NCBI RefSeq assembly: GCF_024372725.1
Contig: NZ_VOUA01000002.1
Location: 186,001 to 250,000, forward strand
Length of the DNA stretch: 64,000 nucleotides
Source of the DNA: Methanosarcina sp. KYL-1
GTDB taxonomy: Archaea; Halobacteriota; Methanosarcinia; Methanosarcinales; Methanosarcinaceae
Reading direction: 5' to 3'
The translations under genes were made by a program, and so were the position numbers. Below are positions 1 to 64,000 of this stretch, piece by piece. Position 1 is the first letter of the stretch, and every line of letters starts with the position of its first letter. The notes below the pieces were generated by a model, which was not told the DNA's origin, did not search any database, and saw only the letters and a list, made by a program, of their open reading frames with translations.

Positions 1-2
1 AC

Positions 3-458
3 GTCCCTGTGATTGCAGTGCCTGCGGGCAACCCCGGAAACATCGGGAGGCTTGAAGACCTGGCAAAACCCGGAGTTGAGCTTGCCCTTGGAGACCCTAA
101 GGGACCTGCGATAGGAAAGGTCTCGGAAACCCTCTGTTCAAAGGCAGGAATCCTGCCCGAAGTTGAGAACAACACAATCGTCCGGACCGCGACGGTAAAC
201 CAGCTCCTGATCTATATCATTTCGGGGGAAGTTGATGCAACCATTATCTGGGAGGACATGGCAAGCTGGGGAGAAGCCCGGGGAAAACTCGAACTGGTCC
301 CGATCCCTGAAGGGCAGAATTCCATAAAGACCATCCCGACAGCGGTTTCGATGTACGCAAAAGACCCCGAACTCGCAGAAGCCTTTAACGAATATATTGC
401 CTCAGAAGGAGCAGAGGATTCCTGGGAAAAATGGGGCTTTGAGCCATGCAGCCCGTAA
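3..458 (+). CDS. modA: Molybdate/tungstate ABC transporter substrate-binding protein, C-terminal part
   Basis: The reading frame is open from the window edge, so the N-terminus (signal peptide and first lobe) is missing and the gene starts upstream. The visible 150 residues resemble the second lobe of ModA-type periplasmic binding proteins: a VIAVPAGNP stretch, a GDPKGPAIGK segment and a GEVDATIIWEDM segment. The protein would bind oxyanions outside the membrane and deliver them to the permease. Its last codons overlap modB by 13 bases, which argues for translational coupling. The specificity (molybdate or tungstate, possibly sulfate) is inferred mainly from the modD gene in the same operon. 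Confidence 0.8.
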   Translation, partial: VPVIAVPAGNPGNIGRLEDLAKPGVELALGDPKGPAIGKVSETLCSKAGILPEVENNTIVRTATVNQLLIYIISGEVDATIIWEDMASWGEARGKLELVPIPEGQNSIKTIPTAVSMYAKDPELAEAFNEYIASEGAEDSWEKWGFEPCSP

Positions 459-1267
459 AATACGTGCAGGTAAAAACCTCCTTTGTGGAACACTCCTGGT
501 TCAGGAGCGCCACAATAGGCATTGCCTGCTTCTTTACATTTTTACTATTCATGGCGGTAGGGACCCTGCTGCTCGTCCTTAAGCCCTCGGAACTCCTTTC
601 AGCCCTGCTTTCGGAAGAGATGATCTACTCAATGAAGCTGTCCATGCTGACCTCTTCGGTTTCAACCCTCACGGTCCTGGGCTGCTCGGTCCCGACAGCC
701 TATGCCCTTTCTCGTTTTGATTTTCCGGGAAAAAGCCTGATAAAAGCCGTACTCGGGCTTCCCATGGCGTTTCCCGAGCTCGTGATGGGGCTTGCACTCC
801 TGCTCCTTTTCGGGCACGGCTTTCTCGGGCCTGTCCTTGAAGCCCTGGGGATTAAGGTGATTTTCAGCAAGCTGGGGATAGTGGTCGCCCAGTTCTTCGT
901 CGCCTTTCCTTATGCTGTCAGGATCATCTACTCCACTTTTGAAGACATCAACCCCAGGTACGAACAGGTCTCAAGGAGTTTCGGGTACGGGGAATTCGAG
1001 ACCTTCAGGAACGTAACCCTGCCCATGGCCCGGAGCGGGCTCTTTGCCTCGACCGTGATTACCTTTGCCCGCTGTATAGGGGCATTCGGAGCTGTGCTCA
1101 TCCTTGCGGGAGGCTCGTACATGCACACCGAAGTCCTGCCCGTAACCCTCTACCTGAACATCTCCTACGGGAACCTTGAGATGGCAATCACAAGCGGGGT
1201 CCTGCTTATGGTAATCGCGTTCCTTGCAATCCTCATATTCGAACGTTTCGAAGGAGGGAAGCTGTGA
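446..1267 (+). CDS. modB: Molybdate ABC transporter permease ModB
   Basis: This is a 273-residue integral membrane protein with several hydrophobic helices. Its EAA-type cytoplasmic loop (SRSFGYGEFETFRNVTLPMA, about residues 180-200) is the docking site for the ABC ATPase. Length and loop fit ModB/CysT-type permeases. The ATG lies inside the end of modA, and its stop overlaps the modC GTG, so modA-modB-modC read as one coupled unit. The permease would form the membrane channel for molybdate or tungstate. Confidence 0.85.
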   Translation: MQPVKYVQVKTSFVEHSWFRSATIGIACFFTFLLFMAVGTLLLVLKPSELLSALLSEEMIYSMKLSMLTSSVSTLTVLGCSVPTAYALSRFDFPGKSLIKAVLGLPMAFPELVMGLALLLLFGHGFLGPVLEALGIKVIFSKLGIVVAQFFVAFPYAVRIIYSTFEDINPRYEQVSRSFGYGEFETFRNVTLPMARSGLFASTVITFARCIGAFGAVLILAGGSYMHTEVLPVTLYLNISYGNLEMAITSGVLLMVIAFLAILIFERFEGGKL

Positions 1268-2451
1268 GTTTCCTTGAAGTCCGGGACCTCTGCCTTGACC
1301 TGGGAGAATTCGAACTCAGCGGCATAGGCATGAGGGCCGAAAAAGGAGATTACCTGGCACTGATTGGCCCCTCAGGCAGCGGGAAATCCCTCCTCCTTGA
1401 AACCGTAATAGGCTTTTACGGGCTCGAAAAAGGCAGGATTTTCCTTGAAGGCAGGGACATTACGGACCTTCCCCCCGACAAAAGGCAGATCAGTATCGTG
1501 TACCAGGACCACGTGCTCTTCCCCCACATGGACGTTTTCGAAAACATCGCATACGCCCTCCGGAAAAAGCTGAAAGACAAAACCCTGATCGAAGCCGAAG
1601 TCAGGCAGATTGCAGGGGTCCTGGGCATAGGCGAGCTCCTGCACAGGAAACCCTCCACCCTCAGCGGGGGAGAAAAGCAAAGGGCAGCCCTTGCAAGGAG
1701 CCTTGTGGTCAGGCCCAAACTGCTCCTCTTAGACGAGCCCTTCAGCGCCCTTGACGCAAGGACCAGGGAAAAACTCCGGGACATGCTGAGAAAAGCCATA
1801 AGCGAGTACAGCACCACCGTGCTCCACGTAACCCACGATTTCGAGGACATCTGGGCCCTAGCAAACCGGGTAGTCGTCATAAGAAAAGGGGAAGTAATGC
1901 AGGAAGGAGACCCTGAATCCGTTTTCAGGAAGCCGTCTCCCGATTTTGTAGCCGAATTTCTCGGCACCAACGTGCTGAAAGGAAAGGTAAAGGCACTAGA
2001 AGGAAAACTAACCGTACTTGAAAGCGAAGGCCTGGAGATCTATTCTGCAGACCCGGGAAAGCCCGGCGAAGAAATCACAGTATCCGTCCGTCCCGAGGAG
2101 ATCATCCTGGCCAGGGGGGCAGTGGAAAGTTCGGCCCGGAACACCCTGAAGGGCAGGGTTGCGGGGATTTTCAAAAAGGAACACCTTGTCGTGGTTGAAC
2201 TGAGGACAGGAAACACGGAACTCAAAGCCGTGATAACACCCACTTCCTGCGAACTTCTGGACCTCGAGCCCGGAAGTGAGATCTATGCCGTGTTCAAAGC
2301 CGCAAATGCCAGGATAATCCGGGAACCCGAAGGGAGCAGGGGCAACTGCGTGGGCAACTTAGACGGAAACTTAGACAGAAACTTAGACAGAAACTTAGAC
2401 GGAAACTTAGGCTGCAACTGCGAAGCAAAGGCGGCTGCGGAACAGGGGTAA
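1264..2451 (+). CDS. modC: Molybdate ABC transporter ATP-binding protein ModC
   Basis: The ABC ATPase core shows Walker A GPSGSGKS at residues 35-42, Q-loop Gln81, signature LSGGEKQR at 133-140 and Walker B LLLLDEP at 153-159. A C-terminal TOBE-like region (about 235-355) would sense or bind oxyanion. The protein powers uptake by the ModB channel. The GTG start overlaps the modB stop. The C-terminal tail is odd: a 12-base unit is repeated about 4.5 times (2356-2410), giving NLDG/NLDR repeats that lie beyond the conserved fold and are probably dispensable. Confidence 0.9.
   Translation: MSFLEVRDLCLDLGEFELSGIGMRAEKGDYLALIGPSGSGKSLLLETVIGFYGLEKGRIFLEGRDITDLPPDKRQISIVYQDHVLFPHMDVFENIAYALRKKLKDKTLIEAEVRQIAGVLGIGELLHRKPSTLSGGEKQRAALARSLVVRPKLLLLDEPFSALDARTREKLRDMLRKAISEYSTTVLHVTHDFEDIWALANRVVVIRKGEVMQEGDPESVFRKPSPDFVAEFLGTNVLKGKVKALEGKLTVLESEGLEIYSADPGKPGEEITVSVRPEEIILARGAVESSARNTLKGRVAGIFKKEHLVVVELRTGNTELKAVITPTSCELLDLEPGSEIYAVFKAANARIIREPEGSRGNCVGNLDGNLDRNLDRNLDGNLGCNCEAKAAAEQG
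2356..2410 (+). repeat. 12-bp tandem repeat inside modC 3' end
   Basis: The unit AACTTAGACGGA is repeated about 4.5 times, with G/A variation at one position. It encodes an Asn-Leu-Asp-(Gly/Arg) tail on ModC. A multiple of three keeps the frame, so copy-number change would only lengthen or shorten the tail. Confidence 0.9.
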
Positions 2452-2510
2452 ATGTGGGAAATCAAAACTTAAAATGGAGAATAAGCAGGAAAAAATTCAG
2501 GAGACCGAGG

Positions 2511-3302
2511 ATGATAGGCCTTTTTGAGCTGTACTTTTACGAAGACTGTCCCTACCAGGACGAAAGCGCGGAACTGCTCCACCTTGAAGGCAAAGGCACC
2601 CTGAAGGTTCTTTCCAGGGAAGCGGGGACCTGTGCCTGCGCCGGAGATCTGGCCGCATATTACGAAAAAACGGGCCTGAAAGTCCCGAGCTACCTCGAAG
2701 ACGGCAGGACTTTCGGGCCCGGAGATATTGTTTTCGAAGCCGAAGGGGACCTCAAACTCCTGTTCAAGTTCTGGAGAGTCTCCCAGACTTTCCTTTCCCT
2801 CATGTGCGCCATTGCCACGAAAACCGCCTCTTTCGTAAGCGCAGGCAAAAAGGCAAACCCGGACGTTATCATTGCCACAAGCAGGAAGACCCACCCCGGC
2901 TCCCGCACTTTTGAGCTGAAAGCCGTCCGGGTAGGCGGAGGAGACATCCACAGGAACTCCCTGAGCGACTCCATCCAGCTGAGCCAGAACCACCTGCAAG
3001 TTGCCGGAGCCCTGGGGAAACTCCGGGCCCTGAAGAAAATAGAAATCGAGCCCCGGTCAAGGGAAGAAGCCTTCAAGTATGCCGAGATGGCGGACATCAT
3101 GCTCCTTGACCACCTCTCCCCGGAAGAACTGCGGGAACTCGGGCCCGAGCTTAAGAAACTCAACCCGAAACTTGAACTTGCAGTGGGAGGAATCGAGGCA
3201 AAAAGGATTCCAGAATACGCCTCCCTTGTGGACATCATTGTTACAAGCGCCCCGTATTATGCAACTCCCCTGGACTTTACAACGAAGATCGAAAGGCTGT
3301 AA
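2511..3302 (+). CDS. modD: ModD, nicotinate-nucleotide pyrophosphorylase-like protein of molybdate operons
   Basis: The protein is similar in form to quinolinate phosphoribosyltransferase: a short N-terminal domain, then a barrel with TSRKTHPG (about 123-130), a GGGDIHRNSL segment and repeated acidic strand ends. The family known as ModD lies next to molybdate transport genes; its biochemical role is unproven. An upstream in-frame GTG at 2454 exists. I prefer the ATG at 2511, because a CAGGAG ribosome site stands 7 bases before it and because the ModD fold begins with the ..LYFYEDCPYQDES segment. It sits 59 bases after modC in the same operon. Confidence 0.78.
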   Translation: MIGLFELYFYEDCPYQDESAELLHLEGKGTLKVLSREAGTCACAGDLAAYYEKTGLKVPSYLEDGRTFGPGDIVFEAEGDLKLLFKFWRVSQTFLSLMCAIATKTASFVSAGKKANPDVIIATSRKTHPGSRTFELKAVRVGGGDIHRNSLSDSIQLSQNHLQVAGALGKLRALKKIEIEPRSREEAFKYAEMADIMLLDHLSPEELRELGPELKKLNPKLELAVGGIEAKRIPEYASLVDIIVTSAPYYATPLDFTTKIERL

Positions 3303-3382
3303 GATAAAAAAGAATCGACATTGTACATATAGCTGATAACAGGTAAAAGACAGCTGATATAGTAAGATTTAAAGGTGGACGC

Positions 3383-4207
3383 ATGCCAGAAATCAAAAAC
3401 CCGAAGGAAACCGGAGAAAAAGAAGAAAACGGAGTCCTTCCCGCCCTGGTAAGGGAACTAAAAAAAGACCTGGGCCCGGCCCTTGAAGAAATCGAAGTAA
3501 AGGACGTCAGGATAGGCCTTGCCTACACAGGGGTCCTGCTTTCCGAAAACTACGGAGGCGTTGCCTGCACTCCCCTCTACGAATTTTCCGGCTGCCCTGC
3601 CCTGGGTTTTGCAGAGACCCTGAAAGGCAGGACTGCAGACCAGGTGCTTGGACTTGCCCTCTCGAAAAACTCTCTTGAAGTTGCAGTAGGAATTGCAGCC
3701 GCAAACGCCCTTTCCAACATGCTTCGTGACCTGGAACCTGAAAAGTTCCGGCGCTCGGACCTGGACATCCTCGACCTCATAAAGCCCGGGGACAGGGTTG
3801 CAATGATTGGCTATTTCGGCCCGCTGGTCCCGAAGATCCTGAAAATAACCGAAAAACTCACGGTCCTTGAAAAACGCGAGATAGAAGCCCCGAAAACCCG
3901 GACCCTGCCCTCGGAAAAAGCCGAAGAAGTCCTGCCCGCCTCCGATGTCATCATCCTCAGCGCCAGCACCCTTGTCAACGGGACCATCGACGAACTCCTG
4001 GCCCTCAGGGGCGAAGCAAGGGAAGTCGTCCTCCTCGGCCCAAGCACCCCCCTCTACCCGGCTCCCTTCTTCGAACGCGGGGTTACGGCAGTAATGGGGA
4101 CCCGGATCCTGGACCCCTGGACAATGCTCACCGTGGTCAGCGAAGCTGGAGGAACAAAGAAGTTGCACCAGTACTGCGGGGAAAAGGTTGCTTTCAGGAA
4201 AAAGTAA
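3383..4207 (+). CDS. DUF364-family protein (putative heavy-metal chelation domain)
   Basis: This 274-residue soluble protein fits the DUF4213/DUF364 pattern. The N-terminal half contains VRIGLAYTGVLL and SLEVAVGIAAANALSN. The C-terminal Rossmann-like half contains GDRVAMIGYFGPLVPKI, SDVIILSASTLVNGTID and VVLLGPSTPLYP. The family is often described as handling metals or metal cofactors, without proven chemistry. The start has an AAAGGTGG ribosome site just before it. It follows modD by 80 bases in the same direction, so a role in molybdenum or tungsten handling is plausible but inferred only from position. Confidence 0.75.
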   Translation: MPEIKNPKETGEKEENGVLPALVRELKKDLGPALEEIEVKDVRIGLAYTGVLLSENYGGVACTPLYEFSGCPALGFAETLKGRTADQVLGLALSKNSLEVAVGIAAANALSNMLRDLEPEKFRRSDLDILDLIKPGDRVAMIGYFGPLVPKILKITEKLTVLEKREIEAPKTRTLPSEKAEEVLPASDVIILSASTLVNGTIDELLALRGEAREVVLLGPSTPLYPAPFFERGVTAVMGTRILDPWTMLTVVSEAGGTKKLHQYCGEKVAFRKK

Positions 4208-4284
4208 CAGGTTAGCTTTTTATGGGCTCAGAATGGAACCTCGAGAAGGTTTATACATATTGATTCTTAGTCCCCGCGCTCTCA

Positions 4285-4310
4285 CCGGCCGACGAAGGAG
4301 GCCGGCCTTT
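4285..4310 (+). terminator. Possible terminator after the mod/DUF364 operon
   Basis: CCGGCC (4285-4290) and GGCCGG (4300-4305) form a 6-bp stem followed by CCTTTTCC. The T-run is short, so this is a weak terminator candidate. A good TATA-like TTTATACATA stands at about 4248-4257 just upstream, so the hairpin could also end a very short transcript. Confidence 0.4.
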
Positions 4311-4438
4311 TCCAAAAAGAAATTGAAAAAGATATCCCAAAAAAAATTGAAAACGAAAAGCGGCAGAAAAAACGAACAAAAAGGGTTCGAAGATTGACCC
4401 ATCATCCACATTATAAAGGACTACATTTCGATGGCTGT

Positions 4439-4562
4439 GTTTCATTTAAAATAGATTTTTCCCGCAGTTGTTTCATTTAAAATAGATTTTTCCCGCAGTT
4501 GTTTCATTTAAAATAGATTTTTCCCGCAGTTGTTTCATTTAAAATAGATTTTTCCCGCAGTT
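4439..4562. repeat. Four exact tandem copies of a 31-bp unit
   Basis: Four identical 31-base units begin at 4439, 4470, 4501 and 4532. Each starts GTTTCATTTAAAATAG and ends TTTCCCGCAGTT. There are no spacers between them, so this is a minisatellite rather than a CRISPR array. It lies in the gap between two converging operons. Confidence 0.97.
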
Positions 4563-4589
4563 ATATGATACTCTGCTTATTTTCATTCT

Positions 4590-4720
4590 TTGATATTTTT
4601 CAGGAAAAGGCCGGTTGCTTGCGCAACCGGTGAGAAGGTGGGGCCCTATCTGCAAAAAGATAACGGTAGATTTGGAAGCTGAAAAGTAAAAAGAAGGGCA
4701 AACCCTGCCCTTCCTTTTTT
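4590..4720 (+). ncRNA. Candidate structured small RNA
   Basis: A TATA-like GTTATATGAT (4559-4568) is followed at a suitable distance by a stretch rich in helices. These are a perfect 8-bp stem CCGGTTGC/GCAACCGG (4611-4618/4623-4630), a small TATCT/AGATA stem near 4647-4663, and the strong terminator at 4693-4720. No ORF fits, and no gene follows on this strand, so it could be an independent sRNA. I do not recognise the family. Confidence 0.4.
4693..4720. terminator. Bidirectional intrinsic terminator
   Basis: GAAGGGCA (4693-4700) pairs with TGCCCTTC (4706-4713). The + strand continues with CTTTTTT, and the - strand also has a T-run (CTTTTTAC). It lies about 110 bases past the fmdB stop, so it can end the fmd operon transcript and any + strand transcript from the gap. 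Confidence 0.7.
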
Positions 4721-4821
4721 CAGCAGTTTGATTTTAGTTTTCCTTTACCTGAGCACTCACTTAAAGAGCACGCAGTTAAAGGACTGCAAAGAACTGTTCC
4801 CTCTATTGAGGGGACTGCCCG

Positions 4822-6129
4822 TTATTTCCTTGCTTTAATCTTCTCAAAGAGCTGCTTCAGGGTGTCCTCGTTGCTCTTCGTAAACTCGAAGGGAGAGTCC
4901 GTGAAGGGCTCGAAGTGCACGGCTACGTCGTCTAACCTGTAGAAGGTCCCGTCGCATTCCATGGCGTCGATGACTCCGGGGAGCACGACGTCGGATGCTA
5001 CGGTGGTCGGGCAGGGAGCGATGTCCAGGCAGACCAGGGGGATTTCGGCAAGGTAGGAGGCGCAGTCGGCGGGGATGTGGCAGACCAGGTCGGCACACAT
5101 CACAAGAGCTGCATCCACGTCCTTTTCCCGCAGGAGGTCTACGGTTGTGAACTCCCCGGGGTTGTAGCGCGGGTGGCCCCGCATGAAGTCAAGCCCGAAG
5201 GGGTAGCCGTACATGTAGGAGGCCACCTGGTTGAAGCCTGCAACGTTGCAGTGGCCGCGGAGAGCGCCAAGGGTGAACTTGGCGTAATTGTTCAGCTCCT
5301 TTACCAGGTTCATGGCAATTTCGGCGTTCCTGTGCTTTCCTATGGAGGAGGAAAGGCCAAGGCCCACGGAGATGGCGCCGAAGTTGCAGTTTTTCATCAT
5401 ATCGAGCATCTCTTCCATCACCGGGATGGGGACCCCTGTGACCTCTTCTACCGACGGGTGAGGGGTTTTTCCGTGGAGCAGGGTCAGGAGGGCACTGGCC
5501 AGTTCGTAGTCGGAGTTGGGTTTGAGCTGGATGTGCAGGTCCGAAGCCTCTGCCGTGGGAGTCTTTCGCGGGTCGATGGTGATGACGGTCCGGTCGAAAC
5601 GCCCGCGTTTGGTCCAGTAGCCTCTCGGGAAGACTCCGTAACGAGACATCTGACGCGGCATGGACTCAAGAGGGTTGGTCCCCCAGTAGACCACAAGGTC
5701 GCCCCTGTTTTTCTTCTGCCCTTCCGTTGCGCCGACTTTTCCGGATTCCTGGATGCCCATGGCTGTAGGGCCGTGGCAGATTGTTGCGTTAGAGTCAACA
5801 ACCGCACCCAGGTATTCCCCGATCTTGAGCCCGATTTCGTGGGCTTCACAGGAGGTCTCACTGCCCATAAAGAGGAGGGGGCGCTTTGCAGAAATGAGGA
5901 TATCCGCAGCTTTTTCAAGGGCTTCGTCCCAGGCTGCAGGGGTCAGTTTTCCCCCGGTTTTCATAAGGGGCTCTCTGAGCCTGTGGGAACTTACAACTTC
6001 CTTGAACTTGGCGTTTCCCATCTTACATGCATTTTTAGCTTCGATCTTTCCGTCTCCGAACTCGACCTGGATATCGTCGCAGGCTGCCCCGCAGACCGGA
6101 CAGACTATGTTTTTGTAAATCATACTCAC
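4822..6129 (-). CDS. fmdB: Formylmethanofuran dehydrogenase subunit B (catalytic, molybdopterin)
   Basis: This is the metal-pterin subunit that reduces CO2 to formate at the start of methanogenesis. Cys10, Cys13 and Cys17 (CPVCGAACDD) with Cys35 form the [4Fe-4S] site. NATICHGP carries Cys118, the expected metal ligand, as cysteine rather than selenocysteine. Length (435 residues) is normal. It is the last gene of the E-F-A-C-D-B operon and overlaps fmdD by four bases (ATGA). The E-F-A-C-D-B order matches, from memory, the molybdenum isoenzyme operon of M. barkeri. Metal preference cannot be read from the sequence. Confidence 0.93.
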   Translation of the reverse strand: MSMIYKNIVCPVCGAACDDIQVEFGDGKIEAKNACKMGNAKFKEVVSSHRLREPLMKTGGKLTPAAWDEALEKAADILISAKRPLLFMGSETSCEAHEIGLKIGEYLGAVVDSNATICHGPTAMGIQESGKVGATEGQKKNRGDLVVYWGTNPLESMPRQMSRYGVFPRGYWTKRGRFDRTVITIDPRKTPTAEASDLHIQLKPNSDYELASALLTLLHGKTPHPSVEEVTGVPIPVMEEMLDMMKNCNFGAISVGLGLSSSIGKHRNAEIAMNLVKELNNYAKFTLGALRGHCNVAGFNQVASYMYGYPFGLDFMRGHPRYNPGEFTTVDLLREKDVDAALVMCADLVCHIPADCASYLAEIPLVCLDIAPCPTTVASDVVLPGVIDAMECDGTFYRLDDVAVHFEPFTDSPFEFTKSNEDTLKQLFEKIKARK

Positions 6130-6515
6130 TGCCCTCCGACATAAACTTTCAGCACTACATCTTCGGCGCTCAGGACCTCTTCTTCCGTGGGCTCGATGCT
6201 GACCGGTGCGCCCTTGTAGAGGGGAGAGCCCGTCGAAAGGGTATCAGGGTCGATGATAACATTGGACCAGATAGCCCTTGGCATGAACACGTGCCCCGGC
6301 CGGACAGAATCCGTACATTTCGTATAGACCGAGACCGAATGCCGCCTATCCCGGCTTGTGACCTTCACTTTTTCAGGGGAGCAGAGGGACACGAAATCCA
6401 CAGGAGAAATCCAGCATACTGCACATTCCCTGAGGTATTCGTCCGTGAGCTTGTCCCCCCCCTTGGCAAGCCTGCCTTCATCAATCGTACTTCCGGTAAT
6501 GAGTAATACTTCCAT
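6126..6515 (-). CDS. fmdD: Formylmethanofuran dehydrogenase subunit D
   Basis: This 129-residue subunit has the molybdopterin-dinucleotide-binding fold, which supplies the second half of the pterin pocket next to FmdB. The reading frame is open further upstream. I chose the ATG at 6515 because an AGGTGAG ribosome site stands just before it and because MEVLLITGSTIDEG is the usual family beginning. Its stop overlaps the fmdB start, and it begins 10 bases after the fmdC stop. Confidence 0.9.
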   Translation of the reverse strand: MEVLLITGSTIDEGRLAKGGDKLTDEYLRECAVCWISPVDFVSLCSPEKVKVTSRDRRHSVSVYTKCTDSVRPGHVFMPRAIWSNVIIDPDTLSTGSPLYKGAPVSIEPTEEEVLSAEDVVLKVYVGGQ

Positions 6516-6525
6516 GCCTCTCACC

Positions 6526-7371
6526 TCAGAGCTCCGAGTTTGCATCCGCAGCCGCGTAGAGCACTCCTTTTGCCCGCTTGCTGATCGCATAGTCCCCGGT
6601 AAACTTCTTGAATATTCCAGGTAACTCAACCTCACCATGGGTGAAGCCGTCTACCATATCCGTATATTCGAAACCCGGGGAGAAGCGTTCGATAACCCCC
6701 CCGACAACTATGGTGCCGGCTGCCATTTCGGCCCCAACGCCGCGAAGAGCTCTCCCCTTCACAACGATGAGCCCGCCGTTCTGGCGGATCCCGCAGAAGC
6801 CCTCAACATTGCCTTCCACAAGGATTTCACCGCCGTCCATGCCGCCTCCGAGCTGGTGCCGCGCCGAGCCTTCGATCACAATGCGCCCGCCTTTCATGCC
6901 GTGCCACTTGCCCCGGTACGCGCAGCCAACGTGGTCTCCGGCATTTCCTTTAATGTGAAGGAGCCCGCCGAGCAGTTCCATGCCCGCCCAGGAATCGGCA
7001 TCTCCGTATACGAGAATCTCGCCTCCTTTCATCCCGGAACCTACATGCATACCTGCGGAACCCTCAATTTCGATTTTTCCCGCACTCATGCCTTCCCCGA
7101 TCCTTTTGACCCTTATTGCGTCGCCTTTTATGCGGATCAGGGTTTCAGCCGCAGAACTGCCTCCACTGCCTTTCACTTCGAAAAAGTCGGAAAGAGGGCA
7201 GGTCTTCGGGCCCTGCCAGACGGACAGGTTTCCGATTTCTTCGGCATTTTTGCCTGCAAAGGAGTCAGGAGTTATGACGTCTGCCTCCAGTTTAATGTCG
7301 ATCTCTCTCTTAAGAATAAGAATTACTTCTGACATTGCTTCTGACACTAATTCTGACATTACTTCTGACAT
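6526..7371 (-). CDS. fmdC: Formylmethanofuran dehydrogenase subunit C
   Basis: The protein has the glutamate-synthase alpha-C-like beta-helix, with many repeated G-G-x-hydrophobic turns (GMKGGEILVYGDA, GMKGGRIVIEGSA, GMDGGEILVEGNV), typical of FwdC/FmdC. It helps form the channel that carries formate between the B and A active sites. Start 7371 follows a GAGGTGA ribosome site four bases after the fmdA stop. The first 16 residues come from four 12-base repeats (MSEV/MSEL/VSEA/MSEV) containing several in-frame starts, so the true first codon may be one of the later Met codons. Confidence 0.9.
   Translation of the reverse strand: MSEVMSELVSEAMSEVILILKREIDIKLEADVITPDSFAGKNAEEIGNLSVWQGPKTCPLSDFFEVKGSGGSSAAETLIRIKGDAIRVKRIGEGMSAGKIEIEGSAGMHVGSGMKGGEILVYGDADSWAGMELLGGLLHIKGNAGDHVGCAYRGKWHGMKGGRIVIEGSARHQLGGGMDGGEILVEGNVEGFCGIRQNGGLIVVKGRALRGVGAEMAAGTIVVGGVIERFSPGFEYTDMVDGFTHGEVELPGIFKKFTGDYAISKRAKGVLYAAADANSEL
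7324..7371 (-). repeat. 12-bp tandem repeat at the fmdC 5' end
   Basis: Four near-identical 12-base units, each close to ATGTCAGAAGTA on the coding strand, open the fmdC reading frame. They supply up to three alternative ATG starts and one GTG in the same frame. Confidence 0.9.
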
Positions 7372-7375
7372 TACT

Positions 7376-9130
7376 TCACCTCTCACCGTTAACCTGTATG
7401 GGAGTCGGGTTTTCCAGATACTTCTCTGGAGTAGGGTAGTTGGCAAAGCCCAGAGTGTAGTACCTGAACCATTCCTTCACGTCAGCCAGCATCTCCTTTT
7501 CCCGTTCATCTTCCACGTGCACCTCGGAGTAGTAAGTCCGCTTTTCGGGCACTGACACAATCTCTCCCTTAACAGCCACGATTTCTCCGCCTTTCACGGT
7601 ATATTCTGCCTTCCTGAAGGCCCTGAGGAGAGCCTCGTAGTTGTTAGGGTCAAGCTGCTGCGGGTTTATGTTGTATACCGTAACGTCCCCGTCCGCACCC
7701 ACACCAAGGGAGCCTTTCCTGTGGACCATTCCGATTGTCCGGGCAGGGTTGGCCCTTGTAAGGATCGCAAGGTCGTAGAGGGAAAGTTCCCGGTTTACGC
7801 CGCCAAGCTCGGTCCTGTCGTTGGCCCACTTGTGGCACTCGCTGAAGGTCTGCTTCCTTGAGGCTTCGGACATGAGCCAGGTCATGACCTCCGGATATTT
7901 CGTAAACGGCCCACCGTTGGGGCTGTCCGTGGTCATGATGGTCTTCCAGGGGTCGTTGATCAGCAGGAGGCATTCAAGCCCCATTGCCCACTGCAGGCTG
8001 TGCACGGGATTGGACTTGAAATAGGTAAAGGGCAGGACACCTGATCCGCACTCCATCTCAACGTCGGTGTTTGACCATTTGTTTCCGGTAAGGGTGTAAA
8101 GGTCGTGGATTGCAGGCCCGTCCCCGGTCATGACCGTAGCTTCCCCGAAAGGTGTGCAGCCGCTGTCGATTACTACATGGTCCCTGTTGTTGATGTAGTC
8201 TGCAATGTCCTTTACCCCGGACTCGCAGTCAGCCCAGGTGGTGCCTGCAAAACTGTTGAACATCAAGTGGGTAAGGTATACGGAACGGTCCCTTGAAGGG
8301 TCCATCTTAGTCTCGGCCCATTCAACGTCCATATTTTGCGTTGTCTTTACCCCGTCCGGGATTTTTAAGGAATCCTTCGTAATTGCATAGCAGCCGGGGT
8401 GCCCCAGGTTGTTTGCGTGCAGGTGGACGGGCATGGGCATGCCCAGGCGTTCGTTGATCTCGGTAAGGCCCTTGATGACTTCCCTGGGAGTGATTTCGAA
8501 ATGGATGTTGGCCTCATCAAGGGAGCTTACGTTTTTGCCCCAGCCCCAGTTCTCGACTCCTGCAGGGTTTACGCACTTGATCCCGTAGGTCTTGTGGGTC
8601 TTCATCATCCAGGCCACGTAAGCTGCAGCCCTTTCAATGTCCCCGTCCCTTAAGTAGCGCATCAAAAACCAGTTGTTCCCGAGCACAAGGTACCCTCCCA
8701 TATCGAGCATGGGAGTAGCACGCATCTCCTCATGGGTGTGGCGGGCTTCAAGGGGAGGGACTGCAGCTTCAAAGACCGTTGTGTAGCCCATGGCCGCATA
8801 ATCATACCCCTGCTTGTAGACCGATGGGACAGTGTAGCCTGAGCCGGAATGGGTGATTGAGGTCTTCTGGAGATTGGCCTTATAGTGGTCTTCAGGGCGC
8901 ATCGACCGCCCGGCATTGACCTTTGCCCCGGCCACGTGGGAGTGGGAGTCAACCCCTCCGGCCATGACCGTCATGCCTGAGACGTCAATAACCTTTGCAT
9001 CCATCATTTCGGCTGCAGAAAGTTCCGGAACAACTTTTCCGTCCCTGATAAAGACGTCCATTACATCCCCGTTGATCTCGTTTAAGGGGTCAAAGACGTA
9101 CCCGTTTTTGATTGCAATAGTTCCTGCCAT
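7376..9130 (-). CDS. fmdA: Formylmethanofuran dehydrogenase subunit A (amidohydrolase)
   Basis: A member of the amidohydrolase superfamily that condenses formate with methanofuran at a binuclear metal site. Visible ligands are HSH at residues 63-65 and the lysine in IKCVNPAG (Lys185, the likely carboxylated lysine). HLHANNLGHPG and the later DSPNGGPF segment also contribute. At 584 residues it is full length. It begins directly after the fmdF stop and ends four bases before fmdC. Confidence 0.95.
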   Translation of the reverse strand: MAGTIAIKNGYVFDPLNEINGDVMDVFIRDGKVVPELSAAEMMDAKVIDVSGMTVMAGGVDSHSHVAGAKVNAGRSMRPEDHYKANLQKTSITHSGSGYTVPSVYKQGYDYAAMGYTTVFEAAVPPLEARHTHEEMRATPMLDMGGYLVLGNNWFLMRYLRDGDIERAAAYVAWMMKTHKTYGIKCVNPAGVENWGWGKNVSSLDEANIHFEITPREVIKGLTEINERLGMPMPVHLHANNLGHPGCYAITKDSLKIPDGVKTTQNMDVEWAETKMDPSRDRSVYLTHLMFNSFAGTTWADCESGVKDIADYINNRDHVVIDSGCTPFGEATVMTGDGPAIHDLYTLTGNKWSNTDVEMECGSGVLPFTYFKSNPVHSLQWAMGLECLLLINDPWKTIMTTDSPNGGPFTKYPEVMTWLMSEASRKQTFSECHKWANDRTELGGVNRELSLYDLAILTRANPARTIGMVHRKGSLGVGADGDVTVYNINPQQLDPNNYEALLRAFRKAEYTVKGGEIVAVKGEIVSVPEKRTYYSEVHVEDEREKEMLADVKEWFRYYTLGFANYPTPEKYLENPTPIQVNGER

Positions 9131-10180
9131 TTACTCAACCTCCCTTTTCACAAGCCTGATCGCGTCCACAGGGCAGATCAGGGCACAGGTTCCGTCTCCC
9201 CCGCAGCGTTCCTGGTTTACGACCGAAATTTTCCCGTTCCTGACCTCAAGAAGAGCTTTTTCATCCATGTTGTTCAGGTGCCCGGCTGCAAGTTCACGGT
9301 TCTCAAGAGCGTTTACCGGGCAGACAATCACACAGTTTCCGCAGCCCAGGCAAGCAGCTTCATCAGTTTCAAGGCAGGTGCGGAGCAGGGCTTCGGGAAC
9401 AGAGGCTTCAAGCAACTTTTTCTCAAGGGGCCCCTTTTTCTCCATTTCCGGAAGGATTGCGGTTTTCCTGACATCAATGGCGTCCACAGGGCAGGCAACC
9501 GCACAGGCCCCGCAATAGATGCAGGCGTCAGGCCGGTGGGTGATCTTTTCGACTCTTTCCCCGGCTTTCCACTTTTTGTTGAAAAGGGCATTTGCAGGAC
9601 AGACATCAATGCAGGTGTGGCAGGTCTGGCAGACATCCTCAGCCCGGGTCCAGGTCCCTGCAAAGGGCTTTTCCACGGAAATAGCGTTTACGGGACATAC
9701 TGCCGCACACCAGCCGCAGTGGACGCAGCACTCCGAATCAATATGGGTCTTTCCGACCAGCTTCAGGCTTCCATCCGTTGAAATCTCCCGGGTTACCTCA
9801 ATGCAGCCCCTGGGACAGATATCCTCACAAAGCCCGCAGTGGACGCAGCTTTCATTTACTGACGTTATTCTCATGGCCCTGGAGATATAGGACATGTCAG
9901 CGAGGTTTTTTCCTTCCTGCTTCAATTCAAGAGCGCCTGTGGGACAGACTTTCGCACAAATTCCACAGACCAGGCAGGCTTCACTCTCCTTCATTTCCAG
10001 GAAATCAGCATCCAGGAGCCCTCTTGCTACAGCACCCACGGCCCCTACAGCAAGAGTACCTTTGGGGCATGCCTGTACGCAGGTCCCGCAGCCAATGCAT
10101 TTTTCAGGCTTATAGACCAGCTGCCGGTCTTTTTTTTCGGAAAAGACAGACAATCGCATATCATTTTGCATTTTGCTCAC
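9131..10180 (-). CDS. fmdF: Formylmethanofuran dehydrogenase polyferredoxin subunit F
   Basis: A 349-residue polyferredoxin with eight ferredoxin-type cluster motifs spread along its length, beginning with CIGCGTCVQACPKG (from residue 28). It feeds electrons from ferredoxin to the pterin site in FmdB. Seven motifs have the normal CxxCxxCxxxCP form. The last one (Cys326, Cys332, Cys336) has Asp329 where the second cysteine should be. It lies between fmdE and fmdA with almost no spacing. Confidence 0.93.
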   Translation of the reverse strand: MSKMQNDMRLSVFSEKKDRQLVYKPEKCIGCGTCVQACPKGTLAVGAVGAVARGLLDADFLEMKESEACLVCGICAKVCPTGALELKQEGKNLADMSYISRAMRITSVNESCVHCGLCEDICPRGCIEVTREISTDGSLKLVGKTHIDSECCVHCGWCAAVCPVNAISVEKPFAGTWTRAEDVCQTCHTCIDVCPANALFNKKWKAGERVEKITHRPDACIYCGACAVACPVDAIDVRKTAILPEMEKKGPLEKKLLEASVPEALLRTCLETDEAACLGCGNCVIVCPVNALENRELAAGHLNNMDEKALLEVRNGKISVVNQERCGGDGTCALICPVDAIRLVKREVE

Positions 10181-10189
10181 CTCTCAGCG

Positions 10190-10759
10190 TTATTCTGTGC
10201 ATCCGCCGCACAGCAGCTCATTATCATGTTGAATGAACGTTTCACCGCAATTTTTACAGCACTGTATCCGCTTTTTCTTCCTGACCGGGACTTCAATGTC
10301 CACAAGTTTCCAGGAATACACCTTTTCTCCTGCTTCCAGCAGCACGGGCACAACCTCTTCATGGGGAAGCTTTTCAGTGTTCAGGTACCAGGCGTGGAGT
10401 ATGGGATAGTCCTTTGTCTTCTCAGTATCGAGGATGATCCGGACACCTTTTATGCCGTGCACTCCTTCAGGCGCCTGTTTGTTTACCGTGACCGCCATCT
10501 TCCCCAGGTTATTGATCTTCAACCCGTTGTTTCCGATGGTGGCTCCGGCAAGGATCTGGAAGGGATCAGGCATGCAGCTTTTCGTTTCGCAGGTCACGTA
10601 TATGCGTTCCCCGTCCCGGACATCAAGCACCCTTCTTGCAATATTGAGCATCTGGATGCCGATTAATGCCCCGGAGGTAAGGAAACCGTGAAATGGGACA
10701 ACCTTTTCAATCTGGGAAAGCAGCTCAGGGTCCTTTATCTGCTTGAGAATTGTTTCCAT
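10190..10759 (-). CDS. fmdE: FmdE-family protein, first gene of the fmd operon
   Basis: The 189-residue protein has the FmdE domain (FHGFLTSGALIGIQM, ETKSCMPDPFQ, GNNGLKINNLGKMAV) followed by a C-terminal zinc-ribbon-like CKNCGETF...CGGC. In Methanosarcina-type operons this gene precedes the core subunits. Its role is not firmly known; assembly or metal handling is usually suggested. It is preceded by a leader of about 165 bases containing two ModE-like palindromes. Confidence 0.9.
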   Translation of the reverse strand: METILKQIKDPELLSQIEKVVPFHGFLTSGALIGIQMLNIARRVLDVRDGERIYVTCETKSCMPDPFQILAGATIGNNGLKINNLGKMAVTVNKQAPEGVHGIKGVRIILDTEKTKDYPILHAWYLNTEKLPHEEVVPVLLEAGEKVYSWKLVDIEVPVRKKKRIQCCKNCGETFIQHDNELLCGGCTE

Positions 10760-10819
10760 AAGGCACCTCTGTGGATCTGAAGTTTCATATTATGTGTGTG
10801 CAATATTCGGTTTCACCGG

Positions 10820-10839
10820 TTATGTTTCAAAAAACATAA
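10820..10839. promoter_or_regulatory. ModE-like operator, site 1 before fmdE
   Basis: TTATGT-N8-ACATAA, with a fully symmetric core TTATGTTT/AAACATAA. It lies 61 bases upstream of the fmdE start, within the presumed leader. The same 6-8-6 pattern recurs at 10908 and before wtpA at 25154. Confidence 0.7.
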
Positions 10840-10907
10840 TGCCGGACAATACGGCAGGCCGGACATGTTAAGACCAGACAACCGGAGATAATTCAGAGGA
10901 TTTTACA

Positions 10908-10927
10908 TTATGTAGAATTGAACATAA
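10908..10927. promoter_or_regulatory. ModE-like operator, site 2 at the fmd promoter
   Basis: TTATGT-AGAATTGA-ACATAA followed by CG, giving the half-site ACATAACG. It starts about 20 bases downstream of the TATA-like CTTATAAG, where the transcription start is expected. A bound protein there would block RNA polymerase. Confidence 0.75.
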
Positions 10928-10946
10928 CGCAGAAGAATACACTGTA

Positions 10947-10954
10947 CTTATAAG
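10947..10954 (-). promoter_or_regulatory. TATA box of the fmd operon
   Basis: CTTATAAG, palindromic, with A+T-rich flanks. The expected start is about 25 bases downstream on the - strand (near 10922), inside operator site 2. The remaining gap to 11197 holds no ORF I would support, only small inverted repeats around 10990-11030 and 11092-11101. Confidence 0.55.
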
Positions 10955-11197
10955 TTAACTTTTTGATAGGAACTGGCCGATTTTCTCGATATCGGACAGA
11001 TAACCCCCGTCCCGGGAAAGACTCCCCGGAGGGAGGAGAGAAAACCGACAGAATGTGACCTGTTTTTCACTGATAGGGCAGGCAGAACATACCCATCATG
11101 ATGAAAGCAGGACTGATATGTTTGAAAATATATAACCAGGTATTTTATAAAATTATCGATGGAGAATAGAAATTCTGGAAAAAAAGAGGTTTTTGAA

Positions 11198-11899
11198 TCA
11201 TTCTCCTGCAAACTCCACGACAGCCGTTCTTTTCGCAAGGACATTCCGGCCTTCCGTGTCAATGATAACTAAAGTAATTTCAGACCCTGCCTTGAAGCCG
11301 TAGTTGTCCGTAGTGTTCCCAACCCCGTTTACGTTGACCTTAACACTTGAATCTTCAGTACCGATCGCACTATCCCGCCCGCAGAGGACCAGTTTTTCCC
11401 CTGCGGTCCAGTATCCGTCTTTAAGCGTGGCCCTATTCCGGGCCAAGTATTCGTCGGGATTTTTCTTTTCCGAGCTCAGGTCGGTATAAAATACAGAGGT
11501 ATCCCCTTTCAGGACCTTACCCCCGTCTCCTACAATACCCTGGTAGGAATTTCCATACCCCTGGATTTTAAGAGAAGTAGTTTTCAGAGCCAACGGGCTG
11601 CCCCCTTCATGTACGAGTACGATAAGATTTTCATCAAACCGTGCCCTTTCGGCATCAGAGCCGTAGCGAAGCCCACCCTCACAGGACTCAATGTTGATAT
11701 TTATCACAGGGAGCTGAAAATTCACGTAGCTTCCTGAGCTACTAAGGAAGCTGGAAAAAGCTGCACCCGTAATTACGAATAAAACAAGCAAAAGAAGAAT
11801 GGAACCGATAAGAGGAACAGAAGCGTCTGATTCGGATTCTCCGGAAAATAGGGACTTACCCCTGAAGGACTTACACCAGATTTGTCTGCAGGCACTCAT
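11198..11899 (-). CDS. Archaeal type IV pilin-like protein
   Basis: After a short basic leader with the sequence SGESESDASVPLIG there is one hydrophobic helix (SILLLLVLFVITGAAF), the pattern of archaeal pilin N-terminal domains. A polar beta-rich ectodomain of about 180 residues follows. The frame is open up to 11971. I use the ATG at 11899, which puts the charged leader directly before the helix. No ribosome site is visible, so the transcript may be leaderless. The protein may be a minor pilin or a pilin-like membrane-anchored surface protein. Confidence 0.65.
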   Translation of the reverse strand: MSACRQIWCKSFRGKSLFSGESESDASVPLIGSILLLLVLFVITGAAFSSFLSSSGSYVNFQLPVININIESCEGGLRYGSDAERARFDENLIVLVHEGGSPLALKTTSLKIQGYGNSYQGIVGDGGKVLKGDTSVFYTDLSSEKKNPDEYLARNRATLKDGYWTAGEKLVLCGRDSAIGTEDSSVKVNVNGVGNTTDNYGFKAGSEITLVIIDTEGRNVLAKRTAVVEFAGE

Positions 11900-12040
11900 T
11901 ATGACAAAATATGGACAAACTTGAATAAATAAATTATGATTTGCCAAAAAATGTGGAAAAATTATGAACATGAGATGAAAATGAAGTTAAGAAAGAAAAT
12001 AAGCATAAGAGAATGAAAATGAAGTTAAGAATGAAAAACT

Positions 12041-12901
12041 TCATTTCCTCTTTTTCTTTCCTTTTTCCGTGTACTGCTTTTCGAGTTCAAAGACTTCCCG
12101 AACCTGCTCCAGTTCTCTCTTATTTCTGGAATAATGCACAAGTACCAGCACAGACCCGGAAAGCAGGGCTATAATTGCGGAAAAGAAATATATCGGGGCA
12201 GTCTCGGGATAATATTTTACCTGGATGGTCTCTTCACGTTCTCCCATCTCCGAAGAGATCCACATAAGGGTCTGCCTGCCCTGTTCATCGAAGCTTATAT
12301 CCGAAGGGGACGGGCGCGGGATCCCAAAGACCCTGTTGCCCGTGGAATAGCCTTCCGGGAGGACCACCCTTATGAACTCGGAGTCAGGTTTCATGACTAA
12401 GAAGTTCTGGGTCCCGGGCACCTCAAGCGTGTATGCGATAAAGCCTGTGACGGGTTCTTCAAATTCCAGGTTTATGACCTTAATTCCCCGGCGGACTTCC
12501 TGGATCAGGGAGTAATTGATATCCGATACCTCGGTCCTGTTGGAAAGCTCCATTAAAGTCTCGGGACTTGCTTCCGTTTCGTTTGCAGGTTCCACAAGGG
12601 GTACAAAGCTCTCGATGGGCTTTTTCTCGGAGTTTCCGCCTAAAGTCTCGGTAGGGAAAATTTCTATTTTGCTACTGTTTATGACAATATGGACAACCTG
12701 TACCTCCGTTTTATCACCCAGGATGTAATATGTGGTTGTATTTGCAGGCACTTCATTGTCCCATTCATTCAGAAAAACTTCAAATTCATAGGTAGAGATA
12801 TTGCCGGGCTCATCAATGATAATTTCCTCTTTTTTTTCCATGCAGCCCGATATGAAGACCACTAGCAGGGCAAGGAGCATAAATACAGCTTTTGTTTTCA
12901 T
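12041..12901 (-). CDS. Membrane-anchored lipoprotein, possibly DUF5803 family
   Basis: The N-terminus is a lipoprotein signal (VFMLLALLVVFISGC), followed by a beta-rich extracellular region with several Asn-x-Ser/Thr sites. Near residue 245 comes a membrane helix (APIYFFSAIIALLSGSVLVLV) and then a basic cytoplasmic tail ending KGKKKRK. Start is uncertain: ATG 12901 is used, but GTG 12907 has a GGAG at better spacing. The domain resembles DUF5803 from memory; no function is known. Confidence 0.65.
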   Translation of the reverse strand: MKTKAVFMLLALLVVFISGCMEKKEEIIIDEPGNISTYEFEVFLNEWDNEVPANTTTYYILGDKTEVQVVHIVINSSKIEIFPTETLGGNSEKKPIESFVPLVEPANETEASPETLMELSNRTEVSDINYSLIQEVRRGIKVINLEFEEPVTGFIAYTLEVPGTQNFLVMKPDSEFIRVVLPEGYSTGNRVFGIPRPSPSDISFDEQGRQTLMWISSEMGEREETIQVKYYPETAPIYFFSAIIALLSGSVLVLVHYSRNKRELEQVREVFELEKQYTEKGKKKRK

Positions 12902-13198
12902 TTTCACGGACAACTTCTCCCATCAGCTTAAAGCGATCTTTTTGTACTTGCATGTTAAGCTATGCTTGCATGTTACGCCAGCAGCAATTTCCCTGTTCCT
13001 CAGGAATGCGGGAACTTTGCAGGACCTGGCATAATGTCAGTCTTTATCCTATACTCACCCTTCTTAATAAATAAAACGGGTAGCAATCCCTAAAATGACA
13101 GAAAAGGCGTCTTCCTGAAGTTCCCCTCCATGAAAATTAATTAAGAGAGTTAAACGTCCGGGACAATTAAATTAAGAGGATTAATATGGAGCCAGGCA

Positions 13199-13462
13199 TC
13201 AAAACTCAGACCCGGGCTCTCCGGAAGAATTCCTGAACCTTTCAACCATGGGCCAGTCAATTTTTTTTATATACTTTGCCTGAAGTTTCGAAACATAAAG
13301 GATATTGCTTCCGACAAGGATTTTAAGGTCTGAAGGCTTTGGGGAAGCATCCCCGAGGGGCATCAGTACCGGGCCTTCCGGGGAAGTCGCGAGCCTGAAA
13401 TCCTGCCCGCTCTTCCGGATATAAGCCCTGACCTTTTCATCAATTGCAAATCCCGGAATCAT
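13199..13462 (-). CDS. Small conserved hypothetical protein
   Basis: An 87-residue soluble protein with a basic/hydrophobic middle (KPSDLKILVGSNILYVSKLQAKYIKKIDWP). I do not recognise the family. It is divergent from the SRP19 gene and ends in the gap after the lipoprotein gene. Codon use is like its neighbours, which supports a real gene. Confidence 0.5.
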   Translation of the reverse strand: MIPGFAIDEKVRAYIRKSGQDFRLATSPEGPVLMPLGDASPKPSDLKILVGSNILYVSKLQAKYIKKIDWPMVERFRNSSGEPGSEF

Positions 13463-13630
13463 TTACAAACACCGCTGCTGGAATTGTCCGGGAAATATAA
13501 ATAATTGCAGGTTGTGGAACGAGGGGGATAAGTATCAGAATTATTACACATGATAGAGCGGATGCAGCCTGCCCGCAGAGGTTCTCCGGGCAGTTTTAAA
13601 TTCCATGAAAACAATCTAGAAACAGATAGC

Positions 13631-13924
13631 ATGATGATGAAAGACAAGGGAAAACTGGTAATCTGGCCTGCATACATAGACCTGACAAGGTCCAGGAGCA
13701 ACGGCAGGATAATCTCCAAGAAAAGTTCCGTAAAGGAGCCGCATCTTAAAGAAATAACAGAGGCAGCCAGGCAGCTCGGCCTGAACCCTGAAGTGGAACC
13801 TGACAAAGCCTATCCCAAGTCCTGGTGGGAGGTTAGCGGGAGAGTGCTCGTGGACGACAAAGGCCCGAAGTCCGTAATCGCAAAACAGATAGCGCTGGCC
13901 ATAAAGAAAATGCGCGAAAAATAA
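13631..13924 (+). CDS. srp19: Signal recognition particle 19 kDa protein
   Basis: The protein opens with KGKLVIWPAYIDLTRSRSNGR and continues with a lysine-rich segment, NPEVEPDKAYPKSWWEVSGRV and a basic C-terminus, the SRP19 pattern. It binds 7S RNA and prepares it for SRP54. Three ATG codons in a row (13631, 13634, 13637) begin the frame. A TATA-like TTTTAAAT about 35 bases upstream and the absence of a ribosome site suggest a leaderless mRNA. Confidence 0.9.
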   Translation: MMMKDKGKLVIWPAYIDLTRSRSNGRIISKKSSVKEPHLKEITEAARQLGLNPEVEPDKAYPKSWWEVSGRVLVDDKGPKSVIAKQIALAIKKMREK

Positions 13925-14212
13925 GATTTTTTCCGGACCCAAAATACAGGAGCTCCCCGGAAGATTCTCTTTTTCCACTACCCAAAAATATCCGGGTTTA
14001 ATTCGCATTTTGCTCTTTTGAGAAACTTCCCGGCGGCAAAGAAGATGGATAGTTGTATGAGAATACTGAATATGAGAATAAAGTGATATTAGACAATATA
14101 TAAGAAATATTATAACTATTATAATATATTATAAATGCTAGCATGACTATATAGATATAGAGAACTAAAAAGAGAGAACTTAAAAACAAGCTTTATATTT
14201 GATGGGGTAAAA

Positions 14213-14488
14213 ATGCAAGTTATGCCCGAAGAAAACAAAAAAATACTTCCTGTAATAAACCAGCCGGTAAAAGTAAAACCAAATGTCCAGAGTCCATACA
14301 AAGAGATCAATATTAGTTGCGGTTGTGGGTCAGCTTCCTGTGATAACTGTCCAGGGGCTCTCGGGATCGAACCGGGCTCTCCGAAAGATATAGTATACCG
14401 GAATGTTTTTGTTTACCTGACAATCGTGATCATTGTACTCCTGGTAACTTACGCAGTAAAACAAATTTTAACTTCAATGCTAATTTAA
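14213..14488 (+). CDS. Small cysteine-rich tail-anchored membrane protein
   Basis: A 91-residue protein with a polar N-terminal half, a cysteine cluster CGCGSASCDNCPG (residues 36-48) and one C-terminal membrane helix (VFVYLTIVIIVLLVTYAV). The cysteines could bind zinc or a cluster. I do not recognise the family. GATGGGG stands before the ATG at 14213; a second ATG is at 14222. Its 3' end overlaps the RNase P gene by four bases on the opposite strand. Confidence 0.6.
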   Translation: MQVMPEENKKILPVINQPVKVKPNVQSPYKEINISCGCGSASCDNCPGALGIEPGSPKDIVYRNVFVYLTIVIIVLLVTYAVKQILTSMLI

Positions 14489-14817
14489 ATTCGATTTTTC
14501 AACCTTTTATAGGGGTAGCGCATTTCTTTTCCGCAGCAGTTGCAGGAAACAACAATGTACCCCTCTTTCAGCCTGTACCGCGCATTGCTTCCGGGCACCA
14601 GAAAAGAGTAACAGTGCTTGCAGATTCTGCGCTTGATTTCCCTGGGAATGCTCATCCTGTTCCTCATGGAAATATTCCGGATAAGCTGCACGTAGCGGTC
14701 ACTCCGCTCAGGGTGTTCTGCAAATTCCTTTTTTGCAAGTTCAAAGAGGCGCCACATGCGCTGGGATGCGACGACCTGTATCAGATTTTTTTGTTGCTTT
14801 CTGGCCACTCTAGACAT
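14485..14817 (-). CDS. rnp4: Ribonuclease P protein component 4 (Rpp21/Rpr2 family)
   Basis: A 110-residue basic protein with two cysteine pairs, CKHC (about 66-69) and CNCC (about 92-95), that form the zinc ribbon of archaeal RNase P component 4. N-terminal helices contain the RRRICKHCYSFLVPG-type junction (KRRICKHCYSFLVPGSNARY). It acts in 5' maturation of tRNA together with component 1. The start follows the UPF0173 gene by about 75 bases in the same direction. Confidence 0.88.
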   Translation of the reverse strand: MSRVARKQQKNLIQVVASQRMWRLFELAKKEFAEHPERSDRYVQLIRNISMRNRMSIPREIKRRICKHCYSFLVPGSNARYRLKEGYIVVSCNCCGKEMRYPYKRLKNRI

Positions 14818-14891
14818 GAAAAATCGGTCCTGCTGTTTTTAATTTACCCGGGATTAGTTCAAAGTAAGGATATTCTACAAGAAAACCTGAC

Positions 14892-15554
14892 TCAGGGATC
14901 AAGAATGATCACATCAATACCGGGGTTCTTGCCGTGCACAAGGGTTTTAAACTTTTCGGGGTCCGCGTCTATTCCCCCGGCATTCCCGTAGTGCATGGGA
15001 ATTACAACTTTCGGGGAGATGGCAACAGCTGCCCGGGCAGCTTCCTCCTCGTCCATGGTATACGTTCCCCCTATGGGAAGCAGGGCAACATCAGCCTTTA
15101 TTTTTCCCATCTCTGGGAAGAAATCACAGTCTCCGGCGTGATAGATCCTGAGCCCTTCAAGTTCCACGATGTATCCCACTCCAAGACCCCGCGGATGGTA
15201 CGGTTTATCAAGGTTATAGGCTGGCACCACCTCAATCCTGACCCCTTTGATCTCAAGCCCGTCGGCCAGGACATCCCCTTCGGCAACCCTCCGGGCGTCC
15301 CCCCGGAATTCCAGAGGACAACTTTCCGGGACCAGGGTCGTGGAATCGGACCTTCGGACCTTCCGGATATCCCCCGGGCTGCAGTGGTCGAAATGTTCGT
15401 GGGTTATGAGGAGGATGTCAGCCAGGTCGTCAAACTCAGGCTCAGCCTGCAACCGGTAGGGATCAATATAGATTTTCTTGCCTTCACCTTCCAGCAAAAA
15501 GCCAGCATGTCCGAGCCACTGTATGTTAACGCCATTTATTGTCACGGATTTCAT
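14892..15554 (-). CDS. Metallo-beta-lactamase fold hydrolase (UPF0173-like)
   Basis: A 220-residue protein with the metal-binding motif THEHFDH (about 51-57), further ligands in YHAGDCDF and PMHYGN, and an N-terminal WLGHAGF strand. These fit the UPF0173 metal-dependent hydrolases. The substrate is unknown. It is downstream of, and in the same direction as, the TrmB-type regulator gene, with a gap holding two copies of a TTCAGGAGTCTATGA sequence. Confidence 0.82.
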   Translation of the reverse strand: MKSVTINGVNIQWLGHAGFLLEGEGKKIYIDPYRLQAEPEFDDLADILLITHEHFDHCSPGDIRKVRRSDSTTLVPESCPLEFRGDARRVAEGDVLADGLEIKGVRIEVVPAYNLDKPYHPRGLGVGYIVELEGLRIYHAGDCDFFPEMGKIKADVALLPIGGTYTMDEEEAARAAVAISPKVVIPMHYGNAGGIDADPEKFKTLVHGKNPGIDVIILDP

Positions 15555-15632
15555 TCAATAAAACCTCCGATGAATAAGAAAGGTTCAGGAGTCTATGATA
15601 TAGAATAAAGTTCAGGAGTCTATGACATAGGA

Positions 15633-16406
15633 TCAGATTTCAGGATTTATCACAAAACCGCCTTTGACCAGCCAGTTATATATCAGTTTCTGCAGATGGC
15701 AGACCACAGGCAGCCTTATTACTACTGCTTCCCTCTTGTCCCCTACCTTATGGACGGCAATGGACTCTTTTCCGTCCGAGATCATGAAAAGGTCTTCACT
15801 GTACTGCATCCCGTCAATAATCAGATTTCGAACAAAGTCCCCAAATTCTTTTCCCGTTTCCTTAAAGTCGAAAGGCATGTCCCTGAACTTATCCAGTTCA
15901 TCCACAATAAGAATGAGCCGGCATCTCTTTTCAAGTATTTTCAGCTCGGCTTCGAATTCCCTCAGGAATTCGGGATTTGTGGAAAAAACAATCAGTTCTT
16001 CCCTGACATTGCTGAGGAGTTCAAGGACCCGGTTCCGGATACCCCATTCGCTCTGGATACACCAGACCGGAGAAGACTTTGGCATTTCATAGCTTAATTC
16101 ATTAAGCTGGTCCAGGGCATCTATGGCGCAGTTGATCATCTCGTCTTTGATCCGCCCGATAACGTGTTTCGGGTCAACGGCCCGAAAATATGCAGGAGAC
16201 CCCTGCCGGACTTCCACATAACCTTTCCTGGACAGGGTTTTCAGGATCTCATAGACTTTAGCCCTGGGCACACCTGTCAACTCATGGACTTCCCTTGCAG
16301 TGGCCTCTTTCAGGCTGACAAGTCCCGCATATGCCTTGGCCTCGTTTTCCGTGAGGCCCAGCCTCTCAAGGTTGCTAATTAGCTGTGGATTTACACATGA
16401 AAACAT
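15633..16406 (-). CDS. TrmB-family transcriptional regulator
   Basis: The N-terminal winged helix (GLTENEAKAYAGLVSLKEA, GVPRAKVYEILKTLSRKGYV) is typical of TrmB regulators. The C-terminal domain of about 140 residues resembles the PLD-like effector part but lacks an obvious sugar site. A perfect inverted repeat sits one base before the start codon, so it probably represses its own gene. The exporter operon is divergent from it and is a possible target. Confidence 0.82.
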   Translation of the reverse strand: MFSCVNPQLISNLERLGLTENEAKAYAGLVSLKEATAREVHELTGVPRAKVYEILKTLSRKGYVEVRQGSPAYFRAVDPKHVIGRIKDEMINCAIDALDQLNELSYEMPKSSPVWCIQSEWGIRNRVLELLSNVREELIVFSTNPEFLREFEAELKILEKRCRLILIVDELDKFRDMPFDFKETGKEFGDFVRNLIIDGMQYSEDLFMISDGKESIAVHKVGDKREAVVIRLPVVCHLQKLIYNWLVKGGFVINPEI

Positions 16407-16427
16407 TTGTTACCCCTAAAGTAACAA
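16407..16427. promoter_or_regulatory. Inverted repeat at the TrmB-gene start
   Basis: TTGTTAC-N7-GTAACAA, a perfect 7-bp inverted repeat directly before the ATG. It would overlap the transcription start or 5' leader and fits an autoregulatory operator. Confidence 0.6.
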
Positions 16428-16631
16428 TAGACTTAAATCTTTTCTTTCTATTATACCCTCAGGCCCTTGGTAAAAGAATTTATTAAAAAATAGAGGGAAC
16501 AATAATAAAGCAGTTGCGTGGATAGACCTTGCGACCGGACCGGAAAGATCAACAGGAAACCGGAGATCTCCCCCTGGGCTCCTGCACTACTTGCGTTTTA
16601 TACTTCAAGAAAAATCTGAGGGGAATCCGCC

Positions 16632-18995
16632 ATTAAAGATATTTTTGAAAAACTAGGTATTTTTATTCAGAACAACCGCCTGACCATACTTCTGGTCTTT
16701 TTCCTTTTCATCTTCATAGCTATGCAGGGCGCACAGAAGATCGAGATGGCGTCCGGCACAGAGACTTTTGTCGGGAAAGACTCGCGGATGTACCAGGATT
16801 TTGACCACCTTTTCCTGAACATCTTCCAGACACAATCAATTGTGGTGATGGTAGAGGGAAATGACGTTAAAACATCGGACCTTATGAAGGCCGTGGACAG
16901 GCTCGAACACCAGCTACAGTCCACTGAAGGCGTTATCGAAACCACAAGTCCGGCTTCCATTGTCAAAGGCATAAATTACCAGATGACAGGCAGGTATACG
17001 GTCCCTGATACTGACGAGGAAGTAAAGGCGATAATTGACGCAAACCCTGAAGCCTTCGAGATGCTTACCCCTGACGATACGCACATGCTCATCTCAGTGG
17101 TAATGGCCGGCTCGACCACTGAAGCCAAACAGGAAGAGATCCTGTACGCAACCGAAGAAGCGATTGCATTTTCGGAATTTCCCCCTTCATACAGCATCAT
17201 AGTAACAGGCGACCCGGCTTTCAGTATCTCTATGAACCATGAGATGAATTCAAGCATGGGGCCTCTTCTTGGAATTTCCGCCTTCTTCATGCTTATCGTG
17301 CTAAACCTTGTCTTCAGGCACGTCCGCTGGAAACTGCTGCCTTTGCCCGTTGTCCTTCTGGGGATCATATACACCTTCGGAGCCATGGGTTACCTTGGAA
17401 TTCCCCTCTCCATGGTCTCCATGGCTGCGTTCCCGGTGCTGATAGGGCTTGGGATCGATTATGCCATCCAGTTCCATAACAGAATGGAAGAAGAACTGCA
17501 GGAAAACAAAAACAGGACCCATGCTGTTGTAGCAACCGTTAAAAATACAGGCCCAGCAGTCCTTGTCGCCCTGGGCATGACTGCTCTTGGGTTCGTGTCC
17601 CTTTTTACGTCCTCCGTACCCATGATAAGGGATTTTGGAAAACTCCTCATGATCGGGATAGTCATGTGCTACATCGCTGCCATATTTGTAGGCATCGTCA
17701 CCATATCCCTCTTTGACCGGGCCTCGGAAAAGAACCTGGTAGGAAAGATGAAGAGCAGGATAAGGCCTGACAGGGGAAAGGACGGGAAAGCTGCAGAAAA
17801 GCACGTTGAAGGGCATGCGAAAACCCAGAAACTTGAGGAATTCCTGAAGAGGCTTACAGACTTCACAATAAAATATGATGTTGTTGTGCTCGGGATTGCA
17901 GCCCTCCTATGTCTCGGAGGCATTTATGCCGACCAGTCCGTGGGCATCCAGACGGACGTTACGACTTTTGTTCCCCAGGACATGCCTGCACTTATAGACC
18001 TGCAGCACATGGGCGACATCATGGGGGGAACCGACCAGCTGAACCTCATCATAAAGGTCAAGGACACTGCCGATCCGGAAGTCCTGCAGTGGATTGACGA
18101 GTTCAGCGAACATGAGGTGAACGGCAGAGGGCATATATACAGCGCATCAAGCATCGTCCCGCTTGTAAAAGAGTTAAACGGAGGGATAATCCCTGACAGT
18201 GCCCAGGAAATCGAAGCAATCTACGAACAGATCCCGGACTACAAAAAAGACCGCTACATGTACGGGAAAAACATGCTTCTCCTGAACTTTGACATAGGAA
18301 ATGCCGTCTCCGACATAAAAGTAACCGGGATCAAAGAGCTGACCAACATCGTAAGAGAGGACATCGGGTGGATGCCGGCGCCTCCGGGCACATCTGTCAC
18401 GATTACCGGAAACAACGTGGTCTTCATAGAAGTCATAACCGCACTTACCAGCGGCAGGGTGCAGATGACCTTCCTCGGGCTTGCCCTTGTGCTGGCCGGG
18501 CTCTTTGTGATTTACAGGGACTGGCTAAAAGCCCTGACCCCGGTCATTCCCATGTTTATCGTGATAGGCTGGTCCGGAGGGGTGATGGACTACCTGAACC
18601 TGGACTACAACCCCATGACCGCAACCCTTGGAGCCCTGATCCTGGGGGTAGGGTCCGAGTACGCAATTCTCATGATGGAACGCTACTTCGAGGAAAAAGA
18701 AGCAGGTGCAAGTCCTCTTGAAGCTATCCATAAGGCAAGCACGAAGATAGGTACGGCGATCATTGCCTCGGGAGCCACAACGGTGTTCGGGTTCATGGCC
18801 CTTATTGCGTCCCCGTTTGCGATGATAAGCGACTTCGGGATCGTAACGGTCATCGATGTCCTGCTAGCCCTTATAGCTACCTTTATAGTATTCCCGCCCC
18901 TGATCGTCGTCTTAGATACCTGGCGGGATAAAAAAAGAGGCGCGCAAACGGCACAGAAACAAGCAGGAAAACAAGTTCAAGGGGCGGATATCTGA
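16632..18995 (+). CDS. RND superfamily exporter (MMPL/HpnN-like)
   Basis: A protein of about 787 residues with two repeats, each a large extracellular loop plus a bundle of membrane helices. The GLGIDYAIQFHNRMEE segment in the first half and GVGSEYAILMMERYFEE in the second are the RND repeat signatures. The first ATG in frame is at 16722 and would remove part of helix 1 (LTILLVFFLFIFIA). No ATG, GTG or TTG lies between the in-frame stop at 16617 and 16722. The best site is ATT at 16632, 8 bases after GAGGGG. It overlaps the next gene by one base. Confidence 0.85.
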   Translation: MKDIFEKLGIFIQNNRLTILLVFFLFIFIAMQGAQKIEMASGTETFVGKDSRMYQDFDHLFLNIFQTQSIVVMVEGNDVKTSDLMKAVDRLEHQLQSTEGVIETTSPASIVKGINYQMTGRYTVPDTDEEVKAIIDANPEAFEMLTPDDTHMLISVVMAGSTTEAKQEEILYATEEAIAFSEFPPSYSIIVTGDPAFSISMNHEMNSSMGPLLGISAFFMLIVLNLVFRHVRWKLLPLPVVLLGIIYTFGAMGYLGIPLSMVSMAAFPVLIGLGIDYAIQFHNRMEEELQENKNRTHAVVATVKNTGPAVLVALGMTALGFVSLFTSSVPMIRDFGKLLMIGIVMCYIAAIFVGIVTISLFDRASEKNLVGKMKSRIRPDRGKDGKAAEKHVEGHAKTQKLEEFLKRLTDFTIKYDVVVLGIAALLCLGGIYADQSVGIQTDVTTFVPQDMPALIDLQHMGDIMGGTDQLNLIIKVKDTADPEVLQWIDEFSEHEVNGRGHIYSASSIVPLVKELNGGIIPDSAQEIEAIYEQIPDYKKDRYMYGKNMLLLNFDIGNAVSDIKVTGIKELTNIVREDIGWMPAPPGTSVTITGNNVVFIEVITALTSGRVQMTFLGLALVLAGLFVIYRDWLKALTPVIPMFIVIGWSGGVMDYLNLDYNPMTATLGALILGVGSEYAILMMERYFEEKEAGASPLEAIHKASTKIGTAIIASGATTVFGFMALIASPFAMISDFGIVTVIDVLLALIATFIVFPPLIVVLDTWRDKKRGAQTAQKQAGKQVQGADI

Positions 18996-20146
18996 TGAAA
19001 GAGCCCAAAAATGAAACAGTACAGAAGATCGTAAAAACATTCATTGCAATTTCAGTTATTCTATCAGTTCTCTTAACAACCGCGGCCCCAGCTCTTGGAA
19101 ACGATGATAATGATGATGAAGTGAACTTTATCATCCCTGACTACGGGTACACCGTGGACTACTACCGGAGCTACGGAGAGCCAGCCTTTCAGGCATGTGT
19201 TGTAGGAGATCCCGAGTTTAGCCGGGGTGAAACCGCAGACATCCAGGTAAAAATAGTGAACGAGGGATACATAGAAGGTTTCAAGCGGCTGAGTGTGAAC
19301 CAGAGCAACATCGAAGAATCCGCTGAGGAATTGCTTGCAGTGGCAGAGCTGGAAGAAGAAGAAGAATGCACAACAGCAAAAGATCTCGAAGCCACCCTTG
19401 TCTCGGAAACGGAGTACATTGAAGTCGAGCCCACAACCAGCTTAAGGGGCGTGGAAGAGCTTGAAACCGGACACACTGCAACCCTCCGCTTCACGATAAG
19501 AGTCGATGGGGACACACCTGCCGGAAACTACGAACTCTTGCTGCCCGTAAGCTACGAGTACCAGGCAAACGTCCGGACCGCAACAGCCGCAGTAATAAAT
19601 CTGGGGCTTACGAATACTGAATTCACAAGAGAATACAAGACAAAAGACACAATACTCCGCCTGCCAATTTCGATTGAAAGCAAGCCGAAATTCGAAGTAA
19701 CGGAAGTTTCCGGAAGCCTGAAACAGGGGGAAACCGGAGTCATTGGGGTGACCTATACAAATATAAGGGAAACAACAGCAGAAGATGCTATGGCCCGGAT
19801 AGTTGTCATGAGCCCCCTGGCCACGGAGAAGTCCATAATCAGGCTTGGGGACATCGGGCCAGGGGAGAGCAGGACTGCTACATTCGAAATTTCAGCAGAC
19901 AAGGACGCAGTTGTAAAAAATTACGGCATTGATAGTGAAATAAGGTACATTGATGAAGACGGAGAAACCTCCTTTTCAGAAAACCTGAAAGTGAATGTGC
20001 CTCTTGAAGCATCCGAGAAAAAAATCAGCATAACAAGCATAGCAATCATACTGATAATCCTTATCGCTCTTTACCAGATCGTAAACATGCACCGGAACAG
20101 AAGAAAATACAATGACGAGAATGCATCAGGTGACGATAATGAATAA
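18995..20146 (+). CDS. Secreted/membrane-anchored envelope protein, COG1361-like
   Basis: It has an N-terminal signal (IAISVILSVLLTTAAPALG) and beta-sandwich modules with the FEVTEVSGSLKQGETGVIGVTYTN type repeat. A C-terminal helix (SITSIAIILIILIALYQIV) and a basic tail complete it. This is the S-layer-associated COG1361 layout, often seen beside RND exporters. It starts at the TGATG overlap with the exporter stop, so it is translationally coupled. It is a paralog of the next gene. Confidence 0.75.
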   Translation: MKEPKNETVQKIVKTFIAISVILSVLLTTAAPALGNDDNDDEVNFIIPDYGYTVDYYRSYGEPAFQACVVGDPEFSRGETADIQVKIVNEGYIEGFKRLSVNQSNIEESAEELLAVAELEEEEECTTAKDLEATLVSETEYIEVEPTTSLRGVEELETGHTATLRFTIRVDGDTPAGNYELLLPVSYEYQANVRTATAAVINLGLTNTEFTREYKTKDTILRLPISIESKPKFEVTEVSGSLKQGETGVIGVTYTNIRETTAEDAMARIVVMSPLATEKSIIRLGDIGPGESRTATFEISADKDAVVKNYGIDSEIRYIDEDGETSFSENLKVNVPLEASEKKISITSIAIILIILIALYQIVNMHRNRRKYNDENASGDDNE

Positions 20147-21197
20147 AAAAGGAATTTTTACTGCAGCCACTGCCCTTCTGATCCTGGGCCTTGCAGCCCT
20201 GCCCGTACAGGCAGCCTTACCAGAGAATTTCGACATCAGTGACAATTACTACACGGTCTACGGAGGCCCGGACATCAGCGCCACCCTGCTGGGAGACAAC
20301 GAGTATTCCAGAGGGGACACAGTGACCCTCAGCATCACGATGATGAACAAAGGTGCAATTTCCGGATTTAAGTCCGAAAACGACGTTGACATCGGAGATT
20401 ACAAAGACGAGATGCTCCAGCAGGCCGAAATGCAGTACGAAGCCCAGGCCGTAACAGCAATTGGCATCCTTGCAACCCTCAAATCCGATGATCCGAACAT
20501 CAAGGTTAAATCCGGGTCCCAGGAAGCAGGTACCCTCAAACAGGGAAAGGACAGTTCAAGCCCCACAAAGTTTACCATTGAGATCAATAAAAATGCCCCT
20601 GCCGGCACTTACCCCTTAACCCTTGAACTTTCGTACAAATACCAGAACAATGTGCAGGTAGGCGGAGACGATTTTGACAGCACTACCGGCCTGGTAACAA
20701 ACCATGAGGTAGGGATCTGGTATGAAAACAAGACCCAGACCCAGACCATAGAAGTAGAGGTCAAGAAAGAGCCCTACTTCGAAGTCACCGAGGTTAAGGG
20801 CGAACTCTACCCGGATACCGGCGGCATGCTTTACGTCACCTATAAAAACATAGGAGAAGACCCCGCAAAAGACGCCACTGTGAGGGTCAGTGCAGGCGAC
20901 CCCTTCAGTACCACTGATGACCAGGCCTACCTGGGCACCCTGAACCCGGGAGAAAGTGCGGTTGCCGTTTTTGACATGGACGTGGACGAGGACGCAACTC
21001 CCAAGCCCTACTCCTTGAACAGCGAAATCCTCTACGAGGACACCGACGGACATGACCAGATCTCAGACAGTGTCAAGATCAACACAGAAGTCCTGCCCGC
21101 AGAAAAAAGCCTCCCCGGATACCAGCTTGGAAGCGGCATTGCATTCATGGCCCTTGCAGCCTGCTTTGTCCTGTTCAGGAAAAAGCAGCAGAATTGA
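20139..21197 (+). CDS. Secreted/membrane-anchored envelope protein, COG1361-like paralog
   Basis: It has a signal peptide (GIFTAATALLILGLAALPVQA), the same DNEYSRGDTVTL and YFEVTEVKGELYPDTGGMLY segments as the preceding protein, and a C-terminal helix with a basic end (FRKKQQN). An in-frame ATG at 20112 exists, but ATG 20139 has AGGTGA at five bases and gives a clean signal peptide. It overlaps the previous gene by eight bases. Both proteins probably face outward and work with the exporter; the substrate is unknown. Confidence 0.75.
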   Translation: MNKKGIFTAATALLILGLAALPVQAALPENFDISDNYYTVYGGPDISATLLGDNEYSRGDTVTLSITMMNKGAISGFKSENDVDIGDYKDEMLQQAEMQYEAQAVTAIGILATLKSDDPNIKVKSGSQEAGTLKQGKDSSSPTKFTIEINKNAPAGTYPLTLELSYKYQNNVQVGGDDFDSTTGLVTNHEVGIWYENKTQTQTIEVEVKKEPYFEVTEVKGELYPDTGGMLYVTYKNIGEDPAKDATVRVSAGDPFSTTDDQAYLGTLNPGESAVAVFDMDVDEDATPKPYSLNSEILYEDTDGHDQISDSVKINTEVLPAEKSLPGYQLGSGIAFMALAACFVLFRKKQQN

Positions 21198-21243
21198 AAA
21201 GAACGGCTTAAAAAAATCCATGATTCCCGGCAGGGAAACCCTT

Positions 21244-21286
21244 CGGTTTGAGAACCCCCTCAAACCGGAGAGGCCCCAACTTTTTT
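21244..21286 (+). terminator. Terminator of the exporter operon
   Basis: CGGTTTGAG (21244-21252) pairs with CTCAAACCG (21259-21267), followed after 13 bases by TTTTTT (21281-21286). The stem is strong, but the T-run is a little distant. Confidence 0.6.
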
Positions 21287-21429
21287 CATAGAAAACATTT
21301 CAATTATTTGAAATACTTTAATTTTTACATCGAAAATACTTCAATTGGAGGTTTTCCATCAATGTGCCTCAAGAATTTCCGGGAGGCCAAAATATTATAA
21401 AAAAATTAATAAGTGCTGAAAAAAGGTAT

Positions 21430-22017
21430 TCAATCGAAAGAATCAGCTTCTTTTGAACCGGCTTTTAAGGTTTCTTTTTCACCTGCAGCTTTTGCGACCA
21501 TTACCTCGGTAGACTTGATAACCGCATAAATCCGGTCTCCGGGCTTTATATCGAGCTTTTCAACAGCCTCTTCCGTGACCACGGAGGTAAGGAATGAAGG
21601 TTCAATCTCAATCGTGATCTTGGAAACCAGCCCGCTTTTTTCCACTTCAAGTACCCTGCCGGGAAGCCTGTTCCTGGCGGAAAGCTTGAAGCCCACATTT
21701 TCCCAGGAAGTTTCGTCTCCTACGGCTTCATTGATGAGCTTTTTGCTTGTTTCGTATTCGGCCAGAAGTTTCCTTCCGAAGTCGGTAAGGAAAGTCCCCT
21801 GGTCCTTTCCCCCGCGCACCGTGACAACTGCAGGCTCGCCGAGGGCTTCATTCATTTTTTTCAGCATCATCCAGGCATGTTTGTAAGAAATTCCAAGTTT
21901 CATGCAGGCCTGCCTTAGAGAGTGAGTCTCATCTATGGCTTTAAATAAATCGGCCCTTCCGGCACCCATAACGGTTTTTCCTTCTTCGGTAAACCAGAGC
22001 TTTGTCTTAGCTTTCAC
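21430..22017 (-). CDS. modE: ModE-like molybdate-responsive regulator (HTH plus TOBE/Mop domain)
   Basis: The N-terminal winged helix (DLFKAIDETHSLRQACMKLG, YKHAWMMLKKMNEALGEP, GGKDQGTFLTDFGRKLLAEY) closely follows the ModE DNA-binding pattern. The C-terminal part (SARNRLPGRVLEVEKSG onward) is one TOBE/Mop oxyanion-binding domain, where E. coli ModE has two. It is the last gene of the wtp cluster, 12 bases after wtpC. It is the natural candidate to bind the TTATGT-N8-ACATAA sites before fmdE and wtpA. Confidence 0.85.
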   Translation of the reverse strand: MKAKTKLWFTEEGKTVMGAGRADLFKAIDETHSLRQACMKLGISYKHAWMMLKKMNEALGEPAVVTVRGGKDQGTFLTDFGRKLLAEYETSKKLINEAVGDETSWENVGFKLSARNRLPGRVLEVEKSGLVSKITIEIEPSFLTSVVTEEAVEKLDIKPGDRIYAVIKSTEVMVAKAAGEKETLKAGSKEADSFD

Positions 22018-22029
22018 AGACCTTCACCT

Positions 22030-23076
22030 TTACCGGAGCACGTGGACAGAAGATGCCTTGAACTGCACGTATACAGGCACCCCCGGGGCAAGAAACATTT
22101 CCTCTGCCGACTGCCGGGTTATGAGGGCATTGAGGCTGGCCCCGCAGTCCACCTTCACCCTTACAAGGGCGCCCAGCGCCCGGACTTCAGTCACAGTGCC
22201 CTGAAACGAGTTTCTGATGCTGGATTGTGCGGAGGTCTTACTTAAAACTATGTTTTCCGGCCTCATGCAGGCATACACCAGGTCTCCTAAAGAAGCGTCT
22301 GAGGCAGCTTCAAGCAGCATTTCTCCGGCCTCAATGCGTACACCCCCTCCTCCCGCAGAAACGACCCTGCCTTTCAGGACATTTTCAAAGCCAACGAAAT
22401 TGGCAACCCTGTCGTCCGCAGGCTTTTCAAAAATCTCTTCCGGGGTCCCCACCTGGACGAGTTCCCCGTCCATTATCACCGCAATCCGGTCTGCCATGAT
22501 CCGGGCTTCGGTCTGGTCGTGGGTAATATGAAGCACAGTCAATTTCTTTTTTTTATGGATGGAAGAAAGCATTTCCCGGGCGCTGTCCTGCGTTCTTGGG
22601 TCAAGTGCGCTTAAGGGTTCGTCAAGGAGCAGGATCCCGGGATCGGCCACAAGCGCTCGTGCAAGTGCAACCCTCTGCTGTTCCCCTCCGGAAAGTGTGG
22701 CAGGGTGACGGTCCATCAGGTGGGAAATATTCAGGTCTTTAGCAATTTCCGGGATCTTTTCAGGAGCTTTTATTTTCTTCATCCGCATCCCGAACTCGAT
22801 ATTCTTTTTAACGCTCATGTGCGGGAAGAGGGAATAGTCCTGGTAGACAAAGGCAAGGCCGTGCTTTTCTGGAGGGAGGCATGTTACGTCTTTTCCGTCA
22901 ATCAGGATTTTGCCGGAATCGGGGACGTGAAAACCTGCAATAAGCTCAAGAAGGAGGGTTTTTCCGGCCCCGGTAGGCCCGAGGATCACAAAATACTCCC
23001 CGTCTCTGACCTCAAGGTCCAGGGAATTCAGGGAAAAATTTTTCCATTTCCGGGAAAGGGCTTTAATCTCTATCAT
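22030..23076 (-). CDS. wtpC: Molybdate/tungstate ABC transporter ATP-binding protein
   Basis: ABC ATPase with Walker A GPTGAGKT at residues 33-40, signature LSGGEQQR at 128-135 and Walker B ILLLDEP at 148-154. A C-terminal TOBE domain spans about residues 285-348 (NSFQGTVTEVRALGALVRV). It powers uptake by WtpB. It overlaps the wtpB stop by 14 bases. It is similar in plan to the first ModC but without the repeat tail. Confidence 0.9.
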   Translation of the reverse strand: MIEIKALSRKWKNFSLNSLDLEVRDGEYFVILGPTGAGKTLLLELIAGFHVPDSGKILIDGKDVTCLPPEKHGLAFVYQDYSLFPHMSVKKNIEFGMRMKKIKAPEKIPEIAKDLNISHLMDRHPATLSGGEQQRVALARALVADPGILLLDEPLSALDPRTQDSAREMLSSIHKKKKLTVLHITHDQTEARIMADRIAVIMDGELVQVGTPEEIFEKPADDRVANFVGFENVLKGRVVSAGGGGVRIEAGEMLLEAASDASLGDLVYACMRPENIVLSKTSAQSSIRNSFQGTVTEVRALGALVRVKVDCGASLNALITRQSAEEMFLAPGVPVYVQFKASSVHVLR

Positions 23077-23881
23077 AAATGCTCCAGCCAGCGGAAAGAA
23101 TCCTGACCACTATGAATATGGAAAGCGTGATAAGTATAAGGAGGACAGCAATCGGCCTTGATGCCGAAAGCCCGTATGAAAGGAAACGGTCATAGATCAG
23201 TGTGGGCCCTATCATCGGGTAGTAGGCGATCATCACAACGGCTCCGAACTCACTGATAGCCCTTGCCCAGGTCATGACAGCCCCCACAAGGAGGTGCCTT
23301 GCCGAAAGCGGGAGGGTTACAAAGAAAAAGGCTTTCCATAGAGGGGCACCCAGGGAGCGTGCGGCATTCTCAAGTCTCGGGTTAACACTTTTGAAGCCTT
23401 CCCTTGCAGAATTGGCAAGGTACGGCACGGATACGAAGAGCATGGCAACCACGATTCCCGGAAGGGCATCCCGGAACTGAACATAGGGTTCAAGCGGACC
23501 GCCGATAAGCCCACGGGACCCGAAAACCGTAAGCAGGGCAATTCCTGCAACCGTATGAGGGACCACAACCGGCACATCGATGATGCTCTCAACCAGCCTT
23601 TTCCCAGGGAAATCAAACCTTGCAAGGATGTAGCCTGCAGGAGCCCCGATGAATAGGGCTACAAGGGTGGCTAGAAAGCCTGCATAAAGAGAAAGAAAAA
23701 TTGAGCCCATGACTGAGCTGTTTTTTGCAGCTTTCACCAGCCCGGGGAAGTCGTCGAACACCTGCCCGAATATCATGTTTGCAAGGGTCACAAAAATAAA
23801 AGAGAAAAGGAAGAGCAATAAAAGGGAAAATACAAAAGTAAGAGGCTCGATTTTTCTCTTTCTTCGGATCACGGTCTTCAT
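23063..23881 (-). CDS. wtpB: Molybdate/tungstate ABC transporter permease
   Basis: A 272-residue membrane protein with about six helices and the ATPase-contact loop ENAARSLGAPLWKAFFFVTLP. It starts with a short basic cytoplasmic segment (RRKRKIEP). It pairs with WtpC. It is separated from wtpA by 181 bases that contain a nested inverted repeat and a triple tandem repeat, so expression may be uncoupled from the binding protein. Confidence 0.9.
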   Translation of the reverse strand: MKTVIRRKRKIEPLTFVFSLLLLFLFSFIFVTLANMIFGQVFDDFPGLVKAAKNSSVMGSIFLSLYAGFLATLVALFIGAPAGYILARFDFPGKRLVESIIDVPVVVPHTVAGIALLTVFGSRGLIGGPLEPYVQFRDALPGIVVAMLFVSVPYLANSAREGFKSVNPRLENAARSLGAPLWKAFFFVTLPLSARHLLVGAVMTWARAISEFGAVVMIAYYPMIGPTLIYDRFLSYGLSASRPIAVLLILITLSIFIVVRILSAGWSIYDRD

Positions 23882-23918
23882 ATGATACCCTTTTACTTCC
23901 GTTTTTGTTATAAAGTAG

Positions 23919-23991
23919 TTCCCTGGGGCTCCGGTTTCAGGAGATATACCTTAATGCCAGGGGTGTGAAACCGGATTTTAAACCCAGGGAA
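23919..23991 (-). other. Nested stem-loop between wtpA and wtpB
   Basis: Two perfect 9-bp stems are nested: TTCCCTGGG/CCCAGGGAA (23919-23927/23983-23991) and CCGGTTTCA/TGAAACCGG (23931-23939/23966-23974). In the wtp transcript this forms a stable hairpin directly after the binding-protein gene. It could end or stabilise the upstream mRNA segment. Confidence 0.65.
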
Positions 23992-23997
23992 TTACGG

Positions 23998-24057
23998 TTC
24001 GCTGTTATTTGCAATTTTTCGCTGTTATTTGCAATTTTTCGCTGTTATTTGCAATTT
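23998..24057. repeat. Three exact copies of a 20-bp unit
   Basis: The unit TTCGCTGTTATTTGCAATTT is repeated exactly three times between the wtpA stop and the nested stem-loop. Confidence 0.95.
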
Positions 24058-24062
24058 AATCC

Positions 24063-25554
<1,492 letters not shown>

Positions 25555-27483
25555 ATGGATGGTTATAATATTTTCTTGGCACTGCTTGCAGTCTATTTAG
25601 CCGGACTTGTAGGCATTGGCTGGTATTTCAATAAAAAACAGAAATCAGTTACCGACTTCTGGCTTGCGGGGCGCAGGATAGGCCCTTCAGCCCTGGGTTT
25701 TTCAGCTGCTGCGTCCTGGCTCACAGCCGGTGGAATTCTTGCGGTTATCGGGTTTTACATGCTCCTTGGAATGGGCTCGATATGGGGATTCGTCGCTCCT
25801 AATATCCTTGCCCTCCTGATCATTGCGGTGCTTGTGGGAAAAATCAAAAACCTGCCCGCAATTACCCAGCCCGAACTTCTGGAACAGCGCTATGGTAGTG
25901 CAGTCAGATGGCCGATTGCCCTGATTATCACTGTCGTAATGATTCTTTTTGCAGTAGCCGACGTAACAGGGCTTTCTCTGGTGCTGCAGGTCTTTTACGG
26001 CCTTGACCCTCTGTACGCTGCAGCCATTGTTGCTATTGCGGTCTCCCTGTATGTAACCCTTGGGGGGCTGTCGGCGGTCGTCTGGACAGATGTAATCCAG
26101 TTCGCCTTCCTTGCCATCTTCACAGTGGCCATGGCTTTTGCCGCAGTGGGAACGGTAACCAGCGGAGGACTCGACACTCCTGCAATAAGCAGCTCCGAAC
26201 TTTTCGGAAACGTACCTGACGGCTGGTGGAATCCCCTATCAATCGGTCTTCCCCTTGTTCTGATCTATATCCTGGCCATTATCCCCGGCTGGATCACCGA
26301 GCAGGACCCCTGGCAGAAGGTCTGGGCTGCCCGGGACGCAAAATCCGCTCGCCTCGGAATGATCATCGGGTCCCTTATGATAATTGTGGTTTTCGGGGCC
26401 TGTGCCGTGATTGCAATAGCCCTCAACTCCATATATCCTGAAATAGCGGCAATGGGCTTCCCTGCAGGAATGGCCCTGGCCGAACCCGCACTCCTGACCT
26501 TTGTAAACGAACGTTTCGTCTCCTCCCCCCTGCTCATAGCCCTCAGTGCAATCGGGCTTGCCGCAGCTTCCATGTCCTGTGCGGATACCTTTGCAACCTC
26601 CGGAGCTTCCTGTATCTCAAGGGACATTTTCCAGAGGTACATAAAACCCGATGCCACGATGAAAGAGATGCTGGTGGTAAACCGTATCAGTGTGCTCATC
26701 ATTGTGCTTGCGGCAACAGCAGGCTCATTTGTCATCCCCAATATTATCGATGCCATTCACATTGCAACCTTCATCGCCAGCGCATCCTACTTCTTCCCCC
26801 TAATGGGCGGCCTGTACTGGAAACGGGCTACTAAGGAAGGAGCGTTTGCAGGAATGGCAGTGGGATTCGTAGTCCAGGTTGCCCTGGTGGCCCTTGACCT
26901 TATAAAGACCCCACCCCTGGCACCCTACTACCTTGAAACCATCCACCCGGTCCTCATGAGCCACGGGGTTATCGTGGGAATGGCCCTGAGTGCAATTGCT
27001 TTCTTCGGGGTCTCCCTGATGACAAAACCCTCAAGCAGGATCAACCTTGCACCCTTCTTCGAAGAGGAAGCCGAAGATCTGGCCCGCTACGAAGCCAGGG
27101 ACATAAATGAAATGGACCCTGCATACAGCTCCTTCCTCAGGAATGTCGATGAGAAGGTTACCGGAGAACGTGCCCACCTCCAGCTTAACCTTCGGGCATC
27201 CAGTACCCTTAGCTGGCACGAGCTGGTTGAAAAACTGAAATCCAGCTCTCCTGCCTGGGTCACCCCCACAGGGATGGATTCCGTGTACAGGCTGACCCAT
27301 GGGGACATGCTAGCCTGCGTCTCGGTCACGCGGGGAAGCGAAGACAAAGACATCTGGCTCAAAGCCGAACCCAGGCTCGAGACCGTGGGCAGGCAGAAAA
27401 AAGAACTGTTCACAGCCTATGAAGAGTTAAAGAGCGTACTGGGCCAGAAAGGAGTCTCTCTGGAGTTCCATACTATCGCCTGA
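25555..27483 (+). CDS. Sodium:solute symporter family protein with cytoplasmic tail
   Basis: A 642-residue transporter with about 13 membrane helices of the SSS/LeuT-like fold. WYFNKKQKSVTDFWLAGRR after helix 1 and the SAAASWLTAGGILAV segment match the family. It would import a solute with Na+. The substrate cannot be read; proline, pantothenate and acetate carriers are relatives. The last 140 residues, after the helices, form a soluble domain ending in a charged helix, which is longer than usual and may be regulatory. Confidence 0.85.
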   Translation: MDGYNIFLALLAVYLAGLVGIGWYFNKKQKSVTDFWLAGRRIGPSALGFSAAASWLTAGGILAVIGFYMLLGMGSIWGFVAPNILALLIIAVLVGKIKNLPAITQPELLEQRYGSAVRWPIALIITVVMILFAVADVTGLSLVLQVFYGLDPLYAAAIVAIAVSLYVTLGGLSAVVWTDVIQFAFLAIFTVAMAFAAVGTVTSGGLDTPAISSSELFGNVPDGWWNPLSIGLPLVLIYILAIIPGWITEQDPWQKVWAARDAKSARLGMIIGSLMIIVVFGACAVIAIALNSIYPEIAAMGFPAGMALAEPALLTFVNERFVSSPLLIALSAIGLAAASMSCADTFATSGASCISRDIFQRYIKPDATMKEMLVVNRISVLIIVLAATAGSFVIPNIIDAIHIATFIASASYFFPLMGGLYWKRATKEGAFAGMAVGFVVQVALVALDLIKTPPLAPYYLETIHPVLMSHGVIVGMALSAIAFFGVSLMTKPSSRINLAPFFEEEAEDLARYEARDINEMDPAYSSFLRNVDEKVTGERAHLQLNLRASSTLSWHELVEKLKSSSPAWVTPTGMDSVYRLTHGDMLACVSVTRGSEDKDIWLKAEPRLETVGRQKKELFTAYEELKSVLGQKGVSLEFHTIA

Positions 27484-27485
27484 AA

Positions 27486-27515
27486 AAGGAGCCTCCATGG
27501 CTCCTTCTATAATTG
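27486..27515 (+). terminator. Terminator after the symporter gene
   Basis: AAGGAGCC (27486-27493) pairs with GGCTCCTT (27499-27506) around a 5-base loop, followed by CTATAATTG. It starts five bases past the stop. Confidence 0.5.
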
Positions 27516-27615
27516 CTTATTTTTAAAAAAGGAAACTTCCGGACTCAAAAACCATTAAGGTGCGGGTCCGGCATTTCTACAATTTTCCGGATTTCCCCGG
27601 AACAGGGGCTTATTC

Positions 27616-28425
27616 TCAGGGTTTCAGGGCATTTTCCAGGATATTTTTTCCCAGCCGGACGTCTTCTAATGAGAATACTTCCAGATTGTAGACACCCCGG
27701 TAGCCGGAAAGCAGTTTAAGCGCTGAGAAGTCCACGCAACCCTTCCCGGGAGCCATGTGCTCGTCCCCGTCATACTTTTCCGTCCACTGCCCGCCGTTGT
27801 CGTGCAGATGGAGGTGGACAATGTGTTCACGGATAAGACGCACAAAACGTTTCAGTTTTTCAGGGTCGCCTCCGCAGGTGAGGTTGGCGTGCCCGATGTC
27901 AAAAGTAACTTTCAGGTTTCCGGAATTTACGGCTTCAACGGCCCTGCAAAGTTCTTCAGCCTCACAGCAGAGGTTAAGAGGGTCCGTACCTTCTTTATTC
28001 TCCAGGCCCAGCATGACCCCATAGTCCTCAGCAGTGCTGGCGAGCAAGCCAAGGTTTTCAACCATTGAAGAAAATGAATTTTCCCGGTCCTGCCCGACCC
28101 TTCCGGGATGCATTACGACAACCCTGGCACCTATCCGGTTTGCAAGGGTGATGGACTCTTCCATGAGGGCAAACTCCCTTCTTCCCATCTTTGCGGTGTC
28201 CAGCCGGAGGACTGGAGGATATTTCGGGTCCGCTGCAAAATAGGGAGCATGAATTGTACTTTCAAACTCATATACGGAGATTTCATCAAGGATTCTGTCC
28301 AGTTTGTCCTTTTCCAGTACCAAACCGTCGTAAACTCCCAGCTTAGGGATATACAGTTCTATTGAATCCACATTCCCCTTCAGTTCTTCAAGGGGACCGG
28401 CAAAGGATGAGGCTCCGATAATCAC
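27616..28425 (-). CDS. Sugar phosphate isomerase/epimerase-like TIM barrel protein
   Basis: A 269-residue xylose-isomerase-like barrel. The strands ESTIHAPYF, GARVVVMHPGR, GVMLGLENKEG, KVTFDIGHANL and HIVHLHLHDNGG carry the usual His/Glu/Asp metal ligands of the AP2Ec/sugar isomerase superfamily. The substrate is unknown. It converges with the symporter gene. Confidence 0.8.
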   Translation of the reverse strand: MIIGASSFAGPLEELKGNVDSIELYIPKLGVYDGLVLEKDKLDRILDEISVYEFESTIHAPYFAADPKYPPVLRLDTAKMGRREFALMEESITLANRIGARVVVMHPGRVGQDRENSFSSMVENLGLLASTAEDYGVMLGLENKEGTDPLNLCCEAEELCRAVEAVNSGNLKVTFDIGHANLTCGGDPEKLKRFVRLIREHIVHLHLHDNGGQWTEKYDGDEHMAPGKGCVDFSALKLLSGYRGVYNLEVFSLEDVRLGKNILENALKP

Positions 28426-29182
28426 GCACTAAGAAGGGAAAGTAAATATAATAATTCTTTTGCCAGAACAGGAAGAGAATAAATTTTGAAAAATTATCCT
28501 TGCGGCATCAGTCGGGATGTAAAAGGCTGGAAAGAAAAATGAGCTCATCAGCCGTGTTCCAGTGAAAAAGTCTGCCTGAATTTCCCTCTCATATAAAATT
28601 TCATACCTGCCAACATATTTTTATATAAATAAGTGTTATCGCGTTAACTTTGGAAGATAAATTATAAAGCAGTTAGGGAGAAAATATATAGTTCCGCGGA
28701 GAAAATAAGACACCATAAATATAAACATAGTAGTATATTAAAGCGGGTTTTCGCCAAATATATCAACTGTCATAAAATATAAAAAAATATTGAAATTCGT
28801 ACTATATGATCAGATAAAAATATTAAATATGGAAATAAAATAGCATATGGAACTATAAAAATAAAAAATGGCAGAAAATATTTATAAATTAGTGAAAAAA
28901 ACTTGGTCAGAAAAGATCGCAATCTTTATATGATATTGAAAAGAGTATAATTTGCTTTTTTATATATATTTAATTTAAGAGAGGATTTCTCTGTTAACCA
29001 TTCATATAAAAATATATGTATAATATATAATCATATAATAATATTTTAAATGCAACCTTATTTCGAAAGGTTTAAGAATGATCCTCTCTAATCCAAAAAT
29101 TAACGCTAGTCATCATCATTTTTCTTTGCAATGATATGGCAAATGATTCCAGAAAAATGTACAGCGTATTTTCGAATCCAAC
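28426..29182 (+). other. Long A+T-rich region upstream of mtr
   Basis: About 750 bases with no convincing ORF. It is rich in TATA-like runs (for example near 28963 and 29010-29045). It probably contains the mtr promoter or promoters and a long leader. Which TATA is used cannot be decided by eye. Confidence 0.5.
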
Positions 29183-29200
29183 TTATTAACATGTTAATAA
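29183..29200. promoter_or_regulatory. Perfect palindrome in the mtr leader
   Basis: TTATTAAC-AT-GTTAATAA, an 18-base perfect palindrome ending 5 bases before the AGGAGG ribosome site of mtrE. It could be an operator or, in RNA, a weak hairpin near the ribosome site. Confidence 0.5.
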
Positions 29201-29218
29201 AATAAAGGAGGAAAATGA

Positions 29219-30136
29219 ATGGAACCACTCATAAGCATGGGAGTTCTGGCCCTTATTGGTGTAGCTGCAACCATTGCAGGTGCCTCAGAAGACCTTGAAT
29301 CCGATGTAGGGTCCCAGAGTAACCCTAACTCGCAGGTTCAATTAGCTCCCCAAATGATGTTTCCGCACAGAATTTATAACAAAGCTGTTTCTGGTGAACC
29401 ACCATCAAACGCATTAATGAGTGCGGTTGGTGCAACCGGCGCTGTTGTATTAATGGATGAATTCAGTCTCTCCCCCCTCTTTGCACTGGTATTCGGTGCC
29501 CTCATTGCAGCAATGGTCCACGGAACCTTTGCCGTGACTTCTACAATGGGCAGGGCCGCCAGTCAGAGACGTTTTAAGCAGCCGGTATACCTGGACATGA
29601 TCCGGAGCCACACCCCCGTAATCATGGGATATGCGTTTATAACGACTTTCTGTATCCTGGTAGTGTCGTTCCTCATGGACTCTGTCCTGAGCCACCCCTT
29701 CCCCCTGCCCCTGCTGGCCTTTATCTGGGGTATTACGGTAGGTGCAATCGGCTCGTCAACAGGGGACGTCCACTACGGTGCAGAGCGTGAATTCCAGCAG
29801 TTCGAATTCGGTTCCGGGTTGAACGCTTCAAACTCAGGAAACATTGTCAGGTTTGCAGAATCCGGGCTCAGGAACGGGTACGACAACTCCTGGTTCTGTG
29901 CTAAGTTCGGCGGACCGGTCACAGGGATTGCCTTTGGTATGACTGTTTTCCTGGGCAACTGGATAACAACTGTCTTTGATCCTGCAAGAGGGGTAGCAGA
30001 AGGCTGGCTCTCAGTAGTTGCAGGAGTAATTATTGTCCTTATCTTAATTTTCTGGAACAGAAAGATCGAAGTCGCCGCACGCAATGCGTTCGGACCGTAC
30101 AAGCAAGACAAAACTGAAGAGGAGGCAGCAGCATGA
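29219..30136 (+). CDS. mtrE: Methyltransferase Mtr subunit E
   Basis: First gene of the mtrEDCBAFGH operon for N5-methyl-tetrahydrosarcinapterin:coenzyme M methyltransferase, the membrane complex that couples methyl transfer to Na+ export. The 305-residue protein has about six membrane helices and an acidic loop (SEDLESDVGSQSNPNSQ) after the first helix. An AAGGAGG ribosome site precedes the start. An out-of-frame ATG at 29215 lies four bases earlier. It overlaps mtrD by four bases. Confidence 0.95.
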   Translation: MEPLISMGVLALIGVAATIAGASEDLESDVGSQSNPNSQVQLAPQMMFPHRIYNKAVSGEPPSNALMSAVGATGAVVLMDEFSLSPLFALVFGALIAAMVHGTFAVTSTMGRAASQRRFKQPVYLDMIRSHTPVIMGYAFITTFCILVVSFLMDSVLSHPFPLPLLAFIWGITVGAIGSSTGDVHYGAEREFQQFEFGSGLNASNSGNIVRFAESGLRNGYDNSWFCAKFGGPVTGIAFGMTVFLGNWITTVFDPARGVAEGWLSVVAGVIIVLILIFWNRKIEVAARNAFGPYKQDKTEEEAAA

Positions 30137-30855
30137 TTGACATCATGGCAAACATCGTCTGGATGGCCCTGATTGTGATCGGCGGCGTCCTGATTTCCTG
30201 GAGCGTTCACTTCGTGCCTGTGGGCGGTGCGCCTGCAGCTATGGCCCAGGCAACCGGTATCGGAACCGGGACTGTGCAGCTCGCTGCCGGAGCAGGCCTT
30301 ACCGGGCTTGTAAGTGCCGGGTACGTGATGAATGTGGTGGACAACCTTCCCCTTATCCTGGCCTCTGGTGCAGTGGGTGCAATGATCATGATTGCAGTCA
30401 CCATGATAGTCGGGACCTGGGTATACGTTTACGGTGTAGGTTGCGTACCTTCTTCCGCAAAGGTTAAGGTCGACCCCCTCACCCACGACCGCCAGGACCT
30501 CTACGTGTCCCAGGGTACTGAAGGACACGGGCTTCCGACCGTCTGCTTCGTCAGCGGTGTTATCGGTGGTGCCCTTGGTGGCATCGGTGGAGCCCTCATT
30601 TACTACGCTCTCCTGAAAGTAGGTATGGCAGTCACGGAAGTTAATGCAAACCTGGTCGGACTCGTAGGCATTTTCGCTGTCGGGATTTTCTTCGTGAACG
30701 CTGTGATTCCTTCCTACAACATTGGAGGTACCATCGAAGGATTCCACGACCCCAAGTGGAAAAAGTGGCCGAAAGCGGTTATTTCTTCCTTTGTCGCAAC
30801 GATTTTCTGTGCAATTGTGGCAGTAATCGCAATTTCACAAATGGGAGGTCTCTAA
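30133..30855 (+). CDS. mtrD: Methyltransferase Mtr subunit D
   Basis: A 240-residue integral membrane subunit with about six helices. With MtrC and MtrE it forms the membrane core thought to carry Na+. The segment VDPLTHDRQDLYVSQGTEGHG is a conserved cytoplasmic loop. The start overlaps the mtrE stop (ATGA). Confidence 0.95.
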   Translation: MIDIMANIVWMALIVIGGVLISWSVHFVPVGGAPAAMAQATGIGTGTVQLAAGAGLTGLVSAGYVMNVVDNLPLILASGAVGAMIMIAVTMIVGTWVYVYGVGCVPSSAKVKVDPLTHDRQDLYVSQGTEGHGLPTVCFVSGVIGGALGGIGGALIYYALLKVGMAVTEVNANLVGLVGIFAVGIFFVNAVIPSYNIGGTIEGFHDPKWKKWPKAVISSFVATIFCAIVAVIAISQMGGL

Positions 30856-30856
30856 A

Positions 30857-31669
30857 ATGTCTGCAGGTGGAGCAGGAGGAGAAGCCAAAGGCGGCTATCC
30901 CCCAAACACAATAATAGGCATCGGTGCAGCTGGAGGCCTTTTAGGGATTTACCTTGCTCACTTCCTCTCAGGTATAAACCCGGCTTTTTCCTTCTTAGGA
31001 GGCATCGGGGCAATCTGCGCCATAGTATGGGGTGCTGATGCGGTACGCCGTGTGGCAAGCTACGGGCTTGGTACAGGGGTTCCGTCCATCGGTATGATCG
31101 CCCTTGGTATGGGTATTGTCGCTGCGCTTTTCGGACTTTCAGTCGGTGGAATCGCAGGCCCGATCGTATCCTTCATTGCAGCAGCAGTTATCGGTGCTAT
31201 AATCGGGGTACTTGCAAACAAGGTAATCGGCATGGGAATTCCGATCATGGAACGGGCCATGGTGGAAATCGCAGGTGCAGGAACCCTTGCAATCATCGGG
31301 CTTAGCACCGTCATTGCAGGTAGCTTCGAATACGGAGCCGTAATCGAGAATGTAGTCTCAACCGGGTTTATCGCAATGATCTTTATCATCGGCGGTATGG
31401 GAATCCTTCACCCCTTCAACGCAAACCTCGGGCCTGACGAAAAGCAAGACAGAACCCTGTCAGTAGCTGTTGAAAAGGCATCCCTTGCAATGATCATTTC
31501 AGGCATTGCATCCTCAATCAACGAAGGAATGGGAGCAGCCATTGTGACAGTTCTCGTGGGACTCGCCATCTGGTACATGGCCTTCAACAAGTACTACGGA
31601 TTCGTCAAGAGAGACGCCCACGCGGTGGTTGGAACCGGTCTGCTTCCAAGTGCGGAGGAATTAGAATGA
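30857..31669 (+). CDS. mtrC: Methyltransferase Mtr subunit C
   Basis: A 270-residue membrane subunit with repeated glycine-rich helices ([29 protein letters not shown]). It is part of the Na+-translocating membrane core. It starts one base after the mtrD stop region and overlaps mtrB by four bases. Confidence 0.95.
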
Positions 31670-31992
31670 GCATGATTCGCATAGCCCCCGAAGTACACCT
31701 GGTCCTTGACCCTGACACTGCCCTTGTGGCAGAGGAGAGGGAAGACTCAATTGCATATTCCATGGAACCGGTCTTTGAGAGGCTGGACAAACTTGAAGGA
31801 ATTGCAGAAGACCTCGTGAACTCCCTCGCCCCCAGCAAACAGCTGATGAACTCCTGGCCCGGGCGTGAGAACACCTCCTACCTGGCCGGAATATATGGAA
31901 ACTCCTTCTACGGAGTAGTTGTAGGGCTTGCCTTCAGCGGACTGCTGGCACTGATCATATACATATACAGTCTGATGCGAGGAGTGGTGTAA
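31666..31992 (+). CDS. mtrB: Methyltransferase Mtr subunit B
   Basis: A 108-residue subunit with a polar N-terminal part ([20 protein letters not shown]) and one C-terminal membrane helix ([20 protein letters not shown]). Its place between mtrC and mtrA fits the standard order. Its specific task in the complex is not settled. Confidence 0.93.
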
Positions 31993-31993
31993 A

Positions 31994-32716
31994 ATGGTAA
32001 ATAAGAGAGAGCCAGCACCGGGATGGCCGATCCTGAAAGGTGAATACGAAGTCGGCGATGTCAAGAGCTGTGTTGCAGTAATTACCTGCGCATCACACCT
32101 TGCAGGCAAACCGGTTCTCGATGCCGGAGCAGCAATTACCGGGTCCTGCAAGACCGAAAACCTCGGTATTGAAAAGGTCGTTGCCCACGTAATTTCAAAC
32201 CCTAACATCAGGTACCTGATCGTTACAGGAGCAGAAGTTAAAGGGCACATCACAGGACAGGCAATGCTCAGCCTGCATGCAAACGGTGTGAAAGACAACA
32301 GGATCGCAGGAGCAATCGGTGCCATTCCCTATGTTGAAAACCTGAATCCTGAAGCAGTTGCCCGCTTCCAGGCACAGATCCAGACCGTCAACCTCCTTGA
32401 CACCGAAGACATGGGTGCCATCACCGCCAAGGTGAGGGAACTTGTGTCAAAAGACCCCGGTGCTTTTGACGCCGAACCTCTGATCTTAGAGATCAGTGAA
32501 GAAGGCGAGGAAGAAGAAGAGGGCGGTGTTGTCAGGCCGGTTTCCGGAGAAATTGCAGTAATCCGCAGCCGCTTGAAGGGCATTGAAGCCCGGATGCTTG
32601 ACATAGGAAACCTGAACAAGTTCCACTCGGGGATCCACGCCGGTAAGGTTGAAGGTGCCATGATCGGACTGACTATAACCATATCCCTGCTTGGGTTATT
32701 ACTGCTTGGGAGGTAA
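31994..32716 (+). CDS. mtrA: Methyltransferase Mtr subunit A (corrinoid protein)
   Basis: This subunit carries the cobamide that accepts the methyl group. The [11 protein letters not shown] motif holds His85, the expected cobalt-binding histidine. A soluble corrinoid domain (1-170) is followed by an acidic linker ([11 protein letters not shown]), a charged helix and a C-terminal membrane anchor ([15 protein letters not shown]). The enzyme's Na+ pumping is thought to follow movement of this domain. Confidence 0.95.
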
Positions 32717-32721
32717 TGAAT

Positions 32722-32940
32722 ATGGCCGAAGAAGGAAAAGGAGTCCCAATGGTGCTTAACCCCCAGATGGGTGGAATCGACGCTACCGTTGAAAGCATCC
32801 GGTACAGAGCACAGCTGATTGCGAGGAACCAGAAACTGGACTCAGGAGTTATGGCTACCGGGTTCGTTGGCTTTGCACTGGGTTTCCTCTTTTCACTGGT
32901 GATGGTAATCATAATCCCGTTAATCATCTGGGGTCTCTAA
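32722..32940 (+). CDS. mtrF: Methyltransferase Mtr subunit F
   Basis: A 72-residue subunit with an N-terminal segment similar to part of MtrA ([21 protein letters not shown]) and one C-terminal helix. An ATG at 32716 overlaps the mtrA stop, but it is one base from the GGAGGT ribosome site. The ATG at 32722 has proper spacing, so I use that. Confidence 0.92.
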
Positions 32941-32958
32941 GCTTGAGAGGTGAATATT

Positions 32959-33177
32959 ATGGATGGAAAAGCACCAGCAGCGTTTGTAGATCCAGCTGAA
33001 TTTAGCGAAGTAGTGAAAAGGCTCGACAAGATCGATGAAAAGGTCGAGTTCGTCAACAGTGAAGTTGCGCAGAGAATCGGAAAAAAGGTCGGGAGAGACA
33101 TTGGTATCCTTTACGGCGCAGTTTTCGGACTGCTGCTCTTCCTGATCTATGTCTCGGTATCATCAATGTTCTTATAA
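32959..33177 (+). CDS. mtrG: Methyltransferase Mtr subunit G
   Basis: A 72-residue subunit with an amphipathic helix (FSEVVKRLDKIDEKVEFVNS) and a C-terminal membrane helix (ILYGAVFGLLLFLIYVSV). The GTG at 32950 is in frame, but ATG 32959 has GAGGTGA at six bases. It forms a stalk-like partner of MtrA, B and F by family knowledge. Confidence 0.92.
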   Translation: MDGKAPAAFVDPAEFSEVVKRLDKIDEKVEFVNSEVAQRIGKKVGRDIGILYGAVFGLLLFLIYVSVSSMFL

Positions 33178-33190
33178 GTGAGGGATCAAA

Positions 33191-34138
33191 ATGTTCAAGT
33201 TTGACAGGAAACAGGAAGTTTATGAAGTAGGTGGAGTTAAGTTCGGCGGTCAGCCGGGTGAATACCCAACCGTGTTAGTTAGTACCATGTTCTACGCCAG
33301 GCACAAAATCGTGACTGATGAGGACAAGGGTCTCTTCGACAGAGCTGCAGCAGAAACACTCTGGAACACCCAGGTAGAACTGAGCGATGCCACAGGAAAC
33401 CCCTACGTAAACCAGATTGTAGGAGAAACCCCTGAAGCTATCAAGAGATACATCGACTGGTTCGTGGAAATCGACAACAAGACCCCCTTCCTGATTGACT
33501 CCTCCGCCGGAGAAGTGCGTGCAGCCGCTGCCCAGTACTGTACCGAAATCGGAGTTGCAAAGAGGGCAATCCACAACTCAATCAACGCAAGTATCGAACA
33601 GAGTGAAATCGACATCCTCACGGAGAGCGATGTGGAAGCTGCAATCGTTCTTGCCTTCAACGCAACCGACCCAACCGTCAAAGGAAAGCTCGATATCCTT
33701 GAAGTCGGTGGTTCCGGGCAGACCAAGGGTATGCTCCAGGTCGCCAAGGAATGTGGAATCAAGATCCCCCTGATCGACGTTGCCGCAATGCCTCTCGGTG
33801 CAGGCTCCGGTGCAACAATCCGCTCAGTCCCCACTATTAAGGGCAAACTCGGCCTGCCTGTAGGCGGTGGATACCACAACATGGCATCTGCATGGGACTG
33901 GCTCCGGAAGTTCAAGAAGACCCAGCCTGACCCGAAGTCTATCTACATGCCGGCAGACATCGGAACCAACCTGGTAGCCCAGATCGCAGGTTCTGACTTC
34001 CTGCTCTACGGCCCGATCGAAAACGTCGAGAAGGTATTCCCGGCTGTCGCAATGGTCGACATCATGCTCGGGGAAACCGCAAAGGAACTCGGCATCGAGA
34101 TCGCCGTTGAGAACCACCCGGTCAACCAGCTGACATAA
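33191..34138 (+). CDS. mtrH: Methyltransferase Mtr subunit H
   Basis: The 315-residue soluble TIM-barrel subunit transfers the methyl group from methyl-tetrahydrosarcinapterin to the corrinoid on MtrA. LIDSSAGEVRAAAAQYCTEIG, VGGSGQTKGMLQVAKECG and GGYHNMASAWDW are family segments. It is the last gene of the operon and is followed by two stem-loops. Confidence 0.95.
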   Translation: MFKFDRKQEVYEVGGVKFGGQPGEYPTVLVSTMFYARHKIVTDEDKGLFDRAAAETLWNTQVELSDATGNPYVNQIVGETPEAIKRYIDWFVEIDNKTPFLIDSSAGEVRAAAAQYCTEIGVAKRAIHNSINASIEQSEIDILTESDVEAAIVLAFNATDPTVKGKLDILEVGGSGQTKGMLQVAKECGIKIPLIDVAAMPLGAGSGATIRSVPTIKGKLGLPVGGGYHNMASAWDWLRKFKKTQPDPKSIYMPADIGTNLVAQIAGSDFLLYGPIENVEKVFPAVAMVDIMLGETAKELGIEIAVENHPVNQLT

Positions 34139-34160
34139 GTTTAAAAGAAAAAGTATCGTA

Positions 34161-34212
34161 CCGGATTTTAAGATCCGGAAAGCAAAGTGGAAATCTTCCC
34201 TTTGCTTTTTTT
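34161..34212 (+). terminator. Terminator of the mtr operon
   Basis: CCGGAT/ATCCGG (34161-34166/34173-34178) is followed by AGCAAAG/CTTTGCT (34181-34187/34200-34206) and a T-run TTTTTTTCTG. The second stem with its T-run is a good intrinsic terminator. Confidence 0.8.
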
Positions 34213-34598
34213 CTGTTTTTGCTTTTTTGTACGTTCTCTTTTCCTAGAGGATTTCATTATTCAGCCTTTCCTCTGCCTGACGATGCCTCAGACCTGAAGT
34301 ACATAACTTCGGCCTGAATCCCGGAAGAATCGGTAAATTTATTGACTAATTGAACTGATAGTACTTACCAGAAAAAGTTCTCAAAAAATAATACGAAATA
34401 GAAAGATTTAATATTCCGTGGCACTTTAACAATATTATATAGATATAAATAAAAAATTTTAGAGCATGGAAAATATATTTTTATTTACCCTGAACCTCTG
34501 AAGTTTCGACATTAATTGAAAAATAGTCCCGACATTATACGGACTGATCATTAGACTGCAGCGAAAAGTCAAAACACTTCATTTTGCTGGGTGGTAAT
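34213..34598 (+). promoter_or_regulatory. Promoter region of the RHH-type regulator gene
   Basis: There is no ORF in this gap. A TATA-rich run (TATTATATAGATATAAAT, about 34433-34450) could start a leader of about 125 bases. GGGTGGT before the ATG at 34599 is the ribosome site. Confidence 0.4.
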
Positions 34599-35729
34599 AT
34601 GCTGATTCGGAAAAATATATCCCTGGATGATAAGTACCTTAAAAAGTTACAGCCCCTTCTGGACGCAAATGACGGGAATCTGAGTGCAGCAATCAGGGAT
34701 ACTATTGCGATCGCAGATGCCGCACTTACATATCATAATAGCATTGATGAAGCAGTTAAATTTTTAAAAGAATCATCTTCAAGGGAAGAAATAAGTAACA
34801 CAATCAAGACCGGAGAAAGTATCGTTATAAATAAAACCATGCTTGAATGGCTTTTCAGGTACACAAAAGGCAGGCTTACGGATGAGGAGCTTGTTAATGA
34901 GCTCATCAACCCGTTCGAAGTTCACGATATGAAGGAACTGGAAGAATACCTGAATAAAGTTGCCAGAAGTTACCAGTGGACCATCCGTACTTCAATAAAA
35001 TGTGAAGAGATCCACAACCCGGAATCAGCCCTCGTCATTTTTTCCAACGCCACCATAAACAGCAGGGAATTCTTTGCCCAGCTTGTAGCACATTTCCTGG
35101 CAAAATGGAAGCATCTTGATGTCGAACATATCTTCAGAAGAGCAAATTCAACCCAGATCTCATTCAAAAGGAACCTCTCAGTTTCCCCTAGCGAGACCAT
35201 GCCCGGCATCCGGAAACATTTCGGGTACCTTGATATCGTTTGCCGGGAACTTGATGACAACACCGAATTCTGGACCCAGCTCATGTATACCTATAATGTT
35301 GAAAGGTATAACCTGGTGACCCTCCACAGGAGCCAGTTCGAGACATTTGCTACCGGAGATGCCCCGAACCCGACAAAGATCCTGGAGCGCCTGTGCAAGC
35401 AGTCCGTAAGCGAGATGTCGCTCCCGGATTTGCTGGTCGCCTTCAGGAGAATGTATCTGGCAACCCAGCTCGTCAAGAACATCGAAATCTGCCTTGAACC
35501 CGGGAAAGAATCAGTGACCATTTTCCATGACTTTAAGAATGACAGGGTCGTTTCCAACCTGGTGGAGTACTTTTCAAACATATTCAGGGAAAAAGGCATC
35601 CCATTCACGACCTCCTCCTACTCCAGCATGATCATATTCAGGTTTTATGAAGGCCCCGAACCCACCGGAAGTTCAGGCTTTTATGAAATAGCAGAACCCA
35701 ACGGATCAGGATTCCTGGAGAAAGACTGA
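34599..35729 (+). CDS. Putative ribbon-helix-helix regulator with large C-terminal domain
   Basis: The first 45 residues (IRKNISLDDKYLKKLQPLLD, GNLSAAIRDTIAIADAALT) look like a ribbon-helix-helix DNA-binding domain. The remaining 330 residues do not match a family I know. They contain FFAQLVAHFLAKWKHLDVEH and a late hydrophobic/aromatic repeat, and could be a sensor or oligomerisation part. A TTG at 34584 extends the frame by five codons, but ATG 34599 has GGGTGGT before it. It lies alone downstream of mtr and may control methanogenesis genes, which is inference from position only. Confidence 0.6.
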   Translation: MLIRKNISLDDKYLKKLQPLLDANDGNLSAAIRDTIAIADAALTYHNSIDEAVKFLKESSSREEISNTIKTGESIVINKTMLEWLFRYTKGRLTDEELVNELINPFEVHDMKELEEYLNKVARSYQWTIRTSIKCEEIHNPESALVIFSNATINSREFFAQLVAHFLAKWKHLDVEHIFRRANSTQISFKRNLSVSPSETMPGIRKHFGYLDIVCRELDDNTEFWTQLMYTYNVERYNLVTLHRSQFETFATGDAPNPTKILERLCKQSVSEMSLPDLLVAFRRMYLATQLVKNIEICLEPGKESVTIFHDFKNDRVVSNLVEYFSNIFREKGIPFTTSSYSSMIIFRFYEGPEPTGSSGFYEIAEPNGSGFLEKD

Positions 35730-35838
35730 ACCGGGAAGAGGAAACTGAAAGAGGGTACTGGAAAGATTAAAAAAGGAAAAGGAAAAACCCACTGAAAAGC
35801 AGGAAGTTTTTCTTAAACTTTTAACAGCCCTCTTTCTG

Positions 35839-35890
35839 GAAACTATTTTACGAAACTACTTTACGAAACTACTTTACGAAACTGTTTCAC
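35839..35890. repeat. Four copies of a 13-bp unit after rtcB
   Basis: GAAACTACTTTAC occurs twice exactly, flanked by GAAACTATTTTAC and GAAACTGTTTCAC. It ends five bases from the rtcB stop codon. Confidence 0.9.
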
Positions 35891-35895
35891 GGGGT

Positions 35896-37404
35896 TTAAC
35901 CTTTTGCAACCCCAAGGGGAATAACCCTTGCAACCTTACGGGCAATTCCAAGCTCATGCACAACGTTTACCACTTCACTGCTGGGCTTGTACACATCCGG
36001 AGCTTCTTCTGCAATAACGGAGGGGTGCGTTGCCCTGACCGTAATTCCGCGCGCTTCAAGACTTTCTTTTATGCCTTCTCCGTGGAACTCCTTCTTGGCA
36101 TGGGCGCGGCTCATAACCCTGCCTGCCCCGTGACATGCGCTTCCGAAAGAGATGTCCATGGCTTCTTTTGTGCCGCACAGGATAAAGGAAGGGGTCCCCA
36201 TGCTGCCCGGGATCAAAACCGGCTGACCGACGTCCCTGTAAGCGGCCGGGACTTCGGAGTGCCCAGGGGGAAACGCTCTTGTAGCTCCTTTCCTGTGCAC
36301 ATAGACCTCCTTTTTCTTGCCTTCAATCATGTGTTCCTCGAGCTTTGCAACGTTATGGGCAACGTCATAGAGGAGGTCCATCCCCATATCATCGGCATCC
36401 ATGCCAAAGACATTTTCAAAGGTCTCTCTAGTCCAGTGGGTGATCACCTGCCGGTTAGCCCAGGCGTAGTTTGCAGCACAGAGCATTGCCTTGAAATATT
36501 CCTGGGCTTCCTTTGACTGCGCGGGGGCACAGGCAAGCTGCTTATCCGGGATCTGGATCCCATATTTCTTTACGGCCTGGGAAAGTTCCCGAAGGTGGTC
36601 CGTACAGATCTGGTGCCCTGCGCCCCTTGAACCGCAGTGGACCATAACCGTAACCTGCCCTTCTTCAAGCCCGAAAGCCGAAGCCACTTCCCTGTCGTAG
36701 ATCTCATCAACATACTGGACCTCCAGGAAATGGTTCCCGCTTCCCAGGGTCCCAAACTGGGGCTTGCCCCGTTTCCTTGCCTTTGTGCTCACATAAGAAG
36801 TGTCAGCCCCGTCCACGTACCCGTTTGCCTCGCAGTGCTCAGTGTCTCCCTCAACGCCATACCCTGCTTCTACGGCCCATTGTGCCCCGTGCAGGAAGGC
36901 ATCATCCAGTTCCCTGTCAGAAGCCCGGATGCGGCTTTTAGAGCCAACTCCTGAGGGCACGTTATTGAAGAGCTCTTCGGTAAGCTCCTTTATGCGTGGG
37001 ACCACATCCTCCTTCTGAAGGTTCGTACGGATAAGCCTGACACCACAGTTGATATCAAAACCCACCCCTCCGGGGCTTATAATCCCTTCTTCCCGGTCAA
37101 AAGCCGCAACCCCCCCGATAGCAAAACCATAGCCCAGGTGGGCATCCGGCATTGCCATTGAATACTTCTGGATACCCGGAAGAGTTGCCACATTTGCAAT
37201 CTGGTCAATGGTTTCGGGCTCGATTCCGCCCAGTAACGATTCAGAAACAAAAAGGCGTCCAGGAACCCTCATTCCCGGGGTGTGTCCGATAGGGATTTCC
37301 CAGCTGTTGTCGGAAAGCTTCCGGACAGCGACGCGAGCGCTCGTAAGCGTACTTTTCGCACCAGTCCCCTCACTTTCTGTCACATTCTCCTCACTATCTG
37401 TCAT
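35896..37404 (-). CDS. rtcB: tRNA-splicing ligase RtcB
   Basis: A 502-residue RNA ligase that joins 2',3'-cyclic phosphate and 5'-OH ends after tRNA intron removal. The metal site is visible in [14 protein letters not shown] and [19 protein letters not shown] and [11 protein letters not shown] carry further ligands. [12 protein letters not shown] holds the histidine that accepts GMP. It has no intein, unlike some archaeal RtcB genes. Archease is encoded upstream on the same strand. Confidence 0.95.
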
Positions 37405-37641
37405 GATGATGCTCCACTGCTCCTCTATTTATTATCGTTTATCATGCTGTACTTCTGGAATTCCCCACTTTCCGGAACTCCCTTTTTGTCCTTATTTCCC
37501 GCAGGATCCAAAACTCTGACCCATAAATATGATTTGAGATATAATGATATTTGGAATACAATTAAAGATATAATTTGAGATTGGATAATATTAAGGAAGA
37601 TATTAAAGAATCTGTGCAGCTTGAAAGAAAAGTTAACATTC

Positions 37642-37727
37642 CACACTTAACACGCCACACTTAACAGACTTCACTTAACACATTTCACCTAACAGACCTC
37701 AATTAACAGACCTCATCTGACAGGCTG
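37642..37727. repeat. Degenerate 14-bp tandem repeat between archease and rtcB
   Basis: About six units of the type CACTTAACAGACTT follow one another with some drift (14 to 16 bases each). The rest of the 358-base gap is A+T-rich with no ORF and would form the rtcB leader. Confidence 0.75.
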
Positions 37728-37762
37728 CAAACCGGATTAGGACTTTTCCAGTCCGCCGGGCC

Positions 37763-38203
37763 TTAAATATCCACAACGACCTGGGCAGCCCAGCCTTCCG
37801 GCGTCTCCTCAAGTTCGAGCTGGTTGTAGGTTACCGCCTTGATATCGGTTTCAAAAGGATGAGTCCCATATTCGAATTTCTCTCCAAAAGCCCGGGCTTT
37901 CAGGAAGTACTCTCCGTCTTTTTCCAGGATTTCCTCGACCCGGAATTCCCTGAAGACAATTTCATCCACTTCAAAGAGGTACAGCAGTTCGGAAAGCCAG
38001 TCCACGAGAAGGTCTTCAAGGTCCGGGGACTCAAGGGAAACCTCCCTTTCTGTGTTGCCCGAAACCTTTCCGGTGTCAATCATCACGTTGAACATGGCAA
38101 GAGCAGCATTTTCAAAAGCTTCCTCCACGGTTTTCCCGTAGGCCCGGAACTTTGCATCCGCGGTGTGCTCAAGGTACTCGTACTGTTTCTGTTGAGGCGG
38201 CAT
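37763..38203 (-). CDS. Archease, RtcB activator
   Basis: A 146-residue protein with the archease signature YEYLEHTADAKFRAYG at the start, the central LEDLLVDWLSELLYLFEVDEI segment and the C-terminal KAVTYNQLELEE. It helps RtcB reach the guanylylated state. It lies upstream of rtcB on the same strand, the common pairing. Confidence 0.92.
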   Translation of the reverse strand: MPPQQKQYEYLEHTADAKFRAYGKTVEEAFENAALAMFNVMIDTGKVSGNTEREVSLESPDLEDLLVDWLSELLYLFEVDEIVFREFRVEEILEKDGEYFLKARAFGEKFEYGTHPFETDIKAVTYNQLELEETPEGWAAQVVVDI

Positions 38204-38340
38204 AGTCCAGTAATAGGTCTGGTGTTACATTAATTTATCCGGGACAGGAGCCGTTTTAATCTCTTCCGGAAAAAAACAATAACATGCAGAGGCCCCAAAA
38301 AACATGAGGAAGAGACCTCGGCTTATTGCCATTCTGGATT

Positions 38341-38949
38341 TTACAGCCTGTTCCAGATATAGAAGATGCGCTGGAGTGCCGTGATGTGGCTGGTCACCGC
38401 AATCAGGACCACAGCCCAGCCGAGAATGGAAAAGCCTGCAATTGAAGAGGAATAGGCAAAGTTTGCAAAGGCTGCAAGGATGATGACCACCAGGCGGTCA
38501 GCCCTGCCCATGATCCCTCCGTAGTACCTGCCGAGGTTAAGGGCCTGAGCCTGGGTCCCGAGGTAGCTTGTCAGCAGCACACCTACAATTGCCGCAACCC
38601 CGATCTGCCAGGGTACGTAGCCTGCAAAAAAGATACTGCAGATGATGAAAACGTCCGAGTAGCGGTCGATCACGTGGTCCAGGAAATCTCCCCTGGGGCT
38701 TGCTTTGTTGGACTTCCGCGCAACCACGCCGTCGAGAGCGTCAAGAAGAGAATTCAGCACCACAAAGACACCTGCCAGCAGGGTGAATTCCTGAACTGCA
38801 GAAGAATAATAAAAACTGAGTCCCGCAAGAAATGCACAGACGAGGGAAGCTATGGAAACCGCATCAGGAGAAACAGAGTTTCGGATAAGAAAGTCTGCCA
38901 GCGGTTCAATAACTTTTGAGGCGAGGGGTCTCAGGGCATCAAACGTCAT
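38341..38949 (-). CDS. CDP-alcohol phosphatidyltransferase family protein (archaetidylinositol phosphate synthase-like)
   Basis: A 202-residue membrane enzyme with the full motif DGxxAR...G...D...D (residues about 73-95: ALDGVVARKSNKASPRGDFL then DHVIDRYSD). It joins a CDP-archaeol type lipid to a polar alcohol. Within archaea this size and position fit archaetidylinositol phosphate synthase, but serine or glycerol versions cannot be excluded. Confidence 0.8.
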   Translation of the reverse strand: MTFDALRPLASKVIEPLADFLIRNSVSPDAVSIASLVCAFLAGLSFYYSSAVQEFTLLAGVFVVLNSLLDALDGVVARKSNKASPRGDFLDHVIDRYSDVFIICSIFFAGYVPWQIGVAAIVGVLLTSYLGTQAQALNLGRYYGGIMGRADRLVVIILAAFANFAYSSSIAGFSILGWAVVLIAVTSHITALQRIFYIWNRL

Positions 38950-39242
38950 GTTACTCGAAAATCTATTTTATCGTTTATATTCGTAATGGAAAGCTGCTAC
39001 GAAAAATAAGCATCCGTTCCCATTTTCCATGCAGAAAGTGGTCTGTACCTGGATCTGTTTTTTTCCAGTTCTTCTATAGCTCTTCTATCTTTCTATAACT
39101 CTTCGGTGTTACTTACAGGCCATTCCGCTTTATTTACAGCCTTTGTGTTTACCTGTCTTTTTATATTTATACTTAAGGCTGTACGAAGCTAGATCTCCAG
39201 TTATCAAAAACTTTCCGAATTTAGCTCACTTTTTGGCCCAAT

Positions 39243-39797
39243 TCATTTTTTTGCAAGCTCGTAGAGATATTTTACCTTACATGAATGTTCAAGCTGCGTG
39301 GTTACAACATAAGCTTCACCAAGGACCCTTCCGACAGCAAAGGTCCCGTGCCCGTGGACCACAAGCCCCCTGTGCCCGGAAAGGCCCTCAGCCGTATTTG
39401 CCGCAAGCTCCTTGCTCCCGATTCCTCCTTTGACCACCGGGATCTCGCCCAGGAAATACTGCCCCTCACTATCCACAGGCCCGATAACCCCGCCGGCCCC
39501 TGCCAGCAGGGACTCGACCACAGCATACGGGCAGTGGGCATGGATTATGGCAAGGGCAGGGGTCCGCCTGTAAATTTCACGGTGCACCACAGTTTCCGAA
39601 GAAGCGATCAGGTCCAGAGAAGAAGTCTCTTCTACCCCCACCTCAACCACACTGTCTTCCGTTATCTCGTCAAGGGCAGCCCCGCTCCTGGTAATGACCA
39701 TCCGGTCTCCCGCCCGGACGCTGATATTCCCGAAATGAGACTCCACAAGCCCGTGTTCCACAAGCTTGCGCCCGTATTTTGCAATTTCCTGCCACAT
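39243..39797 (-). CDS. Class II aldolase/adducin-like protein (fuculose-phosphate aldolase type)
   Basis: The 184-residue protein has the FucA/AraD pattern: HGLVESHFGNISVR, MVITRSGAALDEI, the catalytic Glu in SSETVVHREIY, the zinc histidines IIHAHCPYAV and LVVHGHGTFAVG, and LEHSCKVKYLYEL. It would cleave a sugar phosphate or serve in a related archaeal pathway. The frame is open to 39902. ATG 39827 is possible, but ATG 39797 (MWQEIAKYG) fits the family length. Confidence 0.8.
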   Translation of the reverse strand: MWQEIAKYGRKLVEHGLVESHFGNISVRAGDRMVITRSGAALDEITEDSVVEVGVEETSSLDLIASSETVVHREIYRRTPALAIIHAHCPYAVVESLLAGAGGVIGPVDSEGQYFLGEIPVVKGGIGSKELAANTAEGLSGHRGLVVHGHGTFAVGRVLGEAYVVTTQLEHSCKVKYLYELAKK

Positions 39798-39986
39798 CTT
39801 GACCAAGATATAGAGGAAGAGTGCCATAAGGTTTATGCGCCGCAACCTTAAGAGGAGCGGAAACAGGAAGAAAAGAAGATAGAAAAAGAGGAGAGGCGGC
39901 AAAAACAGGACATACGGACCGAAAATGAAAACAACCCGGCTGACAGCCGGGCAGGAAATCTGCCATAAAGTTTATCTGTGAGTATT

Positions 39987-40030
39987 GTATTTAGATAAGT
40001 CTGCAATCGTATTTAGATACGTCTGCAATC
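39987..40030 (+). repeat. 22-bp tandem duplication upstream of tRNA-Thr
   Basis: Two copies of a 22-base sequence (GTATTTAGATA-[A/C]GTCTGCAATC, without the break, one mismatch) stand 11 bases before the tRNA. TATTTAGATA is TATA-like, so the tRNA promoter itself seems to be doubled. Confidence 0.85.
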
Positions 40031-40041
40031 AACCCCTTCAC

Positions 40042-40115
40042 GCCTCGTTGGCTCAGCCCGGTAGAGCGAGTGACTTGTAATCACTAGGTCGCGTGTTCAA
40101 ATCACGCACGGGGCT
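40042..40115 (+). tRNA. tRNA-Thr (anticodon TGT)
   Basis: A 74-base cloverleaf. Acceptor GCCTCGT pairs with ACGGGGC, the anticodon arm AGTGA/TCACT has loop CTTGTAA with anticodon TGT at 40076-40078, and the T-arm GCGTG/CACGC has loop TTCAAAT. The discriminator base is T and CCA is not encoded. It is the left boundary of the integrated element. Confidence 0.95.
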
Positions 40116-40160
40116 TCGTACTAAAAAGTGTTCAGAGCCTATTTCCATGGAGAGCGTTTG

Positions 40161-41228
40161 ATGGGAATAGGCATATATAATATAAGTGTTCGGAAACGGC
40201 TGGAGTCACTAAACGATTCCGAAGTTTCTGATATAAACAAGAAGTTTATTTTTGATTTTGTTGATTACTGTTTTTCCGAAGGATTGAGCAAACATCGAGT
40301 TCTGAAGTACATTTCGATCCTGAAGAGTATTGCCATACAAATACAGCTTGATTTTGACAAGGTTGAAAAGAAAGATCTCTACGTTTTTATTTCAGACCTT
40401 GAAAAATCCGATAAAAGCGAATGGGTTAAACACGACTATAAAATATCCCTGAAAAAATTCTACAGATGGCAACGTCAAGAAGAAAGTCCCGAGCTTACGA
40501 AATGGATAAAAACGACCCTGAAAAAAAAGGATCAGAAATTGCCAGAAGAGATGCTTACAGAGTCAGAAGTCCTGAAACTAATCGAGAACGCTGAGAGTGC
40601 AAGGGACAGGGCCATTGTCGCCCTTCTGTGGGACATAGGAGCTCGAATTGGTGAAATAGGCACCCTAACTATCAGACATCTTTCATTCGACCAATACGGG
40701 GCAATTGTGAACGTCAAGGGAAAGACGGGGTATAGGCGAGTCAGGGCAGTATGGAGTGTAGAGTATTTGAAAGCCTGGCTGGAAGTACATCCTGAGAAAT
40801 ATAACCTGGAAGCGCCTTTGTGGGTAACCCTTGACAGTGAGGAAGGTTCATTAAGGTCTTTGAGATACGATGCCATCAGAATGAAATTAAAGCGTCTAGC
40901 CAAGAAATCAGGGATTAACAAAAAGATACACCCTCATCTTTTCCGTCATTCCCGATGTACCTATATGGCCAACTACCTGACAGAGGCCCAGATGAACGCA
41001 TACTTCGGATGGATACAAGGTTCAAATATGCCCAGCGTGTACGTCCATCTGTCGGGACGGGATGTTGATGACGCGATTCTGAAGGCTAATGGGATTATTG
41101 GGAAAGGTCCTCAGGTTGATGAAATCCAGAAGAGAGCTGAAAGCCCAAAGCTTGATCTGTCTTCAATAATCGAATCAAAGGTCAGTAAACTAGTTGAAGC
41201 AAAAATTGCTGAACTTCTTGGAAGCTGA
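40161..41228 (+). CDS. Tyrosine recombinase (integrase)
   Basis: It has an N-terminal SAM-like core-binding domain (residues 1-115) and a catalytic domain. The catalytic residues are Arg in WDIGARIGEIGTL, Lys in VKGKTGYRRV, HPHLFRHSRCT, a Trp where a second His is common (YFGWIQGSN), and the Tyr in SVYVHLSGRD. The C-terminus has a coiled-coil-like segment. It should integrate the element at tRNA-Thr. GTG 40128 is in frame, but GGAGAG stands before ATG 40161. The gene is intact, so this is not the split SSV-type integrase. Confidence 0.9.
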   Translation: MGIGIYNISVRKRLESLNDSEVSDINKKFIFDFVDYCFSEGLSKHRVLKYISILKSIAIQIQLDFDKVEKKDLYVFISDLEKSDKSEWVKHDYKISLKKFYRWQRQEESPELTKWIKTTLKKKDQKLPEEMLTESEVLKLIENAESARDRAIVALLWDIGARIGEIGTLTIRHLSFDQYGAIVNVKGKTGYRRVRAVWSVEYLKAWLEVHPEKYNLEAPLWVTLDSEEGSLRSLRYDAIRMKLKRLAKKSGINKKIHPHLFRHSRCTYMANYLTEAQMNAYFGWIQGSNMPSVYVHLSGRDVDDAILKANGIIGKGPQVDEIQKRAESPKLDLSSIIESKVSKLVEAKIAELLGS

Positions 41229-41230
41229 TT

Positions 41231-41382
41231 GAAAACCATCCGCAAACGGTGTCTCAATATTATTACGCTTGGCTGAGATACAAGGACGTGCTCCTGCTAC
41301 GGTTGGAAGCGCACATTATCTTAACAAAGTAAATCATGTGAAAGATCAATACCAACAGGTTGTAGGGAAGTTCCTGATATAA
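41231..41382 (+). pseudogene. Possible gene remnant after the integrase
   Basis: A start-less frame directly after the integrase stop reads like a protein tail (..LAEIQGRAPATVG, SAHYLNKVNHVKDQYQQVVG) and stops at 41382. There is no start codon or ribosome site. I do not recognise it. The next 300 bases to the DUF927 gene hold no ORF. Confidence 0.25.
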
Positions 41383-41680
41383 TTCAAGCTTTATTTTTAT
41401 AAAAATTTCAAAAATAATCGTGTTAATAGTGTCAACTATCTTTTTTTCAAAGATGGACGATGCAGGGCAGTACAACTATTCTACGCCCTTTTCAAAACGT
41501 TATCTCAACTATTCAATTTTGAAATTATAGGCTAGCAGCCAGTGTGGCAAAACTTTATAATGTTTGAAGTCCTGAATTATATTTAGCAAGTAATTGTAAT
41601 GGAAGTTAATTGAAATTTGTGAAAAATGCCGCACGAAAATGTACGGTGAATTAACTTCTAATTAAAAAACGGTGTTCGTA

Positions 41681-43378
41681 ATGCAACTAAAAAACGAATC
41701 TGAATCATTTGCAAGCAGTACCGATCTTGAAACCAGATGGGAAGAGCTCTTTGTTCCTGAAGGTTATTCCCTCAGCGAGGGGGGAGTATTCAAAGATAAG
41801 TATTCACCAGCTGGAAAAGTAGGTCAAGAGGTTATCTGTTACACGCCAGTAATAGTTTCAGGCATAGGGAAGGATATTGATAATGGTGAAATCTGGTACG
41901 AAATCACCTTTAGAGACGCATTTGGGGATGTGAGGACAGAAAAAGCGCAAATGGAAGATCTCATAAAGAGATCGAAAGTTTGCAAGTTCGCAAATAAAGG
42001 ACTTAATCTGGTAGATCGAAAGGCAGCGGATATCTGCGAGTATTTTAACAAATTCATTGACGAATCTGCAAAAAAACTCCCACGCAAAATATACGTGCAG
42101 ACCAATGGGTGGAAAAATGGCAGGGAGAACTTTGTGTTGGGTAACATGTGTTACACAGGATCTGAAATCACGGAAGTCATACAGATCAACCAGGAGGAAA
42201 CACGGGGGCTGGTTAAAAAAGGTAGTCTTGAGCAATGGGTACGTGGCGTAGAAGATGTTATTTGCGAGCCTATCACACGGTTTAAGTGTTACTGTGCGGT
42301 CACATCAGTCCTTCTTAGACCACTCGACGTGCAGTCATTCTTCGTGGACCATACAGGTGAGACAAGCACAGGGAAAACTTTTGGTGTCAGGGTTGCGGTC
42401 AGTATGTACGGCGATCCAGATGAGTTAACGCTATCCGCAGACTCCACCAACACGTATATGGAAAATGTTGCAAGCATCTTCACGGATCTTCCCCTATTCG
42501 CCGATGAAACAAGCATACAAACTGACGAAAACCTGAAGACTTTGATATATATTATCGCAAACGAAGTTGGAAAAGGTCGTGGGAAAAAGGAAGGTGGAAT
42601 TCAAAGCCTGAACAGGTGGAAAACGATGGTGTTTACTACCGGAGAAAAGCCCATTGTTGATTATGACGGTTTCGGTGGTCAACAAGTCCGTGTTATCGAA
42701 ATTCAGAAAGACATGCCATACATGCAAGAACAGATCATGCAAGCTGACGATACAATAAAAGATAACCACGGGCATGTGATGGACCTGTTCATGAAAAAAG
42801 TCTTTGAGCATCGAGAAGACCTTCAAGCCAAATTCAGGGAATACAGGGACAAATTCACGAACAGTAATTCGAATACAGCAAACCGTGTGGGAAGTACATT
42901 TGCCGCAATCGCTCTTGCAGGGGAACTGCTGGAAGAAGTGCTTGAAGAGATTGGATTAGAAACTCGGGATCATCTGGCATTGACAATGGAATTCTTCAAC
43001 GAAACCGTGAAGGAAAAGCCTGTCGAACCCCGTGAATTAAAGGCTCTCAGATTTTTAAATGATTGGATAGAAGAAAACAGGAGTAATTTCGTAAGGGATG
43101 AGGATACAGGAAGAAGACCATTCAAGATATGCGGGTATCAACAGGAGGGTTGCATCGATATCATACCTGGTGTAGCAAAGGGAGTACTGAAAAATAACAG
43201 TTTCGACCAATCTGCAATCCGAAAAAAATGGGTTGAGCAAGGTGTTATGATAACGGATAAAGGTCGTCAAGATTACAACGCTACACATTGCGGTGAAAAT
43301 GGCGAAACATTCAGAAACAGGTATTGGAGAATACATTTAGCTAAAATGCAGGAAATGCTGGAGAAAGGGACAGAGTAA
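41681..43378 (+). CDS. DUF927-like ATPase of the element (replication helicase type)
   Basis: A 565-residue protein. Walker A GETSTGKT (about 227-234), a Walker B-like region near IFTDLPLFADE, and the surrounding VNGKWKN/NGREN-type beta region fit the DUF927 family of plasmid and virus helicases. A C-terminal domain of about 130 residues resembles the helical end of such proteins. It likely drives replication of the element when excised. GTG 41672 is in frame upstream; ATG 41681 is used. Codon use is more A+T-rich than in chromosomal neighbours. Confidence 0.7.
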   Translation: MQLKNESESFASSTDLETRWEELFVPEGYSLSEGGVFKDKYSPAGKVGQEVICYTPVIVSGIGKDIDNGEIWYEITFRDAFGDVRTEKAQMEDLIKRSKVCKFANKGLNLVDRKAADICEYFNKFIDESAKKLPRKIYVQTNGWKNGRENFVLGNMCYTGSEITEVIQINQEETRGLVKKGSLEQWVRGVEDVICEPITRFKCYCAVTSVLLRPLDVQSFFVDHTGETSTGKTFGVRVAVSMYGDPDELTLSADSTNTYMENVASIFTDLPLFADETSIQTDENLKTLIYIIANEVGKGRGKKEGGIQSLNRWKTMVFTTGEKPIVDYDGFGGQQVRVIEIQKDMPYMQEQIMQADDTIKDNHGHVMDLFMKKVFEHREDLQAKFREYRDKFTNSNSNTANRVGSTFAAIALAGELLEEVLEEIGLETRDHLALTMEFFNETVKEKPVEPRELKALRFLNDWIEENRSNFVRDEDTGRRPFKICGYQQEGCIDIIPGVAKGVLKNNSFDQSAIRKKWVEQGVMITDKGRQDYNATHCGENGETFRNRYWRIHLAKMQEMLEKGTE

Positions 43379-44266
43379 TTTTGTATCATACGTACCAAAA
43401 TAGATTAATATAAAATTAAAAAAATTATAATTTTTATTTTATGTTATTTTTGTTGGTACAAATGGTACATGTTATGATAATGTTAATGCGCAGACAGGGG
43501 TAGGATACATGGTTTCAACATCTTTTATACCCACTGCCCGCTTTTAAAAACTGATCGCAGCCATTAAAAATTGATATCACGAACTTTCAACATTTCATTA
43601 AAAAATGGTATTAACAATGACTTCAACGTCGGTTAGGTAAAGACGATACGTAAAACTCTGGAATTGGTGAAAAATACCTAATTCACTGCCGTAGCACAGG
43701 ATGGATAAAGGAATGCCCCTAACATCCATTCTATCATTCCGTGTAGTAAAAAGGGATCAATAAAACTTATTTTTGGAAAAAATAAAGCTTATTGAACCTT
43801 AAAATATCAAATAAACACTCAAAGCGTACCTAAATGGAGAAGGAAGTTATTTAAGCAGCCATCAGACAAAATTACCTATATTCGATATGACGGCTGCCCG
43901 CCTTACAAGACCTCCTAATCCTGAAAAATTTCTTTTTTGAGTGAAATGATCTGGTCTACGGAATTTATGAAAAGGATTATCAAGATTAAAAGGGGGGGTG
44001 CCTACTTTATGAATTTTCAGCCTTATGGAAATGAACAAATCGGAATATGTTGGCTTCGGCATACTTAAGGAGTGCCCAGATAACGCAATCTCGTCCTATT
44101 AGCTCACTGCGGGGGATCTTCAAGGATTGTTAAAAATGTCTAGTGGTGTGTGCATCTCGTTCTTAAATCGATTCTCTAAGCAGCAGAACCCCTTTAATCA
44201 TTTGAAGGATTAAATAACTTAGGAAAAACTGAGTTAATATTGAGCCCTCGAATTTCCTGCAGGCAA
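43379..44266. other. Non-coding stretch in the element
   Basis: There is no ORF I can support. Directly after the DUF927 gene is a very A+T-rich block (43401-43449) followed by two close copies of GGTACA (43455 and 43464), a possible origin of replication. Short protein-like fragments around 43860-44090 suggest decayed genes. Confidence 0.35.
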
Positions 44267-44356
44267 GCTAGTGTCGCGTCAGTCCTCAAGGATTAAATGA
44301 TTCTGAGTGGTTGTAATCGATTTTATATGACATTTTACTGCTGACGCGACACTAGC
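44267..44356. mobile_element. 90-bp MITE-like element
   Basis: Perfect 16-base terminal inverted repeats, GCTAGTGTCGCGTCAG (44267-44282) and CTGACGCGACACTAGC (44341-44356), enclose 58 bases with no ORF. The outer CTAG on each side can be read as a 4-base YTAR target duplication, as made by IS5-type elements. It lies just past the stop of the adjacent gene. Confidence 0.8.
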
Positions 44357-44390
44357 ACTTCTTTTAAAATGCCCTTTCCAGTCTGCTTAT

Positions 44391-45158
44391 TTAATCAAAA
44401 TCAAAGATAGACCTGTTTTGTGGTGGTTCAATTTTTGGAGGGTATAAAAGAGAAATAATCATCCATGCATTAGGGTGAAATGAGTGAGTACCCATTAAGA
44501 AATAGAGGTCCCTACTTTTCATCCAGTCGAAGAACCTCATTCGAATTTTTTGAATATTCTCAGGATGATCTTCGCCCCATCTACTAACTAAGTTTCTATA
44601 CAGTTGTCCAGCTTCAGTATCGAGACATTTGCATTTATGATTTTTCTCATCTTCTCCAAAACATTTGAATTTATAGAACATGTCATATCTCAAAATATCT
44701 ATCGGGATAAAATTTCCATCTAATTTTTGTTGTTTCTGTAGTTGGACCTTCCGCTGATCGGGGGAACATTCTCTGATGATGAGGTCCATTAAATCGGGTT
44801 TTATGATCCCAAGGGATGTTTTATCCTCTTTCCAACTAGCTCTTAACTCATCAAGAGTGGAAACATTGTTTTTGCATATTTCCCTGATAGTTTCATCATC
44901 CACCATTTCTTCTTTTTCAAGGGTTTCAGGTCTGATTTTAAAGCTTTCTTTTCTGTGATCGCCTTTTTCTTTTATTTCGTAACTGATCCACTGTTTTTTA
45001 TGAAACCCAAAATTTACAAATTTCTCGAAAGGAACCGGATAAATCCGGCGAAGTTCTCCCTCTTCAGTAATACCTGCCATACAGACAGAGGCCTTGTATC
45101 TTTTACTTATCTCAGGGTATGCCATGCATAAAAGAAGGAGTTTCTCCCTCCCCGCCAA
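44391..45158 (-). CDS. Uncharacterised protein beside the ParB-DUF488 gene
   Basis: A 255-residue soluble protein. The N-terminal strand LLLLCMAYPEIS is followed by VCMAGITEEGELRRIYPVPF, a charged helical middle and a C-terminal part FFDWMKSRDLYFLMGTHSFH with several aromatics. I do not recognise a catalytic motif. It starts 54 bases after the ParB-DUF488 stop and probably shares its transcript. The start may be TTG 45158 or ATG 45125; the longer form keeps the first strand intact. It could be a partner protein for nucleic acid binding. Confidence 0.6.
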   Translation of the reverse strand: MAGREKLLLLCMAYPEISKRYKASVCMAGITEEGELRRIYPVPFEKFVNFGFHKKQWISYEIKEKGDHRKESFKIRPETLEKEEMVDDETIREICKNNVSTLDELRASWKEDKTSLGIIKPDLMDLIIRECSPDQRKVQLQKQQKLDGNFIPIDILRYDMFYKFKCFGEDEKNHKCKCLDTEAGQLYRNLVSRWGEDHPENIQKIRMRFFDWMKSRDLYFLMGTHSFHPNAWMIISLLYPPKIEPPQNRSIFDFD

Positions 45159-45212
45159 AAAAAACCACCCCGCATTTCTTTATAATCGCCCTATAATTTA
45201 CATCAAAAGCTT

Positions 45213-46259
45213 TCATAAGTGAATCAGCTCTTTAAACTCTCCTGTTTCTTTTAACCTAGTTGCTAGAATACTCCGATGACAGTATATTTTCTGATCCCTC
45301 TTGGGAGTGGCATGTTTTTCATAACACATAAGAGCAGTTCTTCCCGATTCCTTGATTTCATCAACAATTTTTGAGAAATCAAGCTCTTTTAAGAGGTGCC
45401 ACCGATAATACTTGTCAAAGCACTCAAAGGGGATGGCTCCATCCTTATACGGATTCTGCCACTCATAAGGGACACCAAGTTCCCTCTTGTGAACATAATG
45501 AATTTTTGCTCTCTCAAGTTCTCGGGAAAGAATTGGTTTGCTGAAGTCAGGTTTAAATTGGCTTTCTGTAGAAAAACGAACGTCAAAAAGATATTCAATA
45601 CCATTGTTCTTTAGGACTTCAATGAAGGTTTTAAGTTCAGTACCTTCGTACCCAATAGTATAGATGGTATTATTAAGATAGCGTTTTTTGGCCTTACGGA
45701 CTTCAGCCTCGTTGCGCTCAATTTTATTTTGTATAATATACTTTAAAAATCCCGCCTGATACTGGATATCAAGAGAAGCGATTATTTCTGCAACTCGCAT
45801 AATGATTATGTCATCTTCAAGAGCTTTTGCAACTTCATCATGTAAATCGAGTGCAATTTTAATTCTTCTCCTTACCCACTCATCTCTTTTTCCAATTTTT
45901 CTTGCTAACTCTGGTCCACTTATTCCAAATTCCTGGGTGATCCGATGCAGAACCTTTCCCTGCTCCCTTTCGGACATGTCTTGCCTGATTATGTTTGTTT
46001 TCAAGGCAAGAAATAGAGCTTCTATATCATCTACGTCTTTGACAGTTGCTTCAATTTCTGTCCAACCAAGTTCTTTTGAAGCTTGAACTCTGCGGTGTCC
46101 TGAAATTAATTCATATCCATCGCCTTTCGGTCTGACTATGATTGGATCCCATTGCCCATCTACTTCCAAGCTTTTTTTTAATTCATCAAATTGTTCTGGC
46201 TCTAGTTTTTCACGTATCGTATACGCAGAATCATCAATATTACTGATACGTATTTTCAT
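45213..46259 (-). CDS. ParB-domain and DUF488 fusion protein
   Basis: A 348-residue protein in three parts. Residues 1-95 are a ParB N-terminal domain with SGHRRVQASKELGW (53-66), the nucleotide-binding motif. Residues 97-145 are a ParB-type helix-turn-helix (FGISGPELARKIGKRDEWV). From about 195 there is a DUF488 domain: YTIGYEGTELKTFIEVLKNN, FDVRFSTESQFKPDFSKP, and the final LMCYEKHA...CHRSI cysteine pair. It probably binds DNA with a nucleotide switch. The DUF488 activity is unknown. It is transcribed with the following gene. Confidence 0.82.
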   Translation of the reverse strand: MKIRISNIDDSAYTIREKLEPEQFDELKKSLEVDGQWDPIIVRPKGDGYELISGHRRVQASKELGWTEIEATVKDVDDIEALFLALKTNIIRQDMSEREQGKVLHRITQEFGISGPELARKIGKRDEWVRRRIKIALDLHDEVAKALEDDIIIMRVAEIIASLDIQYQAGFLKYIIQNKIERNEAEVRKAKKRYLNNTIYTIGYEGTELKTFIEVLKNNGIEYLFDVRFSTESQFKPDFSKPILSRELERAKIHYVHKRELGVPYEWQNPYKDGAIPFECFDKYYRWHLLKELDFSKIVDEIKESGRTALMCYEKHATPKRDQKIYCHRSILATRLKETGEFKELIHL

Positions 46260-46623
46260 TCATTGTACACCTTCTTGGCTCCATTTTTTGACAAAACAAC
46301 TATTGATGCGGAATAACTTGCATATTCTAGAATATGAGAAACTCTGCCTTGAGAATCAAGAACGTTTTCTTATGCATCCACTCATTCCCCTTCAGAAACA
46401 TGGCGTTCCCCAAGGTTCAATCATTTGGCTCGTCTTGCGTGCCTCATATACCCTTGTTTTTTTCCTAAAGTTCAAAGGTCCATAAACTATATATTTTTTA
46501 AGATTTTTACCAAGTTATTATATAATAGAAATAAATATTAAAGATAGTATTATAATATGGACATGTAAGTGGTGCGCATGCTGGACTTGTTGGCACTGTT
46601 ATTCAGAATGATGGTGATAATGA
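46260..46623 (+). promoter_or_regulatory. Divergent promoter region in the element
   Basis: No ORF. A TATA-like ACTATATATTTTTT (about 46488-46501) could serve the DUF488 gene on the + strand. The ParB-DUF488 gene starts at the other edge. Confidence 0.35.
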
Positions 46624-47052
46624 ATGCTAAGGCAGACATATAAATCGATAATTGGCAAAACTAAGGCCTGTTACCCAGATGCCTTCTTTGTAGATGTTAC
46701 AAGATCCAGAAAATCAATATTAAGTCCTTCTTGGAATCTGCTGAATGATTACAAAAACGGCTTAGTAGACTGGACCGGATACACAGAAAGATTTAAGGAG
46801 GAAATGGAAAAACCAAAAGCAGTAAGAGAAATGCTTGGAATAGCTAAGAAAGCTCAGAAAAAAGATGTTTTTCTCGTATGCTTCGAAGGTCCTCTAGCAG
46901 GAGATAAATGCCACCGTTTTATACTGTTGGATCTAATATCAAAAATAGCCATAGAACATGGAATCGAAGTTGTCGTTAGTAAAGAATATGCCTGCTTAGA
47001 AGACCAAAAGAAAAACAAGCAATCTAAACAAATGATACTTAGTTGTTTTTAA
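46624..47052 (+). CDS. Stand-alone DUF488 family protein
   Basis: A 142-residue protein with the compact DUF488 pattern: FVDVTRSRKSILSPSWNLLN, DYKNGLVDWTGYTERFKEEM, then VFLVCFEGPLAGDKCHRFIL with the paired cysteines, as in the fusion gene, and a short basic tail. It is divergent from the fusion gene. Its chemistry is unknown. Two DUF488 proteins in one small element suggest a joint task. Confidence 0.75.
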   Translation: MLRQTYKSIIGKTKACYPDAFFVDVTRSRKSILSPSWNLLNDYKNGLVDWTGYTERFKEEMEKPKAVREMLGIAKKAQKKDVFLVCFEGPLAGDKCHRFILLDLISKIAIEHGIEVVVSKEYACLEDQKKNKQSKQMILSCF

Positions 47053-47083
47053 TATGAGGATAGCTACTTTAGACATATAAGAT

Positions 47084-47400
47084 TCAGTAACCTTTCCCAA
47101 AGACATCTTCTTTGCAATTCTGTGGCAGATTCCCTTCAACTTTATTAAACAAGCTCTTCTCGACAACTTCTGTTACATACCCATGTTTACTCCATTTATT
47201 GATTTAAGATCATCTTCAGTTTTTAATCCGAAATTTCCTACAAGGCAACCATGATTATGCGCGTCGTGCCAGTGCCTAAAACTAGGCCTCCTTCATCCAC
47301 ATATCAACGTTATCACATTGTCTACATACTCGACATCCAATCCCCGTTTTTGACCATCACGATCTTCAGAATATGTTATGGATCACTTCCGTTTGATGCC
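47084..47400 (-). pseudogene. Decayed gene of unknown family
   Basis: On the - strand the frames read protein-like pieces joined by frameshifts: IGCRVCRQCDNVDMWMKEA, FRHWHDAHNHGCLVGNFG, LKTEDDLKSINGVN, then HGYVTEVVEKSLFNKVEG and a stop near 47084. No single frame is open. I cannot name the family. Confidence 0.35.
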
Positions 47401-47633
47401 CTGACGTAAAGTACAGATTGCGGCAACTCAGATAAAAGCCATTTTAGAACAAAACTTCCCCTCCACACTTGGACCTGCCTACTAGCCCGGGACCTGTAAA
47501 GCAGTTTGATTGATAATGGAAATTAGAAAAGAAAAAAATAAATAGTAATCCAATAGAATTGAATAGCAATAGCAAATAAAAGGGAAATAGGCTTTCAACA
47601 ATAAGGTCTGTGGGTTCACCAGCAAGAAATCAC

Positions 47634-47737
47634 GCCTCGTTGGCTCAGCCCGGTAGAGCGAGTGACTTGTAATCACTAGGTCGCGTGGCCGCTAGGCCAA
47701 AGCAACGCCAGTTGCGCCTAGAATCACGCACGGGGCT
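47634..47737 (+). pseudogene. tRNA-Thr copy with hairpin in place of the T-loop
   Basis: Identical to the intact tRNA-Thr up to the 5' side of the T-stem, then 34 bases (47688-47721) replace TTCA, then the 3' side is identical again. The T-stem GCGTG/CACGC and acceptor stem are still intact. The insert itself folds: CTAGGC/GCCTAG (47692-47697/47716-47721) encloses GCAAC/GTTGC with loop GCCA. The TTC of the T-loop is lost, so removal of the insert would not give a normal tRNA. Confidence 0.85.
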
Positions 47738-47839
47738 TTTTCCTATTTTCTGTTCAAAGCCTTTTGGCTTCTTTAATTTTTTCTGTTTTTGGATTTAAAC
47801 CCTTTTTAAATCATTTTTAAGTCCTGATTTTCTGCACCT

Positions 47840-48790
47840 TTATTTCCAGGAAGTTTTTCGCCCGGGCTTGATCTCCCCATCAATCAGGTCATACAGCTCC
47901 ACCAGAGCCCTCCGAAGCCTCCGGGTTTCGGTTTCCCAGACCTTCTTTTCAACGTGCCGGCTGCCTCCGGCCTTCACAGCAGCCATCCAGGCATATTTAC
48001 CGGCCACCCTTTTGTTGCCCCAGGGATGCCCAAATGCTTTACCGGCTTTCTGGGTACTGTATTTTTCATTGATAAGGAACTCGTAGATTTCAAGCACACG
48101 CATAAGCATGTCTTCTTCGCTGTCCTGCTCCGAAGAGCCAAAAACGACAAGGTTCCAGATACGGAACTGGACCTCCCGGCGCTTGAGGTCCAGGATTTCC
48201 GAGTTTGCGGCATCCAGCACCGTCCTGAACTCAAAGAAGATATCCGTTTCCCCGAAACCTGCAGGCAGGATTTTCCCGAGAGCTATCATGACGTGGATGC
48301 ATTCATGAAAAAGGATTCTGGCAATCAGGAACTCAAGCCGTTCCTGCAGGTTCCAGAACTTGTTGACCAGTTCATCTTCCCAGAGCTCGTAAGGGTTCAC
48401 CAGGATAAAGGACTTGTAGACGATCCTTTTTCGGTCTTCGGAAACCGAGCGGCTCGGATAAAGGGTCACGCCCTGCATTTTCCCGAAAAACTGGACCTTA
48501 ACCGCAAGGTCCCAGCAGCATTCCAACTCCCCGGAACGCACGCATTTGACCCGGTAATAATTCCCGTCAAAATGCACCGTTGAGAGCAGACTGTACATGT
48601 CCTTACTGTGTTTCCTTATCAGAGCCTTTACCTCAGTCTCCCGGTAGATGCTCAAATCAAGGTAAGGAACGTTCGGGACGACTGAAGAAGATAAATCGAG
48701 CATAAAAGAGTCCTGGGACTGAACCCGGTTCCCGGAATTCTTCTCTTGCAAACCACCTTTTTGCCCGACTTCCCGGACACCCTTCCCCAT
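47840..48790 (-). CDS. HECIH-motif protein, paralog A
   Basis: A 316-residue soluble protein with the helix FHECIHVMIALGK: His162-Glu163-x-x-His166, an HExxH zinc-peptidase-like motif. It is followed by GFGETDIFFEFRTVL, which may offer a third ligand. The core (from VKALIRKHSKDMYSLL to YELYDLIDGE-like end) is clearly related to the gene at 49994. I do not recognise the family. The N-terminal 29 residues are low in structure; Met30 is an alternative start. Confidence 0.6.
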   Translation of the reverse strand: MGKGVREVGQKGGLQEKNSGNRVQSQDSFMLDLSSSVVPNVPYLDLSIYRETEVKALIRKHSKDMYSLLSTVHFDGNYYRVKCVRSGELECCWDLAVKVQFFGKMQGVTLYPSRSVSEDRKRIVYKSFILVNPYELWEDELVNKFWNLQERLEFLIARILFHECIHVMIALGKILPAGFGETDIFFEFRTVLDAANSEILDLKRREVQFRIWNLVVFGSSEQDSEEDMLMRVLEIYEFLINEKYSTQKAGKAFGHPWGNKRVAGKYAWMAAVKAGGSRHVEKKVWETETRRLRRALVELYDLIDGEIKPGRKTSWK

Positions 48791-49001
48791 ACGAAAACTC
48801 CCCTCCGAATTTTCCTATTTTATAATTCCCTTATATCATCCATTATTCCTAACTTCCCTATTTCCCCATACCAGATTATTAACTGAAGATATATAAAAAT
48901 TGATTAAAAAAAAGGAATAAAAATAGATAAAGAAGAAAAAATGATAAAAAAGAAAAGAATCCTGAAAATTGCGGAGTCCTGAAACCTGGAGGAACCTATC
49001 A

Positions 49002-49754
49002 TTATTGCAAACCCACGTCTCCAGATTCGCCTTTTAGCCCTCCGCAGACCGGACAATTATTTAGTTTTGCAAGAGTAATTTCACTGAAAGAACCGGAAAG
49101 CCCGTTCCAGAATAAAAGCCTGCTTTCCAGAAGTTTCCCCTGCCCGGTCAGGAATTTGATTGCTTCATTTGCCTGAATCGCACCGATAACTCCCGGAGTT
49201 GCCCCCAGGACCGGGAAAATTTCTTTTCTGGAAATGCGAGGGAAAATGCAGTAAAAGCATGGGGTCTTTCCCGGGATTATCGTTGTTACCTGGCCGTCAT
49301 ACCCCGTAACTGCCCCGTGGATCAAGGGGATCTTTCTTTTTACGGCAAGCCTGTTGAGGATATGCCTTGTCTCGAGGTTATCCAGAGCGTCCACGATAAG
49401 ATCACACTCCGGGACCAGAGACCCGGCATTCGATTCGGTGAGCATCTCCTTGATTACTTCAACATCAATTCCCGGGTTCATGGACAGGAGCTTTTCTTTT
49501 GCGGATTCGACCTTGCTTCTTCCTACATCCTTTTCATGGTGAAGGAACTGCCTGTTCAGGTTGCTGAGGTCTACGGAATCGAAATCCGCAAGAATTATTT
49601 TACCTATTCCTGCAATTGCAAGATATGTGGAAACCGGAGACCCCAGCCCTCCCGCCCCTGCAACGAATACCCTTGCATTTTTTAACTTTTCCTGCCCTTC
49701 TTCCCCGAAAAGAAGGATTTGACGGCTGTATTTTTCACGTTCCAGATCATCCAT
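49002..49754 (-). CDS. MoeB/ThiF/HesA-family adenylyltransferase (E1-like)
   Basis: A 250-residue protein: VFVAGAGGLGSPVSTYLAIAG (nucleotide site), DFDSVDLSNLNRQFL, DALDNLETRHILNRLA, and two zinc pairs CFYC and CPVC. It activates the C-terminal glycine of a ubiquitin-like sulfur carrier (MoaD or ThiS) by adenylation. The frame is open to 49838, but ATG 49754 has GGAAGG before it and matches the family start (MDDLEREKYSRQILLFG). It lies between the two HECIH paralogs. Confidence 0.88.
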   Translation of the reverse strand: MDDLEREKYSRQILLFGEEGQEKLKNARVFVAGAGGLGSPVSTYLAIAGIGKIILADFDSVDLSNLNRQFLHHEKDVGRSKVESAKEKLLSMNPGIDVEVIKEMLTESNAGSLVPECDLIVDALDNLETRHILNRLAVKRKIPLIHGAVTGYDGQVTTIIPGKTPCFYCIFPRISRKEIFPVLGATPGVIGAIQANEAIKFLTGQGKLLESRLLFWNGLSGSFSEITLAKLNNCPVCGGLKGESGDVGLQ

Positions 49755-49844
49755 GTAAGGCCTTCCATAAAAATGATTTCTGCTTACCTTATCTTCGGGA
49801 CCAATGTTCCCGGAGCCCAAGCCTTTTAGCTCAGACAATCATTT

Positions 49845-49924
49845 TCCTATTCAGGTATTGTCCTATTCAGGTATTGTCCTATTCAGGCATTGTCCTATTC
49901 AGGCATTATCCTATTCAGGTATTG
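49845..49924. repeat. Five copies of a 16-bp unit
   Basis: The unit TCCTATTCAGGTATTG is repeated five times with single-base drift (T/C and G/A), then a partial sixth. It lies upstream of the E1-like gene, after the stop of paralog B. Confidence 0.93.
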
Positions 49925-49993
49925 TCCTATTTATGGATAGCTTCTTTGGCTGTTATTAGAAAGGCCCCCACGCCTTCTCCGAAAAACAGGGTT

Positions 49994-51001
49994 TCATTCA
50001 AGCAGCATGTGCCGGTCAAGTTCATTATACAGTTCCGTTAAGGTTTCCCGGAGTTTGAGGAGCTCCCTGTTCCGGGCTTTTGTGTCGGGAATGGGACAGG
50101 GACCTACTTTAAGGGAAGCCATATGAGAGTAGTCCCTTGCGATTTTGGCGTTGCTCCAGGGAAGGCCGAACCCAAGGTCGGTTTTTTCGATGCAGTATTT
50201 TTCATGGATGAGGAATTCATAGAGCTCAACTGCAGCCTTGAGCTTCGATCCCGGGCTTGCCGCAGGGGATGCAAACCCTGCAAGCCTGTAGAGGCAGGCA
50301 AGGACTACCTGGCGCCGGGAAGCCAGGACTTCCGAGTTTGCAAGCTGCAGGACCTCCCTGAACTCAAGGAAGATATCAGTATTTCCCAGGCCCTGAGGGA
50401 AGGTTTTTCCAAGGTGGACCAGGACGTGGATGCACTCGTGAAAGAGGATCTGGGCAATCAGGAATTCAAGCCGTTCCTGCAGGTTTGCAAACCTGCATAC
50501 GAGTTCCTCGTTCCAGAGCTCGTAAGGGTTTACAAGTACCAGGGACCTGTACACGATCCTTTTTTTGATCCCGGAAACAAAATGCTTCGGCTCCACGGCC
50601 AGGCCCTGTACGGCCCCGAAAAACTGGAACCGGACCGCAAGGTCCCAGCAGTATTCCCAGCCGCCCAGATGGACACACTTTACCCTGTAGTAGTTTCCGT
50701 CAAGGTTTACATCTTCGATCAGCCTGTACACAGCTTCACTGCCCTGCCTGATAAGGGCCTTTATGTGCTGCTCCCTACAAAAACTCAGTCCAGGATTGGG
50801 AACACAGACCGAAAATGGAGCCGATACAAAAGGATAGGCATCAGAAACAACACCTGAAGCATCCTGACTGGCGTTTTTTCCAATGGAAATGTTTTTGGGC
50901 TTCACTTCCCTGGTTTTTTTCAAAAATACTCGCCTCTTGTTTCCGTTTTTCAGCAAATTCCGGAGAGACTGGAATAAACAACTTTCCGGACAGAAGTACA
51001 C
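49994..51001 (-). CDS. HECIH-motif protein, paralog B
   Basis: Up to 335 residues from a GTG at 51001, paralogous to the gene at 47840. FHECIHVLVHLGK holds His188-Glu189-x-x-His192, and GLGNTDIFLEFREVL follows. The region NYYRVKCV...YCWDLAVRFQFFG is shared with paralog A. The first about 65 residues are variable, so the real start may be further inside. Function is unknown; a metal-dependent peptidase is a fair guess. Confidence 0.55.
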   Translation of the reverse strand: MYFCPESCLFQSLRNLLKNGNKRRVFLKKTREVKPKNISIGKNASQDASGVVSDAYPFVSAPFSVCVPNPGLSFCREQHIKALIRQGSEAVYRLIEDVNLDGNYYRVKCVHLGGWEYCWDLAVRFQFFGAVQGLAVEPKHFVSGIKKRIVYRSLVLVNPYELWNEELVCRFANLQERLEFLIAQILFHECIHVLVHLGKTFPQGLGNTDIFLEFREVLQLANSEVLASRRQVVLACLYRLAGFASPAASPGSKLKAAVELYEFLIHEKYCIEKTDLGFGLPWSNAKIARDYSHMASLKVGPCPIPDTKARNRELLKLRETLTELYNELDRHMLLE

Positions 51002-51399
51002 ACAATTATACTATATCCTATACCGTATCCTGCCAAATTTGGAAGTATAAACCATTTTAAAGAATTTCCCGGGGAAAGAGAATCCGCAACGGCAGGTTTT
51101 CAAGCGATCTGACGAAGTTTGTTTATAGAAGAGATGAATATATTTAAGAAATATATAAAAATATTGCAGATAAAAGTGAGAAAATAAGAAATGTGAAAAA
51201 TTCTGGCCCGGACATTACAAGTTATGAAAAATCCAGATATTTTTTTGGAAAAATTAATTAAGGTCAGGCTCATAAAAAAAGTAGACTCAGCCCTCAATAT
51301 CGGTTTTAACCGATTTTCCTGAACCTGCCAGTGCCCGGAGGTTTTGCACGGTTTCAACCCTTTTCCTGCACTCAAAAATTAGAATTAAAAATAAAGATT
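51002..51399. promoter_or_regulatory. Divergent region with a 16-bp palindrome before the MoxR gene
   Basis: ATCGGTT-TT-AACCGAT at 51299-51314 is a 7-bp inverted repeat about 86 bases before the MoxR start. An A+T-rich run near 51130-51165 may hold a TATA box. No ORF in the gap. Confidence 0.35.
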
Positions 51400-52911
51400 A
51401 TGAAGGTTTTCAATTTGAAAAACACCATCCTTGACATCAAAGAGGAATTTTCTACCTATTTCAAGGAACGAGATGCCGAAATAAACGGTTCACTCCTGGC
51501 CCTCCTTTCGGGAGAGCACGTCCTTTTACTGGGGCCCCCGGGCACCGCAAAGACCCTGCTTGCAAATAAAATCTGCGAGACCATCGAAGGGGGAAACTTT
51601 TTTCACTACCTGCTGACCCGTTTTTCCACACCGGAAGAGGTTTTTGGCCCTCTTTCCTTAAAGGCCCTCGAAAGGGACGAGTTCAGCCGGAGGATCGAAG
51701 GCTACCTGCCCACAGCCCACATCGCCCTTCTGGATGAGATCTTCAAGGCAAACAGTTCCATTTTAAACAGCCTCCTGACCATCCTGAACGAAAGAAAGTA
51801 CCACAACGGCAAGGAAGTCATGGACGTACCCCTCTTTTCCGTCTTTGGGGCATCCAACGAGCTGCCCGAAGAAGACGAAAGCCTGGAAGCCCTTTACGAC
51901 CGCTTTCTCTTCAGGTACAGTGTGGACTATATCCAGCATGAAGAAAACCTTGATGATCTGATTTTCGAAAACGTGGAAGATTTCACCCCCTCGACAAAAC
52001 TGGGGGTAGGGAACATCAGGGAGATCAGGAAAAAAGCAAGGCAGCTCCCCGTAGACCCGGAAGTCCGGACAATCATAAAGGGGCTTAGAAGGGAACTGAA
52101 AAGCTCCAACATCTTCATCTCGGACAGGCGCTGGAAGAAAATAGTAAACGTGCTCAGGGTTGCCTCAGCCGTAAACGGGCACAGGAGCGTGAACAGGATG
52201 ACAGTGGTCCTGCTCCAGCACATGCTCTGGGACCTGCCCGAACAGAAAGAAACTATCAGGAAGTTTATCCTGGACCGGGTGGTTTCGGGAGGCACGGACA
52301 CCGGAAAACTGAAACAGGACGTAATCGACCTGAAGAACTCCATATACACCTGCCTGAGAATGGAACTTCCGGACACTGTAGCCTGCAACAAGTGTTACGA
52401 GGAGGACAAAAAGGCAAGCAACCCTAGAAACTCCCGTTTCTCCGGGATGAAAACCCAGAAGAACCTCACGTTTTCCAACACCCTGGACTTCCTTAAGCAC
52501 CACCTGGAGTTCCCGGGGCACACCTACAGTGTGGGACTTGATTACAGCAACCTCAACAGTTCCCTGAACTTCGAGTCCGTGGCAGAATATTTCCACCGGA
52601 AATATGCTTTTGAATTCAAGCTCAGCCTGGACTACGGGGATAAGAGGCTGTACGAAAAAGAGTACGAAAACCTTGAGGAGAGGCGGAACTATTTCAGGAA
52701 ACAGGTGCAGGAAGAAGAACGAGCCCTTGAAGATACCCTGCGGGAAAACATCTGGGTCTCAGGGCAGGACAGCAAGGAAATTATGATGAAATACCGCTCC
52801 AAGAACACGGACATCTACGAAATCGCAAGCCACCTTTCCGAAATCCGGGCTTTGCTCGAAAAACCGAAGGTCTTTGACATTGACCTGGAGAGGGTAGAAG
52901 AAGCGGCATGA
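51400..52911 (+). CDS. MoxR-family AAA ATPase (RavA-like)
   Basis: A 503-residue ATPase. Walker A is GPPGTAKT at 45-52, Walker B IALLDE at 108-113, the arginine-finger region FGASNELPEEDESLEALYDRF follows, and a helical C-terminal part resembles RavA. It works with the VWA protein encoded next, in the manner of RavA-ViaA pairs that remodel metal-containing or membrane complexes. ATG 51400 is chosen because it begins the conserved MKVFNLKNTI segment. Confidence 0.85.
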   Translation: MKVFNLKNTILDIKEEFSTYFKERDAEINGSLLALLSGEHVLLLGPPGTAKTLLANKICETIEGGNFFHYLLTRFSTPEEVFGPLSLKALERDEFSRRIEGYLPTAHIALLDEIFKANSSILNSLLTILNERKYHNGKEVMDVPLFSVFGASNELPEEDESLEALYDRFLFRYSVDYIQHEENLDDLIFENVEDFTPSTKLGVGNIREIRKKARQLPVDPEVRTIIKGLRRELKSSNIFISDRRWKKIVNVLRVASAVNGHRSVNRMTVVLLQHMLWDLPEQKETIRKFILDRVVSGGTDTGKLKQDVIDLKNSIYTCLRMELPDTVACNKCYEEDKKASNPRNSRFSGMKTQKNLTFSNTLDFLKHHLEFPGHTYSVGLDYSNLNSSLNFESVAEYFHRKYAFEFKLSLDYGDKRLYEKEYENLEERRNYFRKQVQEEERALEDTLRENIWVSGQDSKEIMMKYRSKNTDIYEIASHLSEIRALLEKPKVFDIDLERVEEAA

Positions 52912-53039
52912 ACCCGGGATTAATCAAAAATACCCTGAATAAACCGGAAAAACCAGAGAACTGGCCGGAGAAATCAAGAGAAAAATCAAGAGAAAATCCG
53001 GAAAAAAATCCGGAAAAAATTCTGGCCGAAATTCCATAA
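52908..53039 (+). CDS. Short coupled ORF in frame with the VWA gene
   Basis: A 43-codon frame starts with an ATG that overlaps the MoxR stop (ATGA) and encodes a Lys/Glu/Pro-rich peptide (KPEKPENWPEKSREK). It ends in TAA at 53037-53039, only one codon before the GTG and in the same frame as the VWA gene. It may be the original N-terminus of the VWA protein, cut off by a stop codon. Confidence 0.4.
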   Translation: MNPGLIKNTLNKPEKPENWPEKSREKSRENPEKNPEKILAEIP

Positions 53040-53042
53040 AAA

Positions 53043-54851
53043 GTGAAGAACATGCAGGAACAAAGAAACCGGAAAGGAAGCTTCGCAAAACTGAACGGGC
53101 CGCTTTCTCCCCCCTCATCCACCTCATCCACCTCATCCACCTCATCCACCTCATCCACCTCATCTCTCCCATCTCTCTCATCCACCTCATCCACCTCATC
53201 TCTCTCATCCCCCTTATTTGACCGGGCCTTCAACCCTTCCGCCGTCCTGAATACCGAACTGCGAGACTTCCTGGCAGTCCCGAGGAGAATCCCGCGCCCG
53301 TTAAGAGAAGAGATTGCCGGGGTGCTCCTTTACGACATTTTCTCCGGGAAAGAATACGAAATAAAGGACGAAAAGCGCTTCATTGAAAAGTTCGGGGTAT
53401 TTTATCCTATCTTCCTGAGTATGAGGAACACCGGGGTATGGGAAGACATAAAAGCCCTTGCAGGCACAAACCGGATGGCAGGGCTCCTTGTCCTGAAAAC
53501 CCTGCTGGAGGAAGTTTTCACCCTTATAGGCGATTATGAGAAGATCGAGCAAGGGATTGAAAAAAAGCTTCAAAAAAGCCTTGAAAAAGCCCTGAAAAAC
53601 CTGAAGGAACTGATAGAAGAAACCCTTGCCTCCTGGGACAGCAGGAGCCGGGAAAGGCACAAAAGCCCTGAAAACCGGGAAAGCCCGGAATCATCAGGAG
53701 AACTAAAAACTCCCGGGGCTGGCCAGGAGCAGGATAAAAACTTCTCTCAATACTTCCCTCCGAACTCCCCTGATACCCCACCCCTGAACTCCGGAAAAAT
53801 GGCTTCAATGACCCGGAAGTTCATGGCTGATGAAAAAGCCGGGCAGGCCCTGGACTCAGTAATAGATGAAATGATTGCTGAAAAGCTTGAGGAGTTCATC
53901 TCTGCACTGGAAAGCCACCTCGATGCGCTTGAAATCCTTTCCATGCTCTTTCCGGGAAAGATGTGGGACTATTCTTTAGAGGCCCTGCACCGGGAATATT
54001 TCGGGAACATGGAAAAGTATGCAGGGCTCCTGAGAAAAAGCTCCTATCTCAGGGAAATCCTGGAGCAGGTGGGAAGGATAGAGCTCGAATACGGCTCAAA
54101 AAAACTGTCCCTCTCCCCCCACAGCAAAAGTGAGGTGCATGAGGTGACCTTATCAGGAGAAATCCAGAACATGCTCCCCATAGAAGCCGTGAAACTCAAA
54201 AACCCGATTATGAAGCGCAAGTTCTATGCGGACATGCTGGAAGGAAAACTCCTCACCTACCAGCTCAGGGGAAAGAACTGGAACTCCGACCTGGCCGGGA
54301 AAAAGAGAAGAGGACCTGTCGTTGCCCTTGTGGATACCTCTGCATCCATGCGGGGAAGCCCGGAAATCCTTGCCAAAGCCGTGATGCTCGCGGTAGCCAG
54401 GAGGATGCTCAAAGAAGGCAGGGACGTGAAAGTAATCCTCTTTTCCTCGAAATGGCAGACCCTTGAGATCGAGCTGACAGACAAAAAGCGAATGGGAAAG
54501 GAATTCCTGGACTTTCTCATGCACACCTTCGGGGGCGGAACGGACTTTAACACCGCGCTCCGGGCAGGGTTAAAAGCCATGAAAGAGGAAAAAGCCTTCC
54601 AGGGTGCAGACCTCCTCTTTCTCACCGACGGCATCTCCGAGCTTTCGGAAAGACCCCTTATCCGGGAATGGAATGAAATAAAAGCCGAACGAAAGGCCCG
54701 CATCTTTTCCCTGATCATCGGAAACCACGATGCAGGAGGGCTCGAACAGGTCTCGGACCATACGTACCTGATCCGACATGCTGAGAACTGGGGAATTGAA
54801 GAGAGCCCTGCAGGGTTTATAAAAGCTATTGGAAGGTCCGTATACAGATGA
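53043..54851 (+). CDS. VWA-domain protein (CoxE/ViaA-like)
   Basis: About 600 residues. A Ser/Thr-rich N-terminus from a 9-base repeat precedes a helical region with many Lys/Glu. The C-terminal von Willebrand A domain carries the MIDAS motif DTSASM (about residue 430), the conserved [10 protein letters not shown] and LTDGISE. It pairs with the MoxR ATPase. GTG 53043 or ATG 53052 are possible starts with only weak ribosome sites. The upstream short ORF in the same frame points to an older start. Confidence 0.8.
53117..53205 (+). repeat. 9-bp repeat in the VWA gene
   Basis: The unit CTCATCCAC is repeated about five times in a row, then again after a short interruption. It encodes Ser-Ser-Thr repeats. 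The length is a multiple of three, so slippage changes only the tail length. Confidence 0.9.
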
Positions 54852-54889
54852 GGGCTGAAAGGGTTGGATACTGATAGAAGGGAAGGGCT

Positions 54890-55621
54890 TTACTTTCCGC
54901 GCCGTAATAAACTGCTGATCCCTCTTATCAGGTCCCTGACCTCTTCCTTGCTCAGGAGAGAATTACCCAGGTATCCTAGCAGGATTTTAAAAGCGGGGTT
55001 TTTACCCAGCACCGGCTTTCGGAGTATTACGATCTGCAGCAGGACCATAAGCATAAGCTTCCGTTCTTCCGGACTTGAAGACCTCAGCCTGCAGTAAATC
55101 TTTCCGGAAACCTGCTTTACCGACTCTTTATTTTCACTTACCACCCTGGAAGCTTTTGATGAGGCGTTTCTTGAAACCTTTTTTATCCGGACAGCTTCCC
55201 TGGAAGCGGCCCTGGAAAAACTTTCAAAAGCACTTCTCGAGAATTCCTTGACCTTTTCTTTTTTGCTGCCGCGTGTCTCCCCATATGCCTGCTTCAGATC
55301 CTCATTACCGGCATCATCCCCCTCAATTATGCGAAGTATTTCGTCGAATATTTCATTTAGTTCTTCTGCCGAGCATGCCTTCAGGTACTCACGCAAACCT
55401 TCCATCGATTTGAGGTAGTCTTTTCCAGCCCTTCCGGGACCTTCCTCTTCAAAATCACCGTCCACTTCAACAAAATCGGCATCAATAAAGGGACCTTTCC
55501 CGACAAGAGAGTCACGGAGTGAAGCCTTTCCGGATTCCGTTTTTTTTCGGGTCCTGTATCCGGCACGTGAAAGCCTCCCAAATACATCTTTTTTGTTTTT
55601 GAGCACGAAAACCACACTCAT
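54890..55621 (-). CDS. Hypothetical protein with basic central region
   Basis: A 243-residue protein. An acidic N-terminal half (FIDADFVEVDGDFEEEGPG) is followed by a Ser/Lys/Arg-rich middle and a C-terminal hydrophobic helix (KLMLMVLLQIVILRKPVLG) that may touch a membrane. I do not recognise it. It converges with the VWA gene and its start faces the secreted-protein gene. No clear ribosome site. Confidence 0.45.
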   Translation of the reverse strand: MSVVFVLKNKKDVFGRLSRAGYRTRKKTESGKASLRDSLVGKGPFIDADFVEVDGDFEEEGPGRAGKDYLKSMEGLREYLKACSAEELNEIFDEILRIIEGDDAGNEDLKQAYGETRGSKKEKVKEFSRSAFESFSRAASREAVRIKKVSRNASSKASRVVSENKESVKQVSGKIYCRLRSSSPEERKLMLMVLLQIVILRKPVLGKNPAFKILLGYLGNSLLSKEEVRDLIRGISSLLRRGK

Positions 55622-55920
55622 CCCTATTTTTACGCAAACCCTGCCAGCTTCGGAGGAATCGGTCGGAACCGGGAGTTATTTCGGAACTATACTTATGATT
55701 ACAACTCGAAATATGAAATCTCTTTCTGTTTCTTCTCCATTTGAATTCAGGTATTTGCGGATGGAAAAAAAACAACAATAAGGAGTTAAAATCAACTAAA
55801 GAAATTAAAATTAATTTTTTTGGCAAAATAATTCACCATAAATCCTTAATATGGTAAATAAGCTTTTTTAACCCCTATTTTTAAAAAAATAACTGCAGAT
55901 TGATTCGTAGTTTAAGCAAT

Positions 55921-55930
55921 TATTTTATAA
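55921..55930 (+). promoter_or_regulatory. TATA box before the secreted-protein gene
   Basis: TATTTTATAA, about 45 bases before the ATG at 55971. AGGTGA (55959-55964) is the ribosome site. The rest of the gap from 55622 is A+T-rich with nothing else I can name. Confidence 0.5.
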
Positions 55931-55970
55931 GTCTCATTCCTTAGTGAGTATCAAGCAAAGGTGAAAAGAT

Positions 55971-57371
55971 ATGAAAACACTGAACACAAAGACGTTGCGA
56001 AACATCGTATGCGGGATACTTGCCCTATCCCTGCTGTCGCTTGCCTGCACCGGAGCTATGGCAGGGAATGAGGCGGGGAGTGAAGAAGTAAATGAAGCCG
56101 TGCCCGTGAGAGCAGGAGCAGTACAATCTAAGACTGTGACCAGTATAGCTCCAATGCCTGAACTGTATGCCGGAGATTATTTCCCCGAATTTGAAAAACT
56201 CAGGATCGACCCTCCATACCAGTACCTTGAAATGGAACCGGGAAGTGAAGAAAGCTTTACCGTAACTGTCGAAAACAAAGACAATAAAACAATTACGCTG
56301 ACCCCTGAACCCTTAATCGTCCCCTACACCGAGAACTTCATCGACAAAAACTGGATCAGCATCAGCCCCGCCGAAAAAGTCCTGGAGCCGGGACAGGAAG
56401 CGGAGTTTGAAGTGAAGGTAGAAGTGCCCGAAGATGCGGACCTCGGAAACTATGCCGTGCTTCTTGCCTTTACCGGCAGTGTACCGGAAGGAGACGTTGC
56501 AGGCTATTACCCGAACTACCCGGGCACAATGCAACTGAACCTCCAGGTCTGGGTCCCGCCGAAAGTCCAGGTCCTGACCCCCTGGATCAGCGACCTTGTG
56601 GAAGCCGAAGAGGCCTATGAATATGAAGTCCTGCTCAGGAATACGGGCAGCGAAGACATTTCAATCAAGCCGGAACTGGGTGAGGGAGGCGACATCATAT
56701 ACTACAAGGTCATGCCACCCTACGGAGGGCCCGAACAGGCCTTCGGAAACGATGCAATCAGCATTAATGCCCCTGAAAAGATAAAAGCCGGGCAAACGGC
56801 AACCGTAAAGCTGCTGCTTAAGGTGCCTGCAGGGGCAAAGGGCAGCTACAGCGGGACCCTCGATCTCAATATCGACGACCCCGGGATAAGGGAATACGAA
56901 GGAAGGGTCTCCCTGAACTTCCGTATCCTCCCCACCCCGGAAAAGCCCTACGAGACTTCCTTTGAAGCCAGGACCGACGGCCCGATCACCATAGAGCTTA
57001 GCACCTACCAGTACGGATACGGCCTGTATGCCGGCGGGAAAAGCCGGGACCTCACTCCCACTTTCGAAGTGAGCCTGAAAGACCCCTCCGGAAATGCGGT
57101 GGTCCCTGTCCTTGAAAGCACGAAATACACCGGCTCGGTAAGTGTGATGGATGAAACATATCCGCAACCATATCCGCTCCCGTACATGTCGTCAATGAGA
57201 ATCGCAGACGGAATGGAAAATGCCGGCCAGGGAAGCTACCAGGGAGGGAACACAGGCATTGTTGAGACCTATACACTCCCCGGAGCCGCAGGAAAGTGGA
57301 CCCTTTCAATCCTCCCGAAAAACACGGAAAACTTTGATTACTCAATTACCATCGGGCCCGTTGAAGAATAA
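55971..57371 (+). CDS. Secreted protein with NEW3-like beta-sandwich domains
   Basis: A signal peptide (IVCGILALSLLSLACTGAMA) is followed by repeated beta-sandwich segments. The one from residue 90 (ESFTVTVENKDNKTITLTPE and EPGQEAEFEVKVEVPEDADLG) resembles the NEW3/CARDB family seen in archaeal surface proteins. No C-terminal anchor is visible, so it may be released or held by a partner. Function unknown. Confidence 0.65.
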   Translation: MKTLNTKTLRNIVCGILALSLLSLACTGAMAGNEAGSEEVNEAVPVRAGAVQSKTVTSIAPMPELYAGDYFPEFEKLRIDPPYQYLEMEPGSEESFTVTVENKDNKTITLTPEPLIVPYTENFIDKNWISISPAEKVLEPGQEAEFEVKVEVPEDADLGNYAVLLAFTGSVPEGDVAGYYPNYPGTMQLNLQVWVPPKVQVLTPWISDLVEAEEAYEYEVLLRNTGSEDISIKPELGEGGDIIYYKVMPPYGGPEQAFGNDAISINAPEKIKAGQTATVKLLLKVPAGAKGSYSGTLDLNIDDPGIREYEGRVSLNFRILPTPEKPYETSFEARTDGPITIELSTYQYGYGLYAGGKSRDLTPTFEVSLKDPSGNAVVPVLESTKYTGSVSVMDETYPQPYPLPYMSSMRIADGMENAGQGSYQGGNTGIVETYTLPGAAGKWTLSILPKNTENFDYSITIGPVEE

Positions 57372-57499
57372 AAAGGCTCAATACACTTCTTCTTCCTGCC
57401 CCTTCAAGGATTTCGGGATAAAAATTACCCGAAATCTGTTATTTATTCCCGAAAATAGAAGGTTTTCGGGTCTTTTTTGATGCATCTTTTGAAGCCTTT

Positions 57500-57701
57500 T
57501 TGATACTGCAGGAAGCGTCTCAATTCTTCGGCTCCGTAAGGAAAGAGTCCCTGCAAGAAGTCGTCCAGGGTGATACGCCGGCACGCGCCCCCCGTGATTC
57601 GAAACGGCTACGATGTCAGCCCACACTTCGACTGCAGAAAGGGCGTCTTCTGCACATGATCCCTTTTACGGTAAAGGGACTTTCGTAGCATGTTTAAGTG
57701 C
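57500..57701 (-). pseudogene. Fragment of an FMN-dependent alpha-hydroxy acid dehydrogenase
   Basis: On the - strand the frames read ALKHATKVPLP, then VKGIMC, then AEDALSAVEV, then VSNHGGR, in the order seen in lactate/glycolate oxidase-type enzymes (the KGI strand, the DA..A helix and the SNHGGR active site). At least two frameshifts break it, for example one missing base at TTACCGTAAAAGGG. The rest of the gap (57372-57844) holds a short GTACTGAAAAGTA repeat near 57715-57750 and no gene. Confidence 0.6.
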
Positions 57702-57844
57702 CTTCAAAGAGTGGTACTGAAAAGTAGTACTGAAAAGTAGTACTGAAGAGATGCCTGCACTTCAGCCCTTGATATCAAAAAACCAATAGTTATTATATGC
57801 GCAGATATATAATTATTACATTATCATTACCGGGGGTTTTATGA

Positions 57845-59002
57845 GTGGAGGAAGCGAAGAAAGGACTTGAAAACATAATAGCCCTTGAGACCAGTATAAG
57901 TTCCATAGATGGGGTAAAGGGAGTTTTGAAGTACAGGGGAATCCTTGTCAACGATTTGCTTGACATGCCCTATGATGCCGTATCTTACCTGCTTATCCGG
58001 GGAAAACTGCCAGACAAAAATGAACTTGCTGCTTATTCCGCCCTGCTGAAAGAAAGAAGACCTGCAGGAGAAAATGTCCTGAACGTTCTCAGGACCTGCA
58101 ACTTCAACATCGAAGCCATGGACGCGCTCAGAACAGCGATTTCCTATATGTCCCACTGCGACCCGGACCTTAGCGATAATTCCGAGGAGGCAAACCTGCG
58201 AAAAGCTGCAAACCTTGTGGCAAAGTTTCCCACAATCATTGCGGCCTTCAGCAGAATAGCAATAGGGAAGGAACCTGTTCCTCCTAACCCTGCCCTTTCC
58301 CATGGGGCCAATTTCCTCTACATGCTCAGAGGAAGCAAACCCACGGAACTTGAAGCCGAAATCATGGAAAAGGACTTCATCCTTAGCGCCGAACACGAAC
58401 TCAACGCATCCAGTTTCGCATCGAGAATTACGGCTTCCACCCTTTCGGACCTTTATTCCGCCATCATCACCGGAATCTGTACCCTCAAGGGCCCCCTTCA
58501 CGGTGGAGCCCGGATGGCCGTAATGGATATGATCGACGAGATTGCCGTACCAGAAGATAGCGAAGCTTATGTGCTGGAGAAGATGGCAAATAATGAAAAA
58601 ATCATGGGCTTCGGGCACAGGGTGTACCTGACTCAGGACCCCCGGACAGGAATATTCAAAAAACTCGCAAAGGAGCTTGCGGAATCCAGAGGAAACATGA
58701 AGTGGTATGAGACAGGAGAAAACATAGAGAATGCGATATTCAAGGTTTTTACGGAAAAAACGCACAAACCTATCTACCCGAATGTAGACTTTTATTCGGG
58801 GATCGTGTACAAATACCTGGACATACCCCCGAGGCTTGCAACCGCCGTCTTTGCCATCGGCAGGATCTCGGGATGGATTGCCCACTGCATGGAACAGTAC
58901 TCCGACAACCGCGTGATCCGTCCGCGGGCGAAGTATGTGAAAGCTGGACAGCCCCCGGAAAACGAGCCCTTATTATCCCCAAAGAAAAAAATAGTAGTAT
59001 GA
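57845..59002 (+). CDS. Citrate synthase, copy 1
   Basis: A 385-residue enzyme that condenses acetyl-CoA with oxaloacetate. The catalytic residues are His219 in LHGGAR, His258 in GFGHRV and Asp315 in NVDFYSG. The start is GTG 57845 with GGGGGT before it; the nearby ATG 57841 leads only to a nine-codon frame. It precedes aconitase and a second citrate synthase, fitting the partial oxidative TCA route to 2-oxoglutarate. A methylcitrate synthase cannot be excluded. The C-terminus is longer than in copy 2. Confidence 0.9.
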   Translation: MEEAKKGLENIIALETSISSIDGVKGVLKYRGILVNDLLDMPYDAVSYLLIRGKLPDKNELAAYSALLKERRPAGENVLNVLRTCNFNIEAMDALRTAISYMSHCDPDLSDNSEEANLRKAANLVAKFPTIIAAFSRIAIGKEPVPPNPALSHGANFLYMLRGSKPTELEAEIMEKDFILSAEHELNASSFASRITASTLSDLYSAIITGICTLKGPLHGGARMAVMDMIDEIAVPEDSEAYVLEKMANNEKIMGFGHRVYLTQDPRTGIFKKLAKELAESRGNMKWYETGENIENAIFKVFTEKTHKPIYPNVDFYSGIVYKYLDIPPRLATAVFAIGRISGWIAHCMEQYSDNRVIRPRAKYVKAGQPPENEPLLSPKKKIVV

Positions 59003-59049
59003 GATAAGGGAATTCATGCGTGAGACCAGAGATTTCATACGTGATGTGA

Positions 59050-59149
59050 GAGATTCATACGTAAGATTCCATACATGATGTGAGAATTCATACGTAAGAT
59101 TCCATACGTGATGTGAGAATTCATACGTGAGATTCCATACGTGATGTGA
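59050..59149. repeat. 33-bp tandem repeat between citrate synthase and aconitase
   Basis: Three units of 33 to 34 bases (59050-59083, 59084-59116, 59117-59149), built from GAATTCATACGTAAG and ATTCCATACGTGATGTGA, with degenerate copies on either side (59010-59180). Confidence 0.9.
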
Positions 59150-59212
59150 GAGAATTCATGCATGAGATAAGAGATTTCATATTTTTACATTCATACTTAC
59201 TGGAGGAAATAC

Positions 59213-62029
59213 ATGAGAGTAGGTCCTGACCCATTTGGAGTAAGAGACAGCATCGAAACAACTGCCGGAGAAGTAACGGTTTACCGATTGAAAAAACTTG
59301 AAGAACAGGGTTTTGAGGGAATTTCTTTGCTCCCCTATTCCATCAGGATCCTGTTGGAGTCCCTGCTCCGACATGCGGATACTGACAGGCACGTCATAAC
59401 TGAGGAGGACGTGGAAGCCCTGGCCCGCTGGAGCCCTGAAAACATAAGTGAAAGAGACATACCGTTCATCCCGTCCAGGGTTATCCTGCAGGACTTTACA
59501 GGTGTCCCTGCGGTAGTGGACATTGCGGCTCTCCGCTCGGCCATGAAGCGCCTGGGGGGCGACCCCGGAAAAATCAATCCTGTAATCCCTGCCGACCTGG
59601 TCATTGACCATTCGGTCCAGGTAGACTATTACGGGACAGCTTACTCGTTGAAGGAAAACGAAAAAAAGGAGTTCGAACGCAACACTGAAAGGTATTCCGT
59701 CCTCCGATGGGCCCAGGAAGCCTTTGACAACTTCAGGGTCGTGCCCCCGGGAAGAGGCATCATCCACCAGGTGAACCTGGAATACCTGACCCCCCTCGTG
59801 CACCTGAAGGAAAAGGAAGGAGAACTGGTTGCGTTTCCGGACACCCTTGTAGGGACCGATTCCCATACAACCATGATCAACGGGATAGGAGTTCTCGGCT
59901 GGGGAGTAGGAGGAATCGAAGCCGAAGCCGTGATGCTCGGGCAGCCCTATTACATGCCTGTTCCGGAAGTAGTGGGCTTCAAGCTCTACGGGAAACTGGA
60001 GCCGGGAGTTACAGCCACTGACCTTGTCCTCACAATTACCCAGATGTTAAGGAAACACGGGGTCGTGGGCAAATTTGTGGAATATTACGGCCCGGGCCTG
60101 AGCAGCCTTAGCCTTCCGGACAGGGCAACAATCTCCAACATGGCCCCCGAATACGGGGCAACCCTCGGGATTTTCCCGCCTGATGCCGAAACCCTGGACT
60201 ACCTGCGGAGAACCGGCAGGAGCGAGGAACAGGTCGCCCTTGTGAAAAAGTACCTGGAAGCCCAGGGCCTCCTCTACTCGATCCACGAACCTGAACCCAT
60301 TTTCAGCAGCACCCTGGAACTTGATATGGGCACGGTAAAGCCCTGCCTTGCAGGCCCGAAACGCCCCCAGGACCGGATTCCCATAGGCGAGATGCCTGAA
60401 AGTTTCCACGAAACCATGCGGCAGACTTTTGCCCGGAAAAAAGAAACCGGAGTTGACCTCAACCGGGACCCTGCCTACCAGCGCTGGACAGGAGAAGGCG
60501 GAGGCCAGCTGGAAACCGGGAAGCCTTATGTCAGGCAGGTACAGGGATATGCAAAGTACACGGAAACCCTGGAAAAGGCATTCAAAATCACCCATGGTTC
60601 CGTCGTGATCGCATCCATCACTTCCTGTACCAACACCTCGAACCCCTCGGTCCTCATAGGCGCAGGGCTGCTCGCAAAAAAAGCCGTGGAAATGGGCCTG
60701 AGGGTGAAACCTTACGTGAAAACAAGCCTGTCTCCGGGTTCAAGGGTAGCTACGGAGTACCTCAAAGCTTCAGGCCTTCTGCCCTATCTGGAAGCCCTGG
60801 GTTTCCACCAGGTGGGCTATGGCTGCACTACCTGCATAGGAAACAGCGGGCCTCTGCCCGAATACATAGCAAAGGAAGTTGAAGAAAAAGACCTGACCGT
60901 CGCAGCCGTGCTCAGCGGGAACCGGAACTTCGAAGGCAGGATCAATCCCCTTGTCCGGGCCAACTACCTGGCCTCCCCTCCCCTGGTAGTCGCCTATTCG
61001 ATTTCCGGGACAGTGGACATCAACATGGAAACCGAGCCCCTGGCGTATGACCCTAACGGGAACCCTGTCTATCTGAAAGACATCTGGCCGGCAGAAGAGG
61101 AGATAAAAGAAGTCATTAAAAGCGCAGTCAAACCGTCCATGTTCGAAAAAGAGTATTCGGGTGTCCTGGAAGGCACGGAACTCTGGAAAGAACTGGATGT
61201 CCCGACAGGTACCCTCTACGAGTGGAACCCGAAATCCACCTATATCCAGGAACCACCATATTTCGTGGACTTCCCGCTTACGGTCCCGGAACCGGGAGAT
61301 GTCAGAAACGCCAGGGTACTGGCCCTCTTCGGGGACAGCATAACCACGGACCACATCTCCCCGGCAGGAGATATTGCTGAAGAAGGGGCTGCAGGCAAGT
61401 ACCTGATTTCCTGGGGCGTGGACCCCGAAGACTTCAATTCCTTTGGCTCCCGCAGAGGCAACCACGAGGTAATGATGCGGGGGACTTTCGGGAACATCCG
61501 GCTCAGGAACAGGCTTGTCCCCAGGGAAGGCAGCTGGACCGTCTACCATCTCCATGAAGGGAGCATGCAGCCCGGACTGCCCGAAGAGATGACAATCTAC
61601 GACGCTGCAATGCTGTATGCCGACAACAACGTCCCCCTGATCGTAATCGCAGGCAAGGAATACGGGACCGGCAGCTCAAGGGACTGGGCCGCCAAGGGCA
61701 CCTTCCTCCTTGGGGTAAAAGCAGTGATCGCCGAGTCCTTCGAACGCATCCACAGGAGCAACCTGGTGGGCATGGGAGTCCTTCCCCTGCAGTTCAAAGA
61801 GTGGGAGAATTCAGAGACTCTTGGCCTCACAGGAAAGGAAACCTACGACATCCTGGGCATCGAAAGCATGGAACCGGGAGGAGAACTTACCGTGAGGGCG
61901 CGGGACGAAAAGGGAGGAGAAATCGATTTCAAGGTAACTTTGAGGCTGGATTCGGCTGTGGAAATCGAATACTACAAGAACGGCGGGATTCTGCACAGGT
62001 TCCTGCGGGATAAGTTAAAAGAAAAGTAA
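59213..62029 (+). CDS. acnA: Aconitate hydratase
   Basis: A 938-residue enzyme of the AcnA/IRP type that converts citrate to isocitrate. The [4Fe-4S] cysteines are in SCTNTSNPS (about residue 470) and [10 protein letters not shown] (about 537-540). [27 protein letters not shown] and the C-terminal swivel domain [12 protein letters not shown] are present. GGAGG precedes the start by a few bases. It shares its direction with both citrate synthases. Confidence 0.93.
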
Positions 62030-62054
62030 GGTCCCTGCAGAGGATGTAAGGAAG

Positions 62055-62118
62055 AGTGAACTACCACTCCCTGTCTCCTTCGGAGTCAAGGATGGGGGTT
62101 TCCAGCCTGCGGAGACAA
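62055..62118. mobile_element. Possible solo end of an IS200/IS605-type element
   Basis: GAGTGAACTACCACTCCC near 62055 and GGATGGGGGTTTCC near 62090 resemble the two ends seen around TnpB-type elements in archaea, but the two lie only about 30 bases apart with no transposase. This may be a small derivative or remnant. The resemblance is from memory. Confidence 0.3.
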
Positions 62119-62153
62119 AAAAGGAGATTTTGAGAGAAAAATCAATCATTGGT

Positions 62154-62192
62154 GCCCCTGAATTCCGGAATACGGATTTTTCAGGGGCCTTT
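62154..62192 (+). terminator. Stem-loop after aconitase
   Basis: GCCCCTGAA (62154-62162) pairs with TTCAGGGGC (62180-62188) and is followed by CTTTAAA. It is a modest terminator about 125 bases past the stop. The rest of the gap to 62610 has a TATA-like TTTTTATATAAC (62523-62534) for the next gene and no ORF. Confidence 0.45.
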
Positions 62193-62550
62193 AAATATTC
62201 AGAGAAGATTTTTTCTTTTTTATTCCCCTGTTATTTTACGGTCCATTATAGCCTTTTAATCCCCGCCCGAACCGGATGAGGAACTTTTCACATCATTTGG
62301 GAGTTTTGGAATGTTATGTGCAAGGAACTCATACAGTTAGCACGGAATATGGTTTTTCGGCTTAACTCCACGGCTTCCCGAAAATAAAAAAAATATAATA
62401 GAAAAGAAGTGAATTTACAATTTCAACAAATTTAATATACTTATTCGACGATAATAGAAGTGCATTATTGCCCTAATTTTCGGGCCCAAAAGAAGAGGCT
62501 GTTTAGCCTCGATTAAGGTCCCTTTTTATATAACTGTTTCACTTGTAATC

Positions 62551-62589
62551 AGAGGATTCCCCAAGTTTCAAAATTTTTTGAGATCCTCT
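62551..62589 (+). promoter_or_regulatory. Leader stem-loop of citrate synthase 2
   Basis: AGAGGAT (62551-62557) pairs with ATCCTCT (62583-62589), and inside it TCAAAA pairs with TTTTGA. It begins where transcription from the TATA at 62523 should start and ends 21 bases before the ATG. Confidence 0.4.
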
Positions 62590-62610
62590 AGGCAAACTGT
62601 GAGGTATAAA

Positions 62611-63678
62611 ATGAGTAAAAATATATGTTTCATAGACGGGTTGGAGGGTATCCTGAAATACAGGGAAATCGACGTCAACGAATTAGTTGACCTTCCCTAT
62701 GACGCAATTTCCTATTTGCTTATCCAGGGAGAACTCCCGGGGGAGCAGGAGCTTGCCGAGTATTCAGCCCGCCTGCGTGGGGAGAGAAAAATAGATGGGA
62801 GGGTAGTGGACGTTATACGCATGTGCAATTTCGATATTGATGCCATGGAAGCGCTGCGTACAATAGTATCGTTCATGTCACAATTCGACCCGGACCTGAA
62901 CGACAACTCCCCTGAAGGGAACATGCGAAAAGCCGTACGGTTAATTGCCAGGATCCCTACCATCGTTGCGACATACTACAGGATGGCAAACGGAAAGGAA
63001 CCGATTACTCCTGACCCTGCCCTTTCCCATGGGGCCAATTTCCTCTACATGATAAGGGGAAGCAAGCCGGATGCACTGGAAGCAGAAATTCTTGAAAAGG
63101 ACTTCATTCTCAGTGCCGAGCATGAACTGAACGCTTCTACGTTTTCGTCAAGAATTACGGCATCGACCCTTTCCGACCTTTATTCGGCCATTGTTTCCGG
63201 GCTCTGTACCCTCAAAGGCCCGCTCCACGGAGGAGCCAGGACAGAGGTTATGACCATGCTTGAGGAAGTCGCCTGCCCTGAAAATGCCGAGGAGTTCGTC
63301 CTCGGGAAGATCGAAAGGAGAGAAAAAATTATGGGCTTCGGGCACAGGGTTTACAAGACCTACGACCCGAGAGGCAAGATCTTCAAACAGCTTGCAAAAG
63401 AACTTGCGGAAACAAAGGGAGACATGCACTGGTACGAGACAGCCGAAGCAATCGAAAATGTTGCTATCCGCGAACTTGTGGAAAAGAAGGGAAAACCGAT
63501 CTACCCGAACGTTGACTTTTACTCGGGAGTCATTTACAAGTACATGGAAATCCCTCCCCAGCTTGCAACCTCGATCTTTGCCATAGGCAGGGTCTCAGGC
63601 TGGATCGCTCACTGCTTCGACCAGTACGAGAGGAAAAAGATCATCAGGCCGAGGGCTTTTATGCTTGACGAATGTTAA
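62611..63678 (+). CDS. Citrate synthase, copy 2
   Basis: A 355-residue paralog of copy 1, with the same catalytic segments (LKGPLHGGAR, GFGHRVY, NVDFYSG). It lacks the N-terminal 15 residues and the basic C-terminal tail of copy 1. An upstream in-frame start at 62578 is possible, but GAGGT stands five bases before ATG 62611. One copy may use a different acyl-CoA or respond to different conditions. Confidence 0.9.
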   Translation: MSKNICFIDGLEGILKYREIDVNELVDLPYDAISYLLIQGELPGEQELAEYSARLRGERKIDGRVVDVIRMCNFDIDAMEALRTIVSFMSQFDPDLNDNSPEGNMRKAVRLIARIPTIVATYYRMANGKEPITPDPALSHGANFLYMIRGSKPDALEAEILEKDFILSAEHELNASTFSSRITASTLSDLYSAIVSGLCTLKGPLHGGARTEVMTMLEEVACPENAEEFVLGKIERREKIMGFGHRVYKTYDPRGKIFKQLAKELAETKGDMHWYETAEAIENVAIRELVEKKGKPIYPNVDFYSGVIYKYMEIPPQLATSIFAIGRVSGWIAHCFDQYERKKIIRPRAFMLDEC

Positions 63679-64000
63679 AATTTCGCCAGGAAATCCCTAC
63701 CCTGAAAAAGAAGAGTAACATAAAACCAGGTAAAATAAAACCAGGTAAAATAAAAACTGAAAACCAGAACAGGGCAACCGAAAAACCATAACGGAATTTC
63801 GGGCAGGAAATCCCTGTTCCCATGTTTTTATCTCTCATAATTTTGAATTTTTTGAAAATATGATCCTGAACCCCATAGAAAAGGAGAACATCAGGACATT
63901 ATTATCCCACAACCGGATAAATTTAGATCTCAAATCAGATAACCTTTTTATCATCTGACAGCTTTTTGGAATCCAGATACCCATGAGTTTTAGAAATTTC
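63679..64000. other. Non-coding tail of the window
   Basis: Nothing I can name as a gene. It holds about 2.5 copies of a 15-base repeat (AAAACCAGGTAAAAT, near 63721-63755). Confidence 0.5.

Follow-up and report, generated by a model that had tools for sequence, protein, structure and literature searches.

The ParB-DUF488 fusion encoded in this Methanosarcina chromosome and the 255-residue protein encoded beside it form, as read from sequence, a recurrent two-gene module: a ParB variant of PDC-M19 carried by mobile elements of archaea and by Asgard genomes. We assign the pair as an archaeal variant of this listed candidate defence system because the 255-residue protein (hereafter B) matches the PADLOC-DB model PDC-M19B over residues 4-244 and the C-terminus of the fusion matches PDC-M19A (Table 1). 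A preliminary description had presented the locus as a candidate new system. That claim to novelty falls away, since PADLOC-DB already lists the pair as PDC-M19, and CTP binding by an archaeal ParB-DUF488-HTH protein was demonstrated in 2025 (PMC12704722).

The genes lie within a window of 64,000 nucleotides, the whole stretch of DNA analysed, to whose numbering all positions refer unless a locus is named. That they belong to a small integrated element, as first suggested, is borne out by a 58-nt tRNA-Thr repeat (40038-40095 and 47630-47687) and by an empty site in related genomes (loci L171 and L172), where the left flank runs through the tRNA straight into the right flank. The element, delimited by a repeat search and ARAGORN, measures 7.6 kb and is bounded by an intact tRNA-Thr and the repeated copy. 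In this right-end copy a 34-nt hairpin (47688-47721), single-copy in the genome with up to 3 mismatches allowed, replaces the 4-nt TTCA of the T-loop. Two other genomes (G001 and G011, loci L166 and L168) have a second tRNA-Thr copy besides the main one, at distances of 3.3 kb and 17.6 kb, which suggests that tRNA-Thr is a repeatedly used integration site in the genus. The helicase of the element also matches the SCCmec Cch1 model at 7.5e-30, under the cut-off. A perfect 16-nt inverted repeat (GCTAGTGTCGCGTCAG; 44267-44356, arms 58 nt apart) occupies the gap below the B gene and is possibly a small transposon-like remnant. Just outside the element, a ThiF gene sits between two similar-looking proteins (47840-48790 and 49994-51001), the first of which matched no family in Pfam.

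Table 1. Features of the integrated element, in window coordinates.
Feature	Position	Strand	Evidence
tRNA-Thr(TGT), intact; integration site, left end of element	40042..40115	+	ARAGORN; locus kept in relatives
Tyrosine recombinase (XerA/XerC-like integrase), 366 aa	40128..41228	+	Pfam, NCBIfam, phrog_1 integrase
DUF927/Cch-like replicative helicase, 568 aa	41672..43378	+	Pfam DUF927 5.1e-57; phrog_8841 primase/helicase
M19B-like protein (B), 255 aa, TTG start	44391..45158	-	ORF; PDC-M19B E 1.7e-43; predicted OB folds
ParB-HTH-DUF488 fusion, 348 aa, ParB variant of PDC-M19A	45213..46259	-	Pfam; PDC-M19A E 1.8e-26
DUF488-N3a protein, 142 aa, stand-alone, divergent from fusion	46624..47052	+	Pfam 1.5e-14; PDC-M45C 2.5e-7
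Right-end tRNA-Thr copy, broken by 34-nt hairpin	47630..47737	+	58-nt repeat; comparison with relatives

The B gene begins 54 bp past the fusion on the same strand. The 142-aa gene, described earlier as facing the fusion, is in fact divergent from it, about 365 bp away, and its product bears a weak likeness to the DUF488 half of the fusion (23% over 82 residues). It had been counted as the third member of the system. Apart from the three genes being neighbours within this element, the evidence runs the other way: none of the other fusion neighbourhoods examined contains the 142-aa gene, and its one other strong homologue among 295 genomes of the phylum has no fusion detected near it in the short stretch examined. 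A joint three-gene system is therefore highly improbable, and the 142-aa gene is better treated as separate cargo than as part of the two-gene module. We also rejected the idea of DUF488 as a housekeeping paralogue, as PF04343 picks up only the fusion in its own genome (E <= 0.001).

The pair, in contrast to the trio, recurs. A genome scan with the B family returned 80 loci in many phyla, and the partner gene lies within 85 bp of B in 75 of them, with a median gap of -12 bp (an overlap). The usual partner, upstream on the same strand in 62 of the 80 loci and on the opposite strand in 2, joins a wHTH/Panacea-like domain to DUF488. Eight loci have a DUF488 protein without a recognised N-terminal domain, some of them cut by contig ends; two have a ParB-DUF488 fusion, one a ParB-ASCH fusion and five no partner. 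The ASCH case is acidobacterial, a ParB-HTH-ASCH fusion ahead of M19B (L053, 2103-3960). ParB replaces the usual N-terminus in the Methanosarcina fusion and in at least ten further archaeal copies. Full-length fusions are carried by this Methanosarcina genome, by the Haloquadratum walsbyi plasmid PL100, by the Sulfolobus plasmids pSOG1 and pBEU9E1 and by six Asgard genomes, one of them with two copies. B adjoins every full-length fusion found, on the same strand, supporting the earlier view that the two genes are a real pair; its sequence is divergent in PL100 and in the genome G532.

Nine ParB-fused DUF488 domains form one clade with support 100/100. A tenth member, in genome G272, begins with an apparent remnant of the ParB N-terminus fused to DUF488, and no B was detected in the 18 kb examined (within about 8 kb of the gene). 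The ParB-associated B proteins are not all grouped together in the B tree, so partner exchange may have taken place. In pSOG1 and pBEU9E1, B is followed by a third gene (L178, 13869-14375; L180, 10513-11004). Its motifs, read by eye, resemble those of a PD-(D/E)XK nuclease; we set this reading aside, as it rests on those motifs and the gene had no significant match in Pfam (both copies) or PADLOC (the pSOG1 copy).

B was first described as being of unknown family, which is right for Pfam and NCBIfam and wrong for PADLOC-DB. It had no significant match in Pfam, NCBIfam or PDB sequence searches, and among the profile and sequence databases searched it was matched in PADLOC and PHROGs only. The alignment of relatives to the TTG start led us to reject an alternative, frameshifted ATG start across the upstream T8 run. 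The AlphaFold2 model of B (pLDDT 88.8) contains OB folds. Matches to SSB, SOSS1 and RPA (Z 8.5-9.1) fall mostly within about residues 1-87, the OB fold being a common one, and residues 96-243 match a region of RPA70 at Z 7.8, where values near 8 are middling. From this model we infer that B may bind single-stranded DNA. Such folds, with the Asgard chromosomal copies whose neighbours read as ordinary, would also fit a host DNA repair or replication accessory module with no antiviral role. Its patchy spread (B in 36 of 150 relatives, a fusion match at 1e-20 in 5 of 393 genomes of the phylum) and the presence of the pair on plasmids argue against such a module, which we regard as distinctly unlikely.

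B also occurs by itself. The plasmid pSOG2, a relative of pSOG1, keeps B and lacks the fusion, and many Methanosarcina genomes carry B alone, so B has some role of its own. A stand-alone B paralogue (L120, 6897-7730) is present in the same genome as the pair and in many Methanosarcina relatives, and eight sampled members form one clade. Seven Gordonia phage records carry a B relative; a scan of IMG/VR with the B family returned none. The lone copies bear on whether the pair is a toxin-antitoxin or addiction module, with a toxic protein held in check by its partner. The tight operon would suit this, as would the weak likeness of the usual N-terminal domain to SocA/Panacea antitoxins, a SocA_Panacea match that occurs in 3 of 13 proteins, reaches E 0.014 at best and is not significant. 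Since pSOG2 and Methanosarcina chromosomes retain B alone, and the same-clade DUF488 protein of G272 stands without a detectable B within about 8 kb, either protein seems to be tolerated without the other, and we consider an addiction pair even less probable than a repair module.

Pfam bears out the description of the fusion as ParB N-terminal domain, helix-turn-helix and DUF488 in one protein, with ParB_N at residues 2-90 (2.2e-16), HTH_ParB at 94-187 (1.1e-7) and DUF488 at about 198-348 (1.7e-18). Its predicted model (pLDDT 90.4) has a fold match to nucleotide-bound ParB (Z 16.0). The GxxR motif reads GHRR in the Methanosarcina protein, and its Arg is kept in 11 of 11 aligned fusions, as is an Asn. 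By alignment to solved ParBs, the positions of Q58, E102 and E135 of Caulobacter ParB correspond to D38, H55 and T88; across all 11 fusions they hold D/N/T, a residue other than Glu, and T/S/N, never Q/E/E. In Caulobacter ParB, the Q58A and E135A mutants bind CTP with a defect in its hydrolysis, and the E102A mutant is clamp-locked (PMC8367383). The archaeal ParB-DUF488-HTH protein bound CTP by DRaCALA, with R-to-A mutants of GxxR as negative controls (Kaljevic et al. 2025, PMC12704722). Because all three hydrolysis-linked residues are lost, the GxxR Arg is kept and an archaeal fusion of this kind binds CTP, we infer that the clamp would be long-lived, with CTP bound and not hydrolysed. The loss of these residues in every aligned fusion makes this a sharp prediction on clamp behaviour.

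The DUF488 domain, to our knowledge, has no established activity. The cysteine pair noted in it earlier is real: C312 and C327, together with E314, H328, R329, D226, R228 and S233, are invariant across all 99 DUF488 domains aligned. In the fusion model the domain adopts an alpha/beta Rossmann-like fold, with CobF (Z 8.7) and SsoPTP (Z 8.2) tied as matches; the latter superposes at 3.0 A over 113 residues, and the spacing from strand Cys to Arg is not the CX5R of the cysteine phosphatase (PTP) loop. DUF488 is a probable enzyme with a conserved Cys-x-Glu...Cys-His-Arg site.

The match of the fusion to PDC-M19A covers residues 155-343, that is, DUF488 and the linker, and leaves the N-terminal third of the profile unmatched because ParB stands there. 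In the copies from pSOG1, PL100 and Lokiarchaeota, PADLOC again matches both genes. The PDC entries list putative defence candidates identified by 'guilt by embedding', most of them without experimental test (PMC12988326). In the literature searched we found no paper naming PDC-M19 and no experimental report of its antiviral activity. The flanks of 20 M19 loci matched 307 PADLOC models against 18 in 139 control proteins; these are raw counts in which many models overlap on one protein, and the controls were other regions of the same genomes, one per genome, including some short contigs. Methyltransferases, type I specificity subunits and AbiLi occurred near M19 and not in the control regions, and the PL100 pair sits among type I R-M, methyltransferase, restriction endonuclease and DUF262 genes. 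We know of no phenotype for PDC-M19 loci. The suggested link to defence is upheld by both profile matches, by the higher number of defence genes around bacterial relatives than around control regions and by the R-M genes around PL100, and is weakened by the Lokiarchaeota neighbourhoods, which on reading by eye look metabolic, not defensive. Taken together, defence appears the best-supported role of the pair.

We propose a model where the ParB part, once loaded on DNA, shuts into a CTP-gated, non-hydrolysing and hence long-lived clamp. B would recognise single-stranded or otherwise abnormal nucleic acid produced by an invading virus or plasmid; there the DUF488 enzyme would act on nucleotides or nucleic acid, so that the host or the element is protected from rivals such as a virus or another element. 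The pairing, the N-terminal swap and the Cys-x-Glu...Cys-His-Arg site in this model come from sequence, the OB folds of B from predicted structures, and CTP binding from published work on a protein of the same domain composition (PMC12704722). We put the probability at roughly 0.4 that this two-gene operon on a small integrative element, with clamp, DUF488 enzyme and B sensor, defends its host or element. It is tempting to speculate further that a hydrolysis-deficient, CTP-locked ParB clamp brings a Cys/His/Arg enzyme to DNA marked by an RPA-like sensor in mobile-element defence. In that full detail the proposal is rather unlikely; if true, the ParB clamp would here serve immunity, coupled to a new effector chemistry.

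A role in element maintenance or regulation competes with defence. A KorB- or Noc-like CTP clamp could silence or organise the element's DNA, with B and DUF488 aiding replication or copy number. In its favour, the pair is carried by plasmids and by an integrative element, the structural matches of the fusion include KorB and Noc, and a gene reading as a ParA-type ATPase lies near the pair in one Asgard contig. However, no parA is recognised in the Methanosarcina element, nor is one listed next to the pair in pSOG1 or PL100, the fusion is missing from pSOG2, and the far commoner form of the family lacks ParB and has more defence genes nearby than controls. We hold maintenance to be unlikely, and keep defence as the preferred reading.

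Among known systems, PDC-M19 is closest: like the Methanosarcina pair it comprises two adjacent genes, both matched by its models, with DUF488 at the C-terminus of gene A. Its gene A starts with a wHTH/Panacea-like domain where the fusion has ParB_N and HTH_ParB, and the ParB form is archaeal, occurs on mobile elements and belongs to one DUF488 clade. The fusion of Kaljevic et al. (2025, PMC12704722) has the same domain set; that paper treats the protein alone, and we did not find the partner gene, the distribution or the lost hydrolysis residues in the text consulted. Canonical ParB, Noc and KorB share ParB_N, HTH and GxxR with the fusion (structural matches at Z 13-16). Canonical ParB, however, ends in a dimerisation domain where the fusion has DUF488, keeps the catalytic Gln and Glu positions that the fusion has lost and, in ParABS, neighbours a parA, whereas the Methanosarcina element has no recognised ParA-like ORF. 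PadC of Myxococcus xanthus resembles the fusion in its ParB fold (Z 13.2) and differs in partner domain and context; this ParB-like protein binds CTP, has no noticeable CTPase activity and does not conserve two catalytic positions (PMC8367383). RPA, SSB and SOSS1 have OB folds as the B model does, with no sequence similarity to B detected. Set beside these systems, the ParB form, which occurs on named Sulfolobus and Haloquadratum plasmids, offers a handle on DUF488 and PDC-M19, joining a known nucleotide ligand and a DNA-clamp mechanism to an uncharacterised probable enzyme.
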